Source: SAR92 clade bacterium H231
GTDB lineage: Bacteria > Pseudomonadota > Gammaproteobacteria > Pseudomonadales > Porticoccaceae
DNA length: 64,000 bases
Direction of reading: 5' to 3'
NCBI GenBank assembly: GCA_025153775.1
Contig: JAOALC010000003.1
Location: 434,001 to 498,000 of the forward strand
Made by a program: the position numbers and the translations under genes. Below the pieces are notes generated by a model. The model was not told the DNA's origin. It worked only from the letters and a program-made list of their open reading frames with translations, and ran no database searches. Numbering within the stretch: position 1 is the stretch's first letter; every line of letters begins with the position of its first letter. Below, one piece after another: positions 1 to 64,000 of this stretch.

Positions 1-720
1 CTCAGCCTAGATCGCAACCAATACAGCACAGGGGTAGGCGAGCAGCAGCTAGTGACCCTGCAAGACGGCTCCACCGCACTGCTCAACACCAATAGCCAAA
101 TCAGAGTGGAATACAGCGACCAGACGCGCAATATCATCCTAGTCAAAGGCCAGGCACACTTTGATGTAATGCCCAATCCCAACCAGCCTTTTAACGTATA
201 CGCCGGCAAAGGGCTGGTGCGCGCCCTGGGTACCGCCTTCTCGGTGTATCTGCAGCCAGAGATACTGGAAGTTACAGTCACCGAAGGCAGAGTTGAGCTC
301 AACGCCCTACAGCAACCAGCCCCAGCAGCTAACCAGACCAACAGCAGCCTAGTTGCCCAGGCCACAGTCACCAAACTCAGCTTGCTGGATGCCGGCCAAA
401 ACGCCCGCATAGACCAGCGCAATAACCGCATAGACCAACTAGAGAGCGTAGACGCCACCGCCATCATGCAAAAACTCGCCTGGCACCAGGGCCTGCTGCA
501 ATTCTCAGGTGACCCACTGCAAGAAGTAGTAGCAGAAATAAGCCGCTACACCGACCTCAAAATAGTCATACTAGACCCACAAATACGCGACCTGCGCATC
601 GGCGGCTTTTTCAAAGTCGGCGAAACCGAAAAAATGCTCGAAGCCCTAGAAACCAGCTTCGGCATCGACGTAAAACGCATGGGCAATAGCACAGTACACC
701 TAACCGCCGCCAGCCCCTGA
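1..720 (+). CDS. FecR-like anti-sigma factor, C-terminal part (5' end outside window)
   Basis: The frame is open from base 1, so the true start lies upstream; the GTG at 52 is only an internal codon. The visible protein has the FecR periplasmic core: the VTLQDGS..LNTNSQI segment, then GQAHFDV, then LVRALGTAFSV and VTEGRVEL, all typical of the FecR domain. The last 70 residues (LQFSGDPLQEVVAEISRYT, DLRIGGFF) match the usual C-terminal STN-like end of FecR proteins. FecR proteins sit in the inner membrane and relay a signal from a TonB-dependent receptor to an ECF sigma factor. The N-terminal cytoplasmic and membrane part is not in the window. The partner receptor is probably the STN-containing one at 1703, now separated from it by vapBC. 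Confidence 0.85.
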   Translation, partial: LSLDRNQYSTGVGEQQLVTLQDGSTALLNTNSQIRVEYSDQTRNIILVKGQAHFDVMPNPNQPFNVYAGKGLVRALGTAFSVYLQPEILEVTVTEGRVELNALQQPAPAANQTNSSLVAQATVTKLSLLDAGQNARIDQRNNRIDQLESVDATAIMQKLAWHQGLLQFSGDPLQEVVAEISRYTDLKIVILDPQIRDLRIGGFFKVGETEKMLEALETSFGIDVKRMGNSTVHLTAASP

Positions 721-810
721 GATCTTTCGCTGTGCTCAAGATGACAAAAGGTACCGTCATCCTGACACTCCGTCTTCTGTCATCCTGACAGAGCGCAGCG
801 ACGAAGGATC
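721..810. repeat. Dispersed palindromic repeat (GTCATCCTGA / GCGCAGCG family)
   Basis: Directly after the fecR stop, the left arm at 721-746 (GATCTTTCGCTGTGCTCAAG then ATGACA) is an imperfect inverted copy of the right arm at 778-810 (TGTCATCCTGACAGAGCGCA then GCGACGAAGGATC). A further partial GTCATCCTGACA lies between them at about 756-767. Related fragments recur at 19044-19065, 24146-24228 and 29732-29760, so this is a multi-copy intergenic element. It is not coding. It may act as a transcript-end structure for fecR. Confidence 0.7.
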
Positions 811-914
811 TCCAAAACACTATTCACAGCCTCAGCCTCCCATGATTTCAACCCAGCTCACAGAAAGGCCACCCGAGTCTGCCTTACAATAGCCACAAAT
901 CACACCGAGCCAAT

Positions 915-946
915 AATGTGTATAATAATTAAATACTATACACATT
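915..946. promoter_or_regulatory. Inverted-repeat operator upstream of vapBC
   Basis: AATGTGTATA at 915-924 and TATACACATT at 937-946 are perfect 10-bp inverted arms with a 12-bp AT-rich spacer, starting about 60 bp before the vapB ATG. VapB antitoxins bind such palindromes to autoregulate their operons, so this is the probable operator and overlaps the likely promoter. The structure is seen directly; its function is inferred. Confidence 0.65.
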
Positions 947-976
947 GCTGATAGCAGAAACCGAGGCAACTAAGCT

Positions 977-1171
977 ATGCGAACCAATATCGATATTGAT
1001 GACAAATTAATGAATGCGGCCATAAAGGCTGCAGGGCTCACCACCAAAAAACACACTGTAGAGCTGGCGCTAAAGACCCTAATACAGCTCAAAAAACAAG
1101 AGCAAATAAAAGCCTACCGGGGCAAATTAGACTGGCAGGGTGATCTTGATGACATGCGCGAAGCCTCATGA
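977..1171 (+). CDS. vapB: VapB-type antitoxin
   Basis: A 64-residue protein starting MRTNIDIDDKLMNAAIKAAG. This N-terminus is the short beta-strand plus helices of the MetJ/Arc-like VapB antitoxins (the RTNIDIDD opening is diagnostic), which dimerise to bind DNA. The acidic/aromatic tail around YRGKLDWQGDLDDMR is the part that usually wraps around the VapC toxin and blocks its active site. A GAGG at about 962-965 can serve as ribosome binding site. The stop overlaps the vapC start by 4 bases, which couples translation of the pair. An inverted repeat at 915-946 is the likely autoregulatory site. Confidence 0.88.
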   Translation: MRTNIDIDDKLMNAAIKAAGLTTKKHTVELALKTLIQLKKQEQIKAYRGKLDWQGDLDDMREAS

Positions 1172-1563
1172 TGCTGGTCGATTCCAGCGTATGGATTGAT
1201 TACTTTACCGGTACTCAAAACCTGCAGACCGATTACCTCGACAGTGCCCTTGGTAAACAGCGCCTGTGCATTGGTGACTTAATACTTACCGAGGTGCTGC
1301 AGGGGTTTCGTCAAGACAAACACTTCAAACAAGCGAAAAGCCTGTTGTCTGCACTGCCCAGCTATGACCTACTAGGCACAAAAATGGCCCACCAAAGCGC
1401 CAACAACTTTAGGTGGTTGCGCAAGCGAGGCATCACCGTGCGCAAAACCGCCGACGTCATCATTGCCACCTTCTGCATAGAACACAAAATACCGCTGTTA
1501 TCCACCGACAGAGACTTCAAGCCCTTTGTAAAGCATATGGGCTTAATTGAGGCGGGGGCATAA
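1168..1563 (+). CDS. vapC: VapC-type PIN-domain ribonuclease toxin
   Basis: A 131-residue PIN domain. The acidic metal-binding residues are visible: D in LVDSSVWIDYF near residue 4, E in LTEVLQGF near 42, D in RKTADVIIATFC near 97, and D in LLSTDRDF near 115. VapC toxins are Mg-dependent endoribonucleases that usually cut tRNA or rRNA and are held inactive by VapB. The start ATG at 1168 overlaps the vapB stop (ATGA); the next codon is also ATG. Length and motif order are complete, so the toxin is probably functional. The pair lies between a FecR gene and its receptor, which suggests it was inserted there. Confidence 0.92.
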   Translation: MMLVDSSVWIDYFTGTQNLQTDYLDSALGKQRLCIGDLILTEVLQGFRQDKHFKQAKSLLSALPSYDLLGTKMAHQSANNFRWLRKRGITVRKTADVIIATFCIEHKIPLLSTDRDFKPFVKHMGLIEAGA

Positions 1564-1702
1564 AACGCCCAGCCATCTCACCCACCCCAACCAAATAGTC
1601 TAAACTCATTAATACACAACCCCAAAACCCACCAACCCCACAACAACAAAACAATATGCGCTCCATCACCGAGCAGCACCCAGGGAGGGACCCCAAGTTT
1701 TT

Positions 1703-4423
1703 ATGCAAATTCCTGAGGATTTTTTTCGCTGGCTAGTCATCTTTTTCGTAAGGCCACAACAACAGAGCAAGCCGTTGTTTGTGAGCAGGTTATTTGACAA
1801 GGAAAAGATCGGCAAAGCAGTAGCTCGCATTGCCTTGGCGGTAGCATTCTCAATACTACCGGTGAGCCTGAGTTCAGCAGATCAGCCCAGGGAGCAGGAC
1901 TTCAACATCCCTCAGCAGTCTGTAAAAAGCGCATTAAACAGCCTCGCCACCCAAGCCAATGTATTCCTTCTTTTCCCCTACGACCAAGTGATAGAAGTAA
2001 ACGCCAACCCAGTAGTAGGTGTTTACAGCGTTCAACAGGCACTTGACCTACTGCTCAAAAACACCGGCCTCAACGGTGACCTTACCCAGGGTGGAGTCTT
2101 AGCGATTTCACGAGCTGGCACCAATGCCAGCGCAACAGCAAATAATGGAAAGGGGAAGAGCATGAATACAAGCAAAAGGAAAAATGTTTTAGCCACCATG
2201 GTAGGGCTATTTGCCACTGCTGGTGGAGTGGGTTCCGCGTTGGGGCAGGGTGATGAGGCTGCTACGGCGCAGGGTAGGATTGATGAGATTATTGTGACGG
2301 CGAATAAGCGGGAGCAGAGTTTGCAGGATACGGCGATGAGTATTTCGGTGATTTCTGATAACAACATTCGTGGCAGAAACTTGGTTAGTATGGGTGATTA
2401 TCTTAATTCCGTTCCAGGTGTCACTTTTATAGACTCTGGACCGGGAGAAAATCAGGCGATTATTCGGGGAATTGGATTGAGTCAGTTCGAACAGGCAACA
2501 GTCAGTAGTTATCTTGGTGAGGTGCCTCTAACTTATTCGGTTGGGGGTGGATCATCAACTGACATGAAGTTGGTAGATTTGGCACGAGTTGAAGTACTCA
2601 AGGGGCCACAAGGTACCTTGTATGGCAGTGGAGCGATGGGAGGCACCATTCGCAATATTCCTAATACGCCCCAACTAAATCAAGTAGAGGGTAAGATAGA
2701 TGTGGGTTACGGTATATCATCTGGATCCGATGATACCAATAATAGGCTGGTTGCTGTGGCCAATTTACCGCTGGTTGATGATGCTTTAGCTCTTAGGATC
2801 GCGGCATATCGTTTTGATACTGCAGGTTACATTGATCGAGTTAGTACATCTGTGATTGAAGATTTTGCCGCCAGTCGAGGTCTTACGGTAGATAGTAGTA
2901 AAGACCTCGCAGGCCACACATATACTGGTGGTAGAGCCTCACTTTTATGGCAAGCCAACAGCGACTTAAAAATCACATTGATGCTAGCTACGCAAGAGCT
3001 GGATGAAGAAGGCGGTTCGTTTATTGATGTCGCAGAAGGCGGTCGTCGAAGCGTCAACTTTACTGGCCCGGAATTCAACCAAGAAAAAATTGATATTAGT
3101 AATTTGACGTTAGAATATGATGCAGGGTGGGCGACTTTTACTGGCACATATTCGCATTTCGAGGGTGAAAGTGATCGACAGAATGTGGCTGGAGATGATT
3201 TTCTAGGCGGGACAATTATTAGTTTTTCAGATAATAAAGAAGGTGATATTGTTGAGCTGCGGCTAAACTCTCAATTGGACGGATCATTTCAGTTTATTGC
3301 AGGATATTATTACGAAGACTTTTCACGCCAAGGTAACCAAATTGGAGAGTGGCAGGGTTCCATTGCATCCATTCCCGCACCATCACCTCCCGCTGATCTC
3401 GCAGGTACTTCAGGCCCGAATGGATTACCTATCACCTACCTATTTCCTATTTCTCTGACCCAAGACTTAAATCACAAGGCTCTATTTGGTGAGCTAAAAT
3501 ATGAATTGACCGATCAGCTAGCGGTAACAGTTGGTGCTCGGTGGTTTGATTACGATCGTAGGGACAATAATCTCGGTAATTACTTTTTTGGTTTTTTTGG
3601 TGACGGCGATTTCAGCACCTCCGAGCGAGATAGTAACTATAAGGCCCACCTAAGCTATACGGCCACTGAGGATGCACTGATTTATCTACAATGGGCAGAG
3701 GGTTTTCGTGTAGGGCGAGGTCAGTCGCTCCCCCCGGCGTCATTATGCGATATTGATAATGATGGAAAATTAGATTTTACAAATGCGAATCTTGATCCAT
3801 CGGTTGATTCAGACAGAACTACTAATTATGAGTTGGGTGGAAAGTTCACTCTGATGGATAGACGCTTGACTATTAATACTGCTGCCTATCGCGTCGATTG
3901 GAAGGACATCCCAGTTACCGTGTTTGATAACTCGGCCATTTGTCCTGGAGAGTTGGCTGTTGATACCAATGCGGGAGCCGCTCGCTCCGAAGGTGTTGAA
4001 GTCGAAGCCATATTTCATCCGATTGAACAATTTCAGCTATCATTATCTGTTTCCTACATGGAAACAGAGTTTCTTACAGATGATCTTGGTGGTAACAAAG
4101 GGAATCGGCTTCCATTAGCCCCGCGTGTTAATGGATCAGTTGGTATGCAATATAACTTTGATGTAAGTGGTTATTCTGCCTTTTTACACACCGATTATAC
4201 TTACTTAGGTGATTTTATGTCTGATTCTGCAGGTTGGGCACCTGATTCAGAAAGTTATGGTAAGTGGAATATGCGTGTACAAATGGACGTAAATCAATGG
4301 TCATTTGGGATTTATGGGAATAATCTAACAAATCGTGATGCCATTACTGTTGGTTTTTTGCCTACTACGGGCCGCCGTCTAACTCCACGCATGGTTGGAT
4401 TAGATCTCAGTTATTCTTTCTAA
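1703..4423 (+). CDS. TonB-dependent receptor with N-terminal STN signalling domain
   Basis: A 906-residue outer-membrane receptor. Residues about 35-60 form a signal-peptide-like hydrophobic stretch ending SLSSADQ. Residues about 62-140 are an STN domain (FNIPQQSVKSALNSLATQA .. VVGVYSVQQALDLLLKNTG), the part that contacts FecR in transducing receptors. A second signal-peptide-like segment follows at residue 154 (MNTSKRKNVLATMVGLFATA), then a TonB-box-like DEIIVTA, a plug domain (PGVTFIDSG, VEVLKGPQGTLYGSGAMGGT) and a beta-barrel ending in LSYSF with a terminal Phe. The ligand is unknown. The partner anti-sigma is probably the FecR fragment at 1-720. An internal ATG at 2162 has a much better ribosome binding site, so a shorter receptor lacking the STN domain may also be made. 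Confidence 0.9.
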   Translation: MQIPEDFFRWLVIFFVRPQQQSKPLFVSRLFDKEKIGKAVARIALAVAFSILPVSLSSADQPREQDFNIPQQSVKSALNSLATQANVFLLFPYDQVIEVNANPVVGVYSVQQALDLLLKNTGLNGDLTQGGVLAISRAGTNASATANNGKGKSMNTSKRKNVLATMVGLFATAGGVGSALGQGDEAATAQGRIDEIIVTANKREQSLQDTAMSISVISDNNIRGRNLVSMGDYLNSVPGVTFIDSGPGENQAIIRGIGLSQFEQATVSSYLGEVPLTYSVGGGSSTDMKLVDLARVEVLKGPQGTLYGSGAMGGTIRNIPNTPQLNQVEGKIDVGYGISSGSDDTNNRLVAVANLPLVDDALALRIAAYRFDTAGYIDRVSTSVIEDFAASRGLTVDSSKDLAGHTYTGGRASLLWQANSDLKITLMLATQELDEEGGSFIDVAEGGRRSVNFTGPEFNQEKIDISNLTLEYDAGWATFTGTYSHFEGESDRQNVAGDDFLGGTIISFSDNKEGDIVELRLNSQLDGSFQFIAGYYYEDFSRQGNQIGEWQGSIASIPAPSPPADLAGTSGPNGLPITYLFPISLTQDLNHKALFGELKYELTDQLAVTVGARWFDYDRRDNNLGNYFFGFFGDGDFSTSERDSNYKAHLSYTATEDALIYLQWAEGFRVGRGQSLPPASLCDIDNDGKLDFTNANLDPSVDSDRTTNYELGGKFTLMDRRLTINTAAYRVDWKDIPVTVFDNSAICPGELAVDTNAGAARSEGVEVEAIFHPIEQFQLSLSVSYMETEFLTDDLGGNKGNRLPLAPRVNGSVGMQYNFDVSGYSAFLHTDYTYLGDFMSDSAGWAPDSESYGKWNMRVQMDVNQWSFGIYGNNLTNRDAITVGFLPTTGRRLTPRMVGLDLSYSF
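2151..2164 (+). promoter_or_regulatory. Internal ribosome binding site and start inside the receptor gene
   Basis: AGGGGAAGAG at 2151-2160 lies immediately before ATG at 2162, in frame (codon 154) with the receptor. The protein starting there opens with MNTSKRKNVLATMVGLFATA and ends its leader near ALGQ, a normal signal peptide. The annotated start at 1703 has only a distant GGAGGG about 15 bases upstream. This looks like the original start of a receptor without the STN domain, retained after fusion. Confidence 0.55.
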
Positions 4424-4452
4424 ATTATATTTTTCATTTTTTCTCCAATAAA

Positions 4453-4479
4453 GCACACCTGACCAAAAATCAGGTGTGC
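4453..4479 (+). terminator. Hairpin after the receptor gene, no T-run
   Basis: GCACACCTGA at 4453-4462 pairs perfectly with TCAGGTGTGC at 4470-4479 around a 7-base loop, 30 bases after the receptor stop. There is no clear T-tract behind it, so it is a weak candidate for an intrinsic terminator or an mRNA-end stabilising hairpin. A second overlapping pairing (GTGCCAT at 4476 with ATGGCAC at 4496) is possible. Confidence 0.4.
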
Positions 4480-5192
4480 CATTTGTCGAAAAGATATGGC
4501 ACGCTAAATTGCTATTGGCCGCTATAAAGTTGTCCTCAAATTTATTGACGCAATGACTCTCTTCTTAGCAGAGTAGGGCGGATTCACTTATGGTCTTATA
4601 GATTGTAGTGATGCAATGGCAGCGTATAGTTAATTTGAAGCAGGATTTTATTGTAGTTGTCAAAAAACTATTAATTGATCGGACATATTATCTAAATAGA
4701 GAGCTGATTTATGACCGTATTTATGCTCAAAATCATTGATAAAAGGGCCAGGGGAAACCGGTTGCTGCGAAGCTTTACCGAACTCTTCCATTGTGCTATC
4801 AGGGTGCTGATAAACCAAAATATCTTAGCTATTTGTTAATTGGCCCTTACTAAGTAACTAGAATTCTTTCTAAGTTAAACTGAAATTGCCCGAAATCCAG
4901 TAATGGAAAAGAAAAGTATTTCCAGAAAATAGTGGTAATAGACACACTCGGATGCATGACATACCTAATTCAAATATTTAACCTCGTCGTTCTCTAGGTT
5001 TTTCTGCCAATAGAAAATAGCGTACCGCTCATATATCGTAATTATGAGAACACGTCTAAATTCCGAGGGGGTATCAGTAAAAATTACCTCGTTTCTCGTT
5101 CGTAAAAAAGCATGTTGATATAAAAATCACTCGGTAAAGTAGGTCCGATAGATAAGTATCTATATTTTGATCAATTAGGTAAGTCAAAGTAA
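4480..5192. other. AT-rich intergenic stretch with no intact gene
   Basis: About 700 bases without a convincing intact gene. It separates the receptor from the MFS symporter. The minus strand keeps short protein-like open stretches between about 5130 and 4660 that are interrupted by stops and frame changes (reported separately). I see no clear transposase, tRNA or riboswitch fold. Confidence 0.5.
4660..4824 (-). pseudogene. Possible gene remnant, minus strand
   Basis: Reading the minus strand, an open stretch from 4824 to a stop at 4660 encodes about 54 residues with ordinary protein composition (for example YQHPDSTMEEFGKASQQPV, PGPFINDFEHKYGHKSALY). It is closed upstream by a TAA at 4825-4827. 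Further upstream on the same strand two more protein-like fragments appear in different frames (around 4840-4960, containing LLDFGQFQFNLERILV, and around 4975-5130, containing SEFRRVLIITIYERYAIFYW). This pattern fits one decayed gene with several frameshifts. I do not recognise the family. AT-rich DNA gives chance open frames, so this is weak. Confidence 0.22.
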
Positions 5193-6614
5193 ATGGAAGA
5201 CATCTTCATGAACATGGCGAAAAATCCTAGTAGTCTCCCCCAGCAACACACCTATGCCTTACCCAGTCTTGCCGTCACTTTCTTGATTGGGCCATTGGGC
5301 ATTATTCATGGAATATATGCTACAGAGTTCGGTTTATCACTAGGTTCGATTTCGTTTGTGTTGTTAGTTTCGAATTTGTTTGATGGTATTACTGATCCCA
5401 TTATTGGGTATTACACTGATCGCTATTATTATCGCCATGGCACACGAAAACCCTTTGTAGTTATTGGGGGCCTCACTATGGTGGTAACTGGCTATTTTTT
5501 ATATGTACCCACGGACATATCGGCGCTATGGAATTACGGTCTATTGACTCGCGTAGATGGCAATGTGAGTTATGAGTATTTTCTTTTTTGGTTTATGGCT
5601 TTCTATCTCGCATGGACACTTTTTGAAATCCCTCATTTGGCTTGGGCGGGGGACATCAGCACAGACGCAAACGATAAAATCCGTATCTTTAGCCTACGCA
5701 GTGCCACCGGCTGGTTAGGTATTTTACTGTTTTACTGCGTACCCCTTATGCCTATGTTTGACAGTGAGGGTTTCACACCAGAAACCTTACGCTGGTCCGC
5801 CCTTGCTGCGGGATTAGTGATGTTACCGCTGGTAATAATCTGTGTTACATATACACCAAATGGAGTTCCATCAACGGTAGCATCTCAATTGGAAGCTAAG
5901 TACAAGGGCACTGATTTTATACAGTTACTCAAAGAGTTTCGTGATAACAAACTGGCCTTGCTATTTTTTACCAGCGCTATTTTTGCCTATGGTGGCCTTA
6001 CTGGCATGTGGTACACCTTGATCTACATTTATATCGATAGTTATCTCGGTATGGCAGAATATTTCCCTTTGATGAGTCTTGCCGCATTGAGTGCAGGGTT
6101 CTTGATGATTGGAGTTTGGTATCGTCTTGCATCGTGTTTTGGCGTAAAGAGTGTTTTGGTGTTGGGACTTTTGATAAACGCTTTTGGTGCTCTGGGCACC
6201 TCATTTTTATCAGCTGAAAATAGCGGAATTTATTCTTTGGCAGCGGTGCTATTTCTTTGTTTTGGTGTAGGAGGCTCTTCGATGAATTTATTACCATCAC
6301 TATTGGCCCAGATTGTCGATTACAGCCAATATAAGTTTGGGATTCATCGTAGTGCGACCTATTTTTCTCTCAATACCATAACGGCAAAGTTTGCTATCGC
6401 CGGAGGCGGTGCGCTCGGGTTAGCAGTTGCTGGGTTCTATGGTTTTGATCCCCAAACAAAAATTCATAGTGAGGACAACATTATCGGCATGAAAATCGCT
6501 GTCAGCGTTATTCCTACAATTTTTGGTTTGATTGCTGTTGCTTTGTTTGTGCTAAACCCCATGAATACTCGCCGCCATACCATTGTTCGACGACGTTTGG
6601 AAAGAAGAGCATAG
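5193..6614 (+). CDS. MFS symporter of the GPH (MelB-like) family
   Basis: A 473-residue, very hydrophobic protein with the twelve-helix layout of the glycoside-pentoside-hexuronide:cation symporter family. The family signature is visible near residues 60-90: LFDGITDPIIGYYTDRYYYR followed by HGTRKPFV. Members move sugars, sugar acids or other small solutes into the cell with H+ or Na+. The substrate cannot be read from sequence. The preceding gene is a TonB-dependent receptor and the following one an S9 peptidase, so outer-membrane uptake, inner-membrane import and hydrolysis of one compound class is a reasonable guess. The start could be ATG 5208 rather than 5193, because GGAAGA at 5195-5200 is well placed for it. 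Confidence 0.85.
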   Translation: MEDIFMNMAKNPSSLPQQHTYALPSLAVTFLIGPLGIIHGIYATEFGLSLGSISFVLLVSNLFDGITDPIIGYYTDRYYYRHGTRKPFVVIGGLTMVVTGYFLYVPTDISALWNYGLLTRVDGNVSYEYFLFWFMAFYLAWTLFEIPHLAWAGDISTDANDKIRIFSLRSATGWLGILLFYCVPLMPMFDSEGFTPETLRWSALAAGLVMLPLVIICVTYTPNGVPSTVASQLEAKYKGTDFIQLLKEFRDNKLALLFFTSAIFAYGGLTGMWYTLIYIYIDSYLGMAEYFPLMSLAALSAGFLMIGVWYRLASCFGVKSVLVLGLLINAFGALGTSFLSAENSGIYSLAAVLFLCFGVGGSSMNLLPSLLAQIVDYSQYKFGIHRSATYFSLNTITAKFAIAGGGALGLAVAGFYGFDPQTKIHSEDNIIGMKIAVSVIPTIFGLIAVALFVLNPMNTRRHTIVRRRLERRA

Positions 6615-6735
6615 ACTTCAAGAAGCAACCACCACGTTATCAAAAGGCAGTCAAATAGGAGTGGCATGTCTATGGGCACTCCCTAAATTTAGCTAAATAT
6701 TTAGATTGATCTTATTAACAAACTAGGAGATTTAT

Positions 6736-9144
6736 ATGCTCAGTACACCCGTAGCACCCACAATCCCAAACATCGACAAAACGGTTGAGCGGTATCAGCG
6801 TGCTCAACTTCTTCTACAAGGCATTTGGACGGATAACATTGCGTTTAATGAAACTGTGTATCCTATCTGGATAAGAAGTAGTAGTTGTTTCTGGTACTTG
6901 CGGACCACTAAAACGGAAGAGGGTGGTTCGGTCAGGTTTGGCAAGGAATACCGCTTAGTAGACGCCAAGGCTGCAACGAATATCCTTGCGTTTGATCACG
7001 AGGCGCTGGCGGAAGCACTGGCCGGTTCTTCACTGGAAGTAATCGATTGTTCCAATCTGCCAATAAACCAAGTTGAAATCGATCTTGCTCCACTAGTCAT
7101 AAAGTTTACAGCCTTTGATAAACGCTGGGAATTTAATGCTCTGACTGGAGCTTGCAAGGCTCTCGAATCAATTCCAGACAATTGGTTGCTTTCCCCTGAC
7201 GGCCAAAATGCTGTGTTTAATGTGGGTTATAATTTGTGCCTGCGGGACCTAAACACCGGTGAAGAACGTGTATTGACTAGTGATGGTGACAAGGACTATG
7301 TGTACGGTGTGGTAGGCACAGCATGGGGAGGAGTTTATGACTATTCAGCTCAACCGCAAGCACTTTGGTCTCCGGATTCAAAATGGCTCTTTACTGTGCA
7401 AAGGGACACAAGGCAGGTTAAGGAGCTCCCGTTTGTGCATCACGTGCCGAGTGACGGGAGTCTGCGACCCCAACTGGAAGAAGTTAAGTTGTCGATGCCT
7501 GGGGATGAGCATATTGAAACTTTAAGGCTAGTGGCAATCAACATTGAAACGGGGAGTGTGAAAGCAGCTAATTATCGTCAAATTCCGGTGACGAGTAATG
7601 GCTTCGGGTTTTTCACGGAAGGTTTAGGCTGGTGGGGTCCAGATAGTCAAATTATTTATTTTGTCGATGTAGAGCGAGATTATAAAACGGCGCGTGTAGT
7701 GAAATTTGATCCTGAAAATGGGGCGACTCATGTTTTATTTGAGGAAAGTTCCGAGACTCAGATCAATTTAAGTCAGGACAATGATGAAAGTCCCTCTTTG
7801 TTGCCTTTGCCAGATACTAATGAGTTAATTTGGTTTTCGGAACGAGATGGTTGGGCACACCTCTATCTTTATGATTTGACAACTGGCAAGCTAAAACACC
7901 CCGTAACCTGGGGGCCTTGGTTGGCAAGGTATATAGTTGCATATGACGCGGGGCGGCGAGAGCTGTTTGTGCAAACTACCGGACGTGGTATTACTGACGA
8001 TAAAGCTGACTTTAATCTGGACCGAGACCCTTATTATCGTGATGTTGCACGTATCAATATTGACACAGGCGAAATAACAACATTGATTGCTGGTGAATAC
8101 GACTATGGAGTAGTCTCTAAGAACAATGGTAACTTTCATATGGCGAATATCATGGGATTAGATACTTGTCTTTCCAGGGGTGTTTCGCCAGATTATAACT
8201 TTGTCGTAGTCACGAGATCTCGCGCAGATGAGGGCTCGGTAAGTTTATTGTTGGATAGAAATGGAGATGAAGTTCTTTTGCTAGAAATAGCGGACACATC
8301 TGGTTTGCCAGACGGCTGGCAATGGCCCGAGCCGGTCAAGCTAATCGCTGCCGACAATAAAACTGACATTTATGGGTTGATGTTTCGGCCAAGCGATTTT
8401 TCTCCGGATCGTTCCTACCCTGTGGTATCCCATGTAATGAACATTCCAGAGTCTACTTGGGTAGCTAAGGGTTCCTTTGGGACCGGGATATGCTTAGGAT
8501 GGTCTTATTTAGATGCTGCTTCATTGGCAGAGCTAGGTTTTATTGTGGTACAGATTGATGCTAGGGGTACAGCTTGTCGTCATAAAGCCTTTCAGGACCA
8601 TAGCTATGGAAACTATCCAATGGCTGGAATTCTTGATGATCATGTTGCTGGTATTCGTCAGCTAGCAAAACGCTATTCCTACATCGATCTAAACAGAGTA
8701 GGGATTACCTGCCATACCGGTGGAGGGTTGAGTGGTGTGCAAGGCTTGGTGCAGCACCCTGATTTCTACAAGGTTGGTGTGAATGGGTGTTTACATGATC
8801 CTAGATTAGAATCAGCGTCGATGGTTGCGGAAAAATATGAAGGGATGGGGGCGCCAAGCTATCCCCCTATAGAAGACCAAGTGGAAAACTTGCGGGGTAA
8901 ACTACTATTACTTCATGGTCTGCTTGATTGGAGTACTCCGCCAGCCGCTACATTTCGAGTTGTTGAAGCACTACAAAAAGCCAATAAAGATTTCGATATG
9001 CTTATCCTTGCGAAGATGGGGCATGCAGTTTGTCCCAATTATTTGACACGCCGCGTGTGGGATTATCTTGTTAAGCACTTATTAGGTTTAGAACCTCCAG
9101 AAAATTTTTGTCTGACGTCTTTTGCTGGTACCTATGAAGTCTGA
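6736..9144 (+). CDS. S9 family (DPP-IV/prolyl oligopeptidase-like) peptidase with altered nucleophile
   Basis: An 802-residue protein with a DPP-IV-type N-terminal propeller (about residues 100-530, repeated WSPDSKWL, WWGPDSQIIYF and WFSERDGWAHLYLYD type blades) and a C-terminal alpha/beta hydrolase domain (about 560-790). In the hydrolase domain the acid (D731 in HGLLDW) and base (H763 in KMGHAV) are in place. The nucleophile elbow reads GITCHTGGGLSG instead of the usual G-x-S-x-G-G, so the catalytic Ser is Thr661 and the first Gly is Cys659. The codon is ACC, one base from TCC. No signal peptide is evident, so it is probably cytoplasmic. A good AGGAG stands before ATG 6736. It may be inactive, slow or repurposed. 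Confidence 0.85.
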   Translation: MLSTPVAPTIPNIDKTVERYQRAQLLLQGIWTDNIAFNETVYPIWIRSSSCFWYLRTTKTEEGGSVRFGKEYRLVDAKAATNILAFDHEALAEALAGSSLEVIDCSNLPINQVEIDLAPLVIKFTAFDKRWEFNALTGACKALESIPDNWLLSPDGQNAVFNVGYNLCLRDLNTGEERVLTSDGDKDYVYGVVGTAWGGVYDYSAQPQALWSPDSKWLFTVQRDTRQVKELPFVHHVPSDGSLRPQLEEVKLSMPGDEHIETLRLVAINIETGSVKAANYRQIPVTSNGFGFFTEGLGWWGPDSQIIYFVDVERDYKTARVVKFDPENGATHVLFEESSETQINLSQDNDESPSLLPLPDTNELIWFSERDGWAHLYLYDLTTGKLKHPVTWGPWLARYIVAYDAGRRELFVQTTGRGITDDKADFNLDRDPYYRDVARINIDTGEITTLIAGEYDYGVVSKNNGNFHMANIMGLDTCLSRGVSPDYNFVVVTRSRADEGSVSLLLDRNGDEVLLLEIADTSGLPDGWQWPEPVKLIAADNKTDIYGLMFRPSDFSPDRSYPVVSHVMNIPESTWVAKGSFGTGICLGWSYLDAASLAELGFIVVQIDARGTACRHKAFQDHSYGNYPMAGILDDHVAGIRQLAKRYSYIDLNRVGITCHTGGGLSGVQGLVQHPDFYKVGVNGCLHDPRLESASMVAEKYEGMGAPSYPPIEDQVENLRGKLLLLHGLLDWSTPPAATFRVVEALQKANKDFDMLILAKMGHAVCPNYLTRRVWDYLVKHLLGLEPPENFCLTSFAGTYEV

Positions 9145-9276
9145 GGTTCTATTAAGATTGTGTCCTAACCTTCAACTACAATTTTATATAATATCAGACT
9201 TCATAAAACTAAATCGCTCCAGTTATTAGCTCATGATTGAGCCTATCATTATTATTACGATAACGAGCCAATACCC

Positions 9277-10548
9277 TTGAGCAACCCCAACTTAGATCAC
9301 CCTCTCCGCCATCAATTGGCAAGAGAACTACACCAACATCACTCCTCAATGCTGTCTGCACCCATACGCATTTTGAGCCTGGTGGTGATGGTGGAGTCAG
9401 TCGAACGAGAGAAAGAGCAAGCCCATTGGGCCAAGCTCTGTTGCGATAGCCGTCAGCCTATATCCTCAGAGGCGCAAACCAATTATGCCCTCTCAATTAA
9501 TGGGGCCCGCTTTATTTGGCAGCGCCATTCGGAGTTTTCAACGTATACGCTGTTTGCCCCTGGTGCATTTAACGAACCTTTCGATGATCTGTTTTGCAAT
9601 CGTATCGCCGAAACCTGGTTGTTTGCTATACCTGGTCAGGTATTACGCAGAGTAAAACTAGCAATCTATCCACAGGACCAAAGCACTCAGGCTTTGCGGG
9701 CGGTTGATCGGCACTTTACGCCAGTCAATCGGATCAGCTCGATAGTGCAGGGAGGCGATGCGCAGATCTGGACTAACTTCACTATCCATGAAGACAACTA
9801 CGGTCATATGCTGATTTTAATGAAGGGGGCCAGCCGGGGCAGTACAGGCCGTCTTGTGCAGCAGCTGTTAGAAATGGGTCACTATCGCAAGCTCACCCTG
9901 CTGGGCGTACCTGTAGCTCACCGGGCACGGGAACTGATGGACGATGTGGAGTGCAAACTGACTCTGGTTGTTCAGCATCTCAAAAGTAATCAGATTGGCG
10001 ATGAGGATGCCTTAAAAAAGCTAGTAAGCATCACCGTCGAGTCAGAACTAATCTCCTCAATGATCGACAGCCGCCTGGCCGCCACCAAGGCGTATTATCA
10101 GCTAACCTGTGACCGCTTGCGAGAGCTGCGAGAAGAGCGAGTCGACAGTGAAATGACCCTAGCCGATTTCACTGCTAGGCGATTAAAACCCTCATACCGT
10201 ACCTGCGAAGCAGTGAGTGAGCGTCACCGAGACCTGTGCCGTCGCCTCGAGCGGCTGTATTCCCTGTTGCAGATTAAAACCAGCACCGCCACGGCCAAAC
10301 AGTCGAGAGATTTACTGTCATCCATGGATCAGCGCGTGGCGCTGCAGGTCAAGATGCAGCGCCTGGTAGAGAGCGTCTCAGTGGTGGTGATTAGTTACCA
10401 TGTGCTGGCTCTGATCAATGCAGAATTGGACAGTTTATACCAGCTGCAATGGATACCGGATCCCTCCGCAACTAGAGGTGTTTTGATTCCTATTGTGCTG
10501 CTGGCTAGTTGGGGGATTTTGCGGCGTATCTATCGCAAGGGCTCATAA
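9277..10548 (+). CDS. DUF3422 family membrane-anchored protein
   Basis: A 423-residue protein matching the DUF3422 pattern: the HPLRHQLARELHQHH opening, LSAPIRILSLVVM, then RFIWQRHSEFSTYTLF and PGQVLRRVKLAIYP. The middle and C-terminal parts are helical and Arg/Glu rich, as expected of the coiled region, and a hydrophobic segment near residues 400-418 (GVLIPIVLLASWGILR) anchors the C-terminus in the membrane. The function of the family is not known. The frame begins at TTG 9277, chosen because the conserved HPLR motif lies only eight residues inside; no clear Shine-Dalgarno is present. The gene stands alone on the plus strand. Confidence 0.8.
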   Translation: MSNPNLDHPLRHQLARELHQHHSSMLSAPIRILSLVVMVESVEREKEQAHWAKLCCDSRQPISSEAQTNYALSINGARFIWQRHSEFSTYTLFAPGAFNEPFDDLFCNRIAETWLFAIPGQVLRRVKLAIYPQDQSTQALRAVDRHFTPVNRISSIVQGGDAQIWTNFTIHEDNYGHMLILMKGASRGSTGRLVQQLLEMGHYRKLTLLGVPVAHRARELMDDVECKLTLVVQHLKSNQIGDEDALKKLVSITVESELISSMIDSRLAATKAYYQLTCDRLRELREERVDSEMTLADFTARRLKPSYRTCEAVSERHRDLCRRLERLYSLLQIKTSTATAKQSRDLLSSMDQRVALQVKMQRLVESVSVVVISYHVLALINAELDSLYQLQWIPDPSATRGVLIPIVLLASWGILRRIYRKGS

Positions 10549-10635
10549 GTTTGGGGGAAGTGGGTTGAGTTGTCCCCCTAAAAAAATACATATCTCGGTT
10601 TTATTAATCTCTAAATAATTTCCAAGGAGGAAACT

Positions 10636-11028
10636 ATGCAACAGGAAATTGCACTCAAAGCCTGTCCGCACTGCGGCGGCGAAGCCACGCTAGCTAGCCC
10701 GGCCCAATGGCCTTATTTAACCCACATTGTGTTTTGCCCCAGCTGCTTGGCAAAAGGTCCCCAGGGCCCTGATTTTGCTGATGCTATTGCGCAATGGACA
10801 CTCCGCTTTGGGGCTGAGCACCCAGCTGGGGATGATGCGCTTGCCAAGGCCTGTCCCTACTGTGCCTGGGAGGAGGTGGTTGAGGGTAATAATGGGCTGG
10901 GTAATGAGCCTGGTAACGAGGGCACCCTCTACTTCACTGCATGCCCCAATTGTTTGGCCCGTGGGCCTCATGTGCGGGATAAGGATGGGACGCTGGAGGC
11001 TTGGAATAGGCGAGTGGAGGATGTTTAG
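10636..11028 (+). CDS. Small protein with two Lar-like zinc ribbon domains
   Basis: A 130-residue protein made of two copies of the same unit. Each begins with a CPxC pair (ACPHCGG near residue 10, ACPYCAW near 73), continues to a second pair (FCPSCLAKGP near 35, ACPNCLARGP near 105) and ends with the A..W region (IAQWTLRF, LEAWNRRV). This is the layout of the Lar restriction-alleviation family domain, normally a single copy of about 60 residues. Lar proteins from prophages modulate type I restriction. Whether this doubled form does so is unknown. An excellent AAGGAGG stands 7 bases before the ATG. It faces the convergent EEP gene and lies beside toxin-antitoxin genes. Confidence 0.7.
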   Translation: MQQEIALKACPHCGGEATLASPAQWPYLTHIVFCPSCLAKGPQGPDFADAIAQWTLRFGAEHPAGDDALAKACPYCAWEEVVEGNNGLGNEPGNEGTLYFTACPNCLARGPHVRDKDGTLEAWNRRVEDV

Positions 11029-11115
11029 GAGATCCTGGCCTTGGCCCCAGCCTTCGCTGAGGTGACGTTCCCTCGCTGGGGCGGCGGGGGGACTGTTTGG
11101 GTTGCTGGGTTCTGT

Positions 11116-12315
11116 TTACGTGGGGAGTGGTTGTCGGAACCATATGGGTAGGTGGTCGGTGATATCAAATTCGGCTTTTTTGTAGATGGTTTTTCTTTCT
11201 TTTGTGGTGATTTCGTTGATCGCTTTGCCGTGGAGGGCGTGGCTAATTAGATTGCCCATATCAAACACGCCATAGTCGTAGCCGCCGGCTGTGGTTCCTG
11301 CGGTTTTATTGTCGTCTGGTTTGGGTAGTCGGTCGTCTGTTGAGAAAATACCTATTTGGTCGTAGGTGGCTTTTTGCCGTAATGAGGTTTTTAGGTAGCC
11401 CTGTTTAGGATGTTCGCTCAGTAGTGGGAAGTTGGCGTCGGCGGCTTTTTTACTTTTTAGGTAGGTTTTATTTAGGCTCTTTAGGTGTGCATCAATATCC
11501 TTGCGCATCACTTCGCTTGTGCCAAAGTCTAGGTTGCAATCACCCAGTAATATCATGTCTGAATATCTATGTTTCCTTATTCCTTTTGAACGGAGCGTTA
11601 GCCAGCCGGTTAGTGCTTTAAATTCGCGCTCTCGTTCGGATTTATCTGTCCCGTATAGCAGGTGGGCGTTGACTGCGATAAAGGCATAGGGCTTTGTTCC
11701 TGCGGCACCTTTGATCCGGAATGATACGCAATGGGGTTGGCGGATAAATGATACAAACACAGGGAGTGTGCGTGTTGGCTTTCTAGGGCTTCTTTTGCCG
11801 AGGGCTTTATTCGCTGCGCTCTTTATCGCCCACTGCTCGGTCTCTTGCTCATAGGCTTTGCAACTCTGATCAATACCATCAATATTCTCATGAATTATTT
11901 TGGTGATTTCTGTGCGGTCAAATGTCAGGTCACTGGCTACTTCTGTTTGCTCTATCCGTTTGCTGTTGTATAAAAATGCCAGCAATTCACCATTGCCACG
12001 TCTGCCAGGTGCTGCGCCTGTGGTGTCAGATACGGCTATCCTGTAGTGCTCTCCCAATAGTTCTTTGAGGTGGTATAGGCCCTCTGAGTTGTCCATGACT
12101 TCTTGAATGGCGATAAGGTCGAAGCGTTCAATCGTTTTTTTGAATAGCTGCCAGCTCTCGCTTGTTCGTTTGTTGATATCTCCAAGTTTGCGAATATTAA
12201 AGCTGCCCATTATGACTGAGTCACTGCGGCGGGCGGGCAGGCCATAGGTGGCGGCGGATGTGTTGAGTTGTGCATTGATTTTCTGCCATTCGGCAGGGCT
12301 GAATTGCTGTGGCAT
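11116..12315 (-). CDS. Endonuclease/exonuclease/phosphatase (DNase I-like) family protein
   Basis: A 399-residue protein of the EEP superfamily. The family motifs are visible in order: MGSFNIRKLGD near residue 35 (Asn), DLIAIQEVMD near 70 (catalytic Glu), AVNAHLLYG near 230, MILLGDCNLDF near 262 (D-x-N) and DITDHLPIWF near the end (D-H). These give a complete metal-dependent phosphodiesterase active site. The substrate could be DNA, RNA or a phosphorylated small molecule. There is no signal peptide. AGGAG stands 7 bases before the start. A Lys-rich insert at about 170-190 (AANKALGKRSPRKPTR) is unusual. It is transcribed toward the Lar-like gene and away from the XRE-ImmA/PIN operon. Confidence 0.82.
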   Translation of the reverse strand: MPQQFSPAEWQKINAQLNTSAATYGLPARRSDSVIMGSFNIRKLGDINKRTSESWQLFKKTIERFDLIAIQEVMDNSEGLYHLKELLGEHYRIAVSDTTGAAPGRRGNGELLAFLYNSKRIEQTEVASDLTFDRTEITKIIHENIDGIDQSCKAYEQETEQWAIKSAANKALGKRSPRKPTRTLPVFVSFIRQPHCVSFRIKGAAGTKPYAFIAVNAHLLYGTDKSEREREFKALTGWLTLRSKGIRKHRYSDMILLGDCNLDFGTSEVMRKDIDAHLKSLNKTYLKSKKAADANFPLLSEHPKQGYLKTSLRQKATYDQIGIFSTDDRLPKPDDNKTAGTTAGGYDYGVFDMGNLISHALHGKAINEITTKERKTIYKKAEFDITDHLPIWFRQPLPT

Positions 12316-12558
12316 TGTTAACTCCTTTTAACCTGTTTGCTGTGGCTCATGGGCGTTAACATCCTAAACAACATCCATGTGTCAGGGCTTGTGCTGTTGA
12401 TTTGTGTGGGTTTGCGTCTCGATTAATGTGGGTCGAGAATAAATTTTTAGTATGGATGGGGTTGTTAAGCAAGTTTATTTTTTGGCACTCGCTTTCTGTA
12501 TGGTTTGGCTTCAAGGTAGTAAGGCTCAAAGCTCTATTATTTGTGGTAGACGGGCGGG
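12316..12558. other. Divergent intergenic region between the EEP gene and XRE-ImmA
   Basis: This region must hold the promoters of both divergent genes. I see no recognisable gene: a 74-codon open frame at 12402-12626 has no family resemblance and runs through the 52-bp palindrome into the next gene's start, so I do not call it. No clear -35/-10 pair stands out apart from the TATACT/AGTATA steps inside the palindrome. Confidence 0.5.
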
Positions 12559-12610
12559 AGCTTAAGGTTTATACTTTCTCCAATATTGGAGAAAGTATAA
12601 ACCTTAAGCT
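12559..12610. promoter_or_regulatory. Perfect 52-bp palindrome immediately upstream of the XRE-ImmA gene
   Basis: From 12559 to 12610 the sequence is a perfect, spacer-less palindrome with 26-bp arms centred between 12584 and 12585. The core is TTTCTCCAATATTGGAGAAA. It ends 2 bases before the ribosome binding site (AAGGAG at 12613-12618) of the XRE-ImmA start at 12626. It is the natural candidate operator for the XRE domain, and the TATACT/AGTATA elements in the arms may be -10 boxes. In RNA it would form a strong hairpin next to the ribosome binding site. Confidence 0.75.
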
Positions 12611-12625
12611 GGAAGGAGCCGACTA

Positions 12626-13696
12626 ATGTTTGGTGAGCGATTGCGCCGAGCGCGAACTGCAACCGGGCTTTCAATGAGTAAGTTGGGGGCTTTGGTTGGC
12701 CTGTCTGCAAATGCAATTAAAAAGTATGAGCACGGTGAGAATATGCCCGGCTCAGACAATCTGTTAAAGCTTTCAAAGGCCCTAGGTGTGCGCGTGGAGT
12801 ATTTCTTCCGTGAGTCTAAGGTGCAGTTGGAGCAGATTGAGTTCCGCAAGCGTGCAAGCACGCCCAAAAAGTTATTAGCTATGGTTCATGGCGATGTCAC
12901 TGAGCAGGCCGAGCGCTGGGTTGAGTTACTTGACCTTTATCCAGATTCTATTAAGCCAATCCCAGAATTCGCGCTGCCCGTCGGGTTGCCTGAGGTGATT
13001 TCCTCGTTAACGGAGGTTGAAGAGGTTGCTGAATTTGTGCGTCTCAAGTGGGAGCTGGGCCTAAATCCTATTTCTGAAATGATCGACACGCTTGAGTCTA
13101 AAGGCGTGTTGATTATTCGCACGGCGGTGGAGTCAGGGCACAAAGTCGATGGTTTGGCTGGCAGTATTGGTAAAACCCCTGTGGTGGTGGTTTCTACGCA
13201 TTCCTCTGGGGATCGCCAGCGTTTCACTCTTGCTCATGAATTGGGGCATTTAGTGCTGCATGGGCGATTGGCGGAGGGTTTGGATGAAGAAAAAGCCTGC
13301 AATCGGTTTGCAGGCGCATTTTTGCTGCCTAAGTCTGGTGTTTTGCAACATTTGGGAACCTTTCGCCGCCACCTAGAGCTCCAAGAATTATATTTATTAA
13401 AGCATGAGTTTGGTCTCAGCATGTTGGGTGTTGTAATGCGAGCCCATCAATGTGCTGTTATTGGTAACGATTTACACAAGCGCTGGTGTGTGGATTTTAG
13501 TAAAAAAGGTTATAAGAAATCGGAGCCAGGTGAACCCTATCCACAAGAGGAAACTATACTGTTTAAGCAGTTGATTTATCGTGCCCTGGGAGAGGGCTAT
13601 ATCGGTGAGTCAAAAGCGGCTGAATTATTGAGCTTGTCGCTGTCTAGCCTGTACAAGGAACGTATGCTGGGAGCCATGGGTGAAAGTACTGATTAG
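12626..13696 (+). CDS. XRE-family regulator fused to ImmA/IrrE-type metallopeptidase (antitoxin)
   Basis: A 356-residue two-domain protein. Residues 1-65 are a Cro/C1-type helix-turn-helix (RLRRARTATGLSMSKLGALV .. NAIKKYEHGENMP). Residues about 150-260 are an ImmA/IrrE zinc peptidase with HELGH at 204-208 and the downstream EEKACNRFAGAFLLP element that carries the third ligand. The C-terminal 60 residues look helical (YRALGEGYIGESKAAELLSL). Such XRE-COG2856 fusions occur as the antitoxin/regulator in operons with PIN-domain toxins. The next gene is a PIN protein, overlapping this one by 17 bases. The start is well supported by AAGGAG 7 bases upstream. The 52-bp palindrome in front suggests autoregulation. 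Confidence 0.9.
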   Translation: MFGERLRRARTATGLSMSKLGALVGLSANAIKKYEHGENMPGSDNLLKLSKALGVRVEYFFRESKVQLEQIEFRKRASTPKKLLAMVHGDVTEQAERWVELLDLYPDSIKPIPEFALPVGLPEVISSLTEVEEVAEFVRLKWELGLNPISEMIDTLESKGVLIIRTAVESGHKVDGLAGSIGKTPVVVVSTHSSGDRQRFTLAHELGHLVLHGRLAEGLDEEKACNRFAGAFLLPKSGVLQHLGTFRRHLELQELYLLKHEFGLSMLGVVMRAHQCAVIGNDLHKRWCVDFSKKGYKKSEPGEPYPQEETILFKQLIYRALGEGYIGESKAAELLSLSLSSLYKERMLGAMGESTD

Positions 13697-14159
13697 TGAT
13701 GCCAATGTTCTTATAGATATGGAGGTGGGCGGGTTGATTCAGCCTATGTTTCAACTGCCCTACAAATTTCATACTCCCGATATTCTTTTCGAGGAAGAGC
13801 TGGACGAACAGCACGCTTATCTGCTGGAGATGGGTTTAATTAAGGCGCCGCTATCAGGCGATATATTGCAGTATGCTCAGCAGTTGATGGCCAAATATCC
13901 CCGGCCTAGCCGCAATGATTGTCTTGCCTTGGCGTTAGCGGCAAATTTATCTTTGCCTCTGCTGACCGGTGATAAGCATCTTAGATCGGCGACAAAACGT
14001 GAGGGTGTAACAGTTATGGGGTCGTTGTGGCTGTTTGTCGAGATGGAAAACCATGGTTTGGTTACGAAGGAGTCGTTGACGATAGCCCTAAAGAAGATGA
14101 AAGATGGTGGTAGACGTTTACCTTGGCAAAAGGCTGAGTCCCAACAGCCCTCTAAATGA
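13680..14159 (+). CDS. PIN-domain putative toxin partner of XRE-ImmA
   Basis: A 159-residue PIN-fold protein: DANVLIDME near residue 7, FEEELDEQH near 37, the SRNDCLALALA acidic motif near 80 and LLTGDKHLR near 97 supply the acidic metal ligands of a ribonuclease. The C-terminal GRRLPW tail is typical of the subgroup found after XRE-ImmA genes. It starts at GTG 13680, inside the end of the XRE-ImmA gene (17-base overlap), with GGGAG at 13669-13673 as ribosome binding site. Translational coupling and context support a toxin role with the XRE-ImmA protein as its control. This is a different TA type from the vapBC pair at 977-1563. Confidence 0.82.
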   Translation: MKVLISDANVLIDMEVGGLIQPMFQLPYKFHTPDILFEEELDEQHAYLLEMGLIKAPLSGDILQYAQQLMAKYPRPSRNDCLALALAANLSLPLLTGDKHLRSATKREGVTVMGSLWLFVEMENHGLVTKESLTIALKKMKDGGRRLPWQKAESQQPSK

Positions 14160-14174
14160 CTTAATAACGGGTTA

Positions 14175-15179
14175 TCAGCCCTCCCTTTTACAGTATGCCC
14201 TCGGCGTCAATCCAGTCCAGTGTTTAAACGCTCGCGTAAATGAGCGCGATTCTGTAAACCCCACAATATCTGCCACCTGCTCAACGCTGAGTTTTTCGTT
14301 GACTAGTTTCTGTATGGCCACTTCCCTGCGCAGGTTATCTTTAATTTTTTGATAGCTGGTTGCGCTCTCTTTTAGCCGCCTGTGCAAGGTCTGGCTGCTT
14401 ATACCTAACTCTTTTGCCATTTGATGGATGGGTGCAAATACCAGTCTGTCTGGGTTTTGTTGGCTGATTATGCGCTCTACCTGGGCCTCTAAGGTGCTGT
14501 CTGAGCCTGGAATGGTCATCACATCTGCGGGGGCGTTTTGTACATAGGTTTGCAGTTCTTGGTCTGAGCGCACCAGTGGTTTATCTAGGTACTGGGCATC
14601 AAAAATAAGCCGGTTGGCGCTGCGGTTAAACTGCAGTTGGCTGGGGAACATAATTTGTAGCTCGTCGCGGTGGGCTGGTGCGCCAAAGGTAAAGTGGGTC
14701 TCTTGCAGGCGTATGGGTTGACCTATATACCAGCTGGGAAAGCGGTGCCAGATCACCAGCCAGAATTCGGCCATAAAGTGCTCTGGGTCGAGCTGGGGTT
14801 GGGTCATTTGGAAGCTGAGCACTGCATTGCCTTTGGAGCGGGCTAGCTTCATGGGGATATCATTGCTCACCAGGTTATAAAAGTTCACTGCCTTATCTAA
14901 TAGCTCCCCCAGGGTGCTGCAATGGCTGACGAGCTCGGCCATGGTGGCAAATAGGCCCACTTTGCACTGGCTTTGGGTAAAGCCCATAAACTCATCGTTG
15001 AGGGTTTCTTGCACTGTCTTAAACAGCCGCGCTACCTGGTCGGTGTGCACGCGTTGGTTGGGTTGGCCCATCACTGCTGGGTTAATGCCGGCGCGCTCTA
15101 GAGCTTGCTGCTGTGGTTGGTTGCTTTGTCTTAGCCCATGCATGCAGCTAATCACATGGTGGTTGCAGATAGTTGCCAT
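14175..15179 (-). CDS. AraC family transcriptional regulator with arabinose-binding-like N-domain
   Basis: A 334-residue regulator. Residues about 20-210 fit the AraC_binding-type N-domain seen in OruR/ArgR-like AraC members (RVHTDQVARLFKTVQETLND, CSTLGELLDKAVNFYNLV). Residues about 235-330 are the double helix-turn-helix (MAKELGISSQTLHRRLKES and VEQVADIVGFTESRSFTRAF) ending GLTPRAYCKREG. The start has AGAGG 6 bases upstream. It is divergent from the scpA-pccB-pccA-meaB operon with only 185 bases between starts, and that gap carries three phased direct repeats, so it very likely controls propionyl-CoA metabolism. The effector is unknown. Confidence 0.88.
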   Translation of the reverse strand: MATICNHHVISCMHGLRQSNQPQQQALERAGINPAVMGQPNQRVHTDQVARLFKTVQETLNDEFMGFTQSQCKVGLFATMAELVSHCSTLGELLDKAVNFYNLVSNDIPMKLARSKGNAVLSFQMTQPQLDPEHFMAEFWLVIWHRFPSWYIGQPIRLQETHFTFGAPAHRDELQIMFPSQLQFNRSANRLIFDAQYLDKPLVRSDQELQTYVQNAPADVMTIPGSDSTLEAQVERIISQQNPDRLVFAPIHQMAKELGISSQTLHRRLKESATSYQKIKDNLRREVAIQKLVNEKLSVEQVADIVGFTESRSFTRAFKHWTGLTPRAYCKREG

Positions 15180-15209
15180 TGGCTGCCTCTAAAAGACATA
15201 ATTTGTGAG

Positions 15210-15260
15210 TTAATGCCGTATTTATAGCATTTAATGGCTTTTATTGGGAAATTAAATGGC
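15210..15260. promoter_or_regulatory. Three phased direct repeats between the AraC gene and scpA
   Basis: TTAATGCC at 15210-15217, TTAATGGC at 15231-15238 and TAAATGGC at 15253-15260 are direct repeats spaced 21 and 22 bases apart, about two helical turns. This is the geometry of half-sites for AraC-type activators, which bind direct repeats along one DNA face. They lie 30-80 bases from the regulator start and 105-155 bases before the scpA start. Confidence 0.5.
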
Positions 15261-15364
15261 AATAAATGTGAGTTTGCCTGTTAGAAATAGACCTACTATT
15301 AATAACAGCAGTGCTGCATAGTGCAGCCTATATTGCATCTATTGAAAATCACGCCGGAGTTGAG

Positions 15365-17497
15365 ATGGCAGATAATAAAACAATTGCTGATTGGCAGAAG
15401 CTGGCCACCAAAGAGCGCAAAGGCGCTGGGCCAGATGATTTGCTGTGGCAAACCCCCGAGGGTATTGAGGTTAAGCCGCTATATACCGCTGAAGATACTG
15501 CGGGCCTTGAGCATATGGACAACCTACCTGGGTTTGCGCCCTACAAGCGTGGGCCCAAGGCCACCATGTATGCGGGGCGAGCCTGGACGGTGCGCCAGTA
15601 TGCGGGTTTTTCTACCGCAGAAGCCTCCAACCAGTTCTATCGTAAAAACCTGGCTGCGGGTCAGCAGGGCCTTTCAGTGGCCTTTGATCTACCCACTCAC
15701 CGGGGCTATGACTCGGACCATCCTCGGGTGGTTGGCGATGTGGGCAAGGCCGGTGTAGCCATTGATTCTGTGGAGGATATGAAAATTTTATTTGATGGTA
15801 TTCCATTGGATAAGGTCTCTGTATCCATGACCATGAACGGCGCAGTGCTGCCGGTAATGGCCAGCTATATAGTGGCAGCGGAAGAGCAGGGCGTAGCGCC
15901 GGAGCAGCTGGCGGGCACTTTGCAAAACGATATTTTAAAAGAGTTTATGGTGCGCAATACCTATATCTACCCACCGGCGCCGTCTATGCGGGTGGTGTCG
16001 GATATTATTGGTTACACCGCTGAGCATATGCCCAAGTTCAACTCTGTCTCCATCAGTGGCTACCATATGCAGGAAGCCGGTGCGACTAATGTGCAGGAGC
16101 TGGCGTACACCATTGCCGATGGTATTGAATATGTGCGCACCGCGATTGATAGCGGTATGGATGTGGATAAGTTTGCCCCGCGACTGTCGTTCTTTTTTGC
16201 TATTGGTATGAACTTTTTTATGGAGATCGCCAAGCTTAGGGCAGCGCGTATTTTGTGGGCGACTCTAATGGAAGAGAAGTTTGCCCCTAAAGATGGCCGT
16301 TCACTGGTTCTGCGAACCCATTGCCAGACCTCTGGTGTGAGCCTGACCAGTAAAGACCCTTACAACAACGTGATGCGCACGACTATTGAAGCTATGTCGG
16401 CGGTTCTTGGTGGCACTCAGTCGCTGCATACCAATTCTTTTGATGAAGCTCTGGCACTACCCACCGAGTTCTCTGCCCGCATTGCCCGCAACACTCAGCT
16501 AGTGATTCAGGAAGAGACCGGCATTACTAATGTGGTGGACCCACTGGCTGGTTCCTATTATGTGGAATCCCTGACGGATGAGCTGGTTAAAGCGGCCCGG
16601 GAGATGATAGACGAAGTAGAAGCCATGGGCGGTATGACCAAGGCGGTTGAGACCGGCATGCCCAAGCTGCGTATTGAAGAGGCGGCGGCATTGCGCCAGG
16701 CGCGTATTGATCGCGGTGAAGAGGTGATTGTTGGCGTCAATAAATACCAGCTTGAGGTAGAGCCTGAGGTGGATGTGCTGGATATTGATAACAGCGCAGT
16801 GCGGGAATCTCAGGTGGCGCGCTTGGCGCAGGTGCGCAGTTCGCGGGATACAGCTGCCTGCGAGCGGGCATTGGCCGCGCTCACTGAAGCTGCTAAAACC
16901 GGTGAGGGTAATCTGCTGGCACTGGCTGTGGATGCGGCCCGGGCCCGGGCTACCGTGGGTGAGATTTCGGATGCGCTGGAGTCGGAATGGGGCCGCCACA
17001 AGGCCCAGCAGCGTTCCATCAGCGGAGTTTACGGCTCTGCTTATCAAGATGATGAGGGTTTTATGAGTATTAAAAATAAGGTTGAAGCCTTTGCCGAAAA
17101 CCATGGCCGCCGCCCGCGCATGCTGGTGGTAAAAATGGGTCAGGACGGCCATGACCGCGGTGCCAAGGTTATTGCCACGGCCTTTGCCGACCTGGGCTTT
17201 GATGTGGATGTGGGGCCCATGTTCCAAACCCCAGAAGAGGCGGCCCAGCAGGCGATTGAAAATGATGTGCATATTGTGGGTGTGTCTTCTCAGGCCGCTG
17301 GCCACAAGACGCTAGTGCCGCAGTTAATTGCCAGCCTGAGAGAGCAGGGTGCGGAAGATATTATTGTGATCTGTGGCGGTGTGATTCCACCCAAAGATTA
17401 CGACCAACTCCGCGCAGACGGGGTGGCAGCTATCTTTGGTCCTGGCACTAATATTCCCCAGGCGGCTGAGGCTGTACTTGAGTTGATTAAGGAATAA
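15365..17497 (+). CDS. scpA: Methylmalonyl-CoA mutase, cobalamin-dependent
   Basis: A 710-residue protein with the fused catalytic barrel and B12-binding domain of the homodimer-type enzyme that converts (R)-methylmalonyl-CoA to succinyl-CoA. The N-terminal half has [20 protein letters not shown] and [17 protein letters not shown]; the C-terminal domain has the B12 signature [14 protein letters not shown] with His596, followed by [10 protein letters not shown] and [12 protein letters not shown] start at ATG 15365, which has GGAG 5 bases upstream; the frame is open back to GTG 15311 but those 18 residues do not resemble the family. It is the first gene of an operon with pccB, pccA and meaB, probably driven by the divergent AraC regulator. 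Confidence 0.95.
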
Positions 17498-17499
17498 CC

Positions 17500-19032
17500 A
17501 TGAAAGACATACTGGAGCAGTTAGAAGAAAAACGCAGCCGTGCCAGATTGGGTGGCGGACAAAAACGCATTGATGCTCAGCATGCCAAGGGCAAGCTGAC
17601 GGCCCGGGAGCGCCTTGATCTCCTGCTAGATGAGGGCAGCTTTGAAGAATGGGATATGTTTGTCGAGCATCGCTGCACGGATTTTGGTATGGATCAGCAG
17701 CATGTGCCCGGCGATGGTGTGGTGATTGGCTATGGCACCATTAATGGCCGTTTGGTCTTTGTTTTTAGTCAGGACTTTACTGTTTTCGGTGGTGCGCTCT
17801 CTGAGGCCCATGCCGAGAAAATCTGCAAGCTGATGGATCAGGCCATGAAAGTGGGTGCGCCGGTGATTGGTCTTAACGACTCTGGTGGTGCCCGTATTCA
17901 GGAGGGCGTTGCTTCGCTGGGTGGCTATGCCGAGGTGTTCCAGCGCAATGTGATGGCCAGTGGTGTGATTCCGCAAATCAGCATGGTGATGGGCCCCTGT
18001 GCTGGGGGTGCAGTGTACTCGCCGGCGATTACCGACTTTATTTTTATGGTGCAGGACAGCAGCTATATGTTTGTTACTGGGCCAGATGTGGTTAAAACCG
18101 TGACCCATGAAACTGTGACCGCGGAAGAGTTGGGGGGCGCCCATACCCACAGCACCAAGTCTGGTGTTGCGGACCTGGCTTTTGACAATGATGTGGATGC
18201 GCTGCATAAATTACGTCGTTTTATGAATTATCTGCCCGCCAATAACCGCGAGAAGCCGCCAGTATGGCCAACAGAAGACAGTGCTGACCGCATTGATATG
18301 TCGCTGGATACTCTGGTGCCCAGCGACCCCAACAAGCCCTACGATATGAAAGAGCTGATTCTAAAAGTGGCTGATGAATCTGAGTTTTTTGAGCTGCAGG
18401 TGAGTTACGCCAAAAATATTATTACCGGCTTTATTCGCATTGAGGGTTCTACGGTTGGCGTGGTGGCCAATCAGCCAATGGTAATGGCGGGCTGTCTGGA
18501 TATTGATGCCTCCCGCAAGGCGGCGCGGTTTATCCGCTTCTGCGATGCTTTTAATATTCCTGTGCTGACTCTGGTGGATGTACCAGGCTTTATGCCGGGC
18601 ACCAGTCAGGAGTATGGCGGCATTATTAAACATGGTGCCAAGCTGCTCTATGCCTATGCGGAGTGCACAGTGCCCAAGGTGACTTTGATTACTCGCAAGG
18701 CCTATGGCGGTGCCTATGATGTGATGGCATCTAAGCATTTGCGTGGTGATGTAAATCTGGCCTGGCCCACGGCAGAGATTGCGGTGATGGGCCCCAAGGG
18801 CGCGGTGGAGATTATTTTCCGCAAGGATATTGGCGACCAGGAAAAGATTGATGCCCGTACTGAGGAGTACCGGCAGAAGTTTGCCAATCCCTTTATCGCC
18901 GGCAAGCGCGGCTATATAGATGATGTGATTATGCCCCACAGTACTCGCAAGCGGGTGGCGCGGTCTCTGGCTATGCTCAAAAACAAGAGCATAGAAAACC
19001 CCTGGCGCAAGCATGGCAATATTCCGCTGTAG
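17500..19032 (+). CDS. pccB: Propionyl-CoA carboxylase beta (carboxyltransferase) subunit
   Basis: A 510-residue carboxyltransferase of the PccB/AccD5 type. It has the two crotonase-like halves: [20 protein letters not shown] and [16 protein letters not shown] in the first, and [20 protein letters not shown] and [11 protein letters not shown] in the second, which provide the oxyanion holes for biotin and acyl-CoA. With the biotinylated alpha subunit it carboxylates propionyl-CoA to (S)-methylmalonyl-CoA. The ATG follows the scpA stop by 2 bases, so the genes are cotranscribed. The C-terminal WRKHGNIPL is the standard end. An intergenic palindromic element separates it from pccA. Confidence 0.95.
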
Positions 19033-19066
19033 GGCTTTATTTTGTCATCCTGAGGAGTTGCAGCGG

Positions 19067-19174
19067 GCTTGAATTACTGGCTAATCGCTGTGACACGCCG
19101 CGAGTACGTCCTTGTAGGCTCTGCGACAGCATCCCTGCTGTCGAAGGTCACAGCGGTTAGCCAGCAACTCAAGC
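19067..19174. repeat. 108-nt palindromic intergenic element between pccB and pccA
   Basis: The outer arms pair across the element: GCTTGA (19067-19072) with TCAAGC (19169-19174), then CTGGCTAATCGCTGTGAC (19077-19094) with GTCACAGCGGTTAGCCAG (19147-19164) with one wobble pair. Inside lies a second perfect hairpin, CGACAGCA (19124-19131) with TGCTGTCG (19136-19143) around TCCC. The middle reads ACGCCGCGAGTACGTCC. A GTCATCCTGAGGAG fragment of the other repeat family sits just upstream at 19044-19065. It is a non-coding, MITE-like or REP-like element. As RNA it would fold into a long stem between the two carboxylase genes. Confidence 0.75.
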
Positions 19175-19280
19175 ATTCAAAGTTGGGCAGAATACTCAGA
19201 GTTTTAAAAAAGAAACTGTGTGATGTTGATTTGCAAATAAGCAAAAACAAAAGCGAATAGTTTTTAAGGGTAAAGGGTTT

Positions 19281-21263
19281 ATGTTGAAGAAAATATTAGT
19301 GGCCAACCGTGGTGAAATTGCCTGTCGTGTTTTTGCCACCGCTAAGAAAATGGGTATTGCCAATGTGGCGGTTTATTCCGACGCTGACGCTGACGCACTG
19401 CATGTTCAAATGGCCGATGAAGCGGTCAATATTGGACCTGCTGCGTCGTCTGAAAGTTATCTGGTGATCGATAAGATTATTCAGGCCTGTGTGGTTACTG
19501 GCGCCGATGCAGTTCATCCGGGTTATGGCTTTCTCTCGGAGAACAGTAAATTTCGTGATGCCTTAGATGCCGCTAATATTGCCTTTATTGGCCCGGGTAA
19601 AAAAGCGATTGAGTCTATGGGGGATAAAATTACCTCTAAGCTAATTGCTGAAAAGGCGGGGGTTAACTGTATTCCCGGTTACACCGATGTGGTGCGTGAC
19701 GCAGATCATGCGGTGGAGATCAGCGCTGGTGTGGGTTACCCGGTCATGCTCAAAGCGTCTGCTGGTGGCGGTGGTAAGGGTATGCGTGTGGCCTGGGATG
19801 AGGCCGACTGTCGTGATGGGTTTGAGCGAGCCACTAACGAAGCCCGCTCTAGCTTTGGCGATACGCGCATCTTTATTGAAAAATATATCCAGCAGCCACG
19901 GCATATCGAAATTCAGATAATGGCCGATGGTCATGGCAATGTGATTTATCTGGGTGAGCGAGAGTGCTCGATTCAGCGCCGTCACCAGAAGGTGATTGAA
20001 GAGGCGCCCTCACCGTTTTTGGATGAAGCCACTCGCCAGAAGATGGGTGAGCAGAGCTGTGCATTGGCCAAGGCGGTGGATTATCAATCGGCGGGCACGG
20101 TGGAGTTTATTGCTGATGCGGATATGAATTTTTATTTTTTGGAGATGAATACCAGATTGCAGGTTGAGCACCCGGTGACTGAATTGGTCACGGGCCAAGA
20201 TTTAGTCGAGATGATGATTCGCGTGGCGGCGGGTGAGAAGCTTTCGCTCACTCAGGAGCAGGTCACATTGACCGGTTGGGCTATGGAGTCTCGCGTTTAT
20301 GCCGAGGATCCATTCCGTAACTTTATGCCTTCTATTGGCCGGCTGTCTGGTTATAGAGAACCACAAGGTGATGGCGTTCGCGTAGATAGCGGGGTCTATG
20401 AGGGCGGTGAGGTTTCCATGCACTATGACCCTATGATTTCTAAGCTGATTACCTATGGTGATAATCGTGAAGCAGCTATTGACCTTATGGTGGATGCGCT
20501 GGATGCCTATTATATTCGCGGTGTGAACCACAATATTAGTTTTCTTAATGCACTGATGGTGCACCCTAGATTTGTCGCCGGTGAGTTGACCACTAACTTT
20601 ATTGAGGAAGAGTTTCCCGATGGTTTTAATGCGGATTTAGTGCCGCAAAATAACCCTCATATTGCGGTGGTAGTGGCTGCCGCTGTGCACCAGGAATACC
20701 GCGAGCGCTCGTCGCAGATCTCTGGCCAGTCGGAGGGACATGAATATCAGGTGCCTGATCAATGGGTGGTGATTACTGGGGCTGAAGAAACTCCGGTGTC
20801 CATGACTCTAACCCTGTCTGGCTTTTTGGTGTCTATTGGCAATGATGACTATTCGGTGGTCACTGACTGGGCTCTGGGTGAGCCTTTGTTTGAGGCCCAG
20901 ATTAATGGCCAGCAGGTTACTGTGCAGGTTGAGCGCTCCGGTTCTGGCTACAAGCTGTTTTATCGTGGCGCGGAGATTAATGCGCTGGTGCTGTCACCCA
21001 AGGCGGCGGAGCTCAATAAGCTGATGCTGGAAAAGGTTCCAGCGGACCTGTCCAAGTATTTGCTGTCGCCTATGCCTGGGCTGCTGGTTAAGCTGGTGGT
21101 TAAGGTGGGTGATCAGGTTAAGACCGGGGAGGAGCTGGCAGTGGTGGAAGCCATGAAAATGGAGAATAGTCTGCGCGCTACCAATGATGGTATTGTGGCC
21201 AAAATATCGGCGGATGTCGGTGATAGTTTGATGGTGGATCAGGCTATTTTAGAATTTGAATAA
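19281..21263 (+). CDS. pccA: Propionyl/acetyl-CoA carboxylase alpha subunit, biotin carboxylase plus biotin carrier
   Basis: A 660-residue protein. Residues 1-445 are a biotin carboxylase (MLKKILVANRGEIACRVFAT start, KASAGGGGKGMRV ATP-grasp glycine loop, IEIQIMADGHGN, FLEMNTRLQVEHPVTE). Residues about 590-660 are a biotinyl domain with the EAMKMEN motif and Lys626 as biotinylation site. Between them lies the family's linking region. It carboxylates its own biotin with ATP and bicarbonate and hands it to PccB. It lies 248 bases after pccB, with a palindromic repeat in the gap, and 10 bases before meaB. The AAGGG at about 19266-19270 serves as ribosome binding site. Confidence 0.94.
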   Translation: MLKKILVANRGEIACRVFATAKKMGIANVAVYSDADADALHVQMADEAVNIGPAASSESYLVIDKIIQACVVTGADAVHPGYGFLSENSKFRDALDAANIAFIGPGKKAIESMGDKITSKLIAEKAGVNCIPGYTDVVRDADHAVEISAGVGYPVMLKASAGGGGKGMRVAWDEADCRDGFERATNEARSSFGDTRIFIEKYIQQPRHIEIQIMADGHGNVIYLGERECSIQRRHQKVIEEAPSPFLDEATRQKMGEQSCALAKAVDYQSAGTVEFIADADMNFYFLEMNTRLQVEHPVTELVTGQDLVEMMIRVAAGEKLSLTQEQVTLTGWAMESRVYAEDPFRNFMPSIGRLSGYREPQGDGVRVDSGVYEGGEVSMHYDPMISKLITYGDNREAAIDLMVDALDAYYIRGVNHNISFLNALMVHPRFVAGELTTNFIEEEFPDGFNADLVPQNNPHIAVVVAAAVHQEYRERSSQISGQSEGHEYQVPDQWVVITGAEETPVSMTLTLSGFLVSIGNDDYSVVTDWALGEPLFEAQINGQQVTVQVERSGSGYKLFYRGAEINALVLSPKAAELNKLMLEKVPADLSKYLLSPMPGLLVKLVVKVGDQVKTGEELAVVEAMKMENSLRATNDGIVAKISADVGDSLMVDQAILEFE

Positions 21264-21273
21264 CGATTAAATT

Positions 21274-22248
21274 ATGATTCAGCCATTAGCACAGCAAATT
21301 ATCGAGGGAGATCGCCGGGCTCTGGCCAAGGCGATTACTCTGGTGGAATCTACCCGCGCTGATCACGGTGAGCAGGCGGTGCAGTTGCTGGCGGAGCTAA
21401 TGCCCCATACGGGCAAGTCTATTCGCATTGGTGTCTCCGGTGCGCCGGGGGTGGGCAAGTCGACTTTTATTGAATCTCTGGGTAATTATTTAACTGGGCA
21501 GGGCCATCAGGTGGCGGTGCTGGCGGTTGATCCTACCTCTGCTGTGAGTGGCGGTTCTATTCTGGGGGATAAAACCAGAATGGAGGCGCTATCGGTTAAT
21601 CCTAAGGCCTTTGTGCGACCTTCCCCTGCGGGCACTACTCTCGGCGGTGTGACCCGCCGCACCCGTGAATCACTGCTGCTCTGCGAAGCTGCTGGCTATG
21701 ATGTGATTATTGTTGAGACTGTGGGGGTGGGGCAGTCGGAGACTGCTGTCTCCGATATGACTGATATGTTTTTACTGTTGCTGTCGCCCGGCGGTGGTGA
21801 TGACTTGCAGGGTATAAAGCGGGGCATTATGGAGTTGGCGGATCTGGTGCTGGTCAATAAAGCTGATGGTGATCAGGCCAGTATTGCCAACCAAACTGTC
21901 TCTGATTATCGCGGGGCTCTGCAGTTTATGCAGGCGCGCACGCCTGGCTGGACACCTAAGGTCAATAGCTGTTCGGCTTTAGAGGGCCAGGGCATAGCGC
22001 AGGCCTGGGCTGTGGTGGAAGACTTTCGTGCTGTGCTGACTGAGTCCGGTGAGTTGGAGGGGCTGCGAGCTCGGCAGGCCAAGGCCTGGATGTGGGCTGA
22101 GACTGCTGCAGAACTGTTGGCGGATCTGCGCAATCACCCGGCTGTTAGCTCGCTGGTTCCAGAATTAGAGGCCGCTGTATTGGCCGGTGAGCTGCCAGCC
22201 ATTGTTGCGGCTCAGCGACTTATTGAGACTTACAAGACCGGCCAGTAA
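21274..22248 (+). CDS. meaB: Methylmalonyl-CoA mutase-associated GTPase MeaB
   Basis: A 324-residue G3E-family P-loop GTPase. Walker A is GVSGAPGVGKSTFIE near residues 53-67, followed by LAVDPTSAVSGGSILGDKTR, the VETVGVGQSE switch region, and NKAD as base-recognition motif near 194. MeaB protects and reloads methylmalonyl-CoA mutase with intact adenosylcobalamin. It is the last gene of the propionate operon, 10 bases after pccA, which fits its job as chaperone of the mutase encoded at 15365. No methylmalonyl-CoA epimerase gene is in the window. Confidence 0.95.
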   Translation: MIQPLAQQIIEGDRRALAKAITLVESTRADHGEQAVQLLAELMPHTGKSIRIGVSGAPGVGKSTFIESLGNYLTGQGHQVAVLAVDPTSAVSGGSILGDKTRMEALSVNPKAFVRPSPAGTTLGGVTRRTRESLLLCEAAGYDVIIVETVGVGQSETAVSDMTDMFLLLLSPGGGDDLQGIKRGIMELADLVLVNKADGDQASIANQTVSDYRGALQFMQARTPGWTPKVNSCSALEGQGIAQAWAVVEDFRAVLTESGELEGLRARQAKAWMWAETAAELLADLRNHPAVSSLVPELEAAVLAGELPAIVAAQRLIETYKTGQ

Positions 22249-22328
22249 GTCTATAATTGCACTTTAATTGAAGCTACAGCAGTTGCCAGAATCACAGAGT
22301 TACAGAATCACAGAAGGAAAGCTAATCC

Positions 22329-22913
22329 ATGGCCAGTACCGGCAGTAAAAACCTAACCGCAATTATGGCAGCTAACAGCGCCTACGCTGAGACCTTTAAC
22401 AAGGGCGATCTGCCTTCTCCTCCCGCCAAGCGTTTTGCAGTACTTACCTGTATGGATGCCCGTATGGACCCGGCCAAATTTGCTGGGCTGAGCCAGGGCG
22501 ATGCCCATGTGATTCGCAATGCTGGGGGCCGCGCCTCAGACGATGCTATTCGCTCACTGATTATTTCCCACAAGTTTTTGGGCACCACGGATTGGTTTGT
22601 GATTCAGCACACTGGCTGTGGTATGGCCACTGTGACTGATCAGCAGATTGCCGAGCTGCTCCGGGACGACCTGGAGACCGCTGAGCACAATGGTGAATGC
22701 TGGTTAAACCCTCAGCGAGAGAGCAGCGACAACCACAAACCGGGCTCTGATCTGGCTGAGTCTATCTGCTGGCATACGATCGGTGATCTGCACCAGTCGG
22801 TGTTGCAGGATGTGGAGTTAATCGCCAACCATCCATTGGTACCCAGCCATATTACTGTGACTGGGCTTATCTATGATGTGCAGACTGGCCTGCTTAGTCG
22901 CGTCTCTGCATAA
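22329..22913 (+). CDS. Beta-class carbonic anhydrase
   Basis: A 194-residue protein with the beta-carbonic anhydrase zinc site: CMDARMDP (Cys-x-Asp-x-Arg) near residue 39 and HTGCGM (His-x-x-Cys) near 95, plus NAGGRASDDAIRSL between them. It interconverts CO2 and bicarbonate in the cytoplasm. It follows the carboxylase operon on the same strand after an 80-base gap, so it may supply bicarbonate to PccAB, but it could have its own promoter. The gap holds a 12-base direct repeat (CAGAATCACAGA twice) and AGAAGGAAAG before the start. Confidence 0.9.
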   Translation: MASTGSKNLTAIMAANSAYAETFNKGDLPSPPAKRFAVLTCMDARMDPAKFAGLSQGDAHVIRNAGGRASDDAIRSLIISHKFLGTTDWFVIQHTGCGMATVTDQQIAELLRDDLETAEHNGECWLNPQRESSDNHKPGSDLAESICWHTIGDLHQSVLQDVELIANHPLVPSHITVTGLIYDVQTGLLSRVSA

Positions 22914-22943
22914 CCCCCCAACCAATAAAAAGGTCCTAACAAT

Positions 22944-24140
22944 ATGAAAAGATTTGGACCAGGTTTGCTGGTAACCGCTGCATTTATAGGCCCTGGCAGC
23001 ATAGCTACGGCCAGTGCTGCCGGTGCTAACTTTGGCTTTGTGCTGCTTTGGGCGCTGCTTTTCTCTCTGCTTGCCACCATGGTGCTGCAAGAAATGGCTG
23101 CGCGTCTGGGGCTGGTAACCGGGGAGGGCCTGTCTCAGGCACTGCGCACTACCTTTAGTAATGCCGCCCTTAGCCGCGCCGCAGTGATACTGGTGGTGGC
23201 CGCTATTGGGGTGGGTAATGCTGCCTATGAGGCGGGCAATATCTCTGGCGCGGCTCTGGGGTTGCAATCACTGTTACCTTTTTCCAGTGCAGTCTGTGCG
23301 CTGTTGATTGGCGGTTTAGCTGCTCTGCTGCTGGGCGGGGGTGGCTATAGGTTGCTCGAGCCTATTCTTATTGTACTGGTGCTGACAATGAGCACGGTGT
23401 TTGTGGTGACCATGCTGATGATCGATCTTGATCTGGGCGCCATGTTCAGTGGTTTATTTGCACCCAGTATGCCCAGTGGCTCAGCCTTAACTGTGATAGC
23501 TCTTATTGGCACCACTGTGGTGCCCTACAATTTATTTTTGCACGCCAATATTGTGCAGGAAAAATGGCGGGGGGTTGATACGGCTCAGGCCATTAAGGAA
23601 TCCCGCGGGGATACAGTAATCTCTATAGGGCTGGGCGGCCTGATTACATTGGCGGTAATGAGCACCAGTGCGGTGGCATTTTTTAATACAGGCGCTGAGT
23701 TTTCCGCGGCCAGCCTGGCTACTCAGTTGGAACCCACTTTGGGCAGGGCAGCTAATAGCTTTTTTGCCTTTGGTTTAATGGCTGCGGGTTTAACTAGCGC
23801 CATTACAGCTCCACTGGCGGCTGCCTATGCGGTAAGCGGTGCCATGGGCTGGCCAACCCATTTCCATGATCGGCGCTTTAAGGCTATCTGGATGCTGGTG
23901 CTGGCGCTGGGCACTCTGTTTGCGGCCCTGGGCACCAAGCCTATTGCGGCTATTTTATTTGCCCAGGCGGCCAACGGCATACTGCTGCCGGTGACGGCGA
24001 TCTTTTTGATTATTATTATGAACCGGACTGAGCTGCTGGGTGAGTACCGCAATAGGTTGCTGACAAATATCTTTGGAGTGGCCGTAGTCACTGCGGTAAC
24101 TGGCTTGGGGCTGTGGAATATAGTTAGGCTGTTTGTGTAG
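22944..24140 (+). CDS. NRAMP family transporter with non-canonical metal site
   Basis: A 398-residue membrane protein with about eleven hydrophobic helices and the NRAMP fold signatures. In helix 1 the usual DPGN reads GPGS (AAFIGPGSIATASAAGA), and in helix 6 the usual MPH reads VPY (IGTTVVPYNLFLHANIVQ). Both the Asp and the Met that ligate transition metals in canonical MntH are therefore missing. A sub-branch of COG1914 shares the GPG form; its substrate is not settled, and Mg2+ or another hard ion, or a non-metal, are possible. It begins 30 bases after the carbonic anhydrase with AAAGG upstream, so the two are probably cotranscribed. A strong terminator follows at 24244. Confidence 0.85.
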   Translation: MKRFGPGLLVTAAFIGPGSIATASAAGANFGFVLLWALLFSLLATMVLQEMAARLGLVTGEGLSQALRTTFSNAALSRAAVILVVAAIGVGNAAYEAGNISGAALGLQSLLPFSSAVCALLIGGLAALLLGGGGYRLLEPILIVLVLTMSTVFVVTMLMIDLDLGAMFSGLFAPSMPSGSALTVIALIGTTVVPYNLFLHANIVQEKWRGVDTAQAIKESRGDTVISIGLGGLITLAVMSTSAVAFFNTGAEFSAASLATQLEPTLGRAANSFFAFGLMAAGLTSAITAPLAAAYAVSGAMGWPTHFHDRRFKAIWMLVLALGTLFAALGTKPIAAILFAQAANGILLPVTAIFLIIIMNRTELLGEYRNRLLTNIFGVAVVTAVTGLGLWNIVRLFV

Positions 24141-24145
24141 GATTG

Positions 24146-24228
24146 AGATTCTTCGCTGCGTTTAGCATGCTTCGCGAAGCGTTTTGGGTATAGGCTATCA
24201 TTCTGAGGAGCGCAGCGACCAAGTATCG
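24146..24228. repeat. Dispersed palindromic repeat copy after the NRAMP gene
   Basis: AGATTCTTCGCTGCG at about 24146-24160 is an imperfect inverse of CGCAGCGACCAAGTATC at 24211-24227, with ATCATTCTGAGGAG in between and a 12-bp self-complementary GCTTCGCGAAGC at 24169-24180. It belongs to the same family as 721-810. Confidence 0.6.
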
Positions 24229-24243
24229 CTCCCCCATAAAAAA

Positions 24244-24267
24244 AGCGGCTAAAAAGCCGCTTTTTTT
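24244..24267. terminator. Bidirectional intrinsic terminator
   Basis: AGCGGCT (24244-24250), loop AAAA, AGCCGCT (24255-24261), preceded by a run of A and followed by a run of seven T. It works in both directions, ending the carbonic anhydrase/NRAMP transcript on the plus strand and the nrdJ transcript on the minus strand. Confidence 0.9.
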
Positions 24268-24283
24268 ATTGCTGAAACTCAGC

Positions 24284-24967
24284 TTAACCGCATTTAGAGT
24301 CGCCGCAGTTTAGGCAGGTCATGCAACCATCCATCAGGATGCTGGCTTTAACGCTGCACTTTTTACAGACTTCAGCCGTGGGCGGAAAATCGTTGGCCTC
24401 TGCCGCTGGGCTAGCTGCAGCGCCTTCAAATTCAGCGCGCTTCTCATTCATAATCTGCTGCTGATGCTCGGGGATCTCAGGCTTTTTCAGCATGCCAATC
24501 TTCTGCAAATGATCTTCGATGGCCCAGCCAATCTCTGCAACCAGTGAGGGCATAAACTTGCCGCCTGGCTTAAAGTAGCCGCCCTGGGGGTCGAATACTG
24601 CCTTCATCTCTTCTACCAGGAAGGTGCAGTCGCCGCCTTTGCGGAATACGGCTGACAGTACTCTGGTCAGGGCTACAATCCACTGGAAGTGATCCATGTT
24701 TTTGGAGTTGATAAAGACTTCGAAGGGACGGCGCAGCTCGTGGTCTGTACCCTGGTTCAAAATAATATCGTTGATTGTCAGGTACAGGGCGTGATCAGAC
24801 ATTGGCGTCTTGATCTTGTAGGTGCTGCCAGCCAGCTCTTCAGGGCGCGAGACTTTCTCGTGCATCTGAATAATATTGCTTTCAGTCTCTTTGGCGGCGG
24901 CCTCTTTGACCTGCTCTTCGGTGGCTACTTTGTAGCCTACGATTTTTTGTGAAATTTTATTGCTCAT
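24284..24967 (-). CDS. nrdJb: Adenosylcobalamin-dependent ribonucleotide reductase, NrdJb (TSCPD/zinc ribbon) subunit
   Basis: A 227-residue protein corresponding to the C-terminal part of class II ribonucleotide reductase when the gene is split. It has the TSCPD-like region (STYKIKTPMSDHALYLTIND, PFEVFINSKNMDHFQWIVAL) and a C-terminal cysteine-rich tail (CKKCSVKASILMDGCMTCLN then CGDSKCG) that combines a zinc ribbon with the redox cysteines. A split nrdJa-nrdJb arrangement is known in Pseudomonas aeruginosa. It lies 47 bases downstream of nrdJa on the same strand and ends at the bidirectional terminator at 24244-24267, so the two are one transcript. Confidence 0.9.
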   Translation of the reverse strand: MSNKISQKIVGYKVATEEQVKEAAAKETESNIIQMHEKVSRPEELAGSTYKIKTPMSDHALYLTINDIILNQGTDHELRRPFEVFINSKNMDHFQWIVALTRVLSAVFRKGGDCTFLVEEMKAVFDPQGGYFKPGGKFMPSLVAEIGWAIEDHLQKIGMLKKPEIPEHQQQIMNEKRAEFEGAAASPAAEANDFPPTAEVCKKCSVKASILMDGCMTCLNCGDSKCG

Positions 24968-25014
24968 TGTATTCCTCGTACTATTCCATGCTTCTTGCTA
25001 GTGAACCTGTGGGC

Positions 25015-27165
25015 TTAGAACTTACCGTAGTAACCTTCTTTAAGCGCGTCGAACAGGTTGGCCGCTGTGTGGGTTTCGCCATCGTATTCAACTTCTTCGT
25101 TGCCCTTGAATTCAACGGTTGAGCCGTCTTCCAAGTTGAAGCTGTAGGTGGTGTTTTCCAAATCTTTCTCGGTGACCAGTACGCCCTGGAAGGCCTCTGG
25201 GTTAAAGCGGAAAGTGGTACATCCTTTAAGACCTTTTTCGGCGGCGTAGAGATAGATATCTTTAAAGTCTTCGTAATCGCAGTCGGTTGGGACATTGATG
25301 GTTTTGGAGATTGAAGAATCTACCCACTTCTGTGCTGCTGCCTGAATATCCACATGGGCTCTGGGCACAATATTCTCAGAGCTCATAAAGTAGTCGGGCA
25401 GTGCCTCTTCTTCGCTGGTGCCGTAGGGCATAGCTTTCTCATTAATAAGAGTGCGATAGGCCAGCAGCTCATAGGAGAACACATCGACTTTCTCTTTGGA
25501 CTTCTTGCCTTCGCGAATTACATTGCGCGAGTAGTGGTGCGCAAAGCTTGGCTCAATACCGTTACTCACGTTATTGGCCAGAGACAGAGAGATGGTGCCT
25601 GTGGGCGCAATGGAAGAGTGGTGGCTAAAACGACAGCCCTCTTCGACCAGTGACTCAACCAGCTCTGGGGCTACAGAGGCAACGTTCTGCATATAGCGGC
25701 TGTACTTGGCCATCAGTACCTTGCCTTTAAGTTTGTCGCCGACTTTGATGCCGTCTTGGGCCATCTCTGGCTGCTTGAACAGCATGGCGGCTGTGACTTC
25801 AAACTCGTCTTCCATAATTGGCGCCGGGCCCTTCTCGCGAGACAGGTGCAGGCCAGCTTTAAGGCCGGATACCGCCATATCGCGAGCCACGCGCTCGGTA
25901 AACTCCAGTGAATCCTGCTCGCCATACTTCATGCGCAGCATGGTGATGGTGGAGCCCAGACCCAGGAAGCCCATGCCGTGACGGCGCTTGTATTCGATCT
26001 CTTTGCGCTGGCCATCCAGAGGCAGGCCATTGATCTCAACTACGTTGTCCAGCATACGGGTAAATACTTCAACCACTTCGGCGTACTCGTCCCAGTCGAA
26101 GTAAGCGTCTTCGGTGAACGGGTTGCGCACAAATTTGGTCAGGTTAACTGAACCCAGCAGGCAGCTGCCGTAAGGAGGCAGTGGCTGCTCGCCACAGGGG
26201 TTGGTGGCTCGAATATCTTCGCAGAACCAGTTGTTGTTATTTTTGTTGACCTGGTCGATCAGAATAAAACCGGGCTCTGCATAGTCGTAGGTGGACGACA
26301 TAATGGCGTTCCACAGTTTCTGTGCACGAATAGTCTCGTAGATACGACAGGCCACTAGGCCTTCTTCGTTGCTGGTGTAGCCGTCAGTAGTGGGGAATGG
26401 CTTCCAGACTACATTGTCGCCCTTAAGGTCGAGGCCACCTTCGATTTCTTTGCTGCTGATTGGGAAGGTCAGATCCCAGTCGCTATCGGAGCGCACAGCT
26501 TCAATAAATTCTTCGGTGATCAGTAGTGACAGATTGAACTGACGCAGGCGACCGTCTTCACGCTTGGCGCGCACAAAATCAAAGACATCTGGGTGGCTTA
26601 CGTCAAAGGTAGCCATCTGAGCGCCACGACGGCCACCGGCAGATGACACGGTGAAACACATCTTGTCGTAGATATCCATAAAGGACAGGGGGCCAGAGGT
26701 ATAGGCACCGGCACCAGACACATAGGCACCTTTGGGGCGCAGTGTGGAGAATTCGTAACCAATACCACAGCCAGCCTTGAGTGTTAGGCCAGCTTCCAGA
26801 TTGCGTTCCAGAATGCCCTGCATGGAATCTGGCACTATGCCGGACACTGTGCAGTTAATAGTAGAGGTGGCAGGCTTGTATGCCTGAGCGCCAGCGTTGG
26901 AGATAATACGTCCCGCCGGAATAGCGCCATGCTGAAGAGCCCAGACAAATTTTTCCTGCCATTCTTTGCGCTTTTCTTTGCTCTCGACATCGGAGAGAGC
27001 CTTGGCCACACGCATATAGGTGGCGTTGATATCTTTATCAACTGGCTGCTCGTTCTTGTCTTTGAGGCGATATTTTTTATCCCAGATATCCAGAGAGGCA
27101 TCTTGCATCTCGATTTCTTGGGTAGCTTTGGTTGGCTTTACGGTTTTTAGTCTGGTTGCACTCAT
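25015..27165 (-). CDS. nrdJa: Adenosylcobalamin-dependent ribonucleotide reductase, NrdJa catalytic subunit
   Basis: A 716-residue class II ribonucleotide reductase catalytic chain. The radical-site motif NPCGEQPLPPYGSCLLGSVN is present near residue 322, with AGCGIGYEF near 135, INCTVSGIVPDSMQG near 107 and SIAPTGTISL near 545. It reduces ribonucleotides using adenosylcobalamin and needs no oxygen-dependent radical. The first 20 residues (VKPTKATQEIEMQDASLD) are a short N-terminal extension without an ATP cone. Upstream on the minus strand, 150-200 bases before the start, are two phased NrdR-like boxes. Its B12 need matches the B12-dependent mutase in this window. Confidence 0.94.
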   Translation of the reverse strand: MSATRLKTVKPTKATQEIEMQDASLDIWDKKYRLKDKNEQPVDKDINATYMRVAKALSDVESKEKRKEWQEKFVWALQHGAIPAGRIISNAGAQAYKPATSTINCTVSGIVPDSMQGILERNLEAGLTLKAGCGIGYEFSTLRPKGAYVSGAGAYTSGPLSFMDIYDKMCFTVSSAGGRRGAQMATFDVSHPDVFDFVRAKREDGRLRQFNLSLLITEEFIEAVRSDSDWDLTFPISSKEIEGGLDLKGDNVVWKPFPTTDGYTSNEEGLVACRIYETIRAQKLWNAIMSSTYDYAEPGFILIDQVNKNNNNWFCEDIRATNPCGEQPLPPYGSCLLGSVNLTKFVRNPFTEDAYFDWDEYAEVVEVFTRMLDNVVEINGLPLDGQRKEIEYKRRHGMGFLGLGSTITMLRMKYGEQDSLEFTERVARDMAVSGLKAGLHLSREKGPAPIMEDEFEVTAAMLFKQPEMAQDGIKVGDKLKGKVLMAKYSRYMQNVASVAPELVESLVEEGCRFSHHSSIAPTGTISLSLANNVSNGIEPSFAHHYSRNVIREGKKSKEKVDVFSYELLAYRTLINEKAMPYGTSEEEALPDYFMSSENIVPRAHVDIQAAAQKWVDSSISKTINVPTDCDYEDFKDIYLYAAEKGLKGCTTFRFNPEAFQGVLVTEKDLENTTYSFNLEDGSTVEFKGNEEVEYDGETHTAANLFDALKEGYYGKF

Positions 27166-27692
27166 TACATGACCTTTAGTTCGTTCTATCTTAATTTTAG
27201 TCGTTTAAAACAATTCGTTTAGTTTCTGGTTGAGGTTTTGCCCTGATGCACAAGACTACAGTCTGGCGGCCTCAACTTTTTGTTATTATTTTCAGAGGAA
27301 AACGCAGAAGAGTGTATCCTACATTTTGTGTCATGCAAGCATTAATCCACTATATATAGTGGTTTTTCCCAAATTAGCCCTAAAAAGCTGCTGTCAAGCC
27401 ATTGCAAAACTTGTGGATAAATCCCTGTACTCTAGGTGGTTATTGAGGTGCAGCTAAAAACTGACCACTGGGTTTAAACCGGTCATAGTTTTCCTCCGTA
27501 CAGCTAAAAAGAAACATTTTTTAACTCACCATTTTGGTGCGTTTTTTGCGCCTGAAAATTGACATTTAGGTGCTGGGTTAAGGGATGATTGTTGTACCTG
27601 TAGGGTGACTTGGCTAAAATGGTCGCCTTTCTAAGACCACCTGCATGAGGACTCCCTAAGATGGAGAAATCTGCGATCTGCTGAGGCAATTA
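27166..27692. other. Divergent nrdJa-trpB intergenic region
   Basis: This 527-base gap holds the NrdR-like boxes for nrdJa and the promoter of trpB. A TTGACA at 27559-27564 could be a -35 for trpB, but no good -10 follows at the right distance. CAGCTAAAAA occurs twice (about 27452 and 27502). I see no trp leader peptide with consecutive Trp codons, no cobalamin riboswitch and no gene. Confidence 0.5.
27316..27362 (-). promoter_or_regulatory. Two NrdR-like boxes upstream of nrdJa
   Basis: CCACTATATATAGTGG at 27347-27362 is a perfect 16-bp palindrome close to the NrdR box consensus (acaCWATATATWGtgt). ATCCTACATTTTGTGT at 27316-27331 matches the consensus at about 12 of 16 positions. Their centres are 31 bp apart, the spacing typical of paired NrdR boxes. 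They lie 150-200 bases upstream of the nrdJa start. The nrdR gene itself is not in the window. Confidence 0.7.
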
Positions 27693-28952
27693 ATGGATAT
27701 TTTTGATTTCTCCGATGGCCGCGAGGGCTACTATGGGGAATATGGCGGTGTTTTTCTGCCTGAGATTTTACATGCCACTATTGAGGAGCTGCTCGAGTGC
27801 TTCCGCGAATGTAAAGCAGACCCCAAATTTTGGCAGGACTATGTGTCCCTGTTGCAGAACTACTCTGGCCGCCCTACGCCGGTTACCTACCTTGAGAATC
27901 TCAGCCGTGAGCTGGGTGGTGCTCAGATCTATGTAAAGCGCGATGACCTCAACCACACTGGCTCCCACAAGGTAAACAATGTGATGGGTCAGGGCCTGCT
28001 GACACAGCGACTGGGCAAGAAGCGTGTGATCGCCGAGACAGGTGCTGGACAGCATGGTTTTGCCACCGCCACCATGGCGGCCAAATTTGGCTTTGACTGC
28101 AAGATTTATATGGGTGCAGTAGATGTGGCCCGACAGCGCCCCAATGTGTTCTGGATGGAGAATCTGGGAGCCGAGGTTATTGCGGTTGAAGATGGCCAGA
28201 AGACGTTAAAAGATGCGGTGAATGAATGCATGCGTGACTGGGTCACCAATATGGCCGACACTCATTATATTCTGGGTACTGCCTGTGGCCCGCACCCGTT
28301 TCCGGAAATGGTTAGCTGGTTCCAATCCATTATTGGTATGGAGGCCCGTGAGCAAATCGTGGCCCAGACCGGGCGTCTGCCCAATAGAGTCTATGCCTGT
28401 GTGGGCGGTGGCTCTAATGCCATGGGCCTGTTCCAGGGGTTCTTCGATGAACCCAATGTGGAACTGATTGGCTGTGAAGCCGGCGGTGAGGGTGTGGGCT
28501 CCTATATGCACTCGGCGCGTCTGGCCTACGATGACGCCAGTGTGGGTGTGGCTCAGGGTTATAAAACCTATTTCCTACAGAATGATGAAGGCAATATGAG
28601 CGAGACCCACTCTGTTGCTGCTGGTCTGGACTATATTGGTGTGAACCCGATTTTTTCTTATCTCCACGATCAGGGCAAGGTGCGTTTTGAAGCGGCCACT
28701 GATGCGGAAGTCAAAGAGACCTTAAAGTTGACCATGCGTACTGAGGGCCTGATTCCGGCGCTGGAGAGTACCCATGGTTTTGTGGTGGCACTAAAAGAAG
28801 CAGCCACCATGGCCAAGGATGAGATTGTGCTGGTCAATATGTCCGGTCGAGGCGATAAGGATATCTTTACCATTGCCGATGCACTGGACGACGCCAAGTG
28901 GAAGTCATTTATTTGCGGCAAAGCGGACCAGTACCGCGCGGAGAAAAAATAA
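27693..28952 (+). CDS. trpB: Tryptophan synthase beta chain (divergent type)
   Basis: A 419-residue PLP enzyme joining indole and serine. PLP lysine motif HTGSHKVNN (usual HTGAHKINN), the catalytic ETGAGQHGFATAT, GGGSNAMG phosphate loop and HSVAAGLDYIGVNP are all present. Several positions differ from common TrpB: EYGGVFLPE for EFGGRYVPE, GVAQGYKTYFLQND for the usual GxLHG segment, and PALESTHGF for PALESxHA. The start has TGAGG upstream (about 27681) in preference to earlier codons. The trpA ATG overlaps its stop by one base. No other trp genes are adjacent. It could be the only or a second trpB of the cell. Confidence 0.9.
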   Translation: MDIFDFSDGREGYYGEYGGVFLPEILHATIEELLECFRECKADPKFWQDYVSLLQNYSGRPTPVTYLENLSRELGGAQIYVKRDDLNHTGSHKVNNVMGQGLLTQRLGKKRVIAETGAGQHGFATATMAAKFGFDCKIYMGAVDVARQRPNVFWMENLGAEVIAVEDGQKTLKDAVNECMRDWVTNMADTHYILGTACGPHPFPEMVSWFQSIIGMEAREQIVAQTGRLPNRVYACVGGGSNAMGLFQGFFDEPNVELIGCEAGGEGVGSYMHSARLAYDDASVGVAQGYKTYFLQNDEGNMSETHSVAAGLDYIGVNPIFSYLHDQGKVRFEAATDAEVKETLKLTMRTEGLIPALESTHGFVVALKEAATMAKDEIVLVNMSGRGDKDIFTIADALDDAKWKSFICGKADQYRAEKK

Positions 28953-29719
28953 TGGGCTTGGAAGCTTTTATAGCAGAGCGCAAGCAGGACAAAGATTTGC
29001 TGGTCATGGCCCATGTGGTCTGTGGCTACCCCTCCTTCGAAGACAATATGCAGGAGCTGGAGATTATGGCCGAGGCCGGTGTGGATCTGGTTGAACTGCA
29101 GTTTCCCTTCTCTGAGCCCAGCGCCGATGGCCCGCTGTTTGTGCGCGCCAACGAGCAGTCATTAAAGGCCGGCACCACGGTGGACCAGTGCTTTGAGTTT
29201 ATGGCCAAGGTCAGTGCCCGTTTCCCATTTAAGGTATTGATGATGGGTTACTACAACACAGTCTTTAAAATGGGCGAAGAGCTGTTTGTGCAGCGCCTTA
29301 GAGAGGCCGGTGGCGTAGGCTATATTTTGCCGGATCTGCCGGTGGAAGAGTCGGCCAACCTGCACCAGCTATCTGCTGATGCTGGCATTGAACCAATTAT
29401 TCTTATGACCCCCACCAGCAGCGATAAGCGCCTGGCCCAGTTGGGTGCCGCCAGCCGCGGCATGGTTTATGCCGTGGCCCGCAAGGGCGTGACCGGTTCC
29501 AAGACCAATATGGGTGATGATGTGATTGCTCTAATTGATCGCTGCCGCCAGCACACCAATGTGCCCATTGGTGTTGGTTTTGGCATTACCAGCAAGGCGG
29601 ATATGGACTTTTTGCGCGGTTCTGCCGATCTGGCCATTGTGGGTACAGCGGCCCTGCAGACCTGGGAGGATTCCGGGGCTGAGGGGTTGAAAGCTTTCTT
29701 TGCAGATTTGCTCGCCTAG
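28952..29719 (+). CDS. trpA: Tryptophan synthase alpha chain (divergent type)
   Basis: A 255-residue TIM-barrel protein that releases indole from indole-glycerol phosphate. I start at ATG 28952, which overlaps the trpB stop (TAATG); the frame extends upstream inside trpB but that part is not TrpA-like. The catalytic Glu of VELQFPFSEP and the Asp of SADGP are both kept, although the motif (usually ELGxPFSDPxADGP) is altered. GYILPDLPVEE and the ARKGVTGSKTNM loop (usually SRxGVTG) follow, with GVGFGIT and VGTAALQTWED near the end. The length is slightly short for the family (about 265). It forms the channelled complex with TrpB. Confidence 0.9.
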   Translation: MGLEAFIAERKQDKDLLVMAHVVCGYPSFEDNMQELEIMAEAGVDLVELQFPFSEPSADGPLFVRANEQSLKAGTTVDQCFEFMAKVSARFPFKVLMMGYYNTVFKMGEELFVQRLREAGGVGYILPDLPVEESANLHQLSADAGIEPIILMTPTSSDKRLAQLGAASRGMVYAVARKGVTGSKTNMGDDVIALIDRCRQHTNVPIGVGFGITSKADMDFLRGSADLAIVGTAALQTWEDSGAEGLKAFFADLLA

Positions 29720-29731
29720 CGCCCCGCGCCC

Positions 29732-29760
29732 TGTCATTCTGAGCCCAGTTAAGAATCTTT
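29732..29760. repeat. Half copy of the GTCATTCTGAGC repeat at the trpA/PpiC convergence
   Basis: TGTCATTCTGAGC followed by AAGAATCTTT matches one arm of the dispersed element. It overlaps the last three codons and stop of the minus-strand isomerase gene, so the repeat has supplied that protein's C-terminal residues. Confidence 0.4.
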
Positions 29761-30519
29761 AAGCAGTTTTGCTCTAGTTTGGTCGGCAACAGTATAGCGC
29801 CAGTCATTGATAACCTGAGATCGCACTGAGTCTAAATCTGGGATATCGCCCAGCACCGCATTGTCTATGCAAACCAGGTGCACGCCATGGATTGAGGCTA
29901 TGGGATCTGTCCAGCAGGGCAGGCTCTGGGGGTTGTCTAGCACCTGCGCCAGCAGCTTTTCTGAGAAGTTGCTGCCAAATTCCTGATCAATCTTATCTGC
30001 TGACTTTAGACCGTAGCTGCGCTGCAGATCACTGCTATCGCCGCTTGGCATTTGACCCTGGGCAATTGCCAGCAGTGCCTGCTCGGCTTTTTGATAGGCC
30101 TGACCGCCATGCTTTGTGCGGCTAAATAGTATTTGGCTAAAGCTGAATTTTGAGGCTTGGCGATAGTCTGCCTGATGGGCCTGATAAAATTCTGTCAGTT
30201 CCTGCTCTGTGGGTTGGCGCAATGTGGTGACATTTTTAGTTAGGCCGGCGAGCTTGGCTTCCATGGCTTCAATATCTATTGGCTGATCAATATCTGGGCC
30301 CATACCTTCGGTGGCTGGCGCCTGTTCGCCGAATAGATTGAGTTGGATACGCTCTTCCAATGCTGCTATCTCAGGCAGATTCTGTCGGTTGGCATCCCAG
30401 TCTTTTTGGCTGGGGCCATTGTTTAGGGGGAGCTGCCAGCTTATGGTTAAGCCGATCACTATTATCAGGGCTATAACCAGCAGCTGTTTAAATGAGGGCT
30501 TTGCAAAGGGTTTTGTCAT
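29749..30519 (-). CDS. Membrane-anchored PpiC/SurA-type peptidyl-prolyl isomerase
   Basis: A 256-residue protein with one N-terminal membrane segment (residues about 12-30, LLVIALIIVIGLTISWQL) and a periplasmic domain. Residues about 120-215 fit a parvulin-type rotamase (KFSFSQILFSRTKHGGQAYQ .. GDSSDLQRSYGL .. QEFGSNFSEKLLAQV), which speeds proline isomerisation in folding envelope proteins. The central region with PTEQELTEFYQAHQADYRQA is the usual SurA/PpiD linker helix. It lies 14 bases after the M48 protease gene and is probably the last gene of the large envelope operon, where it may help fold the secreted parts. The last codons lie in a repeat. Confidence 0.78.
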   Translation of the reverse strand: MTKPFAKPSFKQLLVIALIIVIGLTISWQLPLNNGPSQKDWDANRQNLPEIAALEERIQLNLFGEQAPATEGMGPDIDQPIDIEAMEAKLAGLTKNVTTLRQPTEQELTEFYQAHQADYRQASKFSFSQILFSRTKHGGQAYQKAEQALLAIAQGQMPSGDSSDLQRSYGLKSADKIDQEFGSNFSEKLLAQVLDNPQSLPCWTDPIASIHGVHLVCIDNAVLGDIPDLDSVRSQVINDWRYTVADQTRAKLLKDS

Positions 30520-30533
30520 GGGGCTATGGCAAC

Positions 30534-31952
30534 CTAGCGCTTAAAAATTTTAATCCATTGGCCAGCTACGGGCTCACCACTGGGATACAGACCATTAATT
30601 ATACGCAGGTCTTCGATATCTGTGGCGCTTAACTTAAGGGCTTTGGCCAGACCGGCAAAGGTGGTGGCGCTGGTAGCCCGGACATATTGAACGCGCTGGG
30701 GTCGCTGACCCTGAATCTCGCGGCTGGAGATAGGGCGAAAGGTATTGATGGAGGCGAGAAATGATTTATCGGTTTCCACAAAGTTTGCTGGGTCTTTCAC
30801 TTCGCCGCTAAATAGGTAGGCATTGAGTTTGTAGTAGATTACGGCGATTCTGCTATCGGAGGAGCCCTGGGTGCCGGGCAAAATGCCGGTAAAGCCTTTG
30901 AGGCGCGCCGGTGCTATGACTTTGCCCTCTCTAAGTTGCGACACTTTTAGATAGTTGTACAGATATTCTTCTGGGCTCTGGGCGGTTCGGGCTATGGGCT
31001 GAACTCGCAGTATGGCGCTTTTATCTTCCGGTGAGGCACTAATCAGAGACTGGGGATCTGCACTGTCCTGCACCCAGTCAGTGGGGAAGTCGATGCGCAC
31101 CCGGCGCTGCATATCTGAGAAGCGCTCGGGCTTTTGTTCTTTGGCGAGAAAGTTTTCTCCCCATACCAGACCATTGGTCAGCTCGCGATATCGCTCTGCG
31201 CCACTGTCTCTGCTAACTTCGGCCTTAAAGGCATTGGCTTTGGTCACCACGGTGCGCAGGCGGCTATCATTGCGTGGGTGGCTGGCGAAAATACCATGGT
31301 AGGTCTGCTTGGAGGCTCCGCGAGATTTTGCCCGCTGTTTTTGCAGTGACTCGTAGTCTTTCATTATAGATAGCATGCTGATCATTTCACTGGGGGCATA
31401 ACCCAGCTTGGCCATATATTCGGCGCCGGCTTCGTCGGCCTCTAGTTCGTTGCGTCGGCCATGGCCTTTGATCAATGAGTTGGCGTAGGCCATGCCGGCC
31501 TCATAGACTTCATTGCTGCCCGACAGCACCGCGGCTATGGTGGATAGAATCTTGGCTCCTGTGGCCTGGCCCTCCTGGCCGCGAACATGGTTGCGGGTAA
31601 TATGGCCTACCTCGTGGGCCAGCACCGAGACCAGCTGAGCTTCGTTGCTTACATAGTTAAGTAGGCCGCGGTTGACATAGATGTAGTTATCTCTGGTGGC
31701 GAACGCATTGAGATCTGGTGAGTCCAGCAGAGTAAAGATAAATTTTTCGCCGGCCATCTCTGACTGGGCCACCACCTCTTCGCCTAGTTTAACTATATAG
31801 GCCTGGAGTTTTTCATCTTCATAAATATCTGTGCTCTCAAGCACTTCTTTATAAATTTCCTCGCCGGTCACCGCCCCATAGGCACTGGCTGGCAACAGCC
31901 CGATCAGGGCTGCCAGAAGCAAGGTGGACAGTGGCGCATTGAATTTTCGCAT
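30534..31952 (-). CDS. M48 family periplasmic metalloprotease with C-terminal LysM-like segment
   Basis: A 472-residue secreted protease. Residues 1-26 are a signal peptide ending PASAYGA. The zinc site HEVGH is at residues 113-117 with the third ligand region EADEAGAEYMAKLGY near 170; this is the BepA/YggG-type arrangement. Residues about 260-400 form an unassigned domain (RVRIDFPTDWVQDSADPQSL), and the end (SATTFAGLAKALKLSATDIE .. GEPVAGQWIKIFK) resembles a LysM-like or tail-binding fold. Such proteases clear or process outer-membrane proteins. It follows two lipoprotein genes by 12 bases and precedes the PpiC gene by 14, all on the minus strand. Confidence 0.88.
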   Translation of the reverse strand: MRKFNAPLSTLLLAALIGLLPASAYGAVTGEEIYKEVLESTDIYEDEKLQAYIVKLGEEVVAQSEMAGEKFIFTLLDSPDLNAFATRDNYIYVNRGLLNYVSNEAQLVSVLAHEVGHITRNHVRGQEGQATGAKILSTIAAVLSGSNEVYEAGMAYANSLIKGHGRRNELEADEAGAEYMAKLGYAPSEMISMLSIMKDYESLQKQRAKSRGASKQTYHGIFASHPRNDSRLRTVVTKANAFKAEVSRDSGAERYRELTNGLVWGENFLAKEQKPERFSDMQRRVRIDFPTDWVQDSADPQSLISASPEDKSAILRVQPIARTAQSPEEYLYNYLKVSQLREGKVIAPARLKGFTGILPGTQGSSDSRIAVIYYKLNAYLFSGEVKDPANFVETDKSFLASINTFRPISSREIQGQRPQRVQYVRATSATTFAGLAKALKLSATDIEDLRIINGLYPSGEPVAGQWIKIFKR

Positions 31953-31964
31953 AGGGCCTAGGTA

Positions 31965-32660
31965 TCAGGGGTTCTCTGGAGATGAGAAAAAGGATTTGAG
32001 CTGGTTGCCCAGGCTGGTGCAGGCATCATTTTTTACCGGGGTCAGCAATGGTATGGGTGCCACGGCACCGATTAAATAGGAAGTGCCCTCGGAGTCTACC
32101 CGCAGACGGCCCATTTCCTGAAGGTTGGTCATATCCCAGACTATGGCTTCGTAGACAGAGAGTTTGTCCCACTGGGCAAAACCAAAGCAGCCACCGCCGC
32201 CTGGGCCTATGGCACAGCTAATGGAGCCGCCCTGGTCAAGAGTTTCTGTTGAGCCATCGAGCCATACCAGATAGCGCACAGACTGCTGGTCCACCTGGCC
32301 CTTAATCAATGGGTCTTGCATAAGTCTTTTTAGACGCGGCAAGCCTTTGGGTGCGGTGCGCGGCTCAAACCAGGGATAGATGGAGTCTATAAACTGCTGC
32401 TCTGGCACCACGCCAATATCTGCACCTTGCATGCGCTTGGCCACGCAGTTTATAAATTCCCGGTCGGTCTCATAATGGCCTGCATCGCGGCGGCCCAGCA
32501 CCACGACCCGCTCGTCGGCATTGAGGTCAATGGCTTCGCCGCTGGGACGGTACTCATCAATGGTAGTGGTTGCACTGCAGCCAGCTAGAATACTAGCTAG
32601 CACCAATACTGAGCTCAGTTTGGATATAGGGTTAAGGCTGGGTTTAATGGTAGGTTTCAT
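31965..32660 (-). CDS. Lipoprotein of unknown family (operon gene)
   Basis: A 231-residue predicted lipoprotein: N-terminal positively charged region, hydrophobic core and lipobox LASILAGC near residue 28. The mature part includes VVVLGRRDAGHYETDREFIN, CVAKRM and a glycine-rich CAIGPGGGGCFGFAQW loop, with four cysteines that could form disulfides. Residue Asp is not at position +2 (it is Ser), so outer-membrane sorting is expected. I do not recognise a functional family. Its start overlaps the stop of the preceding lipoprotein gene by 4 bases (ATGA), and the M48 gene follows 12 bases on. Confidence 0.7.
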   Translation of the reverse strand: MKPTIKPSLNPISKLSSVLVLASILAGCSATTTIDEYRPSGEAIDLNADERVVVLGRRDAGHYETDREFINCVAKRMQGADIGVVPEQQFIDSIYPWFEPRTAPKGLPRLKRLMQDPLIKGQVDQQSVRYLVWLDGSTETLDQGGSISCAIGPGGGGCFGFAQWDKLSVYEAIVWDMTNLQEMGRLRVDSEGTSYLIGAVAPIPLLTPVKNDACTSLGNQLKSFFSSPENP

Positions 32661-33286
32661 TTTGACTCCTCCAATATCTGCTGTTCCATCATCCAGCCAT
32701 AGATGGCGGGGATGCGGTAGAAGTCGAGCATAAGTTTGGCCCCGGCATCGCGCAGGGCAATAACAGCGGCCTCTTCTATAGCACTGGATTTGGAGGCCAT
32801 AAAGGCGTCTGGCGTTTTGCCATAGGCGGGCATAAACCAGCTGTCGATAGTTTCGCCGTCGACGCTCTTTATCTCCAGATTATATTTAATCCAGACTTCG
32901 AACACATTGAGATAGTTGTCGGAGGGGGTGGACACCTGTACCTCGCGGATGGACGGAATAATAACCAGCTTATGGTCACCACTGACCGCCTCTGGGTCGC
33001 TGACAAATTCCACGTCGTCAAACAGGCCATTAAAGGCATTGCTCAGCAGTTTGACCTGGGCAGTACCCAGGTCGATAACAGTTTTTTTGTTGGGCTGGGC
33101 GATATAGTTGGAGAAGCTCTCATCGAATACTATGCTGGCGGACACCGGTTTCGGCTCTGACAGCACAGTGGGAAAATCGCTGGTAACCTGCACTGAGGCT
33201 GAGGAACTACAACCACTGAGAATACCCACTAGCAGCAGCGCGGCTATGGGTTTTATTGCTGTTTTATTAAATAATTTTTTTAACAT
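32657..33286 (-). CDS. Lipoprotein of unknown family (operon gene)
   Basis: A 209-residue predicted lipoprotein with lipobox VGILSGC near residue 26 and Ser at +2. The mature domain has the pattern VIDLGTAQVKLLSNAFNGLF followed by LVIIPSIREVQVSTP and VFEVWIKYNLEIKSVDGE, reminiscent of small auxiliary lipoproteins of envelope transport systems in which a central beta sheet carries a conserved G-x-A-x-V helix. No enzymatic motif is seen. It lies 13 bases after the second vWA gene and overlaps the next lipoprotein gene by 4 bases, so it is a product of the same transcript and probably an outer-membrane partner of the inner-membrane complex. Confidence 0.7.
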   Translation of the reverse strand: MLKKLFNKTAIKPIAALLLVGILSGCSSSASVQVTSDFPTVLSEPKPVSASIVFDESFSNYIAQPNKKTVIDLGTAQVKLLSNAFNGLFDDVEFVSDPEAVSGDHKLVIIPSIREVQVSTPSDNYLNVFEVWIKYNLEIKSVDGETIDSWFMPAYGKTPDAFMASKSSAIEEAAVIALRDAGAKLMLDFYRIPAIYGWMMEQQILEESK

Positions 33287-33299
33287 AATTTTAATTCCC

Positions 33300-34289
33300 T
33301 TAATTAAGGCTGTTTAAGCCGATAAAGGTTCCTCCATTGTTGTAACTCAGTTCGCGCATCAGGTTGGCAAATTTAATCGCTGATGCGCTGGGGGTGCCTC
33401 CCGGGGGGAAATGCACCGGAAAACCAATGGCGTGAACGCGAACCAGGCGATCACTGCCACGATTGGCCCTGTTAAGTTTATCTACTACCTGTACCACCCG
33501 ACGGATTGAACGGCCCTGAAAGTCATCGCCCAGAGTGTAGATACTGATTTTGCGCCCGGGACGATAGAAGGTGCGAATGGCAGCATTGATGCCTTCCACA
33601 GGGCTGGAGTTACTAAAGGGCGCCCAGTCGGACAGGCGATTGATAATATTTTCTCTGGTTTTGGGACTGTCGGTTATCCAGCTGCCTTTATTGCCGGAGA
33701 ACATATACTGGCCCATATCGTTGAGTACCTGAATACCTTTGACCTCTGGGTAGATATCGAGAATATTGATCATCTCTTTTTTAACTTTTTCCCAGGCCGC
33801 CACCTGCATGCTGCCGGAGGTGTCGATAACAAAAATAATATAGTCGCTGTCGGCTGGAATGCCGCCAATCAGCTGATTTTGCTGTTTAAACTCTGGCCCC
33901 AGCAAGCGTTCCATCTCCTCGGTCAGTACCTGCAGCACCAGCTGTAGCTGTTCTTTCTCTCGGGACTGGGACTGGGACAGCTGATTGGACTGCTTGGCCA
34001 CGCTGGCCAGCTTGGCTTTGAGTCGCGCTATGCGTTCTTGCAGATCGGATAGCTGCTGTTTGCGAGATTTAAGTCGCTCATCCAGCTGCACCGCCTCACC
34101 GCGGATATCGAACAGCCGCTCCTGATACTCTTTTACAGACCCCAGCAATTGTCGCTCTGCCTCTTCCAGAGCTGAGGGGTCTCCCACCTTGGCAATCACC
34201 AGCAGCAGAACTATTGCGCCAAAGCCACAGCTAATAACATCCAAAAAAGACAGGCTGGCCTCTGGTAAGTCGCGGCGTTGTTTTTTCAT
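33300..34289 (-). CDS. vWA protein with TolR/ExbD-like membrane segment (paralogue B)
   Basis: A 329-residue protein in three parts. Residues about 12-33 are a membrane segment with ASLSFLDVISCGFGAIVLLL; Asp17 lies at its start, where TolR, ExbD and MotB carry their proton-binding Asp. Residues about 40-130 form a coiled coil (RLKSRKQQLSDLQERIARLK). Residues about 148-329 are a von Willebrand A domain with the metal site DTSGS at 156-160 and YTLGDDF; the Thr of the MIDAS is not obvious (NSSPVEGINAA), so it may be partly degenerate. The domain should face the periplasm. The start overlaps the stop of the other vWA gene by 4 bases. Confidence 0.82.
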   Translation of the reverse strand: MKKQRRDLPEASLSFLDVISCGFGAIVLLLVIAKVGDPSALEEAERQLLGSVKEYQERLFDIRGEAVQLDERLKSRKQQLSDLQERIARLKAKLASVAKQSNQLSQSQSREKEQLQLVLQVLTEEMERLLGPEFKQQNQLIGGIPADSDYIIFVIDTSGSMQVAAWEKVKKEMINILDIYPEVKGIQVLNDMGQYMFSGNKGSWITDSPKTRENIINRLSDWAPFSNSSPVEGINAAIRTFYRPGRKISIYTLGDDFQGRSIRRVVQVVDKLNRANRGSDRLVRVHAIGFPVHFPPGGTPSASAIKFANLMRELSYNNGGTFIGLNSLN

Positions 34290-35341
34290 GGCCAGTCCCT
34301 CGATGGGGCTATAAAGGCGCCTTTGGTATCCAGGGCAGTCTGCCAGAATAGGGCGGCGGCTTCGGGGTCACCCTCCATGGGGAACAGAATGGTGTTGATT
34401 GGCACACCTTTGGGGAATTCGTCCATGGCGGCATTAAAGTGCTTGCGCCGCTGCTGCCCGGAGACCATATATTTGCTGGGCGGGGTCTTGCCTTGAGTGG
34501 GCAATCCGTCGGTAAGCAGAAAGACGTTATCGGGCCGGTCTTCAAAGTCGGCAATGGCGCCAAAGGCATTGATCAGACTGGTGCCGGCGCCTGGTGAGTA
34601 GTCTCTAATACCGGTAACAGCGCTCTCCAGGGCCAGATCGTCTGCCGCGTCCAGCCATTCGCCCCTAGTGCCTGGAACTGCAGTCTGAATATCAGTATTA
34701 AAAATATACAGCTGAAAGCGGCTGCTGGGAGGCAGCTGGGCCAGCAGCCATTCCAATGTGCGCAATGTCCACTGCCATTTGGGCGACTGTTTTTTCTGCT
34801 CGTCGTCCATATTGCGTCGGCGCACCGCATTGACCACTGTGTCGGCAAGCATGCTGGCGGAGCCATCCACTAAAATAAGTACTCGCTCGCCACCCAGTTT
34901 TAAGCCGGTTAGATACTGGCGGTTGCCATCTCCCTGAAACTCTCGCACCTTGTCGCCAAACTCTACCTCTTCCATCTGTGCGGTTTCATCTTCAAGCTGC
35001 TCCACCTGCCTGCGCAGCTTATCCAGGTCGTTGGGATCGTTCTGAATGCTTTTTTCCTGTTCTTCTAAATCGGTAATCACCCGCTTCGAGAGCCCCTGGG
35101 CTTCGACCAATTCGAGTTTGATTTTTTCCAGACTGTTTAGCAGCTGAACTTTTTCCTCTTCTGCATCGCGGATGTCCATCTGCAGCATATCCACTTCGGC
35201 GGAGATGCGAATATCTGGGGTAATGACCTCTGTTGCATTGTGGCGCAGAATTAAAAACAGCAGTGTCACTGCACCAAAGCCGCAGGCCATAATATCCAGA
35301 AAGGACAGACTGACAGCTATATTGCGACGCTTTTTAGGCAT
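34286..35341 (-). CDS. vWA protein with TolR/ExbD-like membrane segment (paralogue A)
   Basis: A 351-residue protein with the same plan as its downstream neighbour. Residues about 11-32 form a membrane segment with VSLSFLDIMACGFGAVTLLF and Asp16. Residues about 50-130 are a coiled coil (LEKIKLELVEAQGLSKRVI). Residues about 150-345 are a vWA domain with a complete MIDAS: DGSAS at 159-163, Thr in GAGTSLINAFGA and Asp in LLTDGLPTQG. Paralogues A and B share the S-L-S-F-L-D-x-x-x-C-G-F-G-A core but differ elsewhere, so they may form a heterodimer. The gene overlaps the Hsp70-like gene by 8 bases upstream and paralogue B by 4 bases downstream. Confidence 0.84.
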   Translation of the reverse strand: MPKKRRNIAVSLSFLDIMACGFGAVTLLFLILRHNATEVITPDIRISAEVDMLQMDIRDAEEEKVQLLNSLEKIKLELVEAQGLSKRVITDLEEQEKSIQNDPNDLDKLRRQVEQLEDETAQMEEVEFGDKVREFQGDGNRQYLTGLKLGGERVLILVDGSASMLADTVVNAVRRRNMDDEQKKQSPKWQWTLRTLEWLLAQLPPSSRFQLYIFNTDIQTAVPGTRGEWLDAADDLALESAVTGIRDYSPGAGTSLINAFGAIADFEDRPDNVFLLTDGLPTQGKTPPSKYMVSGQQRRKHFNAAMDEFPKGVPINTILFPMEGDPEAAALFWQTALDTKGAFIAPSRDWP

Positions 35342-36596
35342 TGCTGACCTCTATCAGCCGCAGTTTGTGGCCGGCCACTGTCAGGCTGCTCCCTGCCTGG
35401 CAGGTTTTGGGTAGCTGCACCTGCAGATTATCCTGCTGGTGTTGAACCTTAAGCTGGTGATTGGTGACCACAAATACCAGGGCGGCGCGATTATCTATGC
35501 CGGTGACTAGGCTCAGCTGATTGTCTTTAATATGTATGCTGACGGGATGATCCAGTGGATAGCCATGGTTCTGATACAGCAGATGTGTGGCCTGATGAAC
35601 CTTTTTGCTGGCCCCTGCTTTGGATTTGCCGGGGGCCTCTAATTCAGAAATACGGTGCAGTTCTTTGCCTGCCAGTTTGTCCTGCAGATTAAAGCAGTTG
35701 TCTATGCCAGTATTTTGATTGCACAGTCTGGCCTCGGCAAACTGAGACAGCAATGTGGGCAGTAGGCTGGCACTGTGGGAGAAGCAAAGCTCGGCCTTTG
35801 GGTATTTTGCAATAATGGTATGCAGCCCGTTGAGTCGCTGCTCGAACAGCTGGGCAATCTGCTGTTTGCGTAGTACCAGATTAAGCTCACCCTGGGCCGA
35901 GGGCAGGGTGACTGATATCTCATCTTCCCAGCCCAGTTGCATTAGCCACTGGGGCAGCTGGTTGTAGATCAGCTGCTCGCCATCGGAGGTATGCAGTGGG
36001 TCGTAGCGATAGTCAGTAATTAGCTGGTCGCTGATATGGCGGGCGGCAGCATTGTAGAGCTGCATTACGCCCAGGTCGGGGATAACTTCCTGGTCTGCAA
36101 TCTGCAGCTGACCATCGGTTTTGGCAACCCTGGTGACCACCGCCTGCTGAAGTTGCAGTTCAATTAGCAATGACTGGGTCTGCTGGTCTGCACAGCTGGC
36201 TAGGGCGCTGTCGATTACGGCAACAATCTGCACGGGCACAGCACTGGCTAGGCCCAGTAATAATGACAGCTGCTGGTCGGAAAAACTGCCGGGCACACTG
36301 AGGATCAGACTTTCTGGAGAGCCTGCCGCCTGGACCAGCTGTTTTAGCTGGGCAAAGGCGATATCCGCATGATGTCGCGCCCAGCGCTGTTTGCTGGGCA
36401 GTGCTAGCTGATTGAATTGTCGCCAGTACTGGTTGTAACTGTGCTGGGGCTGTTGCCAGGCGACGGCTCGGGCGCTGTCTCCCGTTTCGATACCAGTGGC
36501 GGTTAACTGCGCAAACCCCGGCTCTGAGTGCAGGGTGCCGTCCTCTGTCTGGATAATCAGATTCTGGTCGTTCAGTTCGAGTACGGCAACAGTCAT
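35334..36596 (-). CDS. Degenerate Hsp70/ASKHA-like protein (operon gene)
   Basis: A 420-residue soluble protein whose layout follows the Hsp70/actin ATPase fold. SLILSVPGSFSDQQLSLLLG corresponds to the ITVPAYFNDxQR region, VQIVAVIDSALAS to the helix after it, LLIELQLQQAVVTRV to the phosphate-2 strand, and ELCFSHSASLLPTLLSQF to the adenosine motif near residue 270. The phosphate motifs themselves are degenerate: there is no DLGTTNS-like loop at the N-terminus and no DxGGG. ATP hydrolysis is therefore doubtful. The last 100 residues look like a separate beta domain (VSIHIKDNQLSLV .. LTVAGHKLRLIEV). No signal peptide. It lies 2 bases after the MotA-like gene and overlaps the first vWA gene. Confidence 0.62.
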   Translation of the reverse strand: MTVAVLELNDQNLIIQTEDGTLHSEPGFAQLTATGIETGDSARAVAWQQPQHSYNQYWRQFNQLALPSKQRWARHHADIAFAQLKQLVQAAGSPESLILSVPGSFSDQQLSLLLGLASAVPVQIVAVIDSALASCADQQTQSLLIELQLQQAVVTRVAKTDGQLQIADQEVIPDLGVMQLYNAAARHISDQLITDYRYDPLHTSDGEQLIYNQLPQWLMQLGWEDEISVTLPSAQGELNLVLRKQQIAQLFEQRLNGLHTIIAKYPKAELCFSHSASLLPTLLSQFAEARLCNQNTGIDNCFNLQDKLAGKELHRISELEAPGKSKAGASKKVHQATHLLYQNHGYPLDHPVSIHIKDNQLSLVTGIDNRAALVFVVTNHQLKVQHQQDNLQVQLPKTCQAGSSLTVAGHKLRLIEVSNA

Positions 36597-36598
36597 AA

Positions 36599-37408
36599 TT
36601 ATTTAGCGGCCTTGAGGAATCGCAGCAGCTTATTTTCACAGTAGGCCTGTGAGTCCAGTACCAGCCGCTCTTGAATCAGCTGCAGCTGGTGCATAAAGAA
36701 CATCACCACCATACTGATAAGCAGGGCGATAAAGGTGGAGTTAAAGGCGACACCCAGGCTGCTGGTGACACCGGCAATATTGCCTTCCATGGCCTCATGG
36801 GCCTGACCCAGGGCGGCGCCAATACCCCGCACTGTGCCTATAAAACCTATGGAGGGAATGGCCCAGGTGATATAGCGCACCATGGAGAGCTCTGAATCTA
36901 GGCGATCATTTTCTGTATCGCAGACATTGGTTACGGCCTCGGTGGCGAATTGCACACTGTCGGTCACCTGAAATCTGGTCAGGGCCGTCTGCAGGGCGCG
37001 GGGCAGTAGATAGCTGCGCTGTTCATCGGGCAGCGCCTGCAGTGGCCGAGCCAGCTGGCTGGCATCGTCTGGCAGTACTCGCGAGCCCTCGGCTATGGAC
37101 ATCAGCGGCAGTTCGAGCATATGTTTCTCGCGCATGCTGGTGCGGGTTTTGTAGCCCATAATGGCCAGCGCCCAGAACATCAGAATAAAACAGGACTCCT
37201 GCTCTATATCTTTAACCACAATAAAGAATGACCGCGGCACCACATATTCTTCACCTGCTGCGGCCATCTCGGCATGGCGGCGAATGGTGCTGTCGGCATT
37301 GGGGCGCACCACTGTAACGTAAATAGTGTGGATAATAATTACCGATAGCAGCAGGGCTACTAGCTGGAAAAACATCTCGTTGGTCGCGCGGTGGGTTGGA
37401 CTATTCAT
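36599..37408 (-). CDS. MotA/TolQ/ExbB-type proton channel protein
   Basis: A 269-residue inner-membrane protein. A hydrophobic segment at about 13-33, another near 73-90, and two long ones near 183-205 and 222-245 give the four-helix plan. The family core is visible at about residues 180-250: ITWAIPSIGFIGTVRGIGAA and then GVAFNSTFIALLISMVVMFF, matching the MotA_ExbB domain (the usual xGLLGTVxG). Such proteins form pentamers around two Asp-bearing partners and use the ion gradient. Here the only Asp-bearing single-helix partners nearby are the two vWA proteins. The gene has AGGA 9 bases before its start and is followed 2 bases on by the Hsp70-like gene. Confidence 0.88.
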   Translation of the reverse strand: MNSPTHRATNEMFFQLVALLLSVIIIHTIYVTVVRPNADSTIRRHAEMAAAGEEYVVPRSFFIVVKDIEQESCFILMFWALAIMGYKTRTSMREKHMLELPLMSIAEGSRVLPDDASQLARPLQALPDEQRSYLLPRALQTALTRFQVTDSVQFATEAVTNVCDTENDRLDSELSMVRYITWAIPSIGFIGTVRGIGAALGQAHEAMEGNIAGVTSSLGVAFNSTFIALLISMVVMFFMHQLQLIQERLVLDSQAYCENKLLRFLKAAK

Positions 37409-37433
37409 GGTGCTATTCCTGTGTCTTGGTCGC

Positions 37434-37691
37434 TTAAATATCTGAGGGAAGAGGGACTGGAAAATCTTCGGAAATCTCTTCGCTGGGTTTAAAGTCGCCG
37501 TCTTTGGGACCGCTGTTCTGGTCAGTTTTAGTCTCTTCGGACCTGGCTTTAGTGCTGCTATCTGCCTCGGCAGTCTGAGTCGTGTCAGTTTCGGTGGCTG
37601 CAGTGTTCTGTTCGGGCTGCTGTGCTGCGGCTAGGGTTGGGGCCAATACTAGCAGCATAGCTGTGGTTCTGAGTATCTGTTTGCTATTCAT
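37434..37691 (-). CDS. Small secreted acidic protein of unknown function
   Basis: An 85-residue protein with a clear signal peptide (about residues 1-23, MNSKQILRTTAMLLVLAPTL ending AAA) and a mature part of about 62 residues that is disordered and rich in Glu, Thr, Ser and Asp, ending FPVPLPSDI. No family is recognised. The start overlaps the PEGA/FGE gene's stop by 4 bases and has GGAG 7 bases upstream, so it is deliberately translated in the operon. A spacer, linker or chaperone-like role is possible. Confidence 0.6.
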   Translation of the reverse strand: MNSKQILRTTAMLLVLAPTLAAAQQPEQNTAATETDTTQTAEADSSTKARSEETKTDQNSGPKDGDFKPSEEISEDFPVPLPSDI

Positions 37692-39757
37692 GGCTGAACT
37701 CCGGCCCTATCTACATAGCGGGCGATTCTGAAGCCTACATCCAGTCGTCCATCAGTGCCAGCATCGCGATAGCTGAGGCGCAGCTCGGTGCGTGAACCCA
37801 GGGCCCAGCTGGCACCGCGAATAACATGGCGATTGCCGCTCTTGGGGCCGCGGGGATCCATTATGGGTTCGCCGCGATGGGGCCTGATATCGTAGTAGTC
37901 ATTAACCCATTCGGCCACATTGCCGCTCATATTAAAGAGGCCTTTGGCGTTGGGTTTAAAGCTGCCAATATCTGCGGATACCGGAAAGTTGTCGCTGTAA
38001 TTGGCAATGGTGAAGTTAAGAAACCTGGAGGCACTCTGGTCGGCATAATTGTCCTCAACCTCCAGCGGCGGATACAGGTTGCTGTTCCAGGGGAAAACCA
38101 TGGCATTGCCCGCGCTGTCGATTTTGGCTGCCCAGGCCCACTCCGCCTCTGTGGGCAGGCGATAGCCATGGGAGTCCCAGTCGAAGCCGCTTACTACACC
38201 GTCGGCCACCTGATAGAAAGGCGGCAGCCCTTCCTGACGGCTTAGCCAGTTGCAGTAGAGGGCGGCCTGTTCCCAGGAGATTTTGGCCACTGGTTGGCTG
38301 TTCATATCCAGAGACTGGCCCTTGATGGCGGTGGAACTGTGCTCCTGCCAGCGACGAAACTGCATATTACTGATTTCTTTAACCCCTAGATAAAAAGGTC
38401 GCTCTAATCCCACTTTACGCTCTGCTTCATTGGCGCGACGCCCAGGCTGACGACGGGGGGCACCCAGGGTGAAGGTCTGTTTGGGTCGGAACAGTTTTAG
38501 TTCTGAGCCTAGAGTACTTTTAATACGCGGTGGCCGGGAGGCCCAGTAGGCATCTTCTAGGGTCAGCAGTGCAATGCTCAGCGCCTGTTGATGACCTGGC
38601 CTCGGAGTGACGGTAAGAGACTTGGGTTCATAACCGGCTTTTTGGATAGTCAATGTATGGGGTTTGGCATTGAGCGACAGGGTCCGGCTGCCGGTGCCTC
38701 TGGGCTGATTATCTACCAGTATCTGGGCATCCCCTGGGCTGACAGTTAGGGCTATGCTGCCAATATTGGGCTTGAGACTGACCTCCATCTGGGTGGTGGC
38801 CTCGGGCTCCAGGCTAGCGGATCTGGTGGCCTTGAGATAACCTTCGAGAAACAGTTCTACGCGGTATTTTTTAAATGGCGCCATGGCCAACTCCAGGGGA
38901 GTGGTGCCGAGAAACTGATTGTCTATGGTCACATTGGCCCCTGAGGGTGTGCTGTTAACCTGCAGTGTGCCGTCGGATAGGATCAGCTTTATGGTTGGGT
39001 GCTCGTCGCTGGTTCCGGCGTTAACTGTAACCTGCTGGTTAAAGGTTTTGTAACCACTGAGCTCCAGGCGCAGATCACTACCAGTTTCCAGCACCTCTGT
39101 GGTTAGCGGTGTCTGGCCGATCAGGCGGTCATCTATATACAGGTCTGCACCCTGGGGCTGAGAATTAAATTGCTTTTCACCCCAGGCCGGCAGCAGGGAA
39201 ATATTGATTGACTGGGTGGTACCCAGGCCTGCGATATCAATCTCCTGTTGCAGGGGGAAGTAGCGGTATTTACTGAATTCAATCTGGTGAAGACCGCGGC
39301 TAATGCCCTCGATAGTGCCTGGCACCTCTCCTCTGGGCTCGCCATCTACAGAGCTCGCTATGCCGTTTATTTCAGAGCTGACCATAAGATTGCCGGGCAG
39401 AGGTTGCAGCACCAGCTTTAATTCCTGGGTGGCCTCGTCGCTTACGCTGATGGTTTGATTGAGGGGATAGTAGCCCTGGGCACTGGCCTGGATGCTGTAG
39501 TCGCCGCTGAGCAGCAGATAGTTGTCGCCTATATTAAATGATAGGCCGCCGATCTCGATCTCGGCATTCTCTGGCTCGGTCTGGAAGATCACCGCGCGGG
39601 CCACAAACAGATAGAGCAGAATAATCACCGCACTGGTGGCCAGCAGTGCCAGCGCCAATACCCCTGGGGATATGGGCAGGCTGCGCTCTGTGCCTGCCGC
39701 ATCTATGGGCTGGAAGTCGGTGGCTGATAGGGGTTGGTTATTATTTTTATCGGGCAT
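37688..39757 (-). CDS. PEGA-repeat protein with C-terminal FGE/sulfatase-modifying-like domain
   Basis: A 689-residue protein. A short cytoplasmic N-terminus is followed by one membrane segment (about 30-55, VLALALLATSAVIILLYLF). Then come about five PEGA-type beta repeats (about 70-415), for example QPQGADLYIDDRLIGQTPL, TPSGANVTIDNQFLGTTPL and SPGDAQILVDNQPRGTGS. Residues about 440-685 are an FGE-sulfatase domain: KISWEQAALYCNWLSRQEG, GYRLPTEAEWAWAAK, LFNMSGNVAEWVNDYY, VIRGASWALGSR, DVGFRIAR. The two active-site Cys of real formylglycine-generating enzymes (in the GGSYMCHRSYC-type segment) are absent, so it is more likely a binding or scaffold domain. PEGA repeats often bind surface polymers. 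Its start lies 6 bases after the previous gene. Confidence 0.86.
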   Translation of the reverse strand: MPDKNNNQPLSATDFQPIDAAGTERSLPISPGVLALALLATSAVIILLYLFVARAVIFQTEPENAEIEIGGLSFNIGDNYLLLSGDYSIQASAQGYYPLNQTISVSDEATQELKLVLQPLPGNLMVSSEINGIASSVDGEPRGEVPGTIEGISRGLHQIEFSKYRYFPLQQEIDIAGLGTTQSINISLLPAWGEKQFNSQPQGADLYIDDRLIGQTPLTTEVLETGSDLRLELSGYKTFNQQVTVNAGTSDEHPTIKLILSDGTLQVNSTPSGANVTIDNQFLGTTPLELAMAPFKKYRVELFLEGYLKATRSASLEPEATTQMEVSLKPNIGSIALTVSPGDAQILVDNQPRGTGSRTLSLNAKPHTLTIQKAGYEPKSLTVTPRPGHQQALSIALLTLEDAYWASRPPRIKSTLGSELKLFRPKQTFTLGAPRRQPGRRANEAERKVGLERPFYLGVKEISNMQFRRWQEHSSTAIKGQSLDMNSQPVAKISWEQAALYCNWLSRQEGLPPFYQVADGVVSGFDWDSHGYRLPTEAEWAWAAKIDSAGNAMVFPWNSNLYPPLEVEDNYADQSASRFLNFTIANYSDNFPVSADIGSFKPNAKGLFNMSGNVAEWVNDYYDIRPHRGEPIMDPRGPKSGNRHVIRGASWALGSRTELRLSYRDAGTDGRLDVGFRIARYVDRAGVQP

Positions 39758-39763
39758 AATGGC

Positions 39764-41188
39764 TTAAATCATCTCGTCGCAGCTTACTCTGATTGGCCCT
39801 TTGATAGGGGCACCAGTAATGGTGAATTCAACACGCACATCTCGGTAACCCATGCGTGTACCAGCCGCTATGTAACGACCCGGCTTTAACTGCAGAGATG
39901 TCTGCTCAAAGGCTCCCAGCTTGGCGATACGGAATAATGTAACCTGGGTTTGGTTATTGGATTGCAGCACCACATCGACTGCTGTGGTGGACTGTTGCAG
40001 TGCTTTATTCAGGTCGGCGATTTGCTGCGTTAGTAGAGGCCCTGGGTTGGCGATGCCTGAGGCATCTGCTAATAGCCGCTGGGCGCTGTTGTACTGGCTG
40101 GAGGAAGACAGTTTTAAGGGGTCGGCCAGCACGGCTTGAATCTGATTATCTAATTTGGCTCTGACAGCTACTGGAATGGTTTTTACTCTGGCCTCTGTCA
40201 ATGAGGGATCGGTTTGCAGCAGCGACTGGTAGAGCTCGAGTGCCTGCTGCCATTGCTCGCGGTCTTCGAACTCGGCGGCCTGCAACATCTGACGACTGAC
40301 CAGTATCTGTGACTGTTTGGTGGCTACCTGCGATAGGGCCTGAGCCACGGCTGGGTGGTTGCTGTAGATTTTTGCTGCGCGATTAAAGGCGTTGGTGGCC
40401 GCTGCAAATTGATTGCTGTCGAGAGCGGCAAAGCCGTCGCTCATATGGCCGCGAAAACGCTGCTCAGTAATGGCCTGATTTGCAGACTGCAGCTCTGCTG
40501 CAGCCTTAATATGTAGACCGTCGATACTAACTGCCTGCTCAAAATAGGCTTTGGCTGCGGCCAGCTCGTTGGTTTGCAGCCGTTGCCGGCCATTGTTCAG
40601 AGCTGCGATCAGAGTCTCCAGCTGCCCGGCGCGCTGGGCCAGTTGCTGAGACCTGCGGTCTTCTGGGGCTATGGCCATTGCGGTAGCGGCGGCTTCTGTG
40701 GCTGGGGCAATATCTGCCAGCTCGGCATTTTCTATGGCATTGATACCATCGCGAAGGGCGGTCTCCAGGGTTGTCTGGCCGCTGATCTCAAGGGCCTGTA
40801 GCTGTTTTAGCGAACTCTGGTAGCTGGCCTGGGCATCTCGGTAATCCCCATAGCCATATTGTTCATCACCCTGGTCGATTAGTGCCAGGGCCTGACGGAA
40901 TTCAAAATCGCCCCAGTACTCGACATTCTGCTGTTTGAGACTGTCGCGGACGGCGATAATCTGGGCTAGCACCTTCTGTGAATCTTGGCGGTACTTGGTT
41001 TTTTCTGCAGCTGTGGATGGGCTGACGGCAGTTTTTGCCGGGACTGGGGTGGCGGATTCATCGGCGGTTGCAATCCAGGGGTCGGAGACCATATTGGGCA
41101 GCAGCAAGACCACAGCGACTACCAGTAGCAGTAAGCCGCCGATAATCAATTTTTGTCTGCCTTCCTGTTGGCCTGGTCTGCTGGTCAT
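39764..41188 (-). CDS. Single-pass periplasmic TPR/coiled-coil protein (operon gene)
   Basis: A 474-residue protein with 11 cytoplasmic residues, one membrane segment (about 13-31, LIIGGLLLLVVAVVLLLP) and a large helical periplasmic part. Repeated patterns such as ALIDQGDEQYGYGDYRDAQA, LAAAKAYFEQAVSIDGLHI, FAAATNAFNRAAKIYSNHP and EQWQQALELYQSLLQTDPS indicate TPR-like repeats spaced through residues about 70-360. The last 80 residues form a small beta domain (VTLFRIAKLGAFEQTSLQLK .. GPIRVSCDEMI). No enzyme motif. It is likely a periplasmic scaffold. The ATG overlaps the preceding stop by one base (TAATG). Confidence 0.7.
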   Translation of the reverse strand: MTSRPGQQEGRQKLIIGGLLLLVVAVVLLLPNMVSDPWIATADESATPVPAKTAVSPSTAAEKTKYRQDSQKVLAQIIAVRDSLKQQNVEYWGDFEFRQALALIDQGDEQYGYGDYRDAQASYQSSLKQLQALEISGQTTLETALRDGINAIENAELADIAPATEAAATAMAIAPEDRRSQQLAQRAGQLETLIAALNNGRQRLQTNELAAAKAYFEQAVSIDGLHIKAAAELQSANQAITEQRFRGHMSDGFAALDSNQFAAATNAFNRAAKIYSNHPAVAQALSQVATKQSQILVSRQMLQAAEFEDREQWQQALELYQSLLQTDPSLTEARVKTIPVAVRAKLDNQIQAVLADPLKLSSSSQYNSAQRLLADASGIANPGPLLTQQIADLNKALQQSTTAVDVVLQSNNQTQVTLFRIAKLGAFEQTSLQLKPGRYIAAGTRMGYRDVRVEFTITGAPIKGPIRVSCDEMI

Positions 41189-42429
41189 TACAATGTCCCG
41201 CGCTCTTGCTTGTAGATTTTATGCAGCAGCTCCTGCCACTGTTGATACTGTGCTTGCACTGTGCCGGTGAGGGTGACAGTGCGGTCCTCCAGTTCGATAA
41301 CCTGGGGGGCAATTTCTGCCTCCAGTGAGGAACCCATTTCGGCCACGGATTCGTTGTACGCCGCGGCTTCCTGTTTTTTCTCCAGACCAGATTTCAATAC
41401 AAAGCCACCCACTGCGGCAGTGGCGGTGCTGGCATCATTAACCATTCTGGTCTCGGCCTGGGAGCGGCCGTAGATGCCGGCAAGAATAGCTCCTATGCCG
41501 GCAACAATACGACGGTTACCCTGCTTTTCCAGCTGTCTGGCCTTGACTACCGAGTCGTAGGAAGAGCGGCGAAAATCTTGGTAGGCCATATGCATCTGCT
41601 GGGAAAAACCATCGTAGTAATCCTGCATGGTGTCTATGTATAGATAGTCGCGATCGCGGATTTTGCGCACCCGCATCAGAATGCTGTCGTTCTCTGCCGG
41701 CAGGCGATCTATTTTTAAGGTGCCATCGCGGCGTTCGCTCACATAGCTATCAAAGGCTTCAGGCGAAAAGGACTTGGCAAAGCGCAGCTCTGAGATGGTG
41801 CGCAGCTCTATGGCCTGCTGCTCGCTGAGTTTTTCGCGGTAGGCCAGCAGATCGTTGGCGATGCGAATAAACAGGTTCTGGAATGGATCGCCCAGTCTTT
41901 TCAGGCGGCGGTCGTAGGCGTATTTGCCTGTGGTCTGTTTGTAGTTCTTGGCGAACCACTGTTTGCCGCTACTGTCTCTGACCTGTATATCTAGATCCAT
42001 GGTTTCGCCATCGGACTGCAGTATGGTCCCGGTGATATACAGATCCATAATCACGCTGTCGGTGGGAGTGACGCGAATAGCGCCCCAGGCACCGCTTTTC
42101 TCCATAACTTTGGCCAGCTGATTGGAGAAATAAATGGCCTCGGCGTAGCGCACCTCGGGAAATACAGTGTCACTTTCGTCGGTGAGGTACAGTCCATCGT
42201 TGAGGGTGGGAATGCCTACATCTAACAGTGCAGCATCGGAAATCTGCTGGCTGGGGGTGCGCAGGGTGAGAGCGGTGGACGAGGTAATCTTATCTGTGGC
42301 AGCTACAGCCGGAGGTGCAGTGATTGCCAGTACAGCGACACAGGCAAACAGAGTTGCCGCAATCAGTTTGCGCTGAATCTGATTGGCTCGATTAGTCTCT
42401 GCAATGCTGGTTTTCATAATCCTGTCCAT
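41188..42429 (-). CDS. Secreted protein of unknown family (operon gene)
   Basis: A 413-residue protein with an N-terminal hydrophobic export signal (about residues 22-45, ending PPAVAATDK). Residues about 60-190 form a beta-rich domain (YAEAIYFSNQLAKVMEKSG, VTPTDSVIMDLYITGTILQS DG-type strands, IQVRDSSGKQWFAKNYK), reminiscent of lipoproteins that sit with envelope transporters, but I cannot name it. A glycine-containing hydrophobic hairpin lies near 300-340 (IVAGIGAILAGIYG, AAVGGFVLKSG), which could insert in a membrane. The C-terminus is helical. The start could be ATG 42429 or 42417. It overlaps the next gene by one base. Confidence 0.65.
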   Translation of the reverse strand: MDRIMKTSIAETNRANQIQRKLIAATLFACVAVLAITAPPAVAATDKITSSTALTLRTPSQQISDAALLDVGIPTLNDGLYLTDESDTVFPEVRYAEAIYFSNQLAKVMEKSGAWGAIRVTPTDSVIMDLYITGTILQSDGETMDLDIQVRDSSGKQWFAKNYKQTTGKYAYDRRLKRLGDPFQNLFIRIANDLLAYREKLSEQQAIELRTISELRFAKSFSPEAFDSYVSERRDGTLKIDRLPAENDSILMRVRKIRDRDYLYIDTMQDYYDGFSQQMHMAYQDFRRSSYDSVVKARQLEKQGNRRIVAGIGAILAGIYGRSQAETRMVNDASTATAAVGGFVLKSGLEKKQEAAAYNESVAEMGSSLEAEIAPQVIELEDRTVTLTGTVQAQYQQWQELLHKIYKQERGTL

Positions 42430-42471
42430 CTGGGTCTAAATTTAGTTATCTAATTTGCTGGTTAGTTTAGA

Positions 42472-43425
42472 TTACTGGTTTTTGATACGCCTATATTCGT
42501 CCCATAGTCGCTCGCGCAGCACTGGATCTGTCTCTTTCATGGCGGCATCCCGTATCTGTCGTTCGACTATATCATCACCCTGACCATCATCTATATCCTC
42601 GGGGATTGGCAGAGCTTCGCCCTGTGACCCCTCAGCGCCTGCTGAACCCCCACTGTCTTGACCCTGGGTTTTGCCGCCCTCTGATTGAGAGCCCTCAGCG
42701 CCTTCAGCGCCATCTGAGCCCTCAGCGCCATCCGAGCCCTCGCCACTGCCTTCGGCGGCGCGTTTCTCGAGTTCGGCATTGGCTTCGGCCATACCTCCCT
42801 CAGAGCCCTCTTCAAACAGGGGTTCATCGCTATTGTTTTCCATACCGGTGCTGCCGCTAGGGCTGAGGATATCTATTTCGCTGGTACTTTTGCCGGAGCC
42901 ACCCACAGCATCATCAAAGCCGTCGAGTGAGTCATCCAGAGCCTTATCCAGATCTTCAACAGACTGTCCGTCTCCGGCGCTTCCCGCTGAGCCACTGCCA
43001 TCTGCTCCCTGAGGTTCTCCAGATTGCCCGCCGGACTGTTCTCCGGGCTGACTGCCGCCGGGCATTCCACCGCCAGGCATTTCACCACCGGGCATTCCAC
43101 CGCCGGGCATTCCACCGCCGGGCATTCCACCGCCGCTAGCGCCACCACCGCTAGCGCCACCACCGCTAGCGCCACCACCGCTAGCGCCGCCACCACTGGA
43201 ACCTCCACCACTGGAACCTCCACCACTGGAACCGCCGCCGCTTGAGCCACCGCCACCACTTGCACCGCCGCCACCGCCGCTGGAGCCCGAGGGTCCAGAG
43301 GAACCTCCGGGAGGGCTGTAGGAGGGCATTTGGCAGGCGCTTAACAGCAGCCCAATAATCAGAGCACTGAGCAGCCCTGCGATTCTTTGGCTGAAGCTGG
43401 CGGTAGTTGCTTTGGTATAAGTCAT
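42472..43425 (-). CDS. Glycine-rich repeat lipoprotein
   Basis: A 317-residue predicted lipoprotein: signal with lipobox LLLSAC near residue 31, followed by a long low-complexity part. Residues about 50-125 are tandem five-residue units, changing from GGGSS to GGGAS to GGGMP, encoded by 15-bp repeats. Then come Gln/Gly/Ser-rich and acidic stretches (GAEGSDGAEGSD) and a short conserved-looking charged end (DIVERQIRDAAMKETDPVLR .. LWDEYRRIKNQ). The C-terminal 40 residues may be the functional contact and the rest an extended, flexible tether from the outer membrane. The repeats are prone to length change by slippage. Confidence 0.75.
   Translation of the reverse strand: MTYTKATTASFSQRIAGLLSALIIGLLLSACQMPSYSPPGGSSGPSGSSGGGGGASGGGGSSGGGSSGGGSSGGGSSGGGASGGGASGGGASGGGASGGGMPGGGMPGGGMPGGEMPGGGMPGGSQPGEQSGGQSGEPQGADGSGSAGSAGDGQSVEDLDKALDDSLDGFDDAVGGSGKSTSEIDILSPSGSTGMENNSDEPLFEEGSEGGMAEANAELEKRAAEGSGEGSDGAEGSDGAEGAEGSQSEGGKTQGQDSGGSAGAEGSQGEALPIPEDIDDGQGDDIVERQIRDAAMKETDPVLRERLWDEYRRIKNQ
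43057..43260. repeat. 15-bp tandem repeats inside the glycine-rich lipoprotein gene
   Basis: About 13 consecutive 15-bp units in three sub-blocks on the plus strand: GGGCATTCCACCGCC-like (about 43060-43130), GCTAGCGCCACCACC (about 43135-43195) and CTGGAACCTCCACCA (about 43196-43240). They stay in register so the protein keeps a pentapeptide period. Copies within each block are nearly identical, which suggests recent expansion. Confidence 0.8.
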
Positions 43426-43443
43426 AAACAGCTCGTCGATTGT

Positions 43444-44700
43444 CTAGCTCTGGGGAGCCGGTTTGTCATAAAAAATAATATGCTCCGCCGGTTCGGTCTG
43501 GCCGGCGATAAGTCGCGGTCTAAAGCGCTGATTGTTAATTTCTTTGCGCAGGGCCTGCAGCTGCTCGCTGGATAGGTCTGCGGCGGGGTCCTGCACAGCT
43601 ATATCCTGGGGCACGCCAAACTCAGATACCATCATGTTGACTTGCAGCTGAGTTTCGCTGGGGCCCGCAACCATATCTGACTCTGGGCCTTTGTTTAAGC
43701 TAAAGCTGATCATGCGAGGCTTGCTAAACAGCTCTTCGCGCAGCTGTTCTGCCTGTTCATTGTCTTCAAGCACATCATAGGCCAGTTGATAGGCCTCGGT
43801 GGCAGAGAATCTTTGGCCAAATACCAGGTACCAGTCGCCCAGTTCGGCAATGGCCAGGGCCTGATCGACTTCGCTGCTATCTTCCTGTTGCACCAGTGAC
43901 TCTACCACCCTCTCCAGAGCGACTTTGCCACGGTGAAAGTGTTTGTGGGAGGTGCTTGAGGAGGCGCGGGTACTTGCGCTGCCAGTGGAAAATGTCATAC
44001 CTGACTGGCTTGGTTCGCCATACTCCTTGATATGGTTGGCAATAAAGTACTGCAGATAGCCAAGGCGCCGGTAGCGATCCGGGGCTTCAGGATCATCCAG
44101 GGACACATCGGTCTCGAGAATATGGTGCATGCGCATGGCAATGCGTTCAGAGACGACCAGATTGGCATAGCCGCCATTGGAAGAGCGATCATCGTAGCTG
44201 TTTAGATACCAGTCGAGCATCTGGTCGAGTACAGGCAACATGCGTACATCATTTTCACCATAGGCTTTGGTATTGATGCTGTATAGATTTTCCAATGCCT
44301 TCTGGGACTTATCCCAGTTGCCCATATAGCTTTCGGTATCAGCAATAGATAGCAGGTAGGGGGCCTGGGTCAGACTATCCAGGCCATAATTAACCCGCTC
44401 AATTTGCATGCCGCGCTGGAAGGCCTGACGGGCATCTGCATAGGATTGCTTTGAATAGAGCGATTTACCCAGGCCCAGATAGAGATCGGATAGCTCGGTT
44501 GAATAGGCGCTGTACTCGGCTTCGACATTGTTGATTGCATCTATATAGTCTTCTACCGGATCAGAGATGGGCTGTTGCTCGTCAATCTTTTGGGCGTACC
44601 CAACCGTACTTGCAACTGTGAGCGCAGAGATAACAAAAATGGTAAATAGACTGTATTTATAGCTTATGAGAATTTTCGTCGTAAATTCGTGTGTGGACAT
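43444..44700 (-). CDS. Secreted TPR protein with TonB-C-like end (first gene of the large operon)
   Basis: A 418-residue protein with an N-terminal signal (about 15-36, SLFTIFVISALTVASTVGYA). Residues about 60-150 carry TPR-type helices (LYLGLGKSLYSKQSYADARQ, APYLLSIADTESYMGNWDKS). A Ser-rich stretch (about 235-250) follows, and another TPR near 290-325. The last 85 residues resemble the TonB C-terminal fold (LQVNMMVSEFGVPQDIAVQD .. LRKEINNQRFRPRLIAGQ), as in other TPR-plus-TonB-C periplasmic proteins. It starts 327 bases from the divergent CoA-transferase gene with AGGAG 8 bases upstream, so the operon promoter should lie just above 44700. Confidence 0.72.
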   Translation of the reverse strand: MSTHEFTTKILISYKYSLFTIFVISALTVASTVGYAQKIDEQQPISDPVEDYIDAINNVEAEYSAYSTELSDLYLGLGKSLYSKQSYADARQAFQRGMQIERVNYGLDSLTQAPYLLSIADTESYMGNWDKSQKALENLYSINTKAYGENDVRMLPVLDQMLDWYLNSYDDRSSNGGYANLVVSERIAMRMHHILETDVSLDDPEAPDRYRRLGYLQYFIANHIKEYGEPSQSGMTFSTGSASTRASSSTSHKHFHRGKVALERVVESLVQQEDSSEVDQALAIAELGDWYLVFGQRFSATEAYQLAYDVLEDNEQAEQLREELFSKPRMISFSLNKGPESDMVAGPSETQLQVNMMVSEFGVPQDIAVQDPAADLSSEQLQALRKEINNQRFRPRLIAGQTEPAEHIIFYDKPAPQS

Positions 44701-45027
44701 TACCAGCTCCTAAATAGACTAAAAAATTAGAGTCTTGACTTAAAGGCCGGTTCCGTGGCGAGACCAATGAATGGCAAGTTTTCTAGCTTTATCCATTGCC
44801 ATTGAATTCTTTGACTGCAAAATCATGGGGTTAGCACGATAGCAGCGATTAAATATTTATTTTCTAGACACAGTTTACACTTTTGGCTGCTAGAATCTTG
44901 TGGGTTTTAGGCTGCAAAACAATAAATTTTAACTATTTGCTCTGCCAGCAAATTTTTATACGCAGGAACTAGAAATATGACGCACAAAATCATAAGACAC
45001 ACAATTGAGAGTTAGGGATTTAGCACA
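44701..45027. other. Divergent promoter region of the large envelope operon and the CoA-transferase
   Basis: AT-rich, no gene. AATGGCAA at 44770-44777 and TTGCCATT at 44796-44803 form an 8-bp inverted repeat with an 18-bp spacer, 70-100 bases upstream of the first operon gene, a possible regulator site. I could not pick out a convincing sigma-70 promoter by eye. Confidence 0.35.
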
Positions 45028-46242
45028 ATGACGAGCAAACCACTTGAGGGTCTGAAGGTAATTGAATTGGGCCAACTGCTGGCTGGGCCATTCGCTGGCT
45101 GCATGCTGGGTTACTTTGGTGCCGAAGTTATCAAGGTAGAGCCCCCGGGCGGTGACCCAATCCGCAACTGGCGCGAGGTTAAAGATGGGACATCGCTGTG
45201 GTGGCGCAGTCTGGGGCGCAATAAAAAATGTATTTCCCTGGATTTAAAAACTGAGCAGGGCCGCGACCTGGTGCGCGAACTGCTCAAAACTGCAGATATA
45301 GTGGTAGAGAATTTTCGCCCTGGGGTGCTCGAGGAGTGGAACCTGGATCCGGAGAGCCTGCGGGCAGACAACCCGGACCTTATCTATGCCCGTATCTCGG
45401 GCTATGGTCAGACCGGCCCCTATGCCAAAAAGCCTGGGTTTGCCTCAGCCTGTGAGGCCATCAGTGGCTTCCGCTTTGTGAATGGCTATCCGGGAGAGGC
45501 CCCGGTGCGCCCGAATCTCAGCATTGGCGACACAGTATCCGGGTTGCATGCAGTGATGGGTATTCTGATGGCTCTGCGCTCCAGAGATCAGGCCAATGCC
45601 AGTGGTCGGGATGGCGGGCAGGTGGTCGATGTGGCCCTCTATGAGTCAATGTTTAATCTGCTGGAGGCGGTGATTCCGGAATACGATGGCGCCGGAGTGA
45701 TTCGTCAGCCCTCTGGTACTACTGTCACGGGGATTGTGCCCACCAATACCTACAAATGTGCCGACGATAAATTTTTGGTGATCGGGGGCAATGGCGATTC
45801 TATTTTCTCACGGTTGATGGTGGCCGTAGGTCGCGAGGATATGTCTACAGATCGAAAATATGCCAGCAATGCTGAGCGGGTGATTCACGAAGCTGACATA
45901 GATCTGGTGCTGGCCAACTGGTGTGCGGCAAATAGTTTGGCTCAAGCCATGGCGGTGCTTGAGGAACATCGGGTACCCTGCGGGCCTGTGTATAACGCCG
46001 CAGATATGATGGAAGATGAGCATTTCAAATACCGGGAATTATTTGAAGCGGTTGAAATTAACGGTGAATCCCTCAAAATTCCCGCCCTGTTACCCAAGTT
46101 GCAGAGCACTCCCGGCGGCACAGAATGGCCGGGCCCAGAAGTAGGGTCCCACACGGATGAAGTGCTGCAGAGCTTGGGTCTGGACAAGGCTCGCATTGCC
46201 GACTTAAAAACAAGCGGTATTGTGGCTGACGCACACAGCTAA
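45028..46242 (+). CDS. CaiB/BaiF family III CoA-transferase
   Basis: A 404-residue family III CoA-transferase. The opening PLEGLKVIELGQLLAGPFAG, GAEVIKVEPPGGDP, NKKCISLDLKTEQGRDLVRE and NPDLIYARISGYGQTGPY are standard for the family, and the catalytic Asp lies in LSIGDTVSGLHAVMG. It moves CoA between carboxylic acids; the particular acid cannot be read. It is followed 15 bases later by an alanine-glyoxylate-type aminotransferase, so the pair may act on one amino acid or its keto-acid CoA ester. A weaker ribosome binding site (AGGGA) lies 11 bases before the ATG. Confidence 0.9.
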   Translation: MTSKPLEGLKVIELGQLLAGPFAGCMLGYFGAEVIKVEPPGGDPIRNWREVKDGTSLWWRSLGRNKKCISLDLKTEQGRDLVRELLKTADIVVENFRPGVLEEWNLDPESLRADNPDLIYARISGYGQTGPYAKKPGFASACEAISGFRFVNGYPGEAPVRPNLSIGDTVSGLHAVMGILMALRSRDQANASGRDGGQVVDVALYESMFNLLEAVIPEYDGAGVIRQPSGTTVTGIVPTNTYKCADDKFLVIGGNGDSIFSRLMVAVGREDMSTDRKYASNAERVIHEADIDLVLANWCAANSLAQAMAVLEEHRVPCGPVYNAADMMEDEHFKYRELFEAVEINGESLKIPALLPKLQSTPGGTEWPGPEVGSHTDEVLQSLGLDKARIADLKTSGIVADAHS

Positions 46243-46257
46243 TTGAGAGAGAACCCT

Positions 46258-47379
46258 ATGACGATTACTTCATTTATGCCACCAAAGCGCACCCTGATGG
46301 GCCCTGGCCCTTCAGATGTAAGTGAGCGCGTACTTCAGGCCATGGCCAGGCCCACTGTGGGGCACCTAGACCCTGCCTTTGTAGGCATGATGGATGAAGT
46401 AAAACTGTTGCTGCAGGCTGTCTTCCAGACTAAAAATGAACTGACCTTTGCTGTCTCTGCTCCTGGCTCTGCTGGTATGGAGTGCTGTTTTGCCAATCTG
46501 GTGGAGTGCGGTGACAAGGTAATTATCTGCCAGAACGGCGTGTTCGGCGGGCGCATGAAAGAGAATGTAGAGCGCTGTGGCGGCACTGCCATTATGGTTC
46601 AGGATGACTGGGGTACAGCGGTTGATCCGCAAAAACTGGAGGACGCGCTCAAAGCTCATCCGGATGCTGTGCTGGTGGCCTTTGTACATGCGGAGACCTC
46701 CACCGGCGCTCAGTCGGACGCCAAAACTCTGGTCGAACTGGCCCATAAGTATGATTGCCTGACAATTGTTGATGCTGTGACCAGTCTGGCGGGCTCGCCA
46801 CTCAAGGTGGACGAATGGAATATAGATGCCATTTACTCGGGCTCGCAGAAGTGCCTGTCTGCACCTCCGGGACTGTCGCCGGTAAGCTTTAATCAGCGTG
46901 CTGCAGAGAAAATTCGCAGTCGCGGCAGCCGCGTCCAGAGCTGGTTTTTAGATCTTAATCTGGTAATGGGTTACTGGGGCGGTGAGGGCAAGCGCGCCTA
47001 TCACCACACGGCGCCAGTTAACTGTCTGTATGGTTTGCACGAGTCTCTGGTGATAGTGCAGGAGGAGGGACTTGAGAATTCTTGGGCTCGCCATCAGCAG
47101 AATCATCTGGCCCTGCGCGCTGGCCTGGAAACTATGGGGATTGGCTTTTTGGTGCCAGAGCAGGATCGACTGCCCCAGTTAAATACAGTGTATATTCCGG
47201 AGGGGGCAGACGATGCGGCAGTGCGCACAGCACTGCTCAATGAATTTGACCTGGAGATTGGTGCTGGTCTGGGTGCGCTGGCTGGCAAAGTATGGCGCAT
47301 TGGCTTGATGGGCCATGCCAGCCATCAGAAAAATGTCGACTACTGCCTCAGATCGCTGCAGTCGGTGCTGGATTCCTAG
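46258..47379 (+). CDS. Alanine-glyoxylate (serine-pyruvate) type aminotransferase, class V
   Basis: A 373-residue PLP enzyme of the AGXT kind. MGPGPSDVSERVLQAM near the start, AETSTGAQSD, DAVTSLAGSPL, the PLP lysine in YSGSQKCLSAPPGLSPVSF, YHHTAPV and WRIGLMGHAS are all family landmarks. It transfers amino groups between alanine or serine and glyoxylate or pyruvate. I start at ATG 46258, which has GAGAGAGAA just upstream; the frame is open back to the TTG right after the CoA-transferase stop, but those five codons are spacer. It is in one operon with the CoA-transferase and ends 6 bases from the convergent M20 gene. Confidence 0.9.
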   Translation: MTITSFMPPKRTLMGPGPSDVSERVLQAMARPTVGHLDPAFVGMMDEVKLLLQAVFQTKNELTFAVSAPGSAGMECCFANLVECGDKVIICQNGVFGGRMKENVERCGGTAIMVQDDWGTAVDPQKLEDALKAHPDAVLVAFVHAETSTGAQSDAKTLVELAHKYDCLTIVDAVTSLAGSPLKVDEWNIDAIYSGSQKCLSAPPGLSPVSFNQRAAEKIRSRGSRVQSWFLDLNLVMGYWGGEGKRAYHHTAPVNCLYGLHESLVIVQEEGLENSWARHQQNHLALRAGLETMGIGFLVPEQDRLPQLNTVYIPEGADDAAVRTALLNEFDLEIGAGLGALAGKVWRIGLMGHASHQKNVDYCLRSLQSVLDS

Positions 47380-47385
47380 GCGTCA

Positions 47386-48735
47386 TTACTCGACTGGCAT
47401 TAACTCCATCAGTGCTAAAACACTGGCCTGCACGCCAGCAATGATGGCTGGCTTGGGTTCAATTTTAAATAATGGGCTGTGGTGAGAGGCTATTTTTGGC
47501 CCAGTGCCACTGATAGCGGCTTTCAAGTCTTCCTCGCTGGTACCTCCCACCGAAAAATACACACTGGGTATCTCTGGCTCAGTGGTAAATGAGGGGAAGT
47601 CCTCTGCCCCCATGCCTTGAGAGGCTATATTGGTGACCCTATCACTGCCTAGATTTGTCTGCCAAACCGCTCTCAGCCGCCTGACTAGTGCATCGTTATT
47701 GATGGTGGGCGGGGTGGATTCGTCCAGGATAATCACCTCTGGCAGCTTGTCTTCGGGGAGACCAGCCACGCGTCCCATATTCACCGCAATACGCTCAATG
47801 CCCTCTAACAATGTATCCCTGGTTTGCAGATTGGTATTGCGCACTGTCAGCTGCAGTTCGGCGCGATCGGAAATAATATTGTGCTTGGTGCCACTGTGAA
47901 AGGCGCCCACGGTCACTACACCAGCTTCTCTGGGGGGCAGTTCCCGGGAAACCAGTGACTGTAGTGCAACCACTATCTGGCTGCCGAGCAATACTGGGTC
48001 CTTGCCTGCATGGGGTGAGGCGCCATGGGCGCCAATACCATGGACAATAATATCCACTGTGTCGGCTCCGGCAAATGGCGCACCCTCTTGCACATTGATT
48101 AATCCGGCGCTCAACCCTGCAGAAACATGGAAGGCCAGGGCATAGTCTGGGGTGCCAAAGCGCTGCCAGAGATTATCCCGCATCATGGTCGCCGCACCTA
48201 TCACACGCTCTTCCGCAGGTTGGCCGATCAGCATCAATGTACCTGACCAGCTGTCGCGGCGCTCAGCCATCTGCTTGGCCGTCCCCGCCAGGCTGGTGAT
48301 ATGCACATCGTGACCGCAGGCATGCATTACCGGGAAAACTTTGCCGGTAATAGGATCCAGCTGCTTGGCTTTGGAGGCATAGGCTAAGCCTGACTTCTCC
48401 TCAAGGGGCAGGCCATCCATATCTGCGCGCAGCATTACCAGTGGCCCAGGGCCATTTTCTAACAGGGCGACAATGCCCGTACCACCTATGCCTTCGCTGA
48501 CTTCGAAGCCACTGCCTCGCAGTTCTGCCGCCAGTTTGTTGGCGGTGCGCACCTCAGCGGTACTGAGTTCTGGGTTGCGATGAAAGTCGACAAACAGATC
48601 GCCAAGGCGCTGTTTATAGTCTGCCTGTATAGACTGCAAAAGCTGCTCTGCGTTGGCTGAAACTGATAGCAGGCTAGTTAATAGTGCAGCGCTGACAAAT
48701 AATTTTAGGTTATATCTGGTCATCTGTGGCCTCAA
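47386..48735 (-). CDS. Secreted M20 family amidohydrolase
   Basis: A 449-residue metallopeptidase-like amidohydrolase with an N-terminal signal peptide (about 1-29, ending SVSANA). M20D landmarks: FHRNPELSTAEVRT, LRADMDGLPLEEKSGL, HACGHDVHITSLAG (zinc ligands), GQPAEERVIGAATMM and GAHGASPHAGKDPVLLGSQI (lid/dimer domain), with MGAEDFPSF near the end. It hydrolyses N-acyl or N-carbamoyl amino acids or related amides. It is the last gene of the lrp-nhaC-M28-M20 run on the minus strand, 22 bases after the M28 gene. Periplasmic location fits scavenging. Confidence 0.9.
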   Translation of the reverse strand: MRPQMTRYNLKLFVSAALLTSLLSVSANAEQLLQSIQADYKQRLGDLFVDFHRNPELSTAEVRTANKLAAELRGSGFEVSEGIGGTGIVALLENGPGPLVMLRADMDGLPLEEKSGLAYASKAKQLDPITGKVFPVMHACGHDVHITSLAGTAKQMAERRDSWSGTLMLIGQPAEERVIGAATMMRDNLWQRFGTPDYALAFHVSAGLSAGLINVQEGAPFAGADTVDIIVHGIGAHGASPHAGKDPVLLGSQIVVALQSLVSRELPPREAGVVTVGAFHSGTKHNIISDRAELQLTVRNTNLQTRDTLLEGIERIAVNMGRVAGLPEDKLPEVIILDESTPPTINNDALVRRLRAVWQTNLGSDRVTNIASQGMGAEDFPSFTTEPEIPSVYFSVGGTSEEDLKAAISGTGPKIASHHSPLFKIEPKPAIIAGVQASVLALMELMPVE

Positions 48736-48757
48736 TTAATTTTCTGCGGTTACTGCT

Positions 48758-49675
48758 TTATCTCGCCTGATTTTGCCCATATGTGTAGATAAAGTCACTC
48801 AATACATTGCCCACCTGCTTAAGGCTGTGGCCGCTGCATTTATCAATGCTGTCCTCAGTGGTGTGCCAGTAAGTGGGGAAAGGGTAGTGAATTAGGTCTA
48901 CCACTGGTATGCCTGCCTCTAAAAAGGGTAGATGGTCGTCGCTAATATAGTGCCCGCGACTATTTTTAAAGGCGCTGGCTCCCTGACGTGTGGCTATGGC
49001 CCAGAGTTGATCCATCAGCGGCCGAGCTCTGGTCTGAGAGAATAGCTCGCGGGGAATAGATAGATTTTTGTCGCAGACCATATCGACAATAATGCCGGCG
49101 CTAGGTCTGTATTGAGGGTTGGCGGCTATAAATTGGCGTGCCCCAATAGAGAAGGGCCGATTATTAATCTGGCCCATGTCTTCTAGGTCAAAAAATATCA
49201 GGTCCACAGTGATTGGGGCGGGCTTAGAGGCCAAAAGCCGCGCGATCTCTAGTAACACAGCTACGCCGGATGCGCCGTCATTGGCTCCGGGAACGGCCAT
49301 TAGGCGCCGGGTTTTATCCCTGTCTCTGTCGGCATGGGGTCTAGTGTCCCAGTGGGCTCCGAGCATAATTCGCTCACTGGTCGCTGTATTGCTACCGGCG
49401 ACCGGAAAACTGGCCCAGAGGTTGGTGCCCTGCAGATCATAGGCGGCAAAGTGCTGTCTGCTGAGTCTGGCATTTAGGGGCTGTAGACTGCGCTCTATAT
49501 ACTCCAGAGTGCGCTGTTTAGCTTGCTGGTTGTCTGGTTCTCTGGGGCCAAAGGCCATCTGCTGGGCAATATGCTCCATGGCCAGCTGGCCATCGAAAGA
49601 AGTGGTGTCAGCTGCCGCAGATGTGGCTGCCAACAGGGCTATGAGTAGCAGTCTGTTTAGATACCCCATAACCAC
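48758..49675 (-). CDS. Secreted M28 family aminopeptidase / glutaminyl cyclase-like protein
   Basis: A 305-residue secreted zinc enzyme. The signal peptide covers residues about 1-22 (MGYLNRLLLIALLAATSAAA). Zinc ligands are seen in MLGAHWDTRPHADRDRD, VPGANDGASGVAVLLEIARL, LIFFDLEDMG and HYPFPTYWHTTEDSIDKCS. The closest kind is the glutaminyl-peptide cyclotransferase/M28 group (note HWDTRP and FGPREPDNQQ). It either removes N-terminal residues from peptides or forms pyroglutamate. Start at 49675 or at the next ATG, two codons on. It sits 10 bases after nhaC. Confidence 0.86.
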   Translation of the reverse strand: MVMGYLNRLLLIALLAATSAAADTTSFDGQLAMEHIAQQMAFGPREPDNQQAKQRTLEYIERSLQPLNARLSRQHFAAYDLQGTNLWASFPVAGSNTATSERIMLGAHWDTRPHADRDRDKTRRLMAVPGANDGASGVAVLLEIARLLASKPAPITVDLIFFDLEDMGQINNRPFSIGARQFIAANPQYRPSAGIIVDMVCDKNLSIPRELFSQTRARPLMDQLWAIATRQGASAFKNSRGHYISDDHLPFLEAGIPVVDLIHYPFPTYWHTTEDSIDKCSGHSLKQVGNVLSDFIYTYGQNQAR

Positions 49676-49684
49676 CCCTATAAA

Positions 49685-51142
49685 TTAAGCCTGCTTGTCG
49701 GTGGCGGGCCTGTGCTCTTGCAGTGCAATCTGAGAATAACCATAGATCACGGCAATAATAGGACAGAGAATATTGAAGAAGGCAAAGGGGGCATACATAA
49801 AGGTGCTAACCCCCAGGGTAGCTGACATATAGGCGCCGCAAGTATTCCAGGGCACTAGTGCCGAGGTCAATGTGCCAGAATCCTCTAGGGTACGAGCCAG
49901 ATTAATTGTGCTGAGCTGGCGCTCTTCATAGGATTTAACAAACATCTGCCCTGGGATAACAATGGACAGATACTGGTCGGCAGCCAGAAGATTGGTGCCT
50001 ATACAGGTGCCTACGGTGGCAACAATTAAATCACCTGCGGACTTAACTCGGCTCAGAGCTGCCTCCACTAGACGCTCGAGCAGACCTGTGCGGCGCATGG
50101 CGCCCCCAAAGGCCATGGCATTGATAACCAGACCTATGGTGGTGAGCATGCTGCTCATGCCCCCCTTGGATAGCAGGGCATCCAGAGATGCATTGCCTGT
50201 ATCGGAACTGTAACCCAGAAACATGGAGCTAAATAATCCTTTAAATACCGCGGCACCTTCATTCAGGCTGCTGTCATTGGCTAGGGCAATCACTGTGTCC
50301 CACTGGAAAACTGCAGCAAATAAGCAGCCTGCCAAGGTGCCACAAATCAATGTTGACAGGGCAGGGAGCTTTTTCACTGCCATGGTCAACAGCAGGATCA
50401 TAGGGATTAGCATTAGCGGGCTAATCTTAAAAGTCTCTTGCATGGCGGCCTGCAAAGTCTCGATATCATCGATCACCAGATTGGTACCGCTGCCAATGCC
50501 CAGGATAAAGAACAGCACCAGAGTGATCAGAAAGCCGGGAATAGTGGTCCACAGCATATGTTGAATATGGTCAAACAGATTGTTGCTGGTTACTGCGGCC
50601 GCCAGGTTGGTAGTCTCTGACAGTGGCGAGAGTTTGTCGCCAAAATAGGCACCGGAAATAATAGCTCCGGCGCTGGCAGCCAGGGATAGATCCAGTGCTG
50701 CGGCAATACCCATCAGGCCTATGCCCAGGGTGCCGGCCACTGTCCAGGAGCTACCAATGCTAAAGCCCAGCAGGGCGCAGACCAGACAGGCAGTCAGATA
50801 AAAATAATCTGGCGACATCAGCTGAACCCCATAGTAGATCATGCTGGGCACAGTGCCCGAGAGTATCCAGCTGCCGATCAGTGCACCGACCATCAGCAGT
50901 ATAAGCAGTGACTGCAGCGATACCGCTATGGTATCTATCATGCCCTGCTCAATCTCTTTCCAGCTGTGACCATTTTTAATACCGATCATGGCGGCTACAG
51001 CTGCGGCCATAATCAGTGCCACCTGATTGGGGCCAAAGGAATCCAGCCCAAACACATACACAGTGCCGGCCAGCATGGTAATTAAAATAACCACCGGAGT
51101 GATGGCATCCAGTAAGCTGGGTTTTGTTATTATTTTGCTCAT
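49685..51142 (-). CDS. nhaC: NhaC family Na+/H+ antiporter
   Basis: A 485-residue membrane protein with about twelve hydrophobic segments. The NhaC signature is present (SIGSSWTVAGTLGIGLMGIA, ISGAYFGDKLSPLSETTNLA) together with the C-terminal LEDSGTLTSALVPWNTCGAY. The family exchanges Na+ and H+, and some members exchange organic acids such as malate or lactate instead. It lies 60 bases after the Lrp gene and 10 before the M28 gene. Because an Lrp regulator and two peptidases share the transcript, a substrate linked to amino acid use cannot be excluded. Confidence 0.9.
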   Translation of the reverse strand: MSKIITKPSLLDAITPVVILITMLAGTVYVFGLDSFGPNQVALIMAAAVAAMIGIKNGHSWKEIEQGMIDTIAVSLQSLLILLMVGALIGSWILSGTVPSMIYYGVQLMSPDYFYLTACLVCALLGFSIGSSWTVAGTLGIGLMGIAAALDLSLAASAGAIISGAYFGDKLSPLSETTNLAAAVTSNNLFDHIQHMLWTTIPGFLITLVLFFILGIGSGTNLVIDDIETLQAAMQETFKISPLMLIPMILLLTMAVKKLPALSTLICGTLAGCLFAAVFQWDTVIALANDSSLNEGAAVFKGLFSSMFLGYSSDTGNASLDALLSKGGMSSMLTTIGLVINAMAFGGAMRRTGLLERLVEAALSRVKSAGDLIVATVGTCIGTNLLAADQYLSIVIPGQMFVKSYEERQLSTINLARTLEDSGTLTSALVPWNTCGAYMSATLGVSTFMYAPFAFFNILCPIIAVIYGYSQIALQEHRPATDKQA

Positions 51143-51202
51143 AGGGGGATCAGTATCTGCTAATAATTTATTTTTGGAGCCGCTAAGTTACCAGTCTGCC
51201 CG

Positions 51203-51625
51203 CTATCTATCTACCTTTCTGGACAATACAATATGGCTGAGAGTTTTTTCTACTCCATCCAGGGTAGCTATGCGGTCGATGCTATTGTCCAGGGCCTCGG
51301 TGGTGGCCTCAGTGACCTTGGCGATTAAATCGTATTGACCGCTAATGGTGCAAAGCATATCCAGCTGAGGCACTTTATGGATCTGGCGAACAATATCGGC
51401 CGTCTTTCTGGGAATCACCGAAATCATAATATAGGCGCTGACCTGCTGCTGTTGGTAATGGGGGTTAATTTTGATGGTGTAACCCTGGATTACACCGCTG
51501 CGCTCAAGTCTCTCCATGGTCTGCTGCACTGTAGCCCGACTTAAACCCAGCTCATTGGCCAGGTCTGAAACTGTACGACGGCTATTTTCCTGGAGCAAAC
51601 GCAGCAGTTGCTGTTCATTTTTCAT
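51203..51625 (-). CDS. Lrp/AsnC family transcriptional regulator
   Basis: A 140-residue regulator: residues 1-60 are a winged helix-turn-helix (LLRLLQENSRRTVSDLANEL, LSRATVQQTMERLERSGVIQ) and residues about 65-140 the RAM ligand-binding domain (AYIMISVIPRKTADIVRQIH .. LCTISGQYDLIAKVTEATTE). Such proteins form octamers and respond to amino acids. It is divergent from the PLP group III decarboxylase at 51752 and upstream of nhaC. The 126-base gap contains repeated CAAAATGA/TCATTTTG elements, so it probably controls the decarboxylase and itself. Confidence 0.92.
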   Translation of the reverse strand: MKNEQQLLRLLQENSRRTVSDLANELGLSRATVQQTMERLERSGVIQGYTIKINPHYQQQQVSAYIMISVIPRKTADIVRQIHKVPQLDMLCTISGQYDLIAKVTEATTEALDNSIDRIATLDGVEKTLSHIVLSRKVDR

Positions 51626-51645
51626 GTCAATATGCCAATTTATAA

Positions 51646-51678
51646 ATCATTTTGATAATTAATAATATACAAAATGAT
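51646..51678. promoter_or_regulatory. Probable Lrp-type operator between the Lrp gene and the decarboxylase
   Basis: ATCATTTTG at 51646-51654 and CAAAATGAT at 51670-51678 are perfect 9-bp inverted arms with a 15-bp AT-rich spacer. A third half-site, CAAAATGA, lies at 51692-51699. AT-rich dyads of this kind are typical Lrp/AsnC binding sites. The ATG at 51674 lies inside the dyad, which argues that the decarboxylase starts at 51752. Confidence 0.6.
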
Positions 51679-51751
51679 AAGAATGGCAATACAAAATGAC
51701 AATTTAAAGCCCTACAATAATTCCATCTTAGGTACTTATATTAGGTGTGAA

Positions 51752-52927
51752 ATGAGTCAGGCGGCAGCGGTTCAACTAAATAACAATATTAAAACTCAAC
51801 AGCGATTGATGGTGGAGGAAGACTGCCGTCAGCAGATCGCCTTTACCGCGCCCCATACCCAAAACTATCTGGAGCCTGTGCTGGCAATGTCCAGACAGCG
51901 ACTGCGCGACAATGCCCGACGGTTTATGGCAGCTATGCCAAGAGTACGAGCGCATTTTGCGGTGAAAGCTAATCCCGATCCTGAAATTCTGCAGATTTTT
52001 AAACAGGAGGGTACCTGCTTCGAAGTTGCCTCTATTGCAGAGATAGATGCCATGGTGAAGCTGGATGTGGATATGGAGACAGTGTTCTACTCCAACCCGA
52101 TAAAATCCCCGGTCTCTATTGCCCATGCCGCTCGAGCTGGCATGCTCTGGTACTCTGTGGATACGCCAGAAGAGGTGACTAAAATTGCCGCCATCAAGCC
52201 TGATGCCAAGCTCTATCTGCGTATTGAAGTCAGCAATGAAGGCTCTAACTGGCCTCTGGCCGGAAAGTTTGGCGCTAGCCCCTCCGGTGTAGAAATGATT
52301 ATTGAAACCGCTAAACGTCTGAATATGCAGATCTGCGGTGTTACCTTTCATGTGGGTTCCCAGTGCGGCAATATCAGTAACTGGGTGGAGGGAATCAAGG
52401 CAGCAAAAGCGCTGTTCGCCAAGCTGTCTGACCATGGATTTGCACCTGAACTACTCAACCTAGGTGGCGGCTATCCGCTGCAATTTAGCGGTGATGAGCC
52501 CAGCATTGAAGAGATTGGTGCTGAGATCAATAAAGCGCTGGAGTCTATCCCTGAGCAGATTCAGGTAATGGCTGAGCCCGGACGGTTTTTGGTAGGATCT
52601 GCCGGCTGTCTGTTGACTCAGGTAGTGGGTGTGGCCACCCGCGATGATGTGCGTTGGGTCTATCTGGATACTGGTTTCTACGGAGGCCTACTGGAGATTA
52701 CCGGAGACTTTCCTGTCAATCTTATCAGCGAGCGCACCGGTGAGCCCGGTACCTGGACCATGGCTGGGCCAACCTGTGATTCCATCGATGTTATGGGTCG
52801 CCACACATTGCCAGACAATACCCAGGCTGAGGATTTTATCTATATGCCCAATCTGGGCGCCTACTGCACCACCTGTGCCTGCGACTTCAACGGTTTCCCC
52901 GTACCTGTTTTGCGCATGGTGGACTAG
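51752..52927 (+). CDS. PLP group III (alanine racemase-fold) ornithine/lysine decarboxylase
   Basis: A 391-residue decarboxylase of the eukaryote-like ODC family. The PLP lysine is in HFAVKANPDPEIL near residue 72. FEVASIAEIDAM, HVGSQCGNISNW, NLGGGYPLQF, AEPGRFLVGSAG, and the active-site Cys in GPTCDSIDVM all follow. It decarboxylates ornithine to putrescine or lysine to cadaverine; specificity is not readable by eye. I start at ATG 51752 (AGGTG 6 bases upstream); the frame is open from 51674 but that stretch is an operator. Neighbouring glutaryl-CoA dehydrogenase and aminotransferase genes would fit a lysine/cadaverine role. A terminator follows at 53016. Confidence 0.88.
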   Translation: MSQAAAVQLNNNIKTQQRLMVEEDCRQQIAFTAPHTQNYLEPVLAMSRQRLRDNARRFMAAMPRVRAHFAVKANPDPEILQIFKQEGTCFEVASIAEIDAMVKLDVDMETVFYSNPIKSPVSIAHAARAGMLWYSVDTPEEVTKIAAIKPDAKLYLRIEVSNEGSNWPLAGKFGASPSGVEMIIETAKRLNMQICGVTFHVGSQCGNISNWVEGIKAAKALFAKLSDHGFAPELLNLGGGYPLQFSGDEPSIEEIGAEINKALESIPEQIQVMAEPGRFLVGSAGCLLTQVVGVATRDDVRWVYLDTGFYGGLLEITGDFPVNLISERTGEPGTWTMAGPTCDSIDVMGRHTLPDNTQAEDFIYMPNLGAYCTTCACDFNGFPVPVLRMVD

Positions 52928-53015
52928 GGTAGAGAAATATTGTCTAACTGGTGCATCCAAATGGCGCTTTGATCGCGTCTAATCTGTAAATCTAGTACTG
53001 TTAAAGCTATAGCGC

Positions 53016-53052
53016 ATCTGGCCCTGCTCTCAGGGCCAGATATGGTTTTTTT
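53016..53052 (+). terminator. Intrinsic terminator after the decarboxylase gene
   Basis: ATCTGGCCCTG (53016-53026), loop CTCT, CAGGGCCAGAT (53031-53041): an 11-bp perfect stem followed closely by seven T at 53046-53052. The DUF885 ribosome binding site begins directly after it, so that gene needs its own promoter or read-through. Confidence 0.85.
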
Positions 53053-53066
53053 AGGGGGCTCAATAA

Positions 53067-54887
53067 ATGTCTGCAGCAATAAAAATATTTAAATATCTTG
53101 TCGGCCTACTATTGGTGGCTGTGCTGGGAGCCTATTTTTGGTTCTGGGCCACCCCTGTCGGCATCAACAACTACATCAACAAAGTGAGTTTTCAGCTGGC
53201 CATTGATTCTCCTGAACTGATTACTGCTCTGGGTATTATTGATAATACGCCTCTGGATTTTCACAGTGGCAAACTGGCCTCCTATACCCTGGAGGCGGAG
53301 GAGGAGTCCCTGGCCAGGTTGCGGACTGCTCGCGCCGGCCTTGATAATTACGGCCCCGAGGGGCTTGAGGGGCAGGAGCTTCTCAGCTGGCAGATAGCGG
53401 CGTGGTTTTTTGAGGATCTAATTCGCTCCGCAGAGCACCCCTATGGCGGCTATATGGTCAATCAGATTTCTGGTCCTATGGTGAACTTGCCACAGTTTTT
53501 GACCGACCGACACCAAATTATTAATGATAAAAGCCTGACCCGCTATATTTCGCGCCTAGAGGAATTTGGCAGAGTTATAGGGGAGGTCAAACTGCGGGTG
53601 ATGGACGCCAGAGACAATGGCACGGTGCCACCGGATTTTATTATTGAAAAAGTGTTGGTGGGTATGCGCGCATTTTCCGAGGCCTCGGGCAACGACAATG
53701 TACTGATTGCCAACCTGCCAGCCAAGCTGGAGAAACTCGACAATATAAGTCCAGAGCGCAAGCTGCTGCTCAGTGAGCAGGCGGTAGATATAGTCGACAA
53801 TCAGATTGTTCCCCAGTATCTGGAGATGATAGCCCTGTTTGAGACGCTTTTGAGCGAGACTAATCATGATGCTGGTATCTGGCGCCTGCCCCAGGGCGAG
53901 GCAATCTACACACAGGCTCTAAAGTCCAACACTACCACTGATATGAGTGCTGAACAGATACATCAGTTAGGTCTTTCTGAGGTAGCCCGCATTGAGCTTG
54001 AAATGGCTCAAATTTTGACCGAGCTGGGTATGACCGAAGGCAGTATATTTGAGCGAATTCAGACTCTTATGGAGCTGCCGGAACACAACTTTCCCAACAC
54101 TGACGAGGGGCGCGCTGAACAGATTGCCTACTTAAACCAGGTGAATGATCAGCTGATGGCTATGGCTGACCAGCACTTTGTCACCATTCCTCCGCAGCCT
54201 CTGGAAATACTGCGGGTACCTCTTTATGCTCAGGATTCCTCCCCCGGGGGTTACTATCAGCCGCCGGCGCTGGATGGTTCTACACCAGGACGTTTTTATA
54301 TCAACCAAAAAGATACCAGTGACAATCCGCGCTGGAAACTACCCACCTTTATGTACCACGAGGGGGCGCCTGGCCACCATTTTCAGATTTCCGCGGCCCA
54401 GCTAATTGAGGATGTCCCACTGCTGCGAAAGCTGAGCCCATTTAGTGCCTATACTGAGGGCTGGGCCCTGTATGCGGAGCGCATTGCCTTTGCTGATATG
54501 GCTGTCTACGACCAAGACCCTCTGGGCAATCTGGGCCGTCTGCAGGACGAGATGTTTCGGGCTGTGCGGCTGGTGGTGGATACAGGTATGCACGCCAAGC
54601 GATGGAGTCGGGAAAAAGCCATTGACTATATGAGGGTAAAAACCGGGCTTACTCAGGCTGAGGTTACTCGAGAGATTGAGCGCTATGTGGTCTGGCCTGG
54701 CCAGGCTACCTCCTACAAAGTGGGGCAGCAGGCTATTTTGGCAGTGCGGGCTAAGGCTGAACTGGCCCTGGGTGAACAGTTTGACAGCAGACTGTTCCAT
54801 GAGGCGCTTTTGTCCAGCGGCGCTATGCCTCTGGCGATTCTAGAGTGGAATATAGACCAGTGGATCGCTCAGCAGAAAGCTAAATAA
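53067..54887 (+). CDS. DUF885 family membrane-anchored metallopeptidase-like protein
   Basis: A 606-residue protein with an N-terminal membrane anchor (about 8-28, YLVGLLLVAVLGAYFWFWA) and a large DUF885 domain. The presumed zinc motif YHEGAPGHHFQ (family HExxPGHH) is at about residue 430, followed by YTEGWALYAERIAF, which supplies the further ligand, and GQATSYKVGQQ near the C-terminus. The family is predicted to be periplasmic peptidases related to M1/M32-like enzymes. AGGGGG stands 9 bases before the ATG. Its stop overlaps by 8 bases the 3' end of the convergent CoA-transferase gene. Confidence 0.88.
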   Translation: MSAAIKIFKYLVGLLLVAVLGAYFWFWATPVGINNYINKVSFQLAIDSPELITALGIIDNTPLDFHSGKLASYTLEAEEESLARLRTARAGLDNYGPEGLEGQELLSWQIAAWFFEDLIRSAEHPYGGYMVNQISGPMVNLPQFLTDRHQIINDKSLTRYISRLEEFGRVIGEVKLRVMDARDNGTVPPDFIIEKVLVGMRAFSEASGNDNVLIANLPAKLEKLDNISPERKLLLSEQAVDIVDNQIVPQYLEMIALFETLLSETNHDAGIWRLPQGEAIYTQALKSNTTTDMSAEQIHQLGLSEVARIELEMAQILTELGMTEGSIFERIQTLMELPEHNFPNTDEGRAEQIAYLNQVNDQLMAMADQHFVTIPPQPLEILRVPLYAQDSSPGGYYQPPALDGSTPGRFYINQKDTSDNPRWKLPTFMYHEGAPGHHFQISAAQLIEDVPLLRKLSPFSAYTEGWALYAERIAFADMAVYDQDPLGNLGRLQDEMFRAVRLVVDTGMHAKRWSREKAIDYMRVKTGLTQAEVTREIERYVVWPGQATSYKVGQQAILAVRAKAELALGEQFDSRLFHEALLSSGAMPLAILEWNIDQWIAQQKAK

Positions 54888-56100
54888 CCGACTTATTGCG
54901 CAGAGTTTCGATTTGTAACTCTGTGTACTCGAGGTACTCCCCTAGTACGGAAGCAGTGTCATCTCCAAGGGATGGAGGTGGCACTGCATATTCTATAGCG
55001 GTGCGACTGTAGTTGATTGGATTGCCCACCAGTTGCACCTCTCCAGCACGTTTATCTTCCATGGTTACCAACATTTTGCGAGCCAGTATCTGGGGGTTCT
55101 GAAAAACCTGATCTATGGTATTGATTGGGCCACAGGGTACCTGATGCTGTTCCAGCAGCTGCAACCATTGCTCACTGCCGCGCTGGGCGAGGCGCAGACT
55201 AATCTCTGTGCAGAGTGACTGACGGTTGCTGACCCGCGCTGAGTTGGTGGCATAGTCGCTATTATCTGCCCAGTCAGGCATATCCAGCACTGAGCAAAGG
55301 CGTCTGAATTGACTGTCATTACCTACAGCTAAAATAAGATGGCCATCGGCGGTGGCAAAGGCCTGATAGGGGACTATATTGGGGTGTGCATTGCCCAGGC
55401 GGCCAGGAACAGTGCCACCGGTTAGATAGTTGCTGGCCTGATTAGCTAGCACAGCAGCCTGTACATCCAGCAGTGCCAGATCTATATACTGACCAAGACC
55501 AGACCTGTGACGCTCCAGCAGAGCGCCCTGAATTGCATTGGCGGCATAGAGTCCGGTAAACAGGTCGGTTACTGCAACCCCCACTTTTACCGGGCCGCCG
55601 TTTTCATGGTCCGGATCGCCGGTGATACTCATTAGTCCGCCCATACCCTGAATTAAAAAGTCATAGCCTGGACGTTCGGCATAGGGGCCGGTTTGGCCGA
55701 AACCGGTAATTGAGCAGTAGACTAAGCCGGGGTTTATCTCAGCCATGGAGGCATAGTCCAGGCCATATTTTTTCAGCCCATCCACCTTGTAGTTTTCGAT
55801 CAGCACATCAGCTTGCAGTGCCAGTTGGCGGATAATCTCCTGCCCTTCGGGCTGGGTGATATCCACAGTCACCGACTGTTTACCGCGGTTGGTGCAGAAG
55901 AAATAGGCGGCGTCTTCGGTATTATTACCGGCTCTATCTTTAAGGTAGGGAGGCCCCCAGTGGCGGGTGTCGTCACCCACTTCCGGGCGCTCTATTTTTA
56001 TTACTTCAGCACCCAGATCGGCGAGCATCTGACCGGCCCAGGGGCCAGCCAGAACGCGGCTCATATCCAGTACTTTATATCCAGCCAGTGGTCCTGCCAT
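54880..56100 (-). CDS. CaiB/BaiF CoA-transferase, probable glutarate CoA-transferase
   Basis: A 406-residue family III CoA-transferase (PLAGYKVLDMSRVLAGPWAG, GAEVIKIERPEVGDDTRHWG, TVDITQPEGQEII, SITGFGQTGPYAERPGYDFL) with the catalytic Asp in VAVTDLFTGLYAANA. It lies 5 bases downstream of the glutaryl-CoA dehydrogenase gene on the same strand. This pairing is the one seen for succinyl-CoA:glutarate CoA-transferases, so I infer that it charges glutarate to glutaryl-CoA for its neighbour. It is distinct from the CoA-transferase at 45028, with which it shares only family features. Confidence 0.88.
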   Translation of the reverse strand: MAGPLAGYKVLDMSRVLAGPWAGQMLADLGAEVIKIERPEVGDDTRHWGPPYLKDRAGNNTEDAAYFFCTNRGKQSVTVDITQPEGQEIIRQLALQADVLIENYKVDGLKKYGLDYASMAEINPGLVYCSITGFGQTGPYAERPGYDFLIQGMGGLMSITGDPDHENGGPVKVGVAVTDLFTGLYAANAIQGALLERHRSGLGQYIDLALLDVQAAVLANQASNYLTGGTVPGRLGNAHPNIVPYQAFATADGHLILAVGNDSQFRRLCSVLDMPDWADNSDYATNSARVSNRQSLCTEISLRLAQRGSEQWLQLLEQHQVPCGPINTIDQVFQNPQILARKMLVTMEDKRAGEVQLVGNPINYSRTAIEYAVPPPSLGDDTASVLGEYLEYTELQIETLRNKSVI

Positions 56101-56105
56101 AAGGC

Positions 56106-57287
56106 TTACCCGAAGGCCGGAATACCGGTCTGAGCGCGACCCAGAATTAGCGCATGCACATCGGCGGTGCCCTCGTAGGTGTTGACCACCTCGAGGTTGA
56201 GCATATGGCGCATCACTGAATACTCATCGGAGATACCGTTGCCGCCGTGCATATCTCTGGCCATACGAGCTATATCCAAGGCTTTGCTGCAGTTATTGCG
56301 TTTCATTAATGAAATAAGTTCGGGAGCCAGTTCGCCGCGATCTTTCAGGCGACCGGCGCGCAGGGAACCCTGCAGGCCCAGGCTAATTTCAGTCTGCATA
56401 TTGGCCAGCTTCATCTGAATCAGCTGAGTAGCAGCCAGAGGCCGGTTAAACTGCACGCGGTCCATGCAGTATTGACGTGCCCCATGCCAGCAGTCTTCGG
56501 CGGCGCCCATAACGCCCCAGCTGATACCGTAACGGGCTGAGTTGAGGCAGCCAAATGGACCTTTCAGGCCCTGCACATTAGGCATTAGTTGATCTTCTGG
56601 CACAAACACCTCATCCATCACAATCTCGCCAGTGATTGAGGCGCGCAGTGCCAGCTTGCCTTCAATTTTGGGGGCGGATAAACCTTTCATGTCTTTATCC
56701 AGAATAAACCCACGGATAATGCCGTCGTCAGTTTTGGCCCAGACCACAAAGACATCGGCAATAGGCGAGTTGCTGATCCACATTTTGCTGCCGGATAACA
56801 GGTAGCCGCCATCGACGGTTTTGGCGCGGGTTTTCATACCACCTGGGTCTGAGCCAGCATCTGGCTCGGTCAGGCCGAAACAGCCCACCCACTCGCCAGT
56901 GGCGAGCTTTGGCAGATATTTCTCGCGCTGCTGCTCTGTGCCGTAGGTATAGATGGGGTACATCACCAGACTGGATTGCACACTCATCATTGAACGATAA
57001 CCGGAGTCCACCCGTTCAATTTCTCTGGCCACCAGCCCGTAGCAGACATAGTTGACGCCGGAGCATCCGTAGCCATCAATAGTGGCGCCCAGCAGGCCCA
57101 ATTCGCCCATCTCGTTAAAGATAGCTCGGTCAGTGGCTTCGTTGCTAAAGGCTTGACGCACTCTGGGTGCGAGTTTTTCCTGAGCATAGTTGGCCGCAGT
57201 GTCGCGCACCAGCCGCTCTTCATCCGTTAACTGATCATCCAGATTAAATGGATCTTGCCAATTAAATTTTCCCCAATCACCAGCCAT
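56106..57287 (-). CDS. gcdH: Glutaryl-CoA dehydrogenase
   Basis: A 393-residue acyl-CoA dehydrogenase of the GcdH branch. Landmarks are [80 protein letters not shown], and the C-terminal [20 protein letters not shown], which carries the catalytic Glu. It oxidises and decarboxylates glutaryl-CoA to crotonyl-CoA using FAD. The gene starts 4 bases after the aminotransferase gene's stop and precedes the CoA-transferase by 5 bases, giving one transcript for the end of lysine/cadaverine breakdown. Confidence 0.94.
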
Positions 57288-57291
57288 GTTG

Positions 57292-58662
57292 CTAACCCTT
57301 CACTTGATAATGGTGCGCCGTGGCGTCTAGCGCACTGGTTGCACGTTCGATTAATAGATCAATTTCTTCATGGCTGCTGACAAATGGCGGTGAAATAATC
57401 ATTGAATCGCCCACTGCGCGCATGACTAAATTATTGCTGATGCAGAACTCACGGCAGATACCGCCAGATTTTTGTTCTGGCTCCAGGCGCTCTTTAGTTG
57501 CTTTGTTGCGCACCAGCTCGATGGAACCCAGCATGCCAATACCGCGCACATGGCCCACAATCGGATGCTCTGCCAGAGCCTGCCATTTGCTCTGTAAATA
57601 GGGGCCCACATCGTTGGCTACCAGGTCTACCATATTTTCACTTTCAATAATTTCTAGGGTCGCCAGCGCTGCAGAGCAGGCAATCGGATGGCCGGAGTAG
57701 GTAAAGCCATGGCCAAACTCACCACCGGAACCTGTGATCACACTGGCCACTTTCTCGCTGACCATAACACCACCCAGAGGCTGAAAGCCATTGGTAACCG
57801 CTTTGGCAAAGGTCATCAGATCTGGTTCTGTACCATATGTCTGGCAACCAAACATGTTACCTGTGCGGCCAAATCCGCAGATCACCTCGTCGCTGATAAA
57901 CAGAATGTCGCGCTCTTTAAGGATGCGGCTGACCTCCGGCCAGTAGCTGTCTGGTGGCACTATTACGCCACCGGCTCCCTGGATGGGCTCGGCAATAAAG
58001 GCGGCGACATTTTCAGCCCCCAGCTCATCAATACGTTTTTCTAATTCACGGGCCGCCTGCAGTCCGAATTCATGGGCGCTGAGCTCACCGCCGCTGCAGT
58101 ACCAGTTGGGGTCGGCTATATGCTGAACATAGGGCAGGGTTTCAAACTGATTATGGACAAACTCAAAGCCACCCAGGCTGGCTGAGGCAATGGTGCTGCC
58201 GTGGTAGGCATTGGTGCGAGATAGAATAATGCGCTTGTTGGGCTGATCTTTAAGATCCCAGTAGCGGCGCACCAGGCGGATATTGGTGTCATTGGCCTCT
58301 GATCCGGAGCCGGTAAAAAACACATGGGTAAACTGATCTGGGGTCATGTTTACTAGGCGATCGGCCAGCTCTACTGCCGGTGCATTGCTGCACTGGAAAA
58401 AATTATTGTAGTAGGGCAGTTCCTGAAACTGTTTGCTTACCGCTTCAGCAATTTTGGGTTGGCTATAACCCAGACTGCAGCACCAGAGTCCAGACATGGC
58501 GTCGAGCAGTTTATTGCCATCTGTGTCATAGATGTAAATATGCTCTGCGCGGTTGATAATTCTGCCGGGCTTTTTTGCATAGTCGCCAAAGTCGGTGAAG
58601 GGATGCAGATGACGACGCGCATCTAATTGCTGCCACTGTTCAGTCGTTAGCATCTTGGTCAT
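57292..58662 (-). CDS. Class III aminotransferase, SpuC-like (diamine-pyruvate)
   Basis: A 456-residue PLP aminotransferase. [103 protein letters not shown], and the PLP lysine in [16 protein letters not shown] closely follow the putrescine-pyruvate aminotransferase SpuC pattern. It would transfer an amino group from putrescine, cadaverine or a related amine to pyruvate. I start at ATG 58662, preceded by GAGAGACC, rather than further upstream at 58764. It is the first gene of the run with gcdH and the CoA-transferase. Confidence 0.9.
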
Positions 58663-58827
58663 AGCTGGTCTCTCGGATTGCTTAATTAATCGGCTGCTGC
58701 GCTGGGGTTGAAACTGAATACTACAGCAGGGAAAAGGTTGTGGTTCACTGCTGTTATTAGACACCAGAGAAGGCCCGCAGTCATGTACCCAAAGGGGTGG
58801 GCGAGCCCTGTTCCACCTCAGTTGACT

Positions 58828-60819
58828 CTAGTCAGCCCCATAGATTTTACGTCCGTCGAACCAGGTTGAGAGCACCTGGGTAGCGGATATCTGATGGGCA
58901 TTGCCCGCGGCCTCCAATGCTAGCAGGTCGGTATCCAGAATAACGAAGTCTGCCTTTTTGCCCGCCTCCAATGATCCGCTGATCTGATCATTTTGCAGCA
59001 TTTTGGCACCGTTGATTGTATAGGCATCCAGAGCATCGGCCAGAGAGATTTTTTCGGCTGGGTTGTACACTCTGCCGGTCTCATCCTGTTGTCTGGTAAC
59101 CGCCTTTTCCAGGTTGAAGAAGGGTCTGGGTTCTCTGGTATCTACAGGGGCATCGCTGCCTGCAGTTAAGACTCCGCCAGCAGCCGCTATAGAGCCCGCG
59201 GGATAGGAATTACTGAAGCCATAGTCACTGGGGTCAAATAAATCTTCCACCGATTTAATCTGGTCGAGAAAGGGAGACACAGTCATCAGATAGCCCACAT
59301 CTGGTTCGATCCAGCCATAGGTAAATGTGGGGTAGACATTCAGTTCAGCAAACCGGCCTATATCCTCAGGGTCAATCAACTGCGCATGGGCCATAGACAG
59401 GTTAGCTGGTGAATTTGGGCTGGCTTTGCGGGCCGCCTCAAAGGCATCCAGAGCAAAACGCACCGCTCTGTCACCAATGGCATGGCTGTGCACATTGATA
59501 CCTGCACTAAATAGCGCCAGGGTGTAGTTGTATAAAAATTCAGCTTCTTTTTCTAACAGGCCATTGCTTTGGGTGCATTGGGCGACCAGAAAACCATGCT
59601 CTCGATAAAAGGCTTTTTTATCTGCCGCAGAGCTCAATCTGCGCCCCTGAATGCAGGCAGCAGAATCTGTATCCACATAGGACTGCACTGAGATAGCGCC
59701 GGTTTCAGCGTCTGCACTGAAAACAGGCTGCAAATAGTTTTTCAGGGAGGCCGCATTGGGCAAGGTGGGGGGGTGGGAATGGGGATTGCCCTCGGTAACC
59801 CCATCAATAAATATTTTTGCGGTGTCCAGTTTAAAATTGGCAATTCCCCTGTGGGCTGCCTGCAGATTCTGCATATCAGCAACCACAGCATCTACATCAA
59901 TGGCCGCATCCGGCTGAGGTCGGTAATCTTCAAAGTCAGCATAAAAGGCGACGGACATACGGTAGGTCAGTGAACTGTCTTTTGCGGCACTGGCAAATCC
60001 GGCGATATCTTTGCTGGTGAGCGCTGCGTCTAGAACCGAGGTAATTCCATTGGCTGCCAGCTTGTCACTGATTCTGCTTACCAACTGGTTATCTACGGCG
60101 GGGTAGCCCCAGAGATTAGGTATATTGACCAGCTTGCGGGCATCCTCGTTGAGAGCGCCATTGGGCTCTCCACTGGCATCTACTCCTACTGTGGCGATAA
60201 AGTCGACAAATTCAGCGGCTAGAGTCTCAGCGCTAAGGCCTACCTGGTTGCCGTATTTGTCGGTTGCCAGAGCCAGGGCATAGCTGTTGACTGCGCCATG
60301 GTGGCCGTCATTGCCCAGCAGCATAATAGGGTGTTCGGTCGACACTGCATCCAGCGCTGCGCGCACTGTGGGCAGCCTCTCTGAGGGCTCGTTGCCCGCA
60401 GTGTAGGACCACTGATCTACGCTGAGCCATTCGCCGGCGTCCAACCCCTGCAGACAGGGCTTTAATCTGGGTACCAGATCTTCCAGGGAATAGGGGGTGC
60501 TGGCGAGATCGCAGCTGTCAGATTCCACTATACCGGGCAGGTGGATATGCACATCATGCAGGCCGGGAATAATCATTTTGCCCTGCAGATCAATCACCTG
60601 GGTATGCTCGCCTATCAAGGCTGCCATACTGCTGTCGCTGCCTGTAGCAAGTATCTGATCACCAGATATGGCCATAGCTGAAACTACGGACTGGCTGCTA
60701 TCTGCGGTATAGATAGTGCCCCCGGTAAATACTTTTTCGGCCATACTGACTGTTGGTTCCTGACAGCCGGCAAGACTGATAGTGACTAGCAAGATGGGAC
60801 CTAAGGCTCTACTGAGCAT
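58828..60819 (-). CDS. YtcJ-like amidohydrolase lipoprotein
   Basis: A 663-residue metal-dependent amidohydrolase of the YtcJ group. The start at 60819 has a GGGGG run 8 bases upstream and gives a lipoprotein signal (MLSRALGPILLVTISLAGCQ). The longer frame from 60921 would bury it. Metal motifs: GLHDVHIHLPG (HxH) near residue 85, NVHSHAIGDRAV, and LTAGSDAPVDTREPRP with the catalytic Asp. The C-terminus ends with the usual GSLEAGKKADFVILD. These enzymes hydrolyse amides or cyclic amides at the periplasm; the substrate is unknown. It is divergent from the glutamine-synthetase-like gene at 61013. Confidence 0.88.
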   Translation of the reverse strand: MLSRALGPILLVTISLAGCQEPTVSMAEKVFTGGTIYTADSSQSVVSAMAISGDQILATGSDSSMAALIGEHTQVIDLQGKMIIPGLHDVHIHLPGIVESDSCDLASTPYSLEDLVPRLKPCLQGLDAGEWLSVDQWSYTAGNEPSERLPTVRAALDAVSTEHPIMLLGNDGHHGAVNSYALALATDKYGNQVGLSAETLAAEFVDFIATVGVDASGEPNGALNEDARKLVNIPNLWGYPAVDNQLVSRISDKLAANGITSVLDAALTSKDIAGFASAAKDSSLTYRMSVAFYADFEDYRPQPDAAIDVDAVVADMQNLQAAHRGIANFKLDTAKIFIDGVTEGNPHSHPPTLPNAASLKNYLQPVFSADAETGAISVQSYVDTDSAACIQGRRLSSAADKKAFYREHGFLVAQCTQSNGLLEKEAEFLYNYTLALFSAGINVHSHAIGDRAVRFALDAFEAARKASPNSPANLSMAHAQLIDPEDIGRFAELNVYPTFTYGWIEPDVGYLMTVSPFLDQIKSVEDLFDPSDYGFSNSYPAGSIAAAGGVLTAGSDAPVDTREPRPFFNLEKAVTRQQDETGRVYNPAEKISLADALDAYTINGAKMLQNDQISGSLEAGKKADFVILDTDLLALEAAGNAHQISATQVLSTWFDGRKIYGAD

Positions 60820-61012
60820 GACTAACCCCCTGTTGTTGGTTTTTGACTCTGAGGTAATACTTTGCTCCATACTAATGCACCAGGGTGGTCGCCGAATACC
60901 CTCTAGGGGTAGATGGTGCATCTGGCAGATTTTTTATATAGAGCAAAGTGGCATACTAGCTCCCTGAGCCAACAAGCAGACAGATAAATAGCAGACAAAT
61001 AGCGGATTTAAA

Positions 61013-62362
61013 ATGGATAACCCAGATCAGCAGCTAGAGCAGTTTTTGCAACTGCACCCGGACATAGAGATATTTGAGGTACTGCTGCACGACCTCAATG
61101 GAACTCAGCGGGGCAAATGGTTGCCGCGGGAACAGATAGACAAGCTGTTTAAGGGGGGCTATAAAATGCCCCAGACCAGCTGTTCTCTGGATAGCTGGGG
61201 TCGTGATCTAGAGGAGCTGGTTACCGCAACCGGGGATAAAGATGGTGTTTGCAGACCCCATGCCGGCACCCTGGCACCTGTGCCCTGGGCCGATCGACCC
61301 ACGGGCCAGATTATAGTCTCTATGGGTGACTTTACTGGTGAGACGCCTTACGAGGGCGACTGCCGGGTTGCCCTGGGAAATATCCTCAAACGTTTCGCCA
61401 AGCTGGGTTTAACTCCTGTGGTGGCCAGTGAGATGGAGTTTCATCTATTTGAACTGGACCGCGACCAGTTTGGTGCTCCCCAGCACAGTCAAAAGGCATT
61501 GGATGGCAGTCCAGCCCTGGGCGGTCAGACCTATGGTCTGGACGCAATGCGCGATACTGCACCGCTAATGGATGCTATTAATCGGGCCGCAGTGATTCAG
61601 AACCTGCCAGTTGATACATTGATCACTGAGTTTGGTCCCTCCCAGTTTGAGATCAATCTCGATCATCAAGACTGTGCTCTGCGAGCCTGTGACCAGGGCA
61701 GCATGCTCAAACGTGCGATTCGTCAGGTTGCCCGCAGCCATGATCGGGTGGCCTCATTTATGGCTAAGCCCTTCGCCGATCAGGTGGGCAATGGCATGCA
61801 TATTCATTTCAGCCTGATCGATACCGATGGCAACAATGTCTTTAACAACGGCACTGACTCTGGGTCGGAACTGCTCAATCAGGCGGTTGCCGGCTCTCTG
61901 GCAACTATGGCCGACAGCATGGCCATCTTTGCCCCCAATATAAATTCATTCCGACGTATGGTGCCTGGCTGCTATGCGCCGCTGGCACCCAACTGGGGCT
62001 ATGAAAACCGCACCACGGCGATTCGTATTCCCGGCGGTGATCAGCGGGCCATCCGCATTGAGCATAGAGTCGCGGGCGCAGATGCCAATATTTATCTTAC
62101 GGTTGCTACTATGTTGGCAGGGGCTCTTTACGGCATTGAGAATAAGCTGGTGGCACCAGCCGCGGTAGAGGGCGATGCCGGAGAGGTTGAACCTGAGCTG
62201 CCGCATTTTTGGAATGATGCCATTAAAGCATTTGAACAGTCAGACTTTATTCGCGATGCACTGGGCTCTGAGATGCAGAGAAACTATGCCCAGAGCAAGC
62301 GTATGGAAAAACAGGAGTTTGACAGCAGAGTCACGCTGATGGAGTACGACGCCTACCTCTAG
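61013..62362 (+). CDS. Glutamine synthetase family protein, probable gamma-glutamylpolyamine synthetase
   Basis: A 449-residue member of the type I glutamine synthetase fold that lacks the adenylylation-site region of GlnA. Motifs: EVLLHDLNGTQRGKWLPREQ, VASEMEFHLFELDRD, GPSQFEINLDHQDCALRACD, NGMHIHFSLIDTDG, PNINSFRRMVPGCYAPLAPN, RIEHRVAGADANIYL. This is the PuuA/SpuI-like subfamily that joins glutamate to putrescine or other polyamines with ATP. The nearby SpuC-like aminotransferase and the group III decarboxylase support a polyamine role. The C-terminus overlaps the convergent SPOR gene by 4 bases. Confidence 0.9.
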   Translation: MDNPDQQLEQFLQLHPDIEIFEVLLHDLNGTQRGKWLPREQIDKLFKGGYKMPQTSCSLDSWGRDLEELVTATGDKDGVCRPHAGTLAPVPWADRPTGQIIVSMGDFTGETPYEGDCRVALGNILKRFAKLGLTPVVASEMEFHLFELDRDQFGAPQHSQKALDGSPALGGQTYGLDAMRDTAPLMDAINRAAVIQNLPVDTLITEFGPSQFEINLDHQDCALRACDQGSMLKRAIRQVARSHDRVASFMAKPFADQVGNGMHIHFSLIDTDGNNVFNNGTDSGSELLNQAVAGSLATMADSMAIFAPNINSFRRMVPGCYAPLAPNWGYENRTTAIRIPGGDQRAIRIEHRVAGADANIYLTVATMLAGALYGIENKLVAPAAVEGDAGEVEPELPHFWNDAIKAFEQSDFIRDALGSEMQRNYAQSKRMEKQEFDSRVTLMEYDAYL

Positions 62363-62886
62363 AGCTTGCGTTTAACCAGCAGGCTATCTATATCATTTTG
62401 CGAGAGTTTGGCTCGCGCCGCTGCAGTTTTGGAGGTATTGGCAAAGGGGCCTACCAGTACCCTGTGCCATACATCACCTGCGACAGCTTCAGATGTTTCA
62501 ACACTGGCGGTCAGGTTGAGCAGCAGCAGTTTAACGCGCAAACCCTCGGCATCGGCTTTATTTCTGAATGATCCCACCTGCAGGGAATAGACATAATTTT
62601 TTCGATCCGCAGCCTGGTCTTTTGACTGCTGATCTTCCGGAATCACAATTTCTGACTCTTTCAGCATATCGTGAAAGCTAAATTTAACATCCGGTATTTC
62701 GACCTTTTCCGCAGCTTTGGTAATGGCTTTGGTGTCAGGTATTTTGCCATCAAAAACCATGGGCATAAGATACATGCCCAGCACACCAACCAGCATACCG
62801 GCAAAAAATGCTGGTGCAGAGGACGAGCCTGCAGACTTATTCTGCGTTGAGCGTGTAGCAGATTTTCTTGGGTAATTACGAGCCAT
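62359..62886 (-). CDS. SPOR domain cell-division-type protein (FtsN-like)
   Basis: A 175-residue protein with a basic cytoplasmic tail (ARNYPRKSATRSTQNK), one membrane segment (about 26-45, FFAGMLVGVLGMYLMPMVF), a linker, and a C-terminal SPOR domain (about 98-172, YSLQVGSFRNKADAEGLRVK, HRVLVGPFANTSKTAAARAK). SPOR domains bind denuded peptidoglycan at the division site. The position next to priA is the usual place of the FtsN-type gene after priA/argS in gammaproteobacteria. It starts 84 bases downstream of the priA stop on the same strand. Confidence 0.88.
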   Translation of the reverse strand: MARNYPRKSATRSTQNKSAGSSSAPAFFAGMLVGVLGMYLMPMVFDGKIPDTKAITKAAEKVEIPDVKFSFHDMLKESEIVIPEDQQSKDQAADRKNYVYSLQVGSFRNKADAEGLRVKLLLLNLTASVETSEAVAGDVWHRVLVGPFANTSKTAAARAKLSQNDIDSLLVKRKL

Positions 62887-62970
62887 GGGTTGAGCCTATT
62901 CCGGTAGCAGACAATTGTAGGTTAAGGAACCTGCTGTTACCAAACAATATCCTTATCAATAAACGTTTTT

Positions 62971-64000
62971 TTATAGCTCTTGGGGATCTACATCAATAGA
63001 CCAGCGCACCCGGCGGCTGTCCCGGTGAGATTCTAGCTGGGGTGCCAACTGAGACAGCAGTGCCTGCAGAGCAGAGCGCTGCTTTGCCTCTAGCTGAAGC
63101 AGATAGCGAAAGCGTCCTGCGCGCTTTTCCATCATTGCTGGCAGGGGCCCCAGATAGGAAAGGTCTGGGCTGGGAGGTGCAATATTTTCTGCAAGCTGAC
63201 GGACTAGCTGTAAAAAATCGTCTGCGTCGCTAGCCTGCTGGGCTTCGGCGCGGATAACTGCCATATGCCGGAAGGGAGGCAGCTGACTAAATTGACGCTG
63301 GGTCAGTAATTCTCTGGCAAACTGGCCATAGCCCTGAGTCATCAATAGCTCCAATAGTGGATGCTCTGGCTGATGGGTCTGAATCAACACCTGTCCCCGG
63401 GCTTTGCCGCGGCCACTGCGGCCAGCCACCTGAGTTAGCAGTTGGCCTGTGCGCTCATGGCCGCGAAAGTCTGGGCTAAACAGTCCACTGTCTGCATCCA
63501 AAACCGCGACCAGTGTGACATTGGCAAAGTGATGTCCCTTGGCTAGCATCTGAGTGCCTATCAAAATACAGGGTTCGCCACTGTCTGCAGTATCAAACAC
63601 CTGCTGCATGGCTCCTTTGCGCCTGGTACTGTCGCGATCTACTCGCAGCACTTTGCTGTCGGGAAAACATTGCTGCAGATAGGCTTCGCTGCGTTCGGTG
63701 CCCTCACCGGCGGCGATCAGTTGCTGGCCCTGACAGCCTGGACATTGCTGGGGAATACGCCGTTGATGATCGCAGTGGTGACAGATGAGGCGACCGCGGG
63801 CTCTGTGCACTGTGAGTCGCGAATCGCACTGATTGCAATCTGCGGTCCAGCCGCACTGATGGCAGAGTAGCGCAGGGGCATAGCCACGCCGGTTGAGAAA
63901 CACCAGCACCTGCTGTTGCCTGTTGAGGGTTGTACCTATGGCTGCCAATGTTGAAGCTGCTATACCGGATTCGACGCGCTCAGTTTTTAGATCGATTATC
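62971..64000 (-). CDS. priA: Primosomal replication helicase PriA, C-terminal part (start outside window)
   Basis: The frame is open to the end of the window, so the N-terminus (including Walker A) is missing. The visible 343 residues hold the PriA zinc-binding insertion with paired cysteines (CHQCGWTADCNQC, CHHCDHQRRIPQQCPGCQG), helicase motifs ILIGTQMLAKGHHFANVTLV and DFRGHERTGQLLTQVAGRSG, and the C-terminal domain (QLPPFRHMAVIRAEAQQASD, YLLQLEAKQRSALQ). PriA restarts stalled replication forks by loading the primosome. Upstream sequence near 63990 (IIDLKTERVESGIAAST) is already coding. Confidence 0.96.
   Translation of the reverse strand, partial: IIDLKTERVESGIAASTLAAIGTTLNRQQQVLVFLNRRGYAPALLCHQCGWTADCNQCDSRLTVHRARGRLICHHCDHQRRIPQQCPGCQGQQLIAAGEGTERSEAYLQQCFPDSKVLRVDRDSTRRKGAMQQVFDTADSGEPCILIGTQMLAKGHHFANVTLVAVLDADSGLFSPDFRGHERTGQLLTQVAGRSGRGKARGQVLIQTHQPEHPLLELLMTQGYGQFARELLTQRQFSQLPPFRHMAVIRAEAQQASDADDFLQLVRQLAENIAPPSPDLSYLGPLPAMMEKRAGRFRYLLQLEAKQRSALQALLSQLAPQLESHRDSRRVRWSIDVDPQEL

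Follow-up and report, generated by a model that had tools for sequence, protein, structure and literature searches.

Paired vWA-domain proteins as putative axle partners of one MotA/TolQ-like channel in a marine bacterium

Can a single ion-driven membrane motor be built around two different partner proteins? The question is raised by a minus-strand locus of a marine bacterium, analysed within a window of 64,000 nucleotides, that comprises the genes of a predicted motor of this kind, with the channel gene upstream and the genes of two vWA proteins, vWA1 and then vWA2, following it:

36599..37408, minus strand: MotA/TolQ/ExbB-type channel subunit, 269 aa (PF01618, E 1e-13, above the cut-off)
35334..36596, minus strand: protein with a predicted Hsp70-NBD fold, 420 aa, between the channel and the partners; in 57 of 81 related loci
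34286..35341, minus strand: vWA1, 351 aa; basic N-terminus, hydrophobic helix with Asp16, coiled coil, vWA domain
33300..34289, minus strand: vWA2, 329 aa; basic N-terminus, hydrophobic helix with Asp17, coiled coil, vWA domain
34286..34289, minus strand: ATGA overlap of the vWA1 stop and the vWA2 start, as read from the sequence

The initial annotation placed the channel three genes upstream, which is correct when counted from vWA2; from vWA1, the distance is two genes. An arrangement of this type has been predicted in print. PMC12204202 (Mol Biol Evol 2025, msaf138) predicts a TolQ-like channel with paired vWA proteins that carry an Asp-bearing transpore helix, without tolR; the gene pair is described there as heterologous, membrane-tethered and adjoining a TolQ-like gene, without tolR/exbD, and its products are proposed to form a dimeric partner within the pentamer. 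This proposal, set out in section 8 of that paper and backed by AF3 models, is independent of the present analysis. Given that the pattern was already predicted, the locus is one member of a published kind, with which it shares the TolQ-like channel gene (PF01618), the heterologous vWA gene pair with an Asp in the N-terminal helix (80 of 81 loci) and the lack of a separate tolR/exbD gene: a search of the 81 loci with the ExbD/TolR profile returned one marginal ORF (E 0.0035), which is itself a vWA1 frame. The published example comes from Idiomarina, and the present locus is likened to it by description, not by sequence. Relative to section 8 and the related passages of PMC12204202, where MIDAS differences, an Hsp70-fold neighbor and one-partner relatives are not discussed, the new elements are the single-partner relatives, the Hsp70-fold protein, whose gene separates that of the channel from those of the partners, and another locus of this genome in which one channel gene accompanies two partner genes.

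The two vWA genes are tightly coupled. Both are present in 80 of the 81 related loci, always in the order vWA1, vWA2, and the 81st locus is cut by a contig end; the exact 4-base overlap recurs in 58 of the 80, and in 73 the genes overlap or lie no more than 20 bases apart. The channel was found in 78 of the 81 loci; two of the others are cut (L070 and L102), and the genome of the third (L118) carries the channel on another contig. An apparent vWA2-channel fusion in L118 proved to be only an upstream extension of the frame. The residue comparisons below use 77 rows, obtained from 82 vWA1 rows (window included) by leaving out L070, L102 and L118, where the stretch holds no channel copy, and L168 and L169, which are broken or cut. 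Two further loci, L212 and L214, in which vWA1 sits at a contig end with vWA2 out of view, are outside the 81, and one of the 15 strong genomes (G712) was left out of the wider-stretch set. A plasmid search found nothing. Single-partner relatives do exist (L211 and L247, with labels confirmed by Pfam).

vWA1 starts with MPKKRRNIAVSLSFLDIMACGFGAVTLLFLILRH and vWA2 with MKKQRRDLPEASLSFLDVISCGFGAIVLLLVIAKV. Their N-terminal hydrophobic helices share the motif SLSFLDxxxCGFGA, as initially noticed, and in both proteins the helix is followed by a coiled coil and then the vWA domain. The Asp in question is D16 in vWA1 and D17 in vWA2:

35243..35308, minus strand: putative transpore helix of vWA1, residues 12-33; Asp16 codon at 35294-35296
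34188..34253, minus strand: putative transpore helix of vWA2, residues 13-34; Asp17 codon at 34239-34241

A crude hydropathy scan places the hydrophobic segments, which follow the basic N-terminus, at residues 14-32 and 15-33, respectively, and also flags a marginal extra segment within the vWA domain of vWA1. Conservation of the Asp, on which the proposal of two motor partners had been made to depend, was borne out across the 81 related loci wherever the stretch is readable. With the window row included, the residue is present in 81 of 81 vWA2 rows and in 74 of 82 vWA1 rows, the remaining eight being gaps. Seven of these gaps come from one family, in which three more vWA1 frames start one codon before the Asp; the starts were set there by a rule that found no earlier ATG, GTG or TTG, and extending the reading upstream reveals FLDIM encoded in all ten such frames. 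The eighth gap is the broken vWA1 of L168. In the rows kept for comparison, the Asp is present in 77 of 77 for both proteins. On the channel side, Thr192 and Thr225 are invariant (79 of 79 rows). The crude hydropathy scan identifies only two clear hydrophobic segments in the window copy of the channel (16-34 and 220-238) and between one and five in its relatives. A conserved Asp in the partner helix together with conserved Thr in the channel, as in 5:2 ion-driven rotary motors, is thus found here. The retained Asp and Thr residues, the lack of a TolR/ExbD gene found at the loci and the tight synteny uphold the initial view of both proteins as partners of the MotA-like channel and, judging from sequence, vWA1 and vWA2 are very probably its axle partners.

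The resemblance to TolQR, ExbBD and MotAB consists of the Asp near the cytoplasmic start of the N-terminal helix and the channel family PF01618; unlike the partners in those systems, vWA1 and vWA2 have a coiled coil and a vWA domain. Pfam lists no match to PF02472 (at E up to 1), the plug domain PF13677 or the OmpA domain PF00691 for either protein. Profile comparison gave no support to a relationship of the helices to those of TolR, ExbD and MotB: for vWA1 and vWA2 alike, 6 of 100 helix-shuffled controls reached the score against ExbD, a match that therefore does not exceed chance, and the matches of the helix profiles to MotB are weaker still (E 0.18 and 0.3), with ExbD against MotB also weak in this comparison (E 0.006). 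On 36 columns, homology to ExbD/TolR/MotB is not separable from chance. Membership in the Zorya ZorAB system was likewise rejected, with the channel matching ZorA2 at just 13 bits (E 0.009) and neither vWA protein having a listed ZorB match at E up to 1.

The two vWA proteins are clearly related to each other (E 7e-24 between the N-terminal profiles and 9e-26 between the whole profiles). The second position after the Asp is Met in 73 of 77 vWA1 rows and Ile or Val in 75 of 77 vWA2 rows, and a tree with one single-partner protein as the outgroup splits vWA1 and vWA2 into a clade each, with all 77 rows (support 0.74 and 0.99). Therefore, the two proteins do not look interchangeable. The fourth position after the Asp is Cys/Cys in 69 of the 77 pairs, Ser/Ser in seven and Gly/Cys in one; this co-change was considered as a sign of helix-helix coupling and rejected, because the seven Ser pairs are confined to one family, apparently as the result of a single event; gene conversion between the tandem genes would be another explanation. 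No convincing site pair was detected between the two helices.

The initial annotation assigned a full MIDAS to one protein and an incomplete one to the other. In sequence terms, however, both conform to the ligand pattern DxSxS, Thr/Ser, Asp, and vWA2 retains five ligand positions, with Ser replacing Thr. In vWA1, the counts over 82 rows are 80 for D159, 81 each for S161, S163 and D278, and 74 for T254 (plus four Ser); in vWA2, they are 81 of 81 for D156, S158, S160 and D255, and 80 for S228. In the alignment of the two proteins, T254 corresponds to S228 and D278 to D255. The vWA domain of the window copy of vWA1 matches VWA_3 below the Pfam cut-off (E 6e-5), and VWA_2 is found in 28 of 31 aligned family members. 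For vWA2, a predicted model suggests a helix at residues 38-130 followed by the vWA fold; pLDDT is 35-44 over residues 1-40, and the N-terminal helix is not visible there. Searches of solved structures with the two profiles returned mostly coiled-coil matches.

The distances from the Asp to the MIDAS co-vary between vWA1 and vWA2 (contrast r 0.57 over 76 contrasts, with none of 10000 permutations as high). Without the strongest contrast, r is 0.43, and without the strongest three or five it drops to 0.27 and 0.17, respectively. By sign alone (26 of 37), the correlation does not outperform a control of two vWA C-terminal lengths (28 of 40), and one of eight control pairs reaches r 0.39. Charge complementarity of the coiled coils, suggested by the window pair (-14 and -1), was rejected, given rho +0.27 over 69 loci, with means of -7.8 and -4.0 and with 12 vWA1 rows not measurable.

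Beyond the Hsp70-fold gene, the neighborhood includes:

37434..37691, minus strand: small low-complexity ORF of 85 aa whose start looks signal-like by eye
37688..39757, minus strand: protein with PEGA repeats and an FGE-sulfatase (SUMF1-like) domain (PF08308, E 2e-49; PF03781, E 5e-34), with an N-terminal hydrophobic segment at 33-51; in 69 of 81 loci
39764..41188, minus strand: TPR-like protein (TPR_2, E 1e-4, 22.4 bits, below the cut-off of 27), with an N-terminal hydrophobic segment at 14-32; in 65 of 81 loci
41188..42429, minus strand: conserved protein with an N-terminal hydrophobic segment and no Pfam match; in 50 of 81 loci
32657..33286, minus strand: putative lipoprotein LipA, with Cys26 invariant across 26 aligned sequences; present in 50 of 81 loci
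31965..32660, minus strand: putative lipoprotein LipB, with Cys28 invariant across 24 aligned sequences; present in 45 of 81 loci

The label of an M48 peptidase was also confirmed with Pfam. An FGE-type protein encoded together with an ion-driven motor is reminiscent of GldK from the GldKLM gliding/type IX secretion system. The PEGA-FGE protein matches GldK with E 1e-24 and 87 bits, below the cut-off of 350, and no match to GldL or GldM was listed among the ten proteins scanned. The Hsp70-fold protein has no Pfam match itself (among 31 family members, FHA was found in two and HSP70 in one), and comparison with solved structures by sequence gave no useful match. The fold search did: a Foldseek search with its AlphaFold2 model (mean pLDDT 91.6) identifies DnaK as the best match (E 7e-17), with TMt 0.74 to one NBD. 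Its nucleotide motifs look degenerate by eye.

Asp/Thr conservation, the failure to find TolR/ExbD at the loci, near-universal pairing, the separate clades, the co-varying lengths and the proposal in PMC12204202 together make a mixed axle, in which each motor would contain a single vWA1 and a single vWA2 (5:1:1), the best reading, one that this circumstantial evidence favors slightly. Against it count the chance-level helix match to ExbD, the low pLDDT over the vWA2 N-terminus, the few clear segments in the channel, the drop of the length correlation without its strongest contrasts, and the lack of charge complementarity and of a convincing site pair between the helices. The stronger form, in which the axle of each pentamer is obligately mixed, perhaps derived from a single-partner ancestor, and bears two different periplasmic load-bearing heads that impose asymmetry within each turn, has about an even chance of being correct. 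The motor would be of the ion-driven 5:2 type, located in the inner membrane, with a ring of five MotA/TolQ-like subunits whose pore would hold the axle, formed by one N-terminal helix each from vWA1 and vWA2. The ion, probably H+, would be bound alternately by D16 and D17 near Thr192 and Thr225 of the ring, and every step would rotate the ring relative to the axle. Both coiled coils would rise together as a stalk that carries the two dissimilar vWA domains into the periplasm, and MIDAS-type contacts may transmit force to envelope partners; candidates for this role are the PEGA-FGE protein and the lipoproteins. A cytoplasmic site of action is probable for the Hsp70-fold protein.

The generalization that known motors have two identical partners, from which this reading started, is too broad, given that AglR/AglQ/AglS and Aquifex MotA/MotB1/MotB2 each combine one channel gene with two partner genes. 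In the AglR-AglQ-AglS system of Myxococcus gliding, the two Asp-helix partners are different, and PMC9389320 calls the choice between hetero- and homodimer undecided; AglQ and AglS match ExbD/TolR PF02472 (PMC3169522), unlike vWA1 and vWA2. The Aquifex aeolicus stator operon bears directly on the less likely but still plausible alternative of two homodimeric motors that share one channel, five subunits with two vWA1 or with two vWA2, each with its own periplasmic target. Aquifex MotA confers slight motility on E. coli when combined with a chimera of MotB1 or of MotB2, each without the other (PMC4525482). Homodimeric motors would also be compatible with most of the evidence on the vWA locus, including the missing charge complementarity between the coiled coils, and the single-partner relatives L211 and L247 imply that the channel family seems able to run with one kind of partner. 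However, the N-terminal and helix regions of MotB1 and MotB2, which carry OmpA-like domains, are reported to be 97% identical (PMC4525482), whereas vWA1 and vWA2 differ steadily there; their near-universal pairing in overlapping or adjoining genes and the weak co-variation of stalk lengths also argue against separate motors.

It is improbable that one vWA protein alone forms the axle, with the other flanking the ring in the manner of TolA/TonB or belonging to a separate complex: although another vWA family bound at the side of the ring is described in PMC12204202, that family has an SHLS motif not apparent by eye in either window protein, and the Asp and the helix motif are present in vWA1 and vWA2 with like constancy. 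The three ExbD/TolR and two MotB genes of this genome all lie away from the vWA locus; the two MotB genes, which account for both of its plug (PF13677) matches, form with a MotA gene the second one-channel/two-partner locus (labels confirmed with Pfam). One ExbD gene (L205, 6928-7347) has no channel gene in the adjoining stretch, which would suit a model in which the Asp helix is a mere membrane anchor and the vWA proteins regulate a channel whose partner, such as an ExbD, is encoded elsewhere, but this gene adjoins a TonB-dependent-receptor-like gene (by eye) and a mere anchor is not expected to keep an invariant Asp in a hydrophobic helix, so that this model is very unlikely.

Whether a 5:2 motor can use two different axle proteins has been called open in print for AglQ/AglS (PMC9389320). 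The vWA locus is a good test case, with its steady differences around the ion-binding Asp across 77 rows, coupling at the gene level and one-partner relatives for comparison. If the axle is mixed, it would be possible to disable one Asp at a time and to tell apart the half-steps within each turn of the motor.

The paired vWA proteins vWA1 and vWA2 are encoded downstream of a channel gene in a row on the minus strand that reads, in order, TPR-like protein, Gly-rich protein, conserved protein without a Pfam match, second TPR-like protein, PEGA-FGE, small ORF, channel, 420-aa protein (again with no Pfam match), vWA1, vWA2, the putative lipoproteins LipA and LipB, and M48 peptidase.

37688-39757, minus strand, PEGA-FGE
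36599-37408, minus strand, MotA/TolQ/ExbB-type channel
35334-36596, minus strand, 420-aa protein, between the channel and vWA partner genes
34286-35341, minus strand, vWA1
33300-34289, minus strand, vWA2

The initial annotation placed the channel three genes upstream, which is correct for vWA2, whereas vWA1 is only two genes away. The helix motif it described as shared is real (SLSFLD-IMA-CGFGA in vWA1, SLSFLD-VIS-CGFGA in vWA2) and lies in a hydrophobic segment right behind a basic N-terminus; the relationship between the two proteins spans their entire length (E 9e-26).

Of 145 genomes from the order, a search with vWA1 matches 32, though G006 only weakly. With profiles, matches come from 40 of 369 genomes in the class (E 1e-30 or better in 31) and from 26 of 398 in the phylum (strong in 15); each count includes the own genome. 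The 81 loci compared comprise 10 close relatives found by name (Porticoccaceae, SAR92 clade, HTCC2207, Cellvibrionales or Pseudomonadales), 31 from the order and two further sets of 20. Both genes are present in 80 of these, on one strand and in the order vWA1 to vWA2; in the sole exception, L169, the sequence stops 69 bases past a shortened vWA1 frame. With starts placed by rule, the genes overlap by exactly 4 bases in 58 of the 80 loci and overlap or lie at most 20 bases apart in 73. Because contig ends cut many loci, the counts for the neighbors are lower bounds: at least 78 of 81 for the channel, 69 for PEGA-FGE, 65 for the second TPR-like protein, 57 for the 420-aa protein, 50 for LipA, 45 for LipB and 33 for the M48 peptidase. 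In L117 (13719-15614) and L119 (10902-12727), the channel gene follows vWA2 instead of preceding it, and in the related genome of L118 it is on a separate contig. In L168, in-frame stops break vWA1 into pieces while vWA2 is open over 233 aa; either this copy has decayed or the assembly is at fault.

The helix Asp is conserved in orthologs, as the proposal of TolR/MotB-type partners demanded: it is found in all 77 retained rows for vWA1 and vWA2 alike, and, with the window row included, in 81 of 81 rows for vWA2 and 74 of 82 for vWA1, the remaining 8 being gaps. The ORF rule placed the start too late in ten vWA1 frames, all of one family; the Asp is encoded in every one of the ten once the frame is opened at a CTG of fixed position. 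In this family, which belongs to a different class of the phylum (L150 and L152-L160), vWA1 has no in-frame ATG, GTG or TTG before the helix, and all ten members, as well as L151 of the same group, have CTG followed by AAA or AGA at the identical place; L151 also has a later ATG, still ahead of the Asp. This CTG is a putative conserved start codon, which perhaps damps vWA1 translation. In the channel, Thr192 and Thr225 are each conserved in 79 of 79 rows. A crude hydropathy scan puts T225 inside a clear hydrophobic segment and raises no flag at T192, which is inside the conserved IPSIGFIGTVRGI stretch.

The five classical MIDAS positions are all kept in nearly every vWA1 row. The suggestion that one of the two sites is incomplete is not supported: in vWA2, 81 of 81 rows have both DxSxS and the last Asp, and a profile alignment places its Ser228 (80 of 81 rows) opposite Thr254 of vWA1. 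Since Ser can provide the same hydroxyl as Thr, the vWA2 site is best described as a variant MIDAS-type site, with putative metal binding. The predicted structure of vWA2 has a helix at residues 38-130 followed by a vWA domain that matches solved vWA domains (pLDDT mostly 77 to 93 across residues 151-290); with pLDDT of 35-44 only, residues 1-40 of the model lend no support to the membrane helix.

The 420-aa protein is confidently predicted to adopt the Hsp70 nucleotide-binding-domain fold (pLDDT 91.6; best match DnaK, E 7e-17); among 31 aligned relatives, two have a recognisable FHA domain and one matches HSP70. By eye, the usual Gly-rich phosphate motifs are missing from its sequence, and its nucleotide motifs look degenerate. 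The same crude hydropathy scan marks a hydrophobic stretch in this protein and in 10 of 40 family members; in the model it lies within the folded domain. We infer a pseudo-ATPase on the cytoplasmic side.

With two partner genes and one channel gene, one vWA1 and one vWA2 may form a mixed axle, or two homodimeric motors may draw on the same channel. The coupled, nearly universal pairing of the genes favors the mixed axle, as do the separation of vWA1 and vWA2 into two clades (77 rows each) and the steady differences beside the Asp (at +2, Met in vWA1 and Ile or Val in vWA2). The Asp-to-MIDAS distances of the two proteins also co-vary (contrast r 0.57, 0 of 10,000 permutations), whereas seven of eight control pairs are at 0.09 or less in size and one is at 0.39. 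However, this correlation drops to 0.17 once the five strongest contrasts are removed, and the signs agree no more often (26 of 37) than they do in a control pair (28 of 40). Neither charge complementarity nor residue pairs that stand out were found between vWA1 and vWA2. On balance, a vWA1-vWA2 heterodimer would be the somewhat more probable axle.

PMC12204202 already describes vWA proteins whose TolR-like transpore helix carries an Asp, gives AF3 models of them, and reports tight linkage to tolQ-like genes, absence of tolR and a predominance of heterologous pairs. PMC9389320 leaves it undecided whether AglQ and AglS form hetero- or homodimers, and PMC4525482 describes a single motA alongside two motB in Aquifex. 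Judged by titles and abstract openings, none of the published papers listed in literature searches puts a mixed axle to an experimental test.

An ExbD/TolR profile detects over the 81 loci a single marginal ORF (E 0.0035), which is a vWA1 frame. Genome-wide, the bacterium encodes five PF01618 channels, along with three ExbD/TolR proteins and two MotB. One ExbD gene (L205, 6928-7347; C3, ~14.9 kb) has no adjacent channel gene and adjoins an apparent TonB-dependent receptor. Elsewhere (L206, 5044-7946; C2, ~679043-681945), MotA is followed by two tandem MotB, both with plug and OmpA, whose frames as listed overlap if TTG is the start of the second. MotB_plug matches occur in 12 of 23 same-genus genomes, in all 12 as a close pair on one contig, and none of the 13 other genomes of the same search has such a pair (both by eye).

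Some relatives appear to have one partner only:

L211, 6122-10750: channel relative (PF01618, E 5e-10), FHA protein, PP2C phosphatase, one vWA protein, trypsin-FHA protein
L247, 2494-11952: channel relative (E 2e-12), FHA protein, PP2C, two trypsin-FHA proteins, one vWA protein, PEGA-domain kinase
L213, 5563-10174: one Asp-helix on a protein that matches no Pfam family, flanked by a trypsin-FHA protein and a kinase

The vWA protein of L211 carries INIFSMSALDLFASAMGAF and matches VWA_3 (E 1e-12); that of L247 has a like helix and scores 26.7 bits against VWA_2 (cut-off 27). A similar helix is present in L246, judged by the listed N-terminus, and the genomes of L213 (G175) and L246 (G412) have a channel relative on another contig. 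A scan with one motif pattern and a profile revealed no second Asp-helix in the one-partner loci. L211, L247 and L213 appear to be sister systems that have one Asp-helix protein each, and such loci provide a natural comparison for the predicted two-partner motor.
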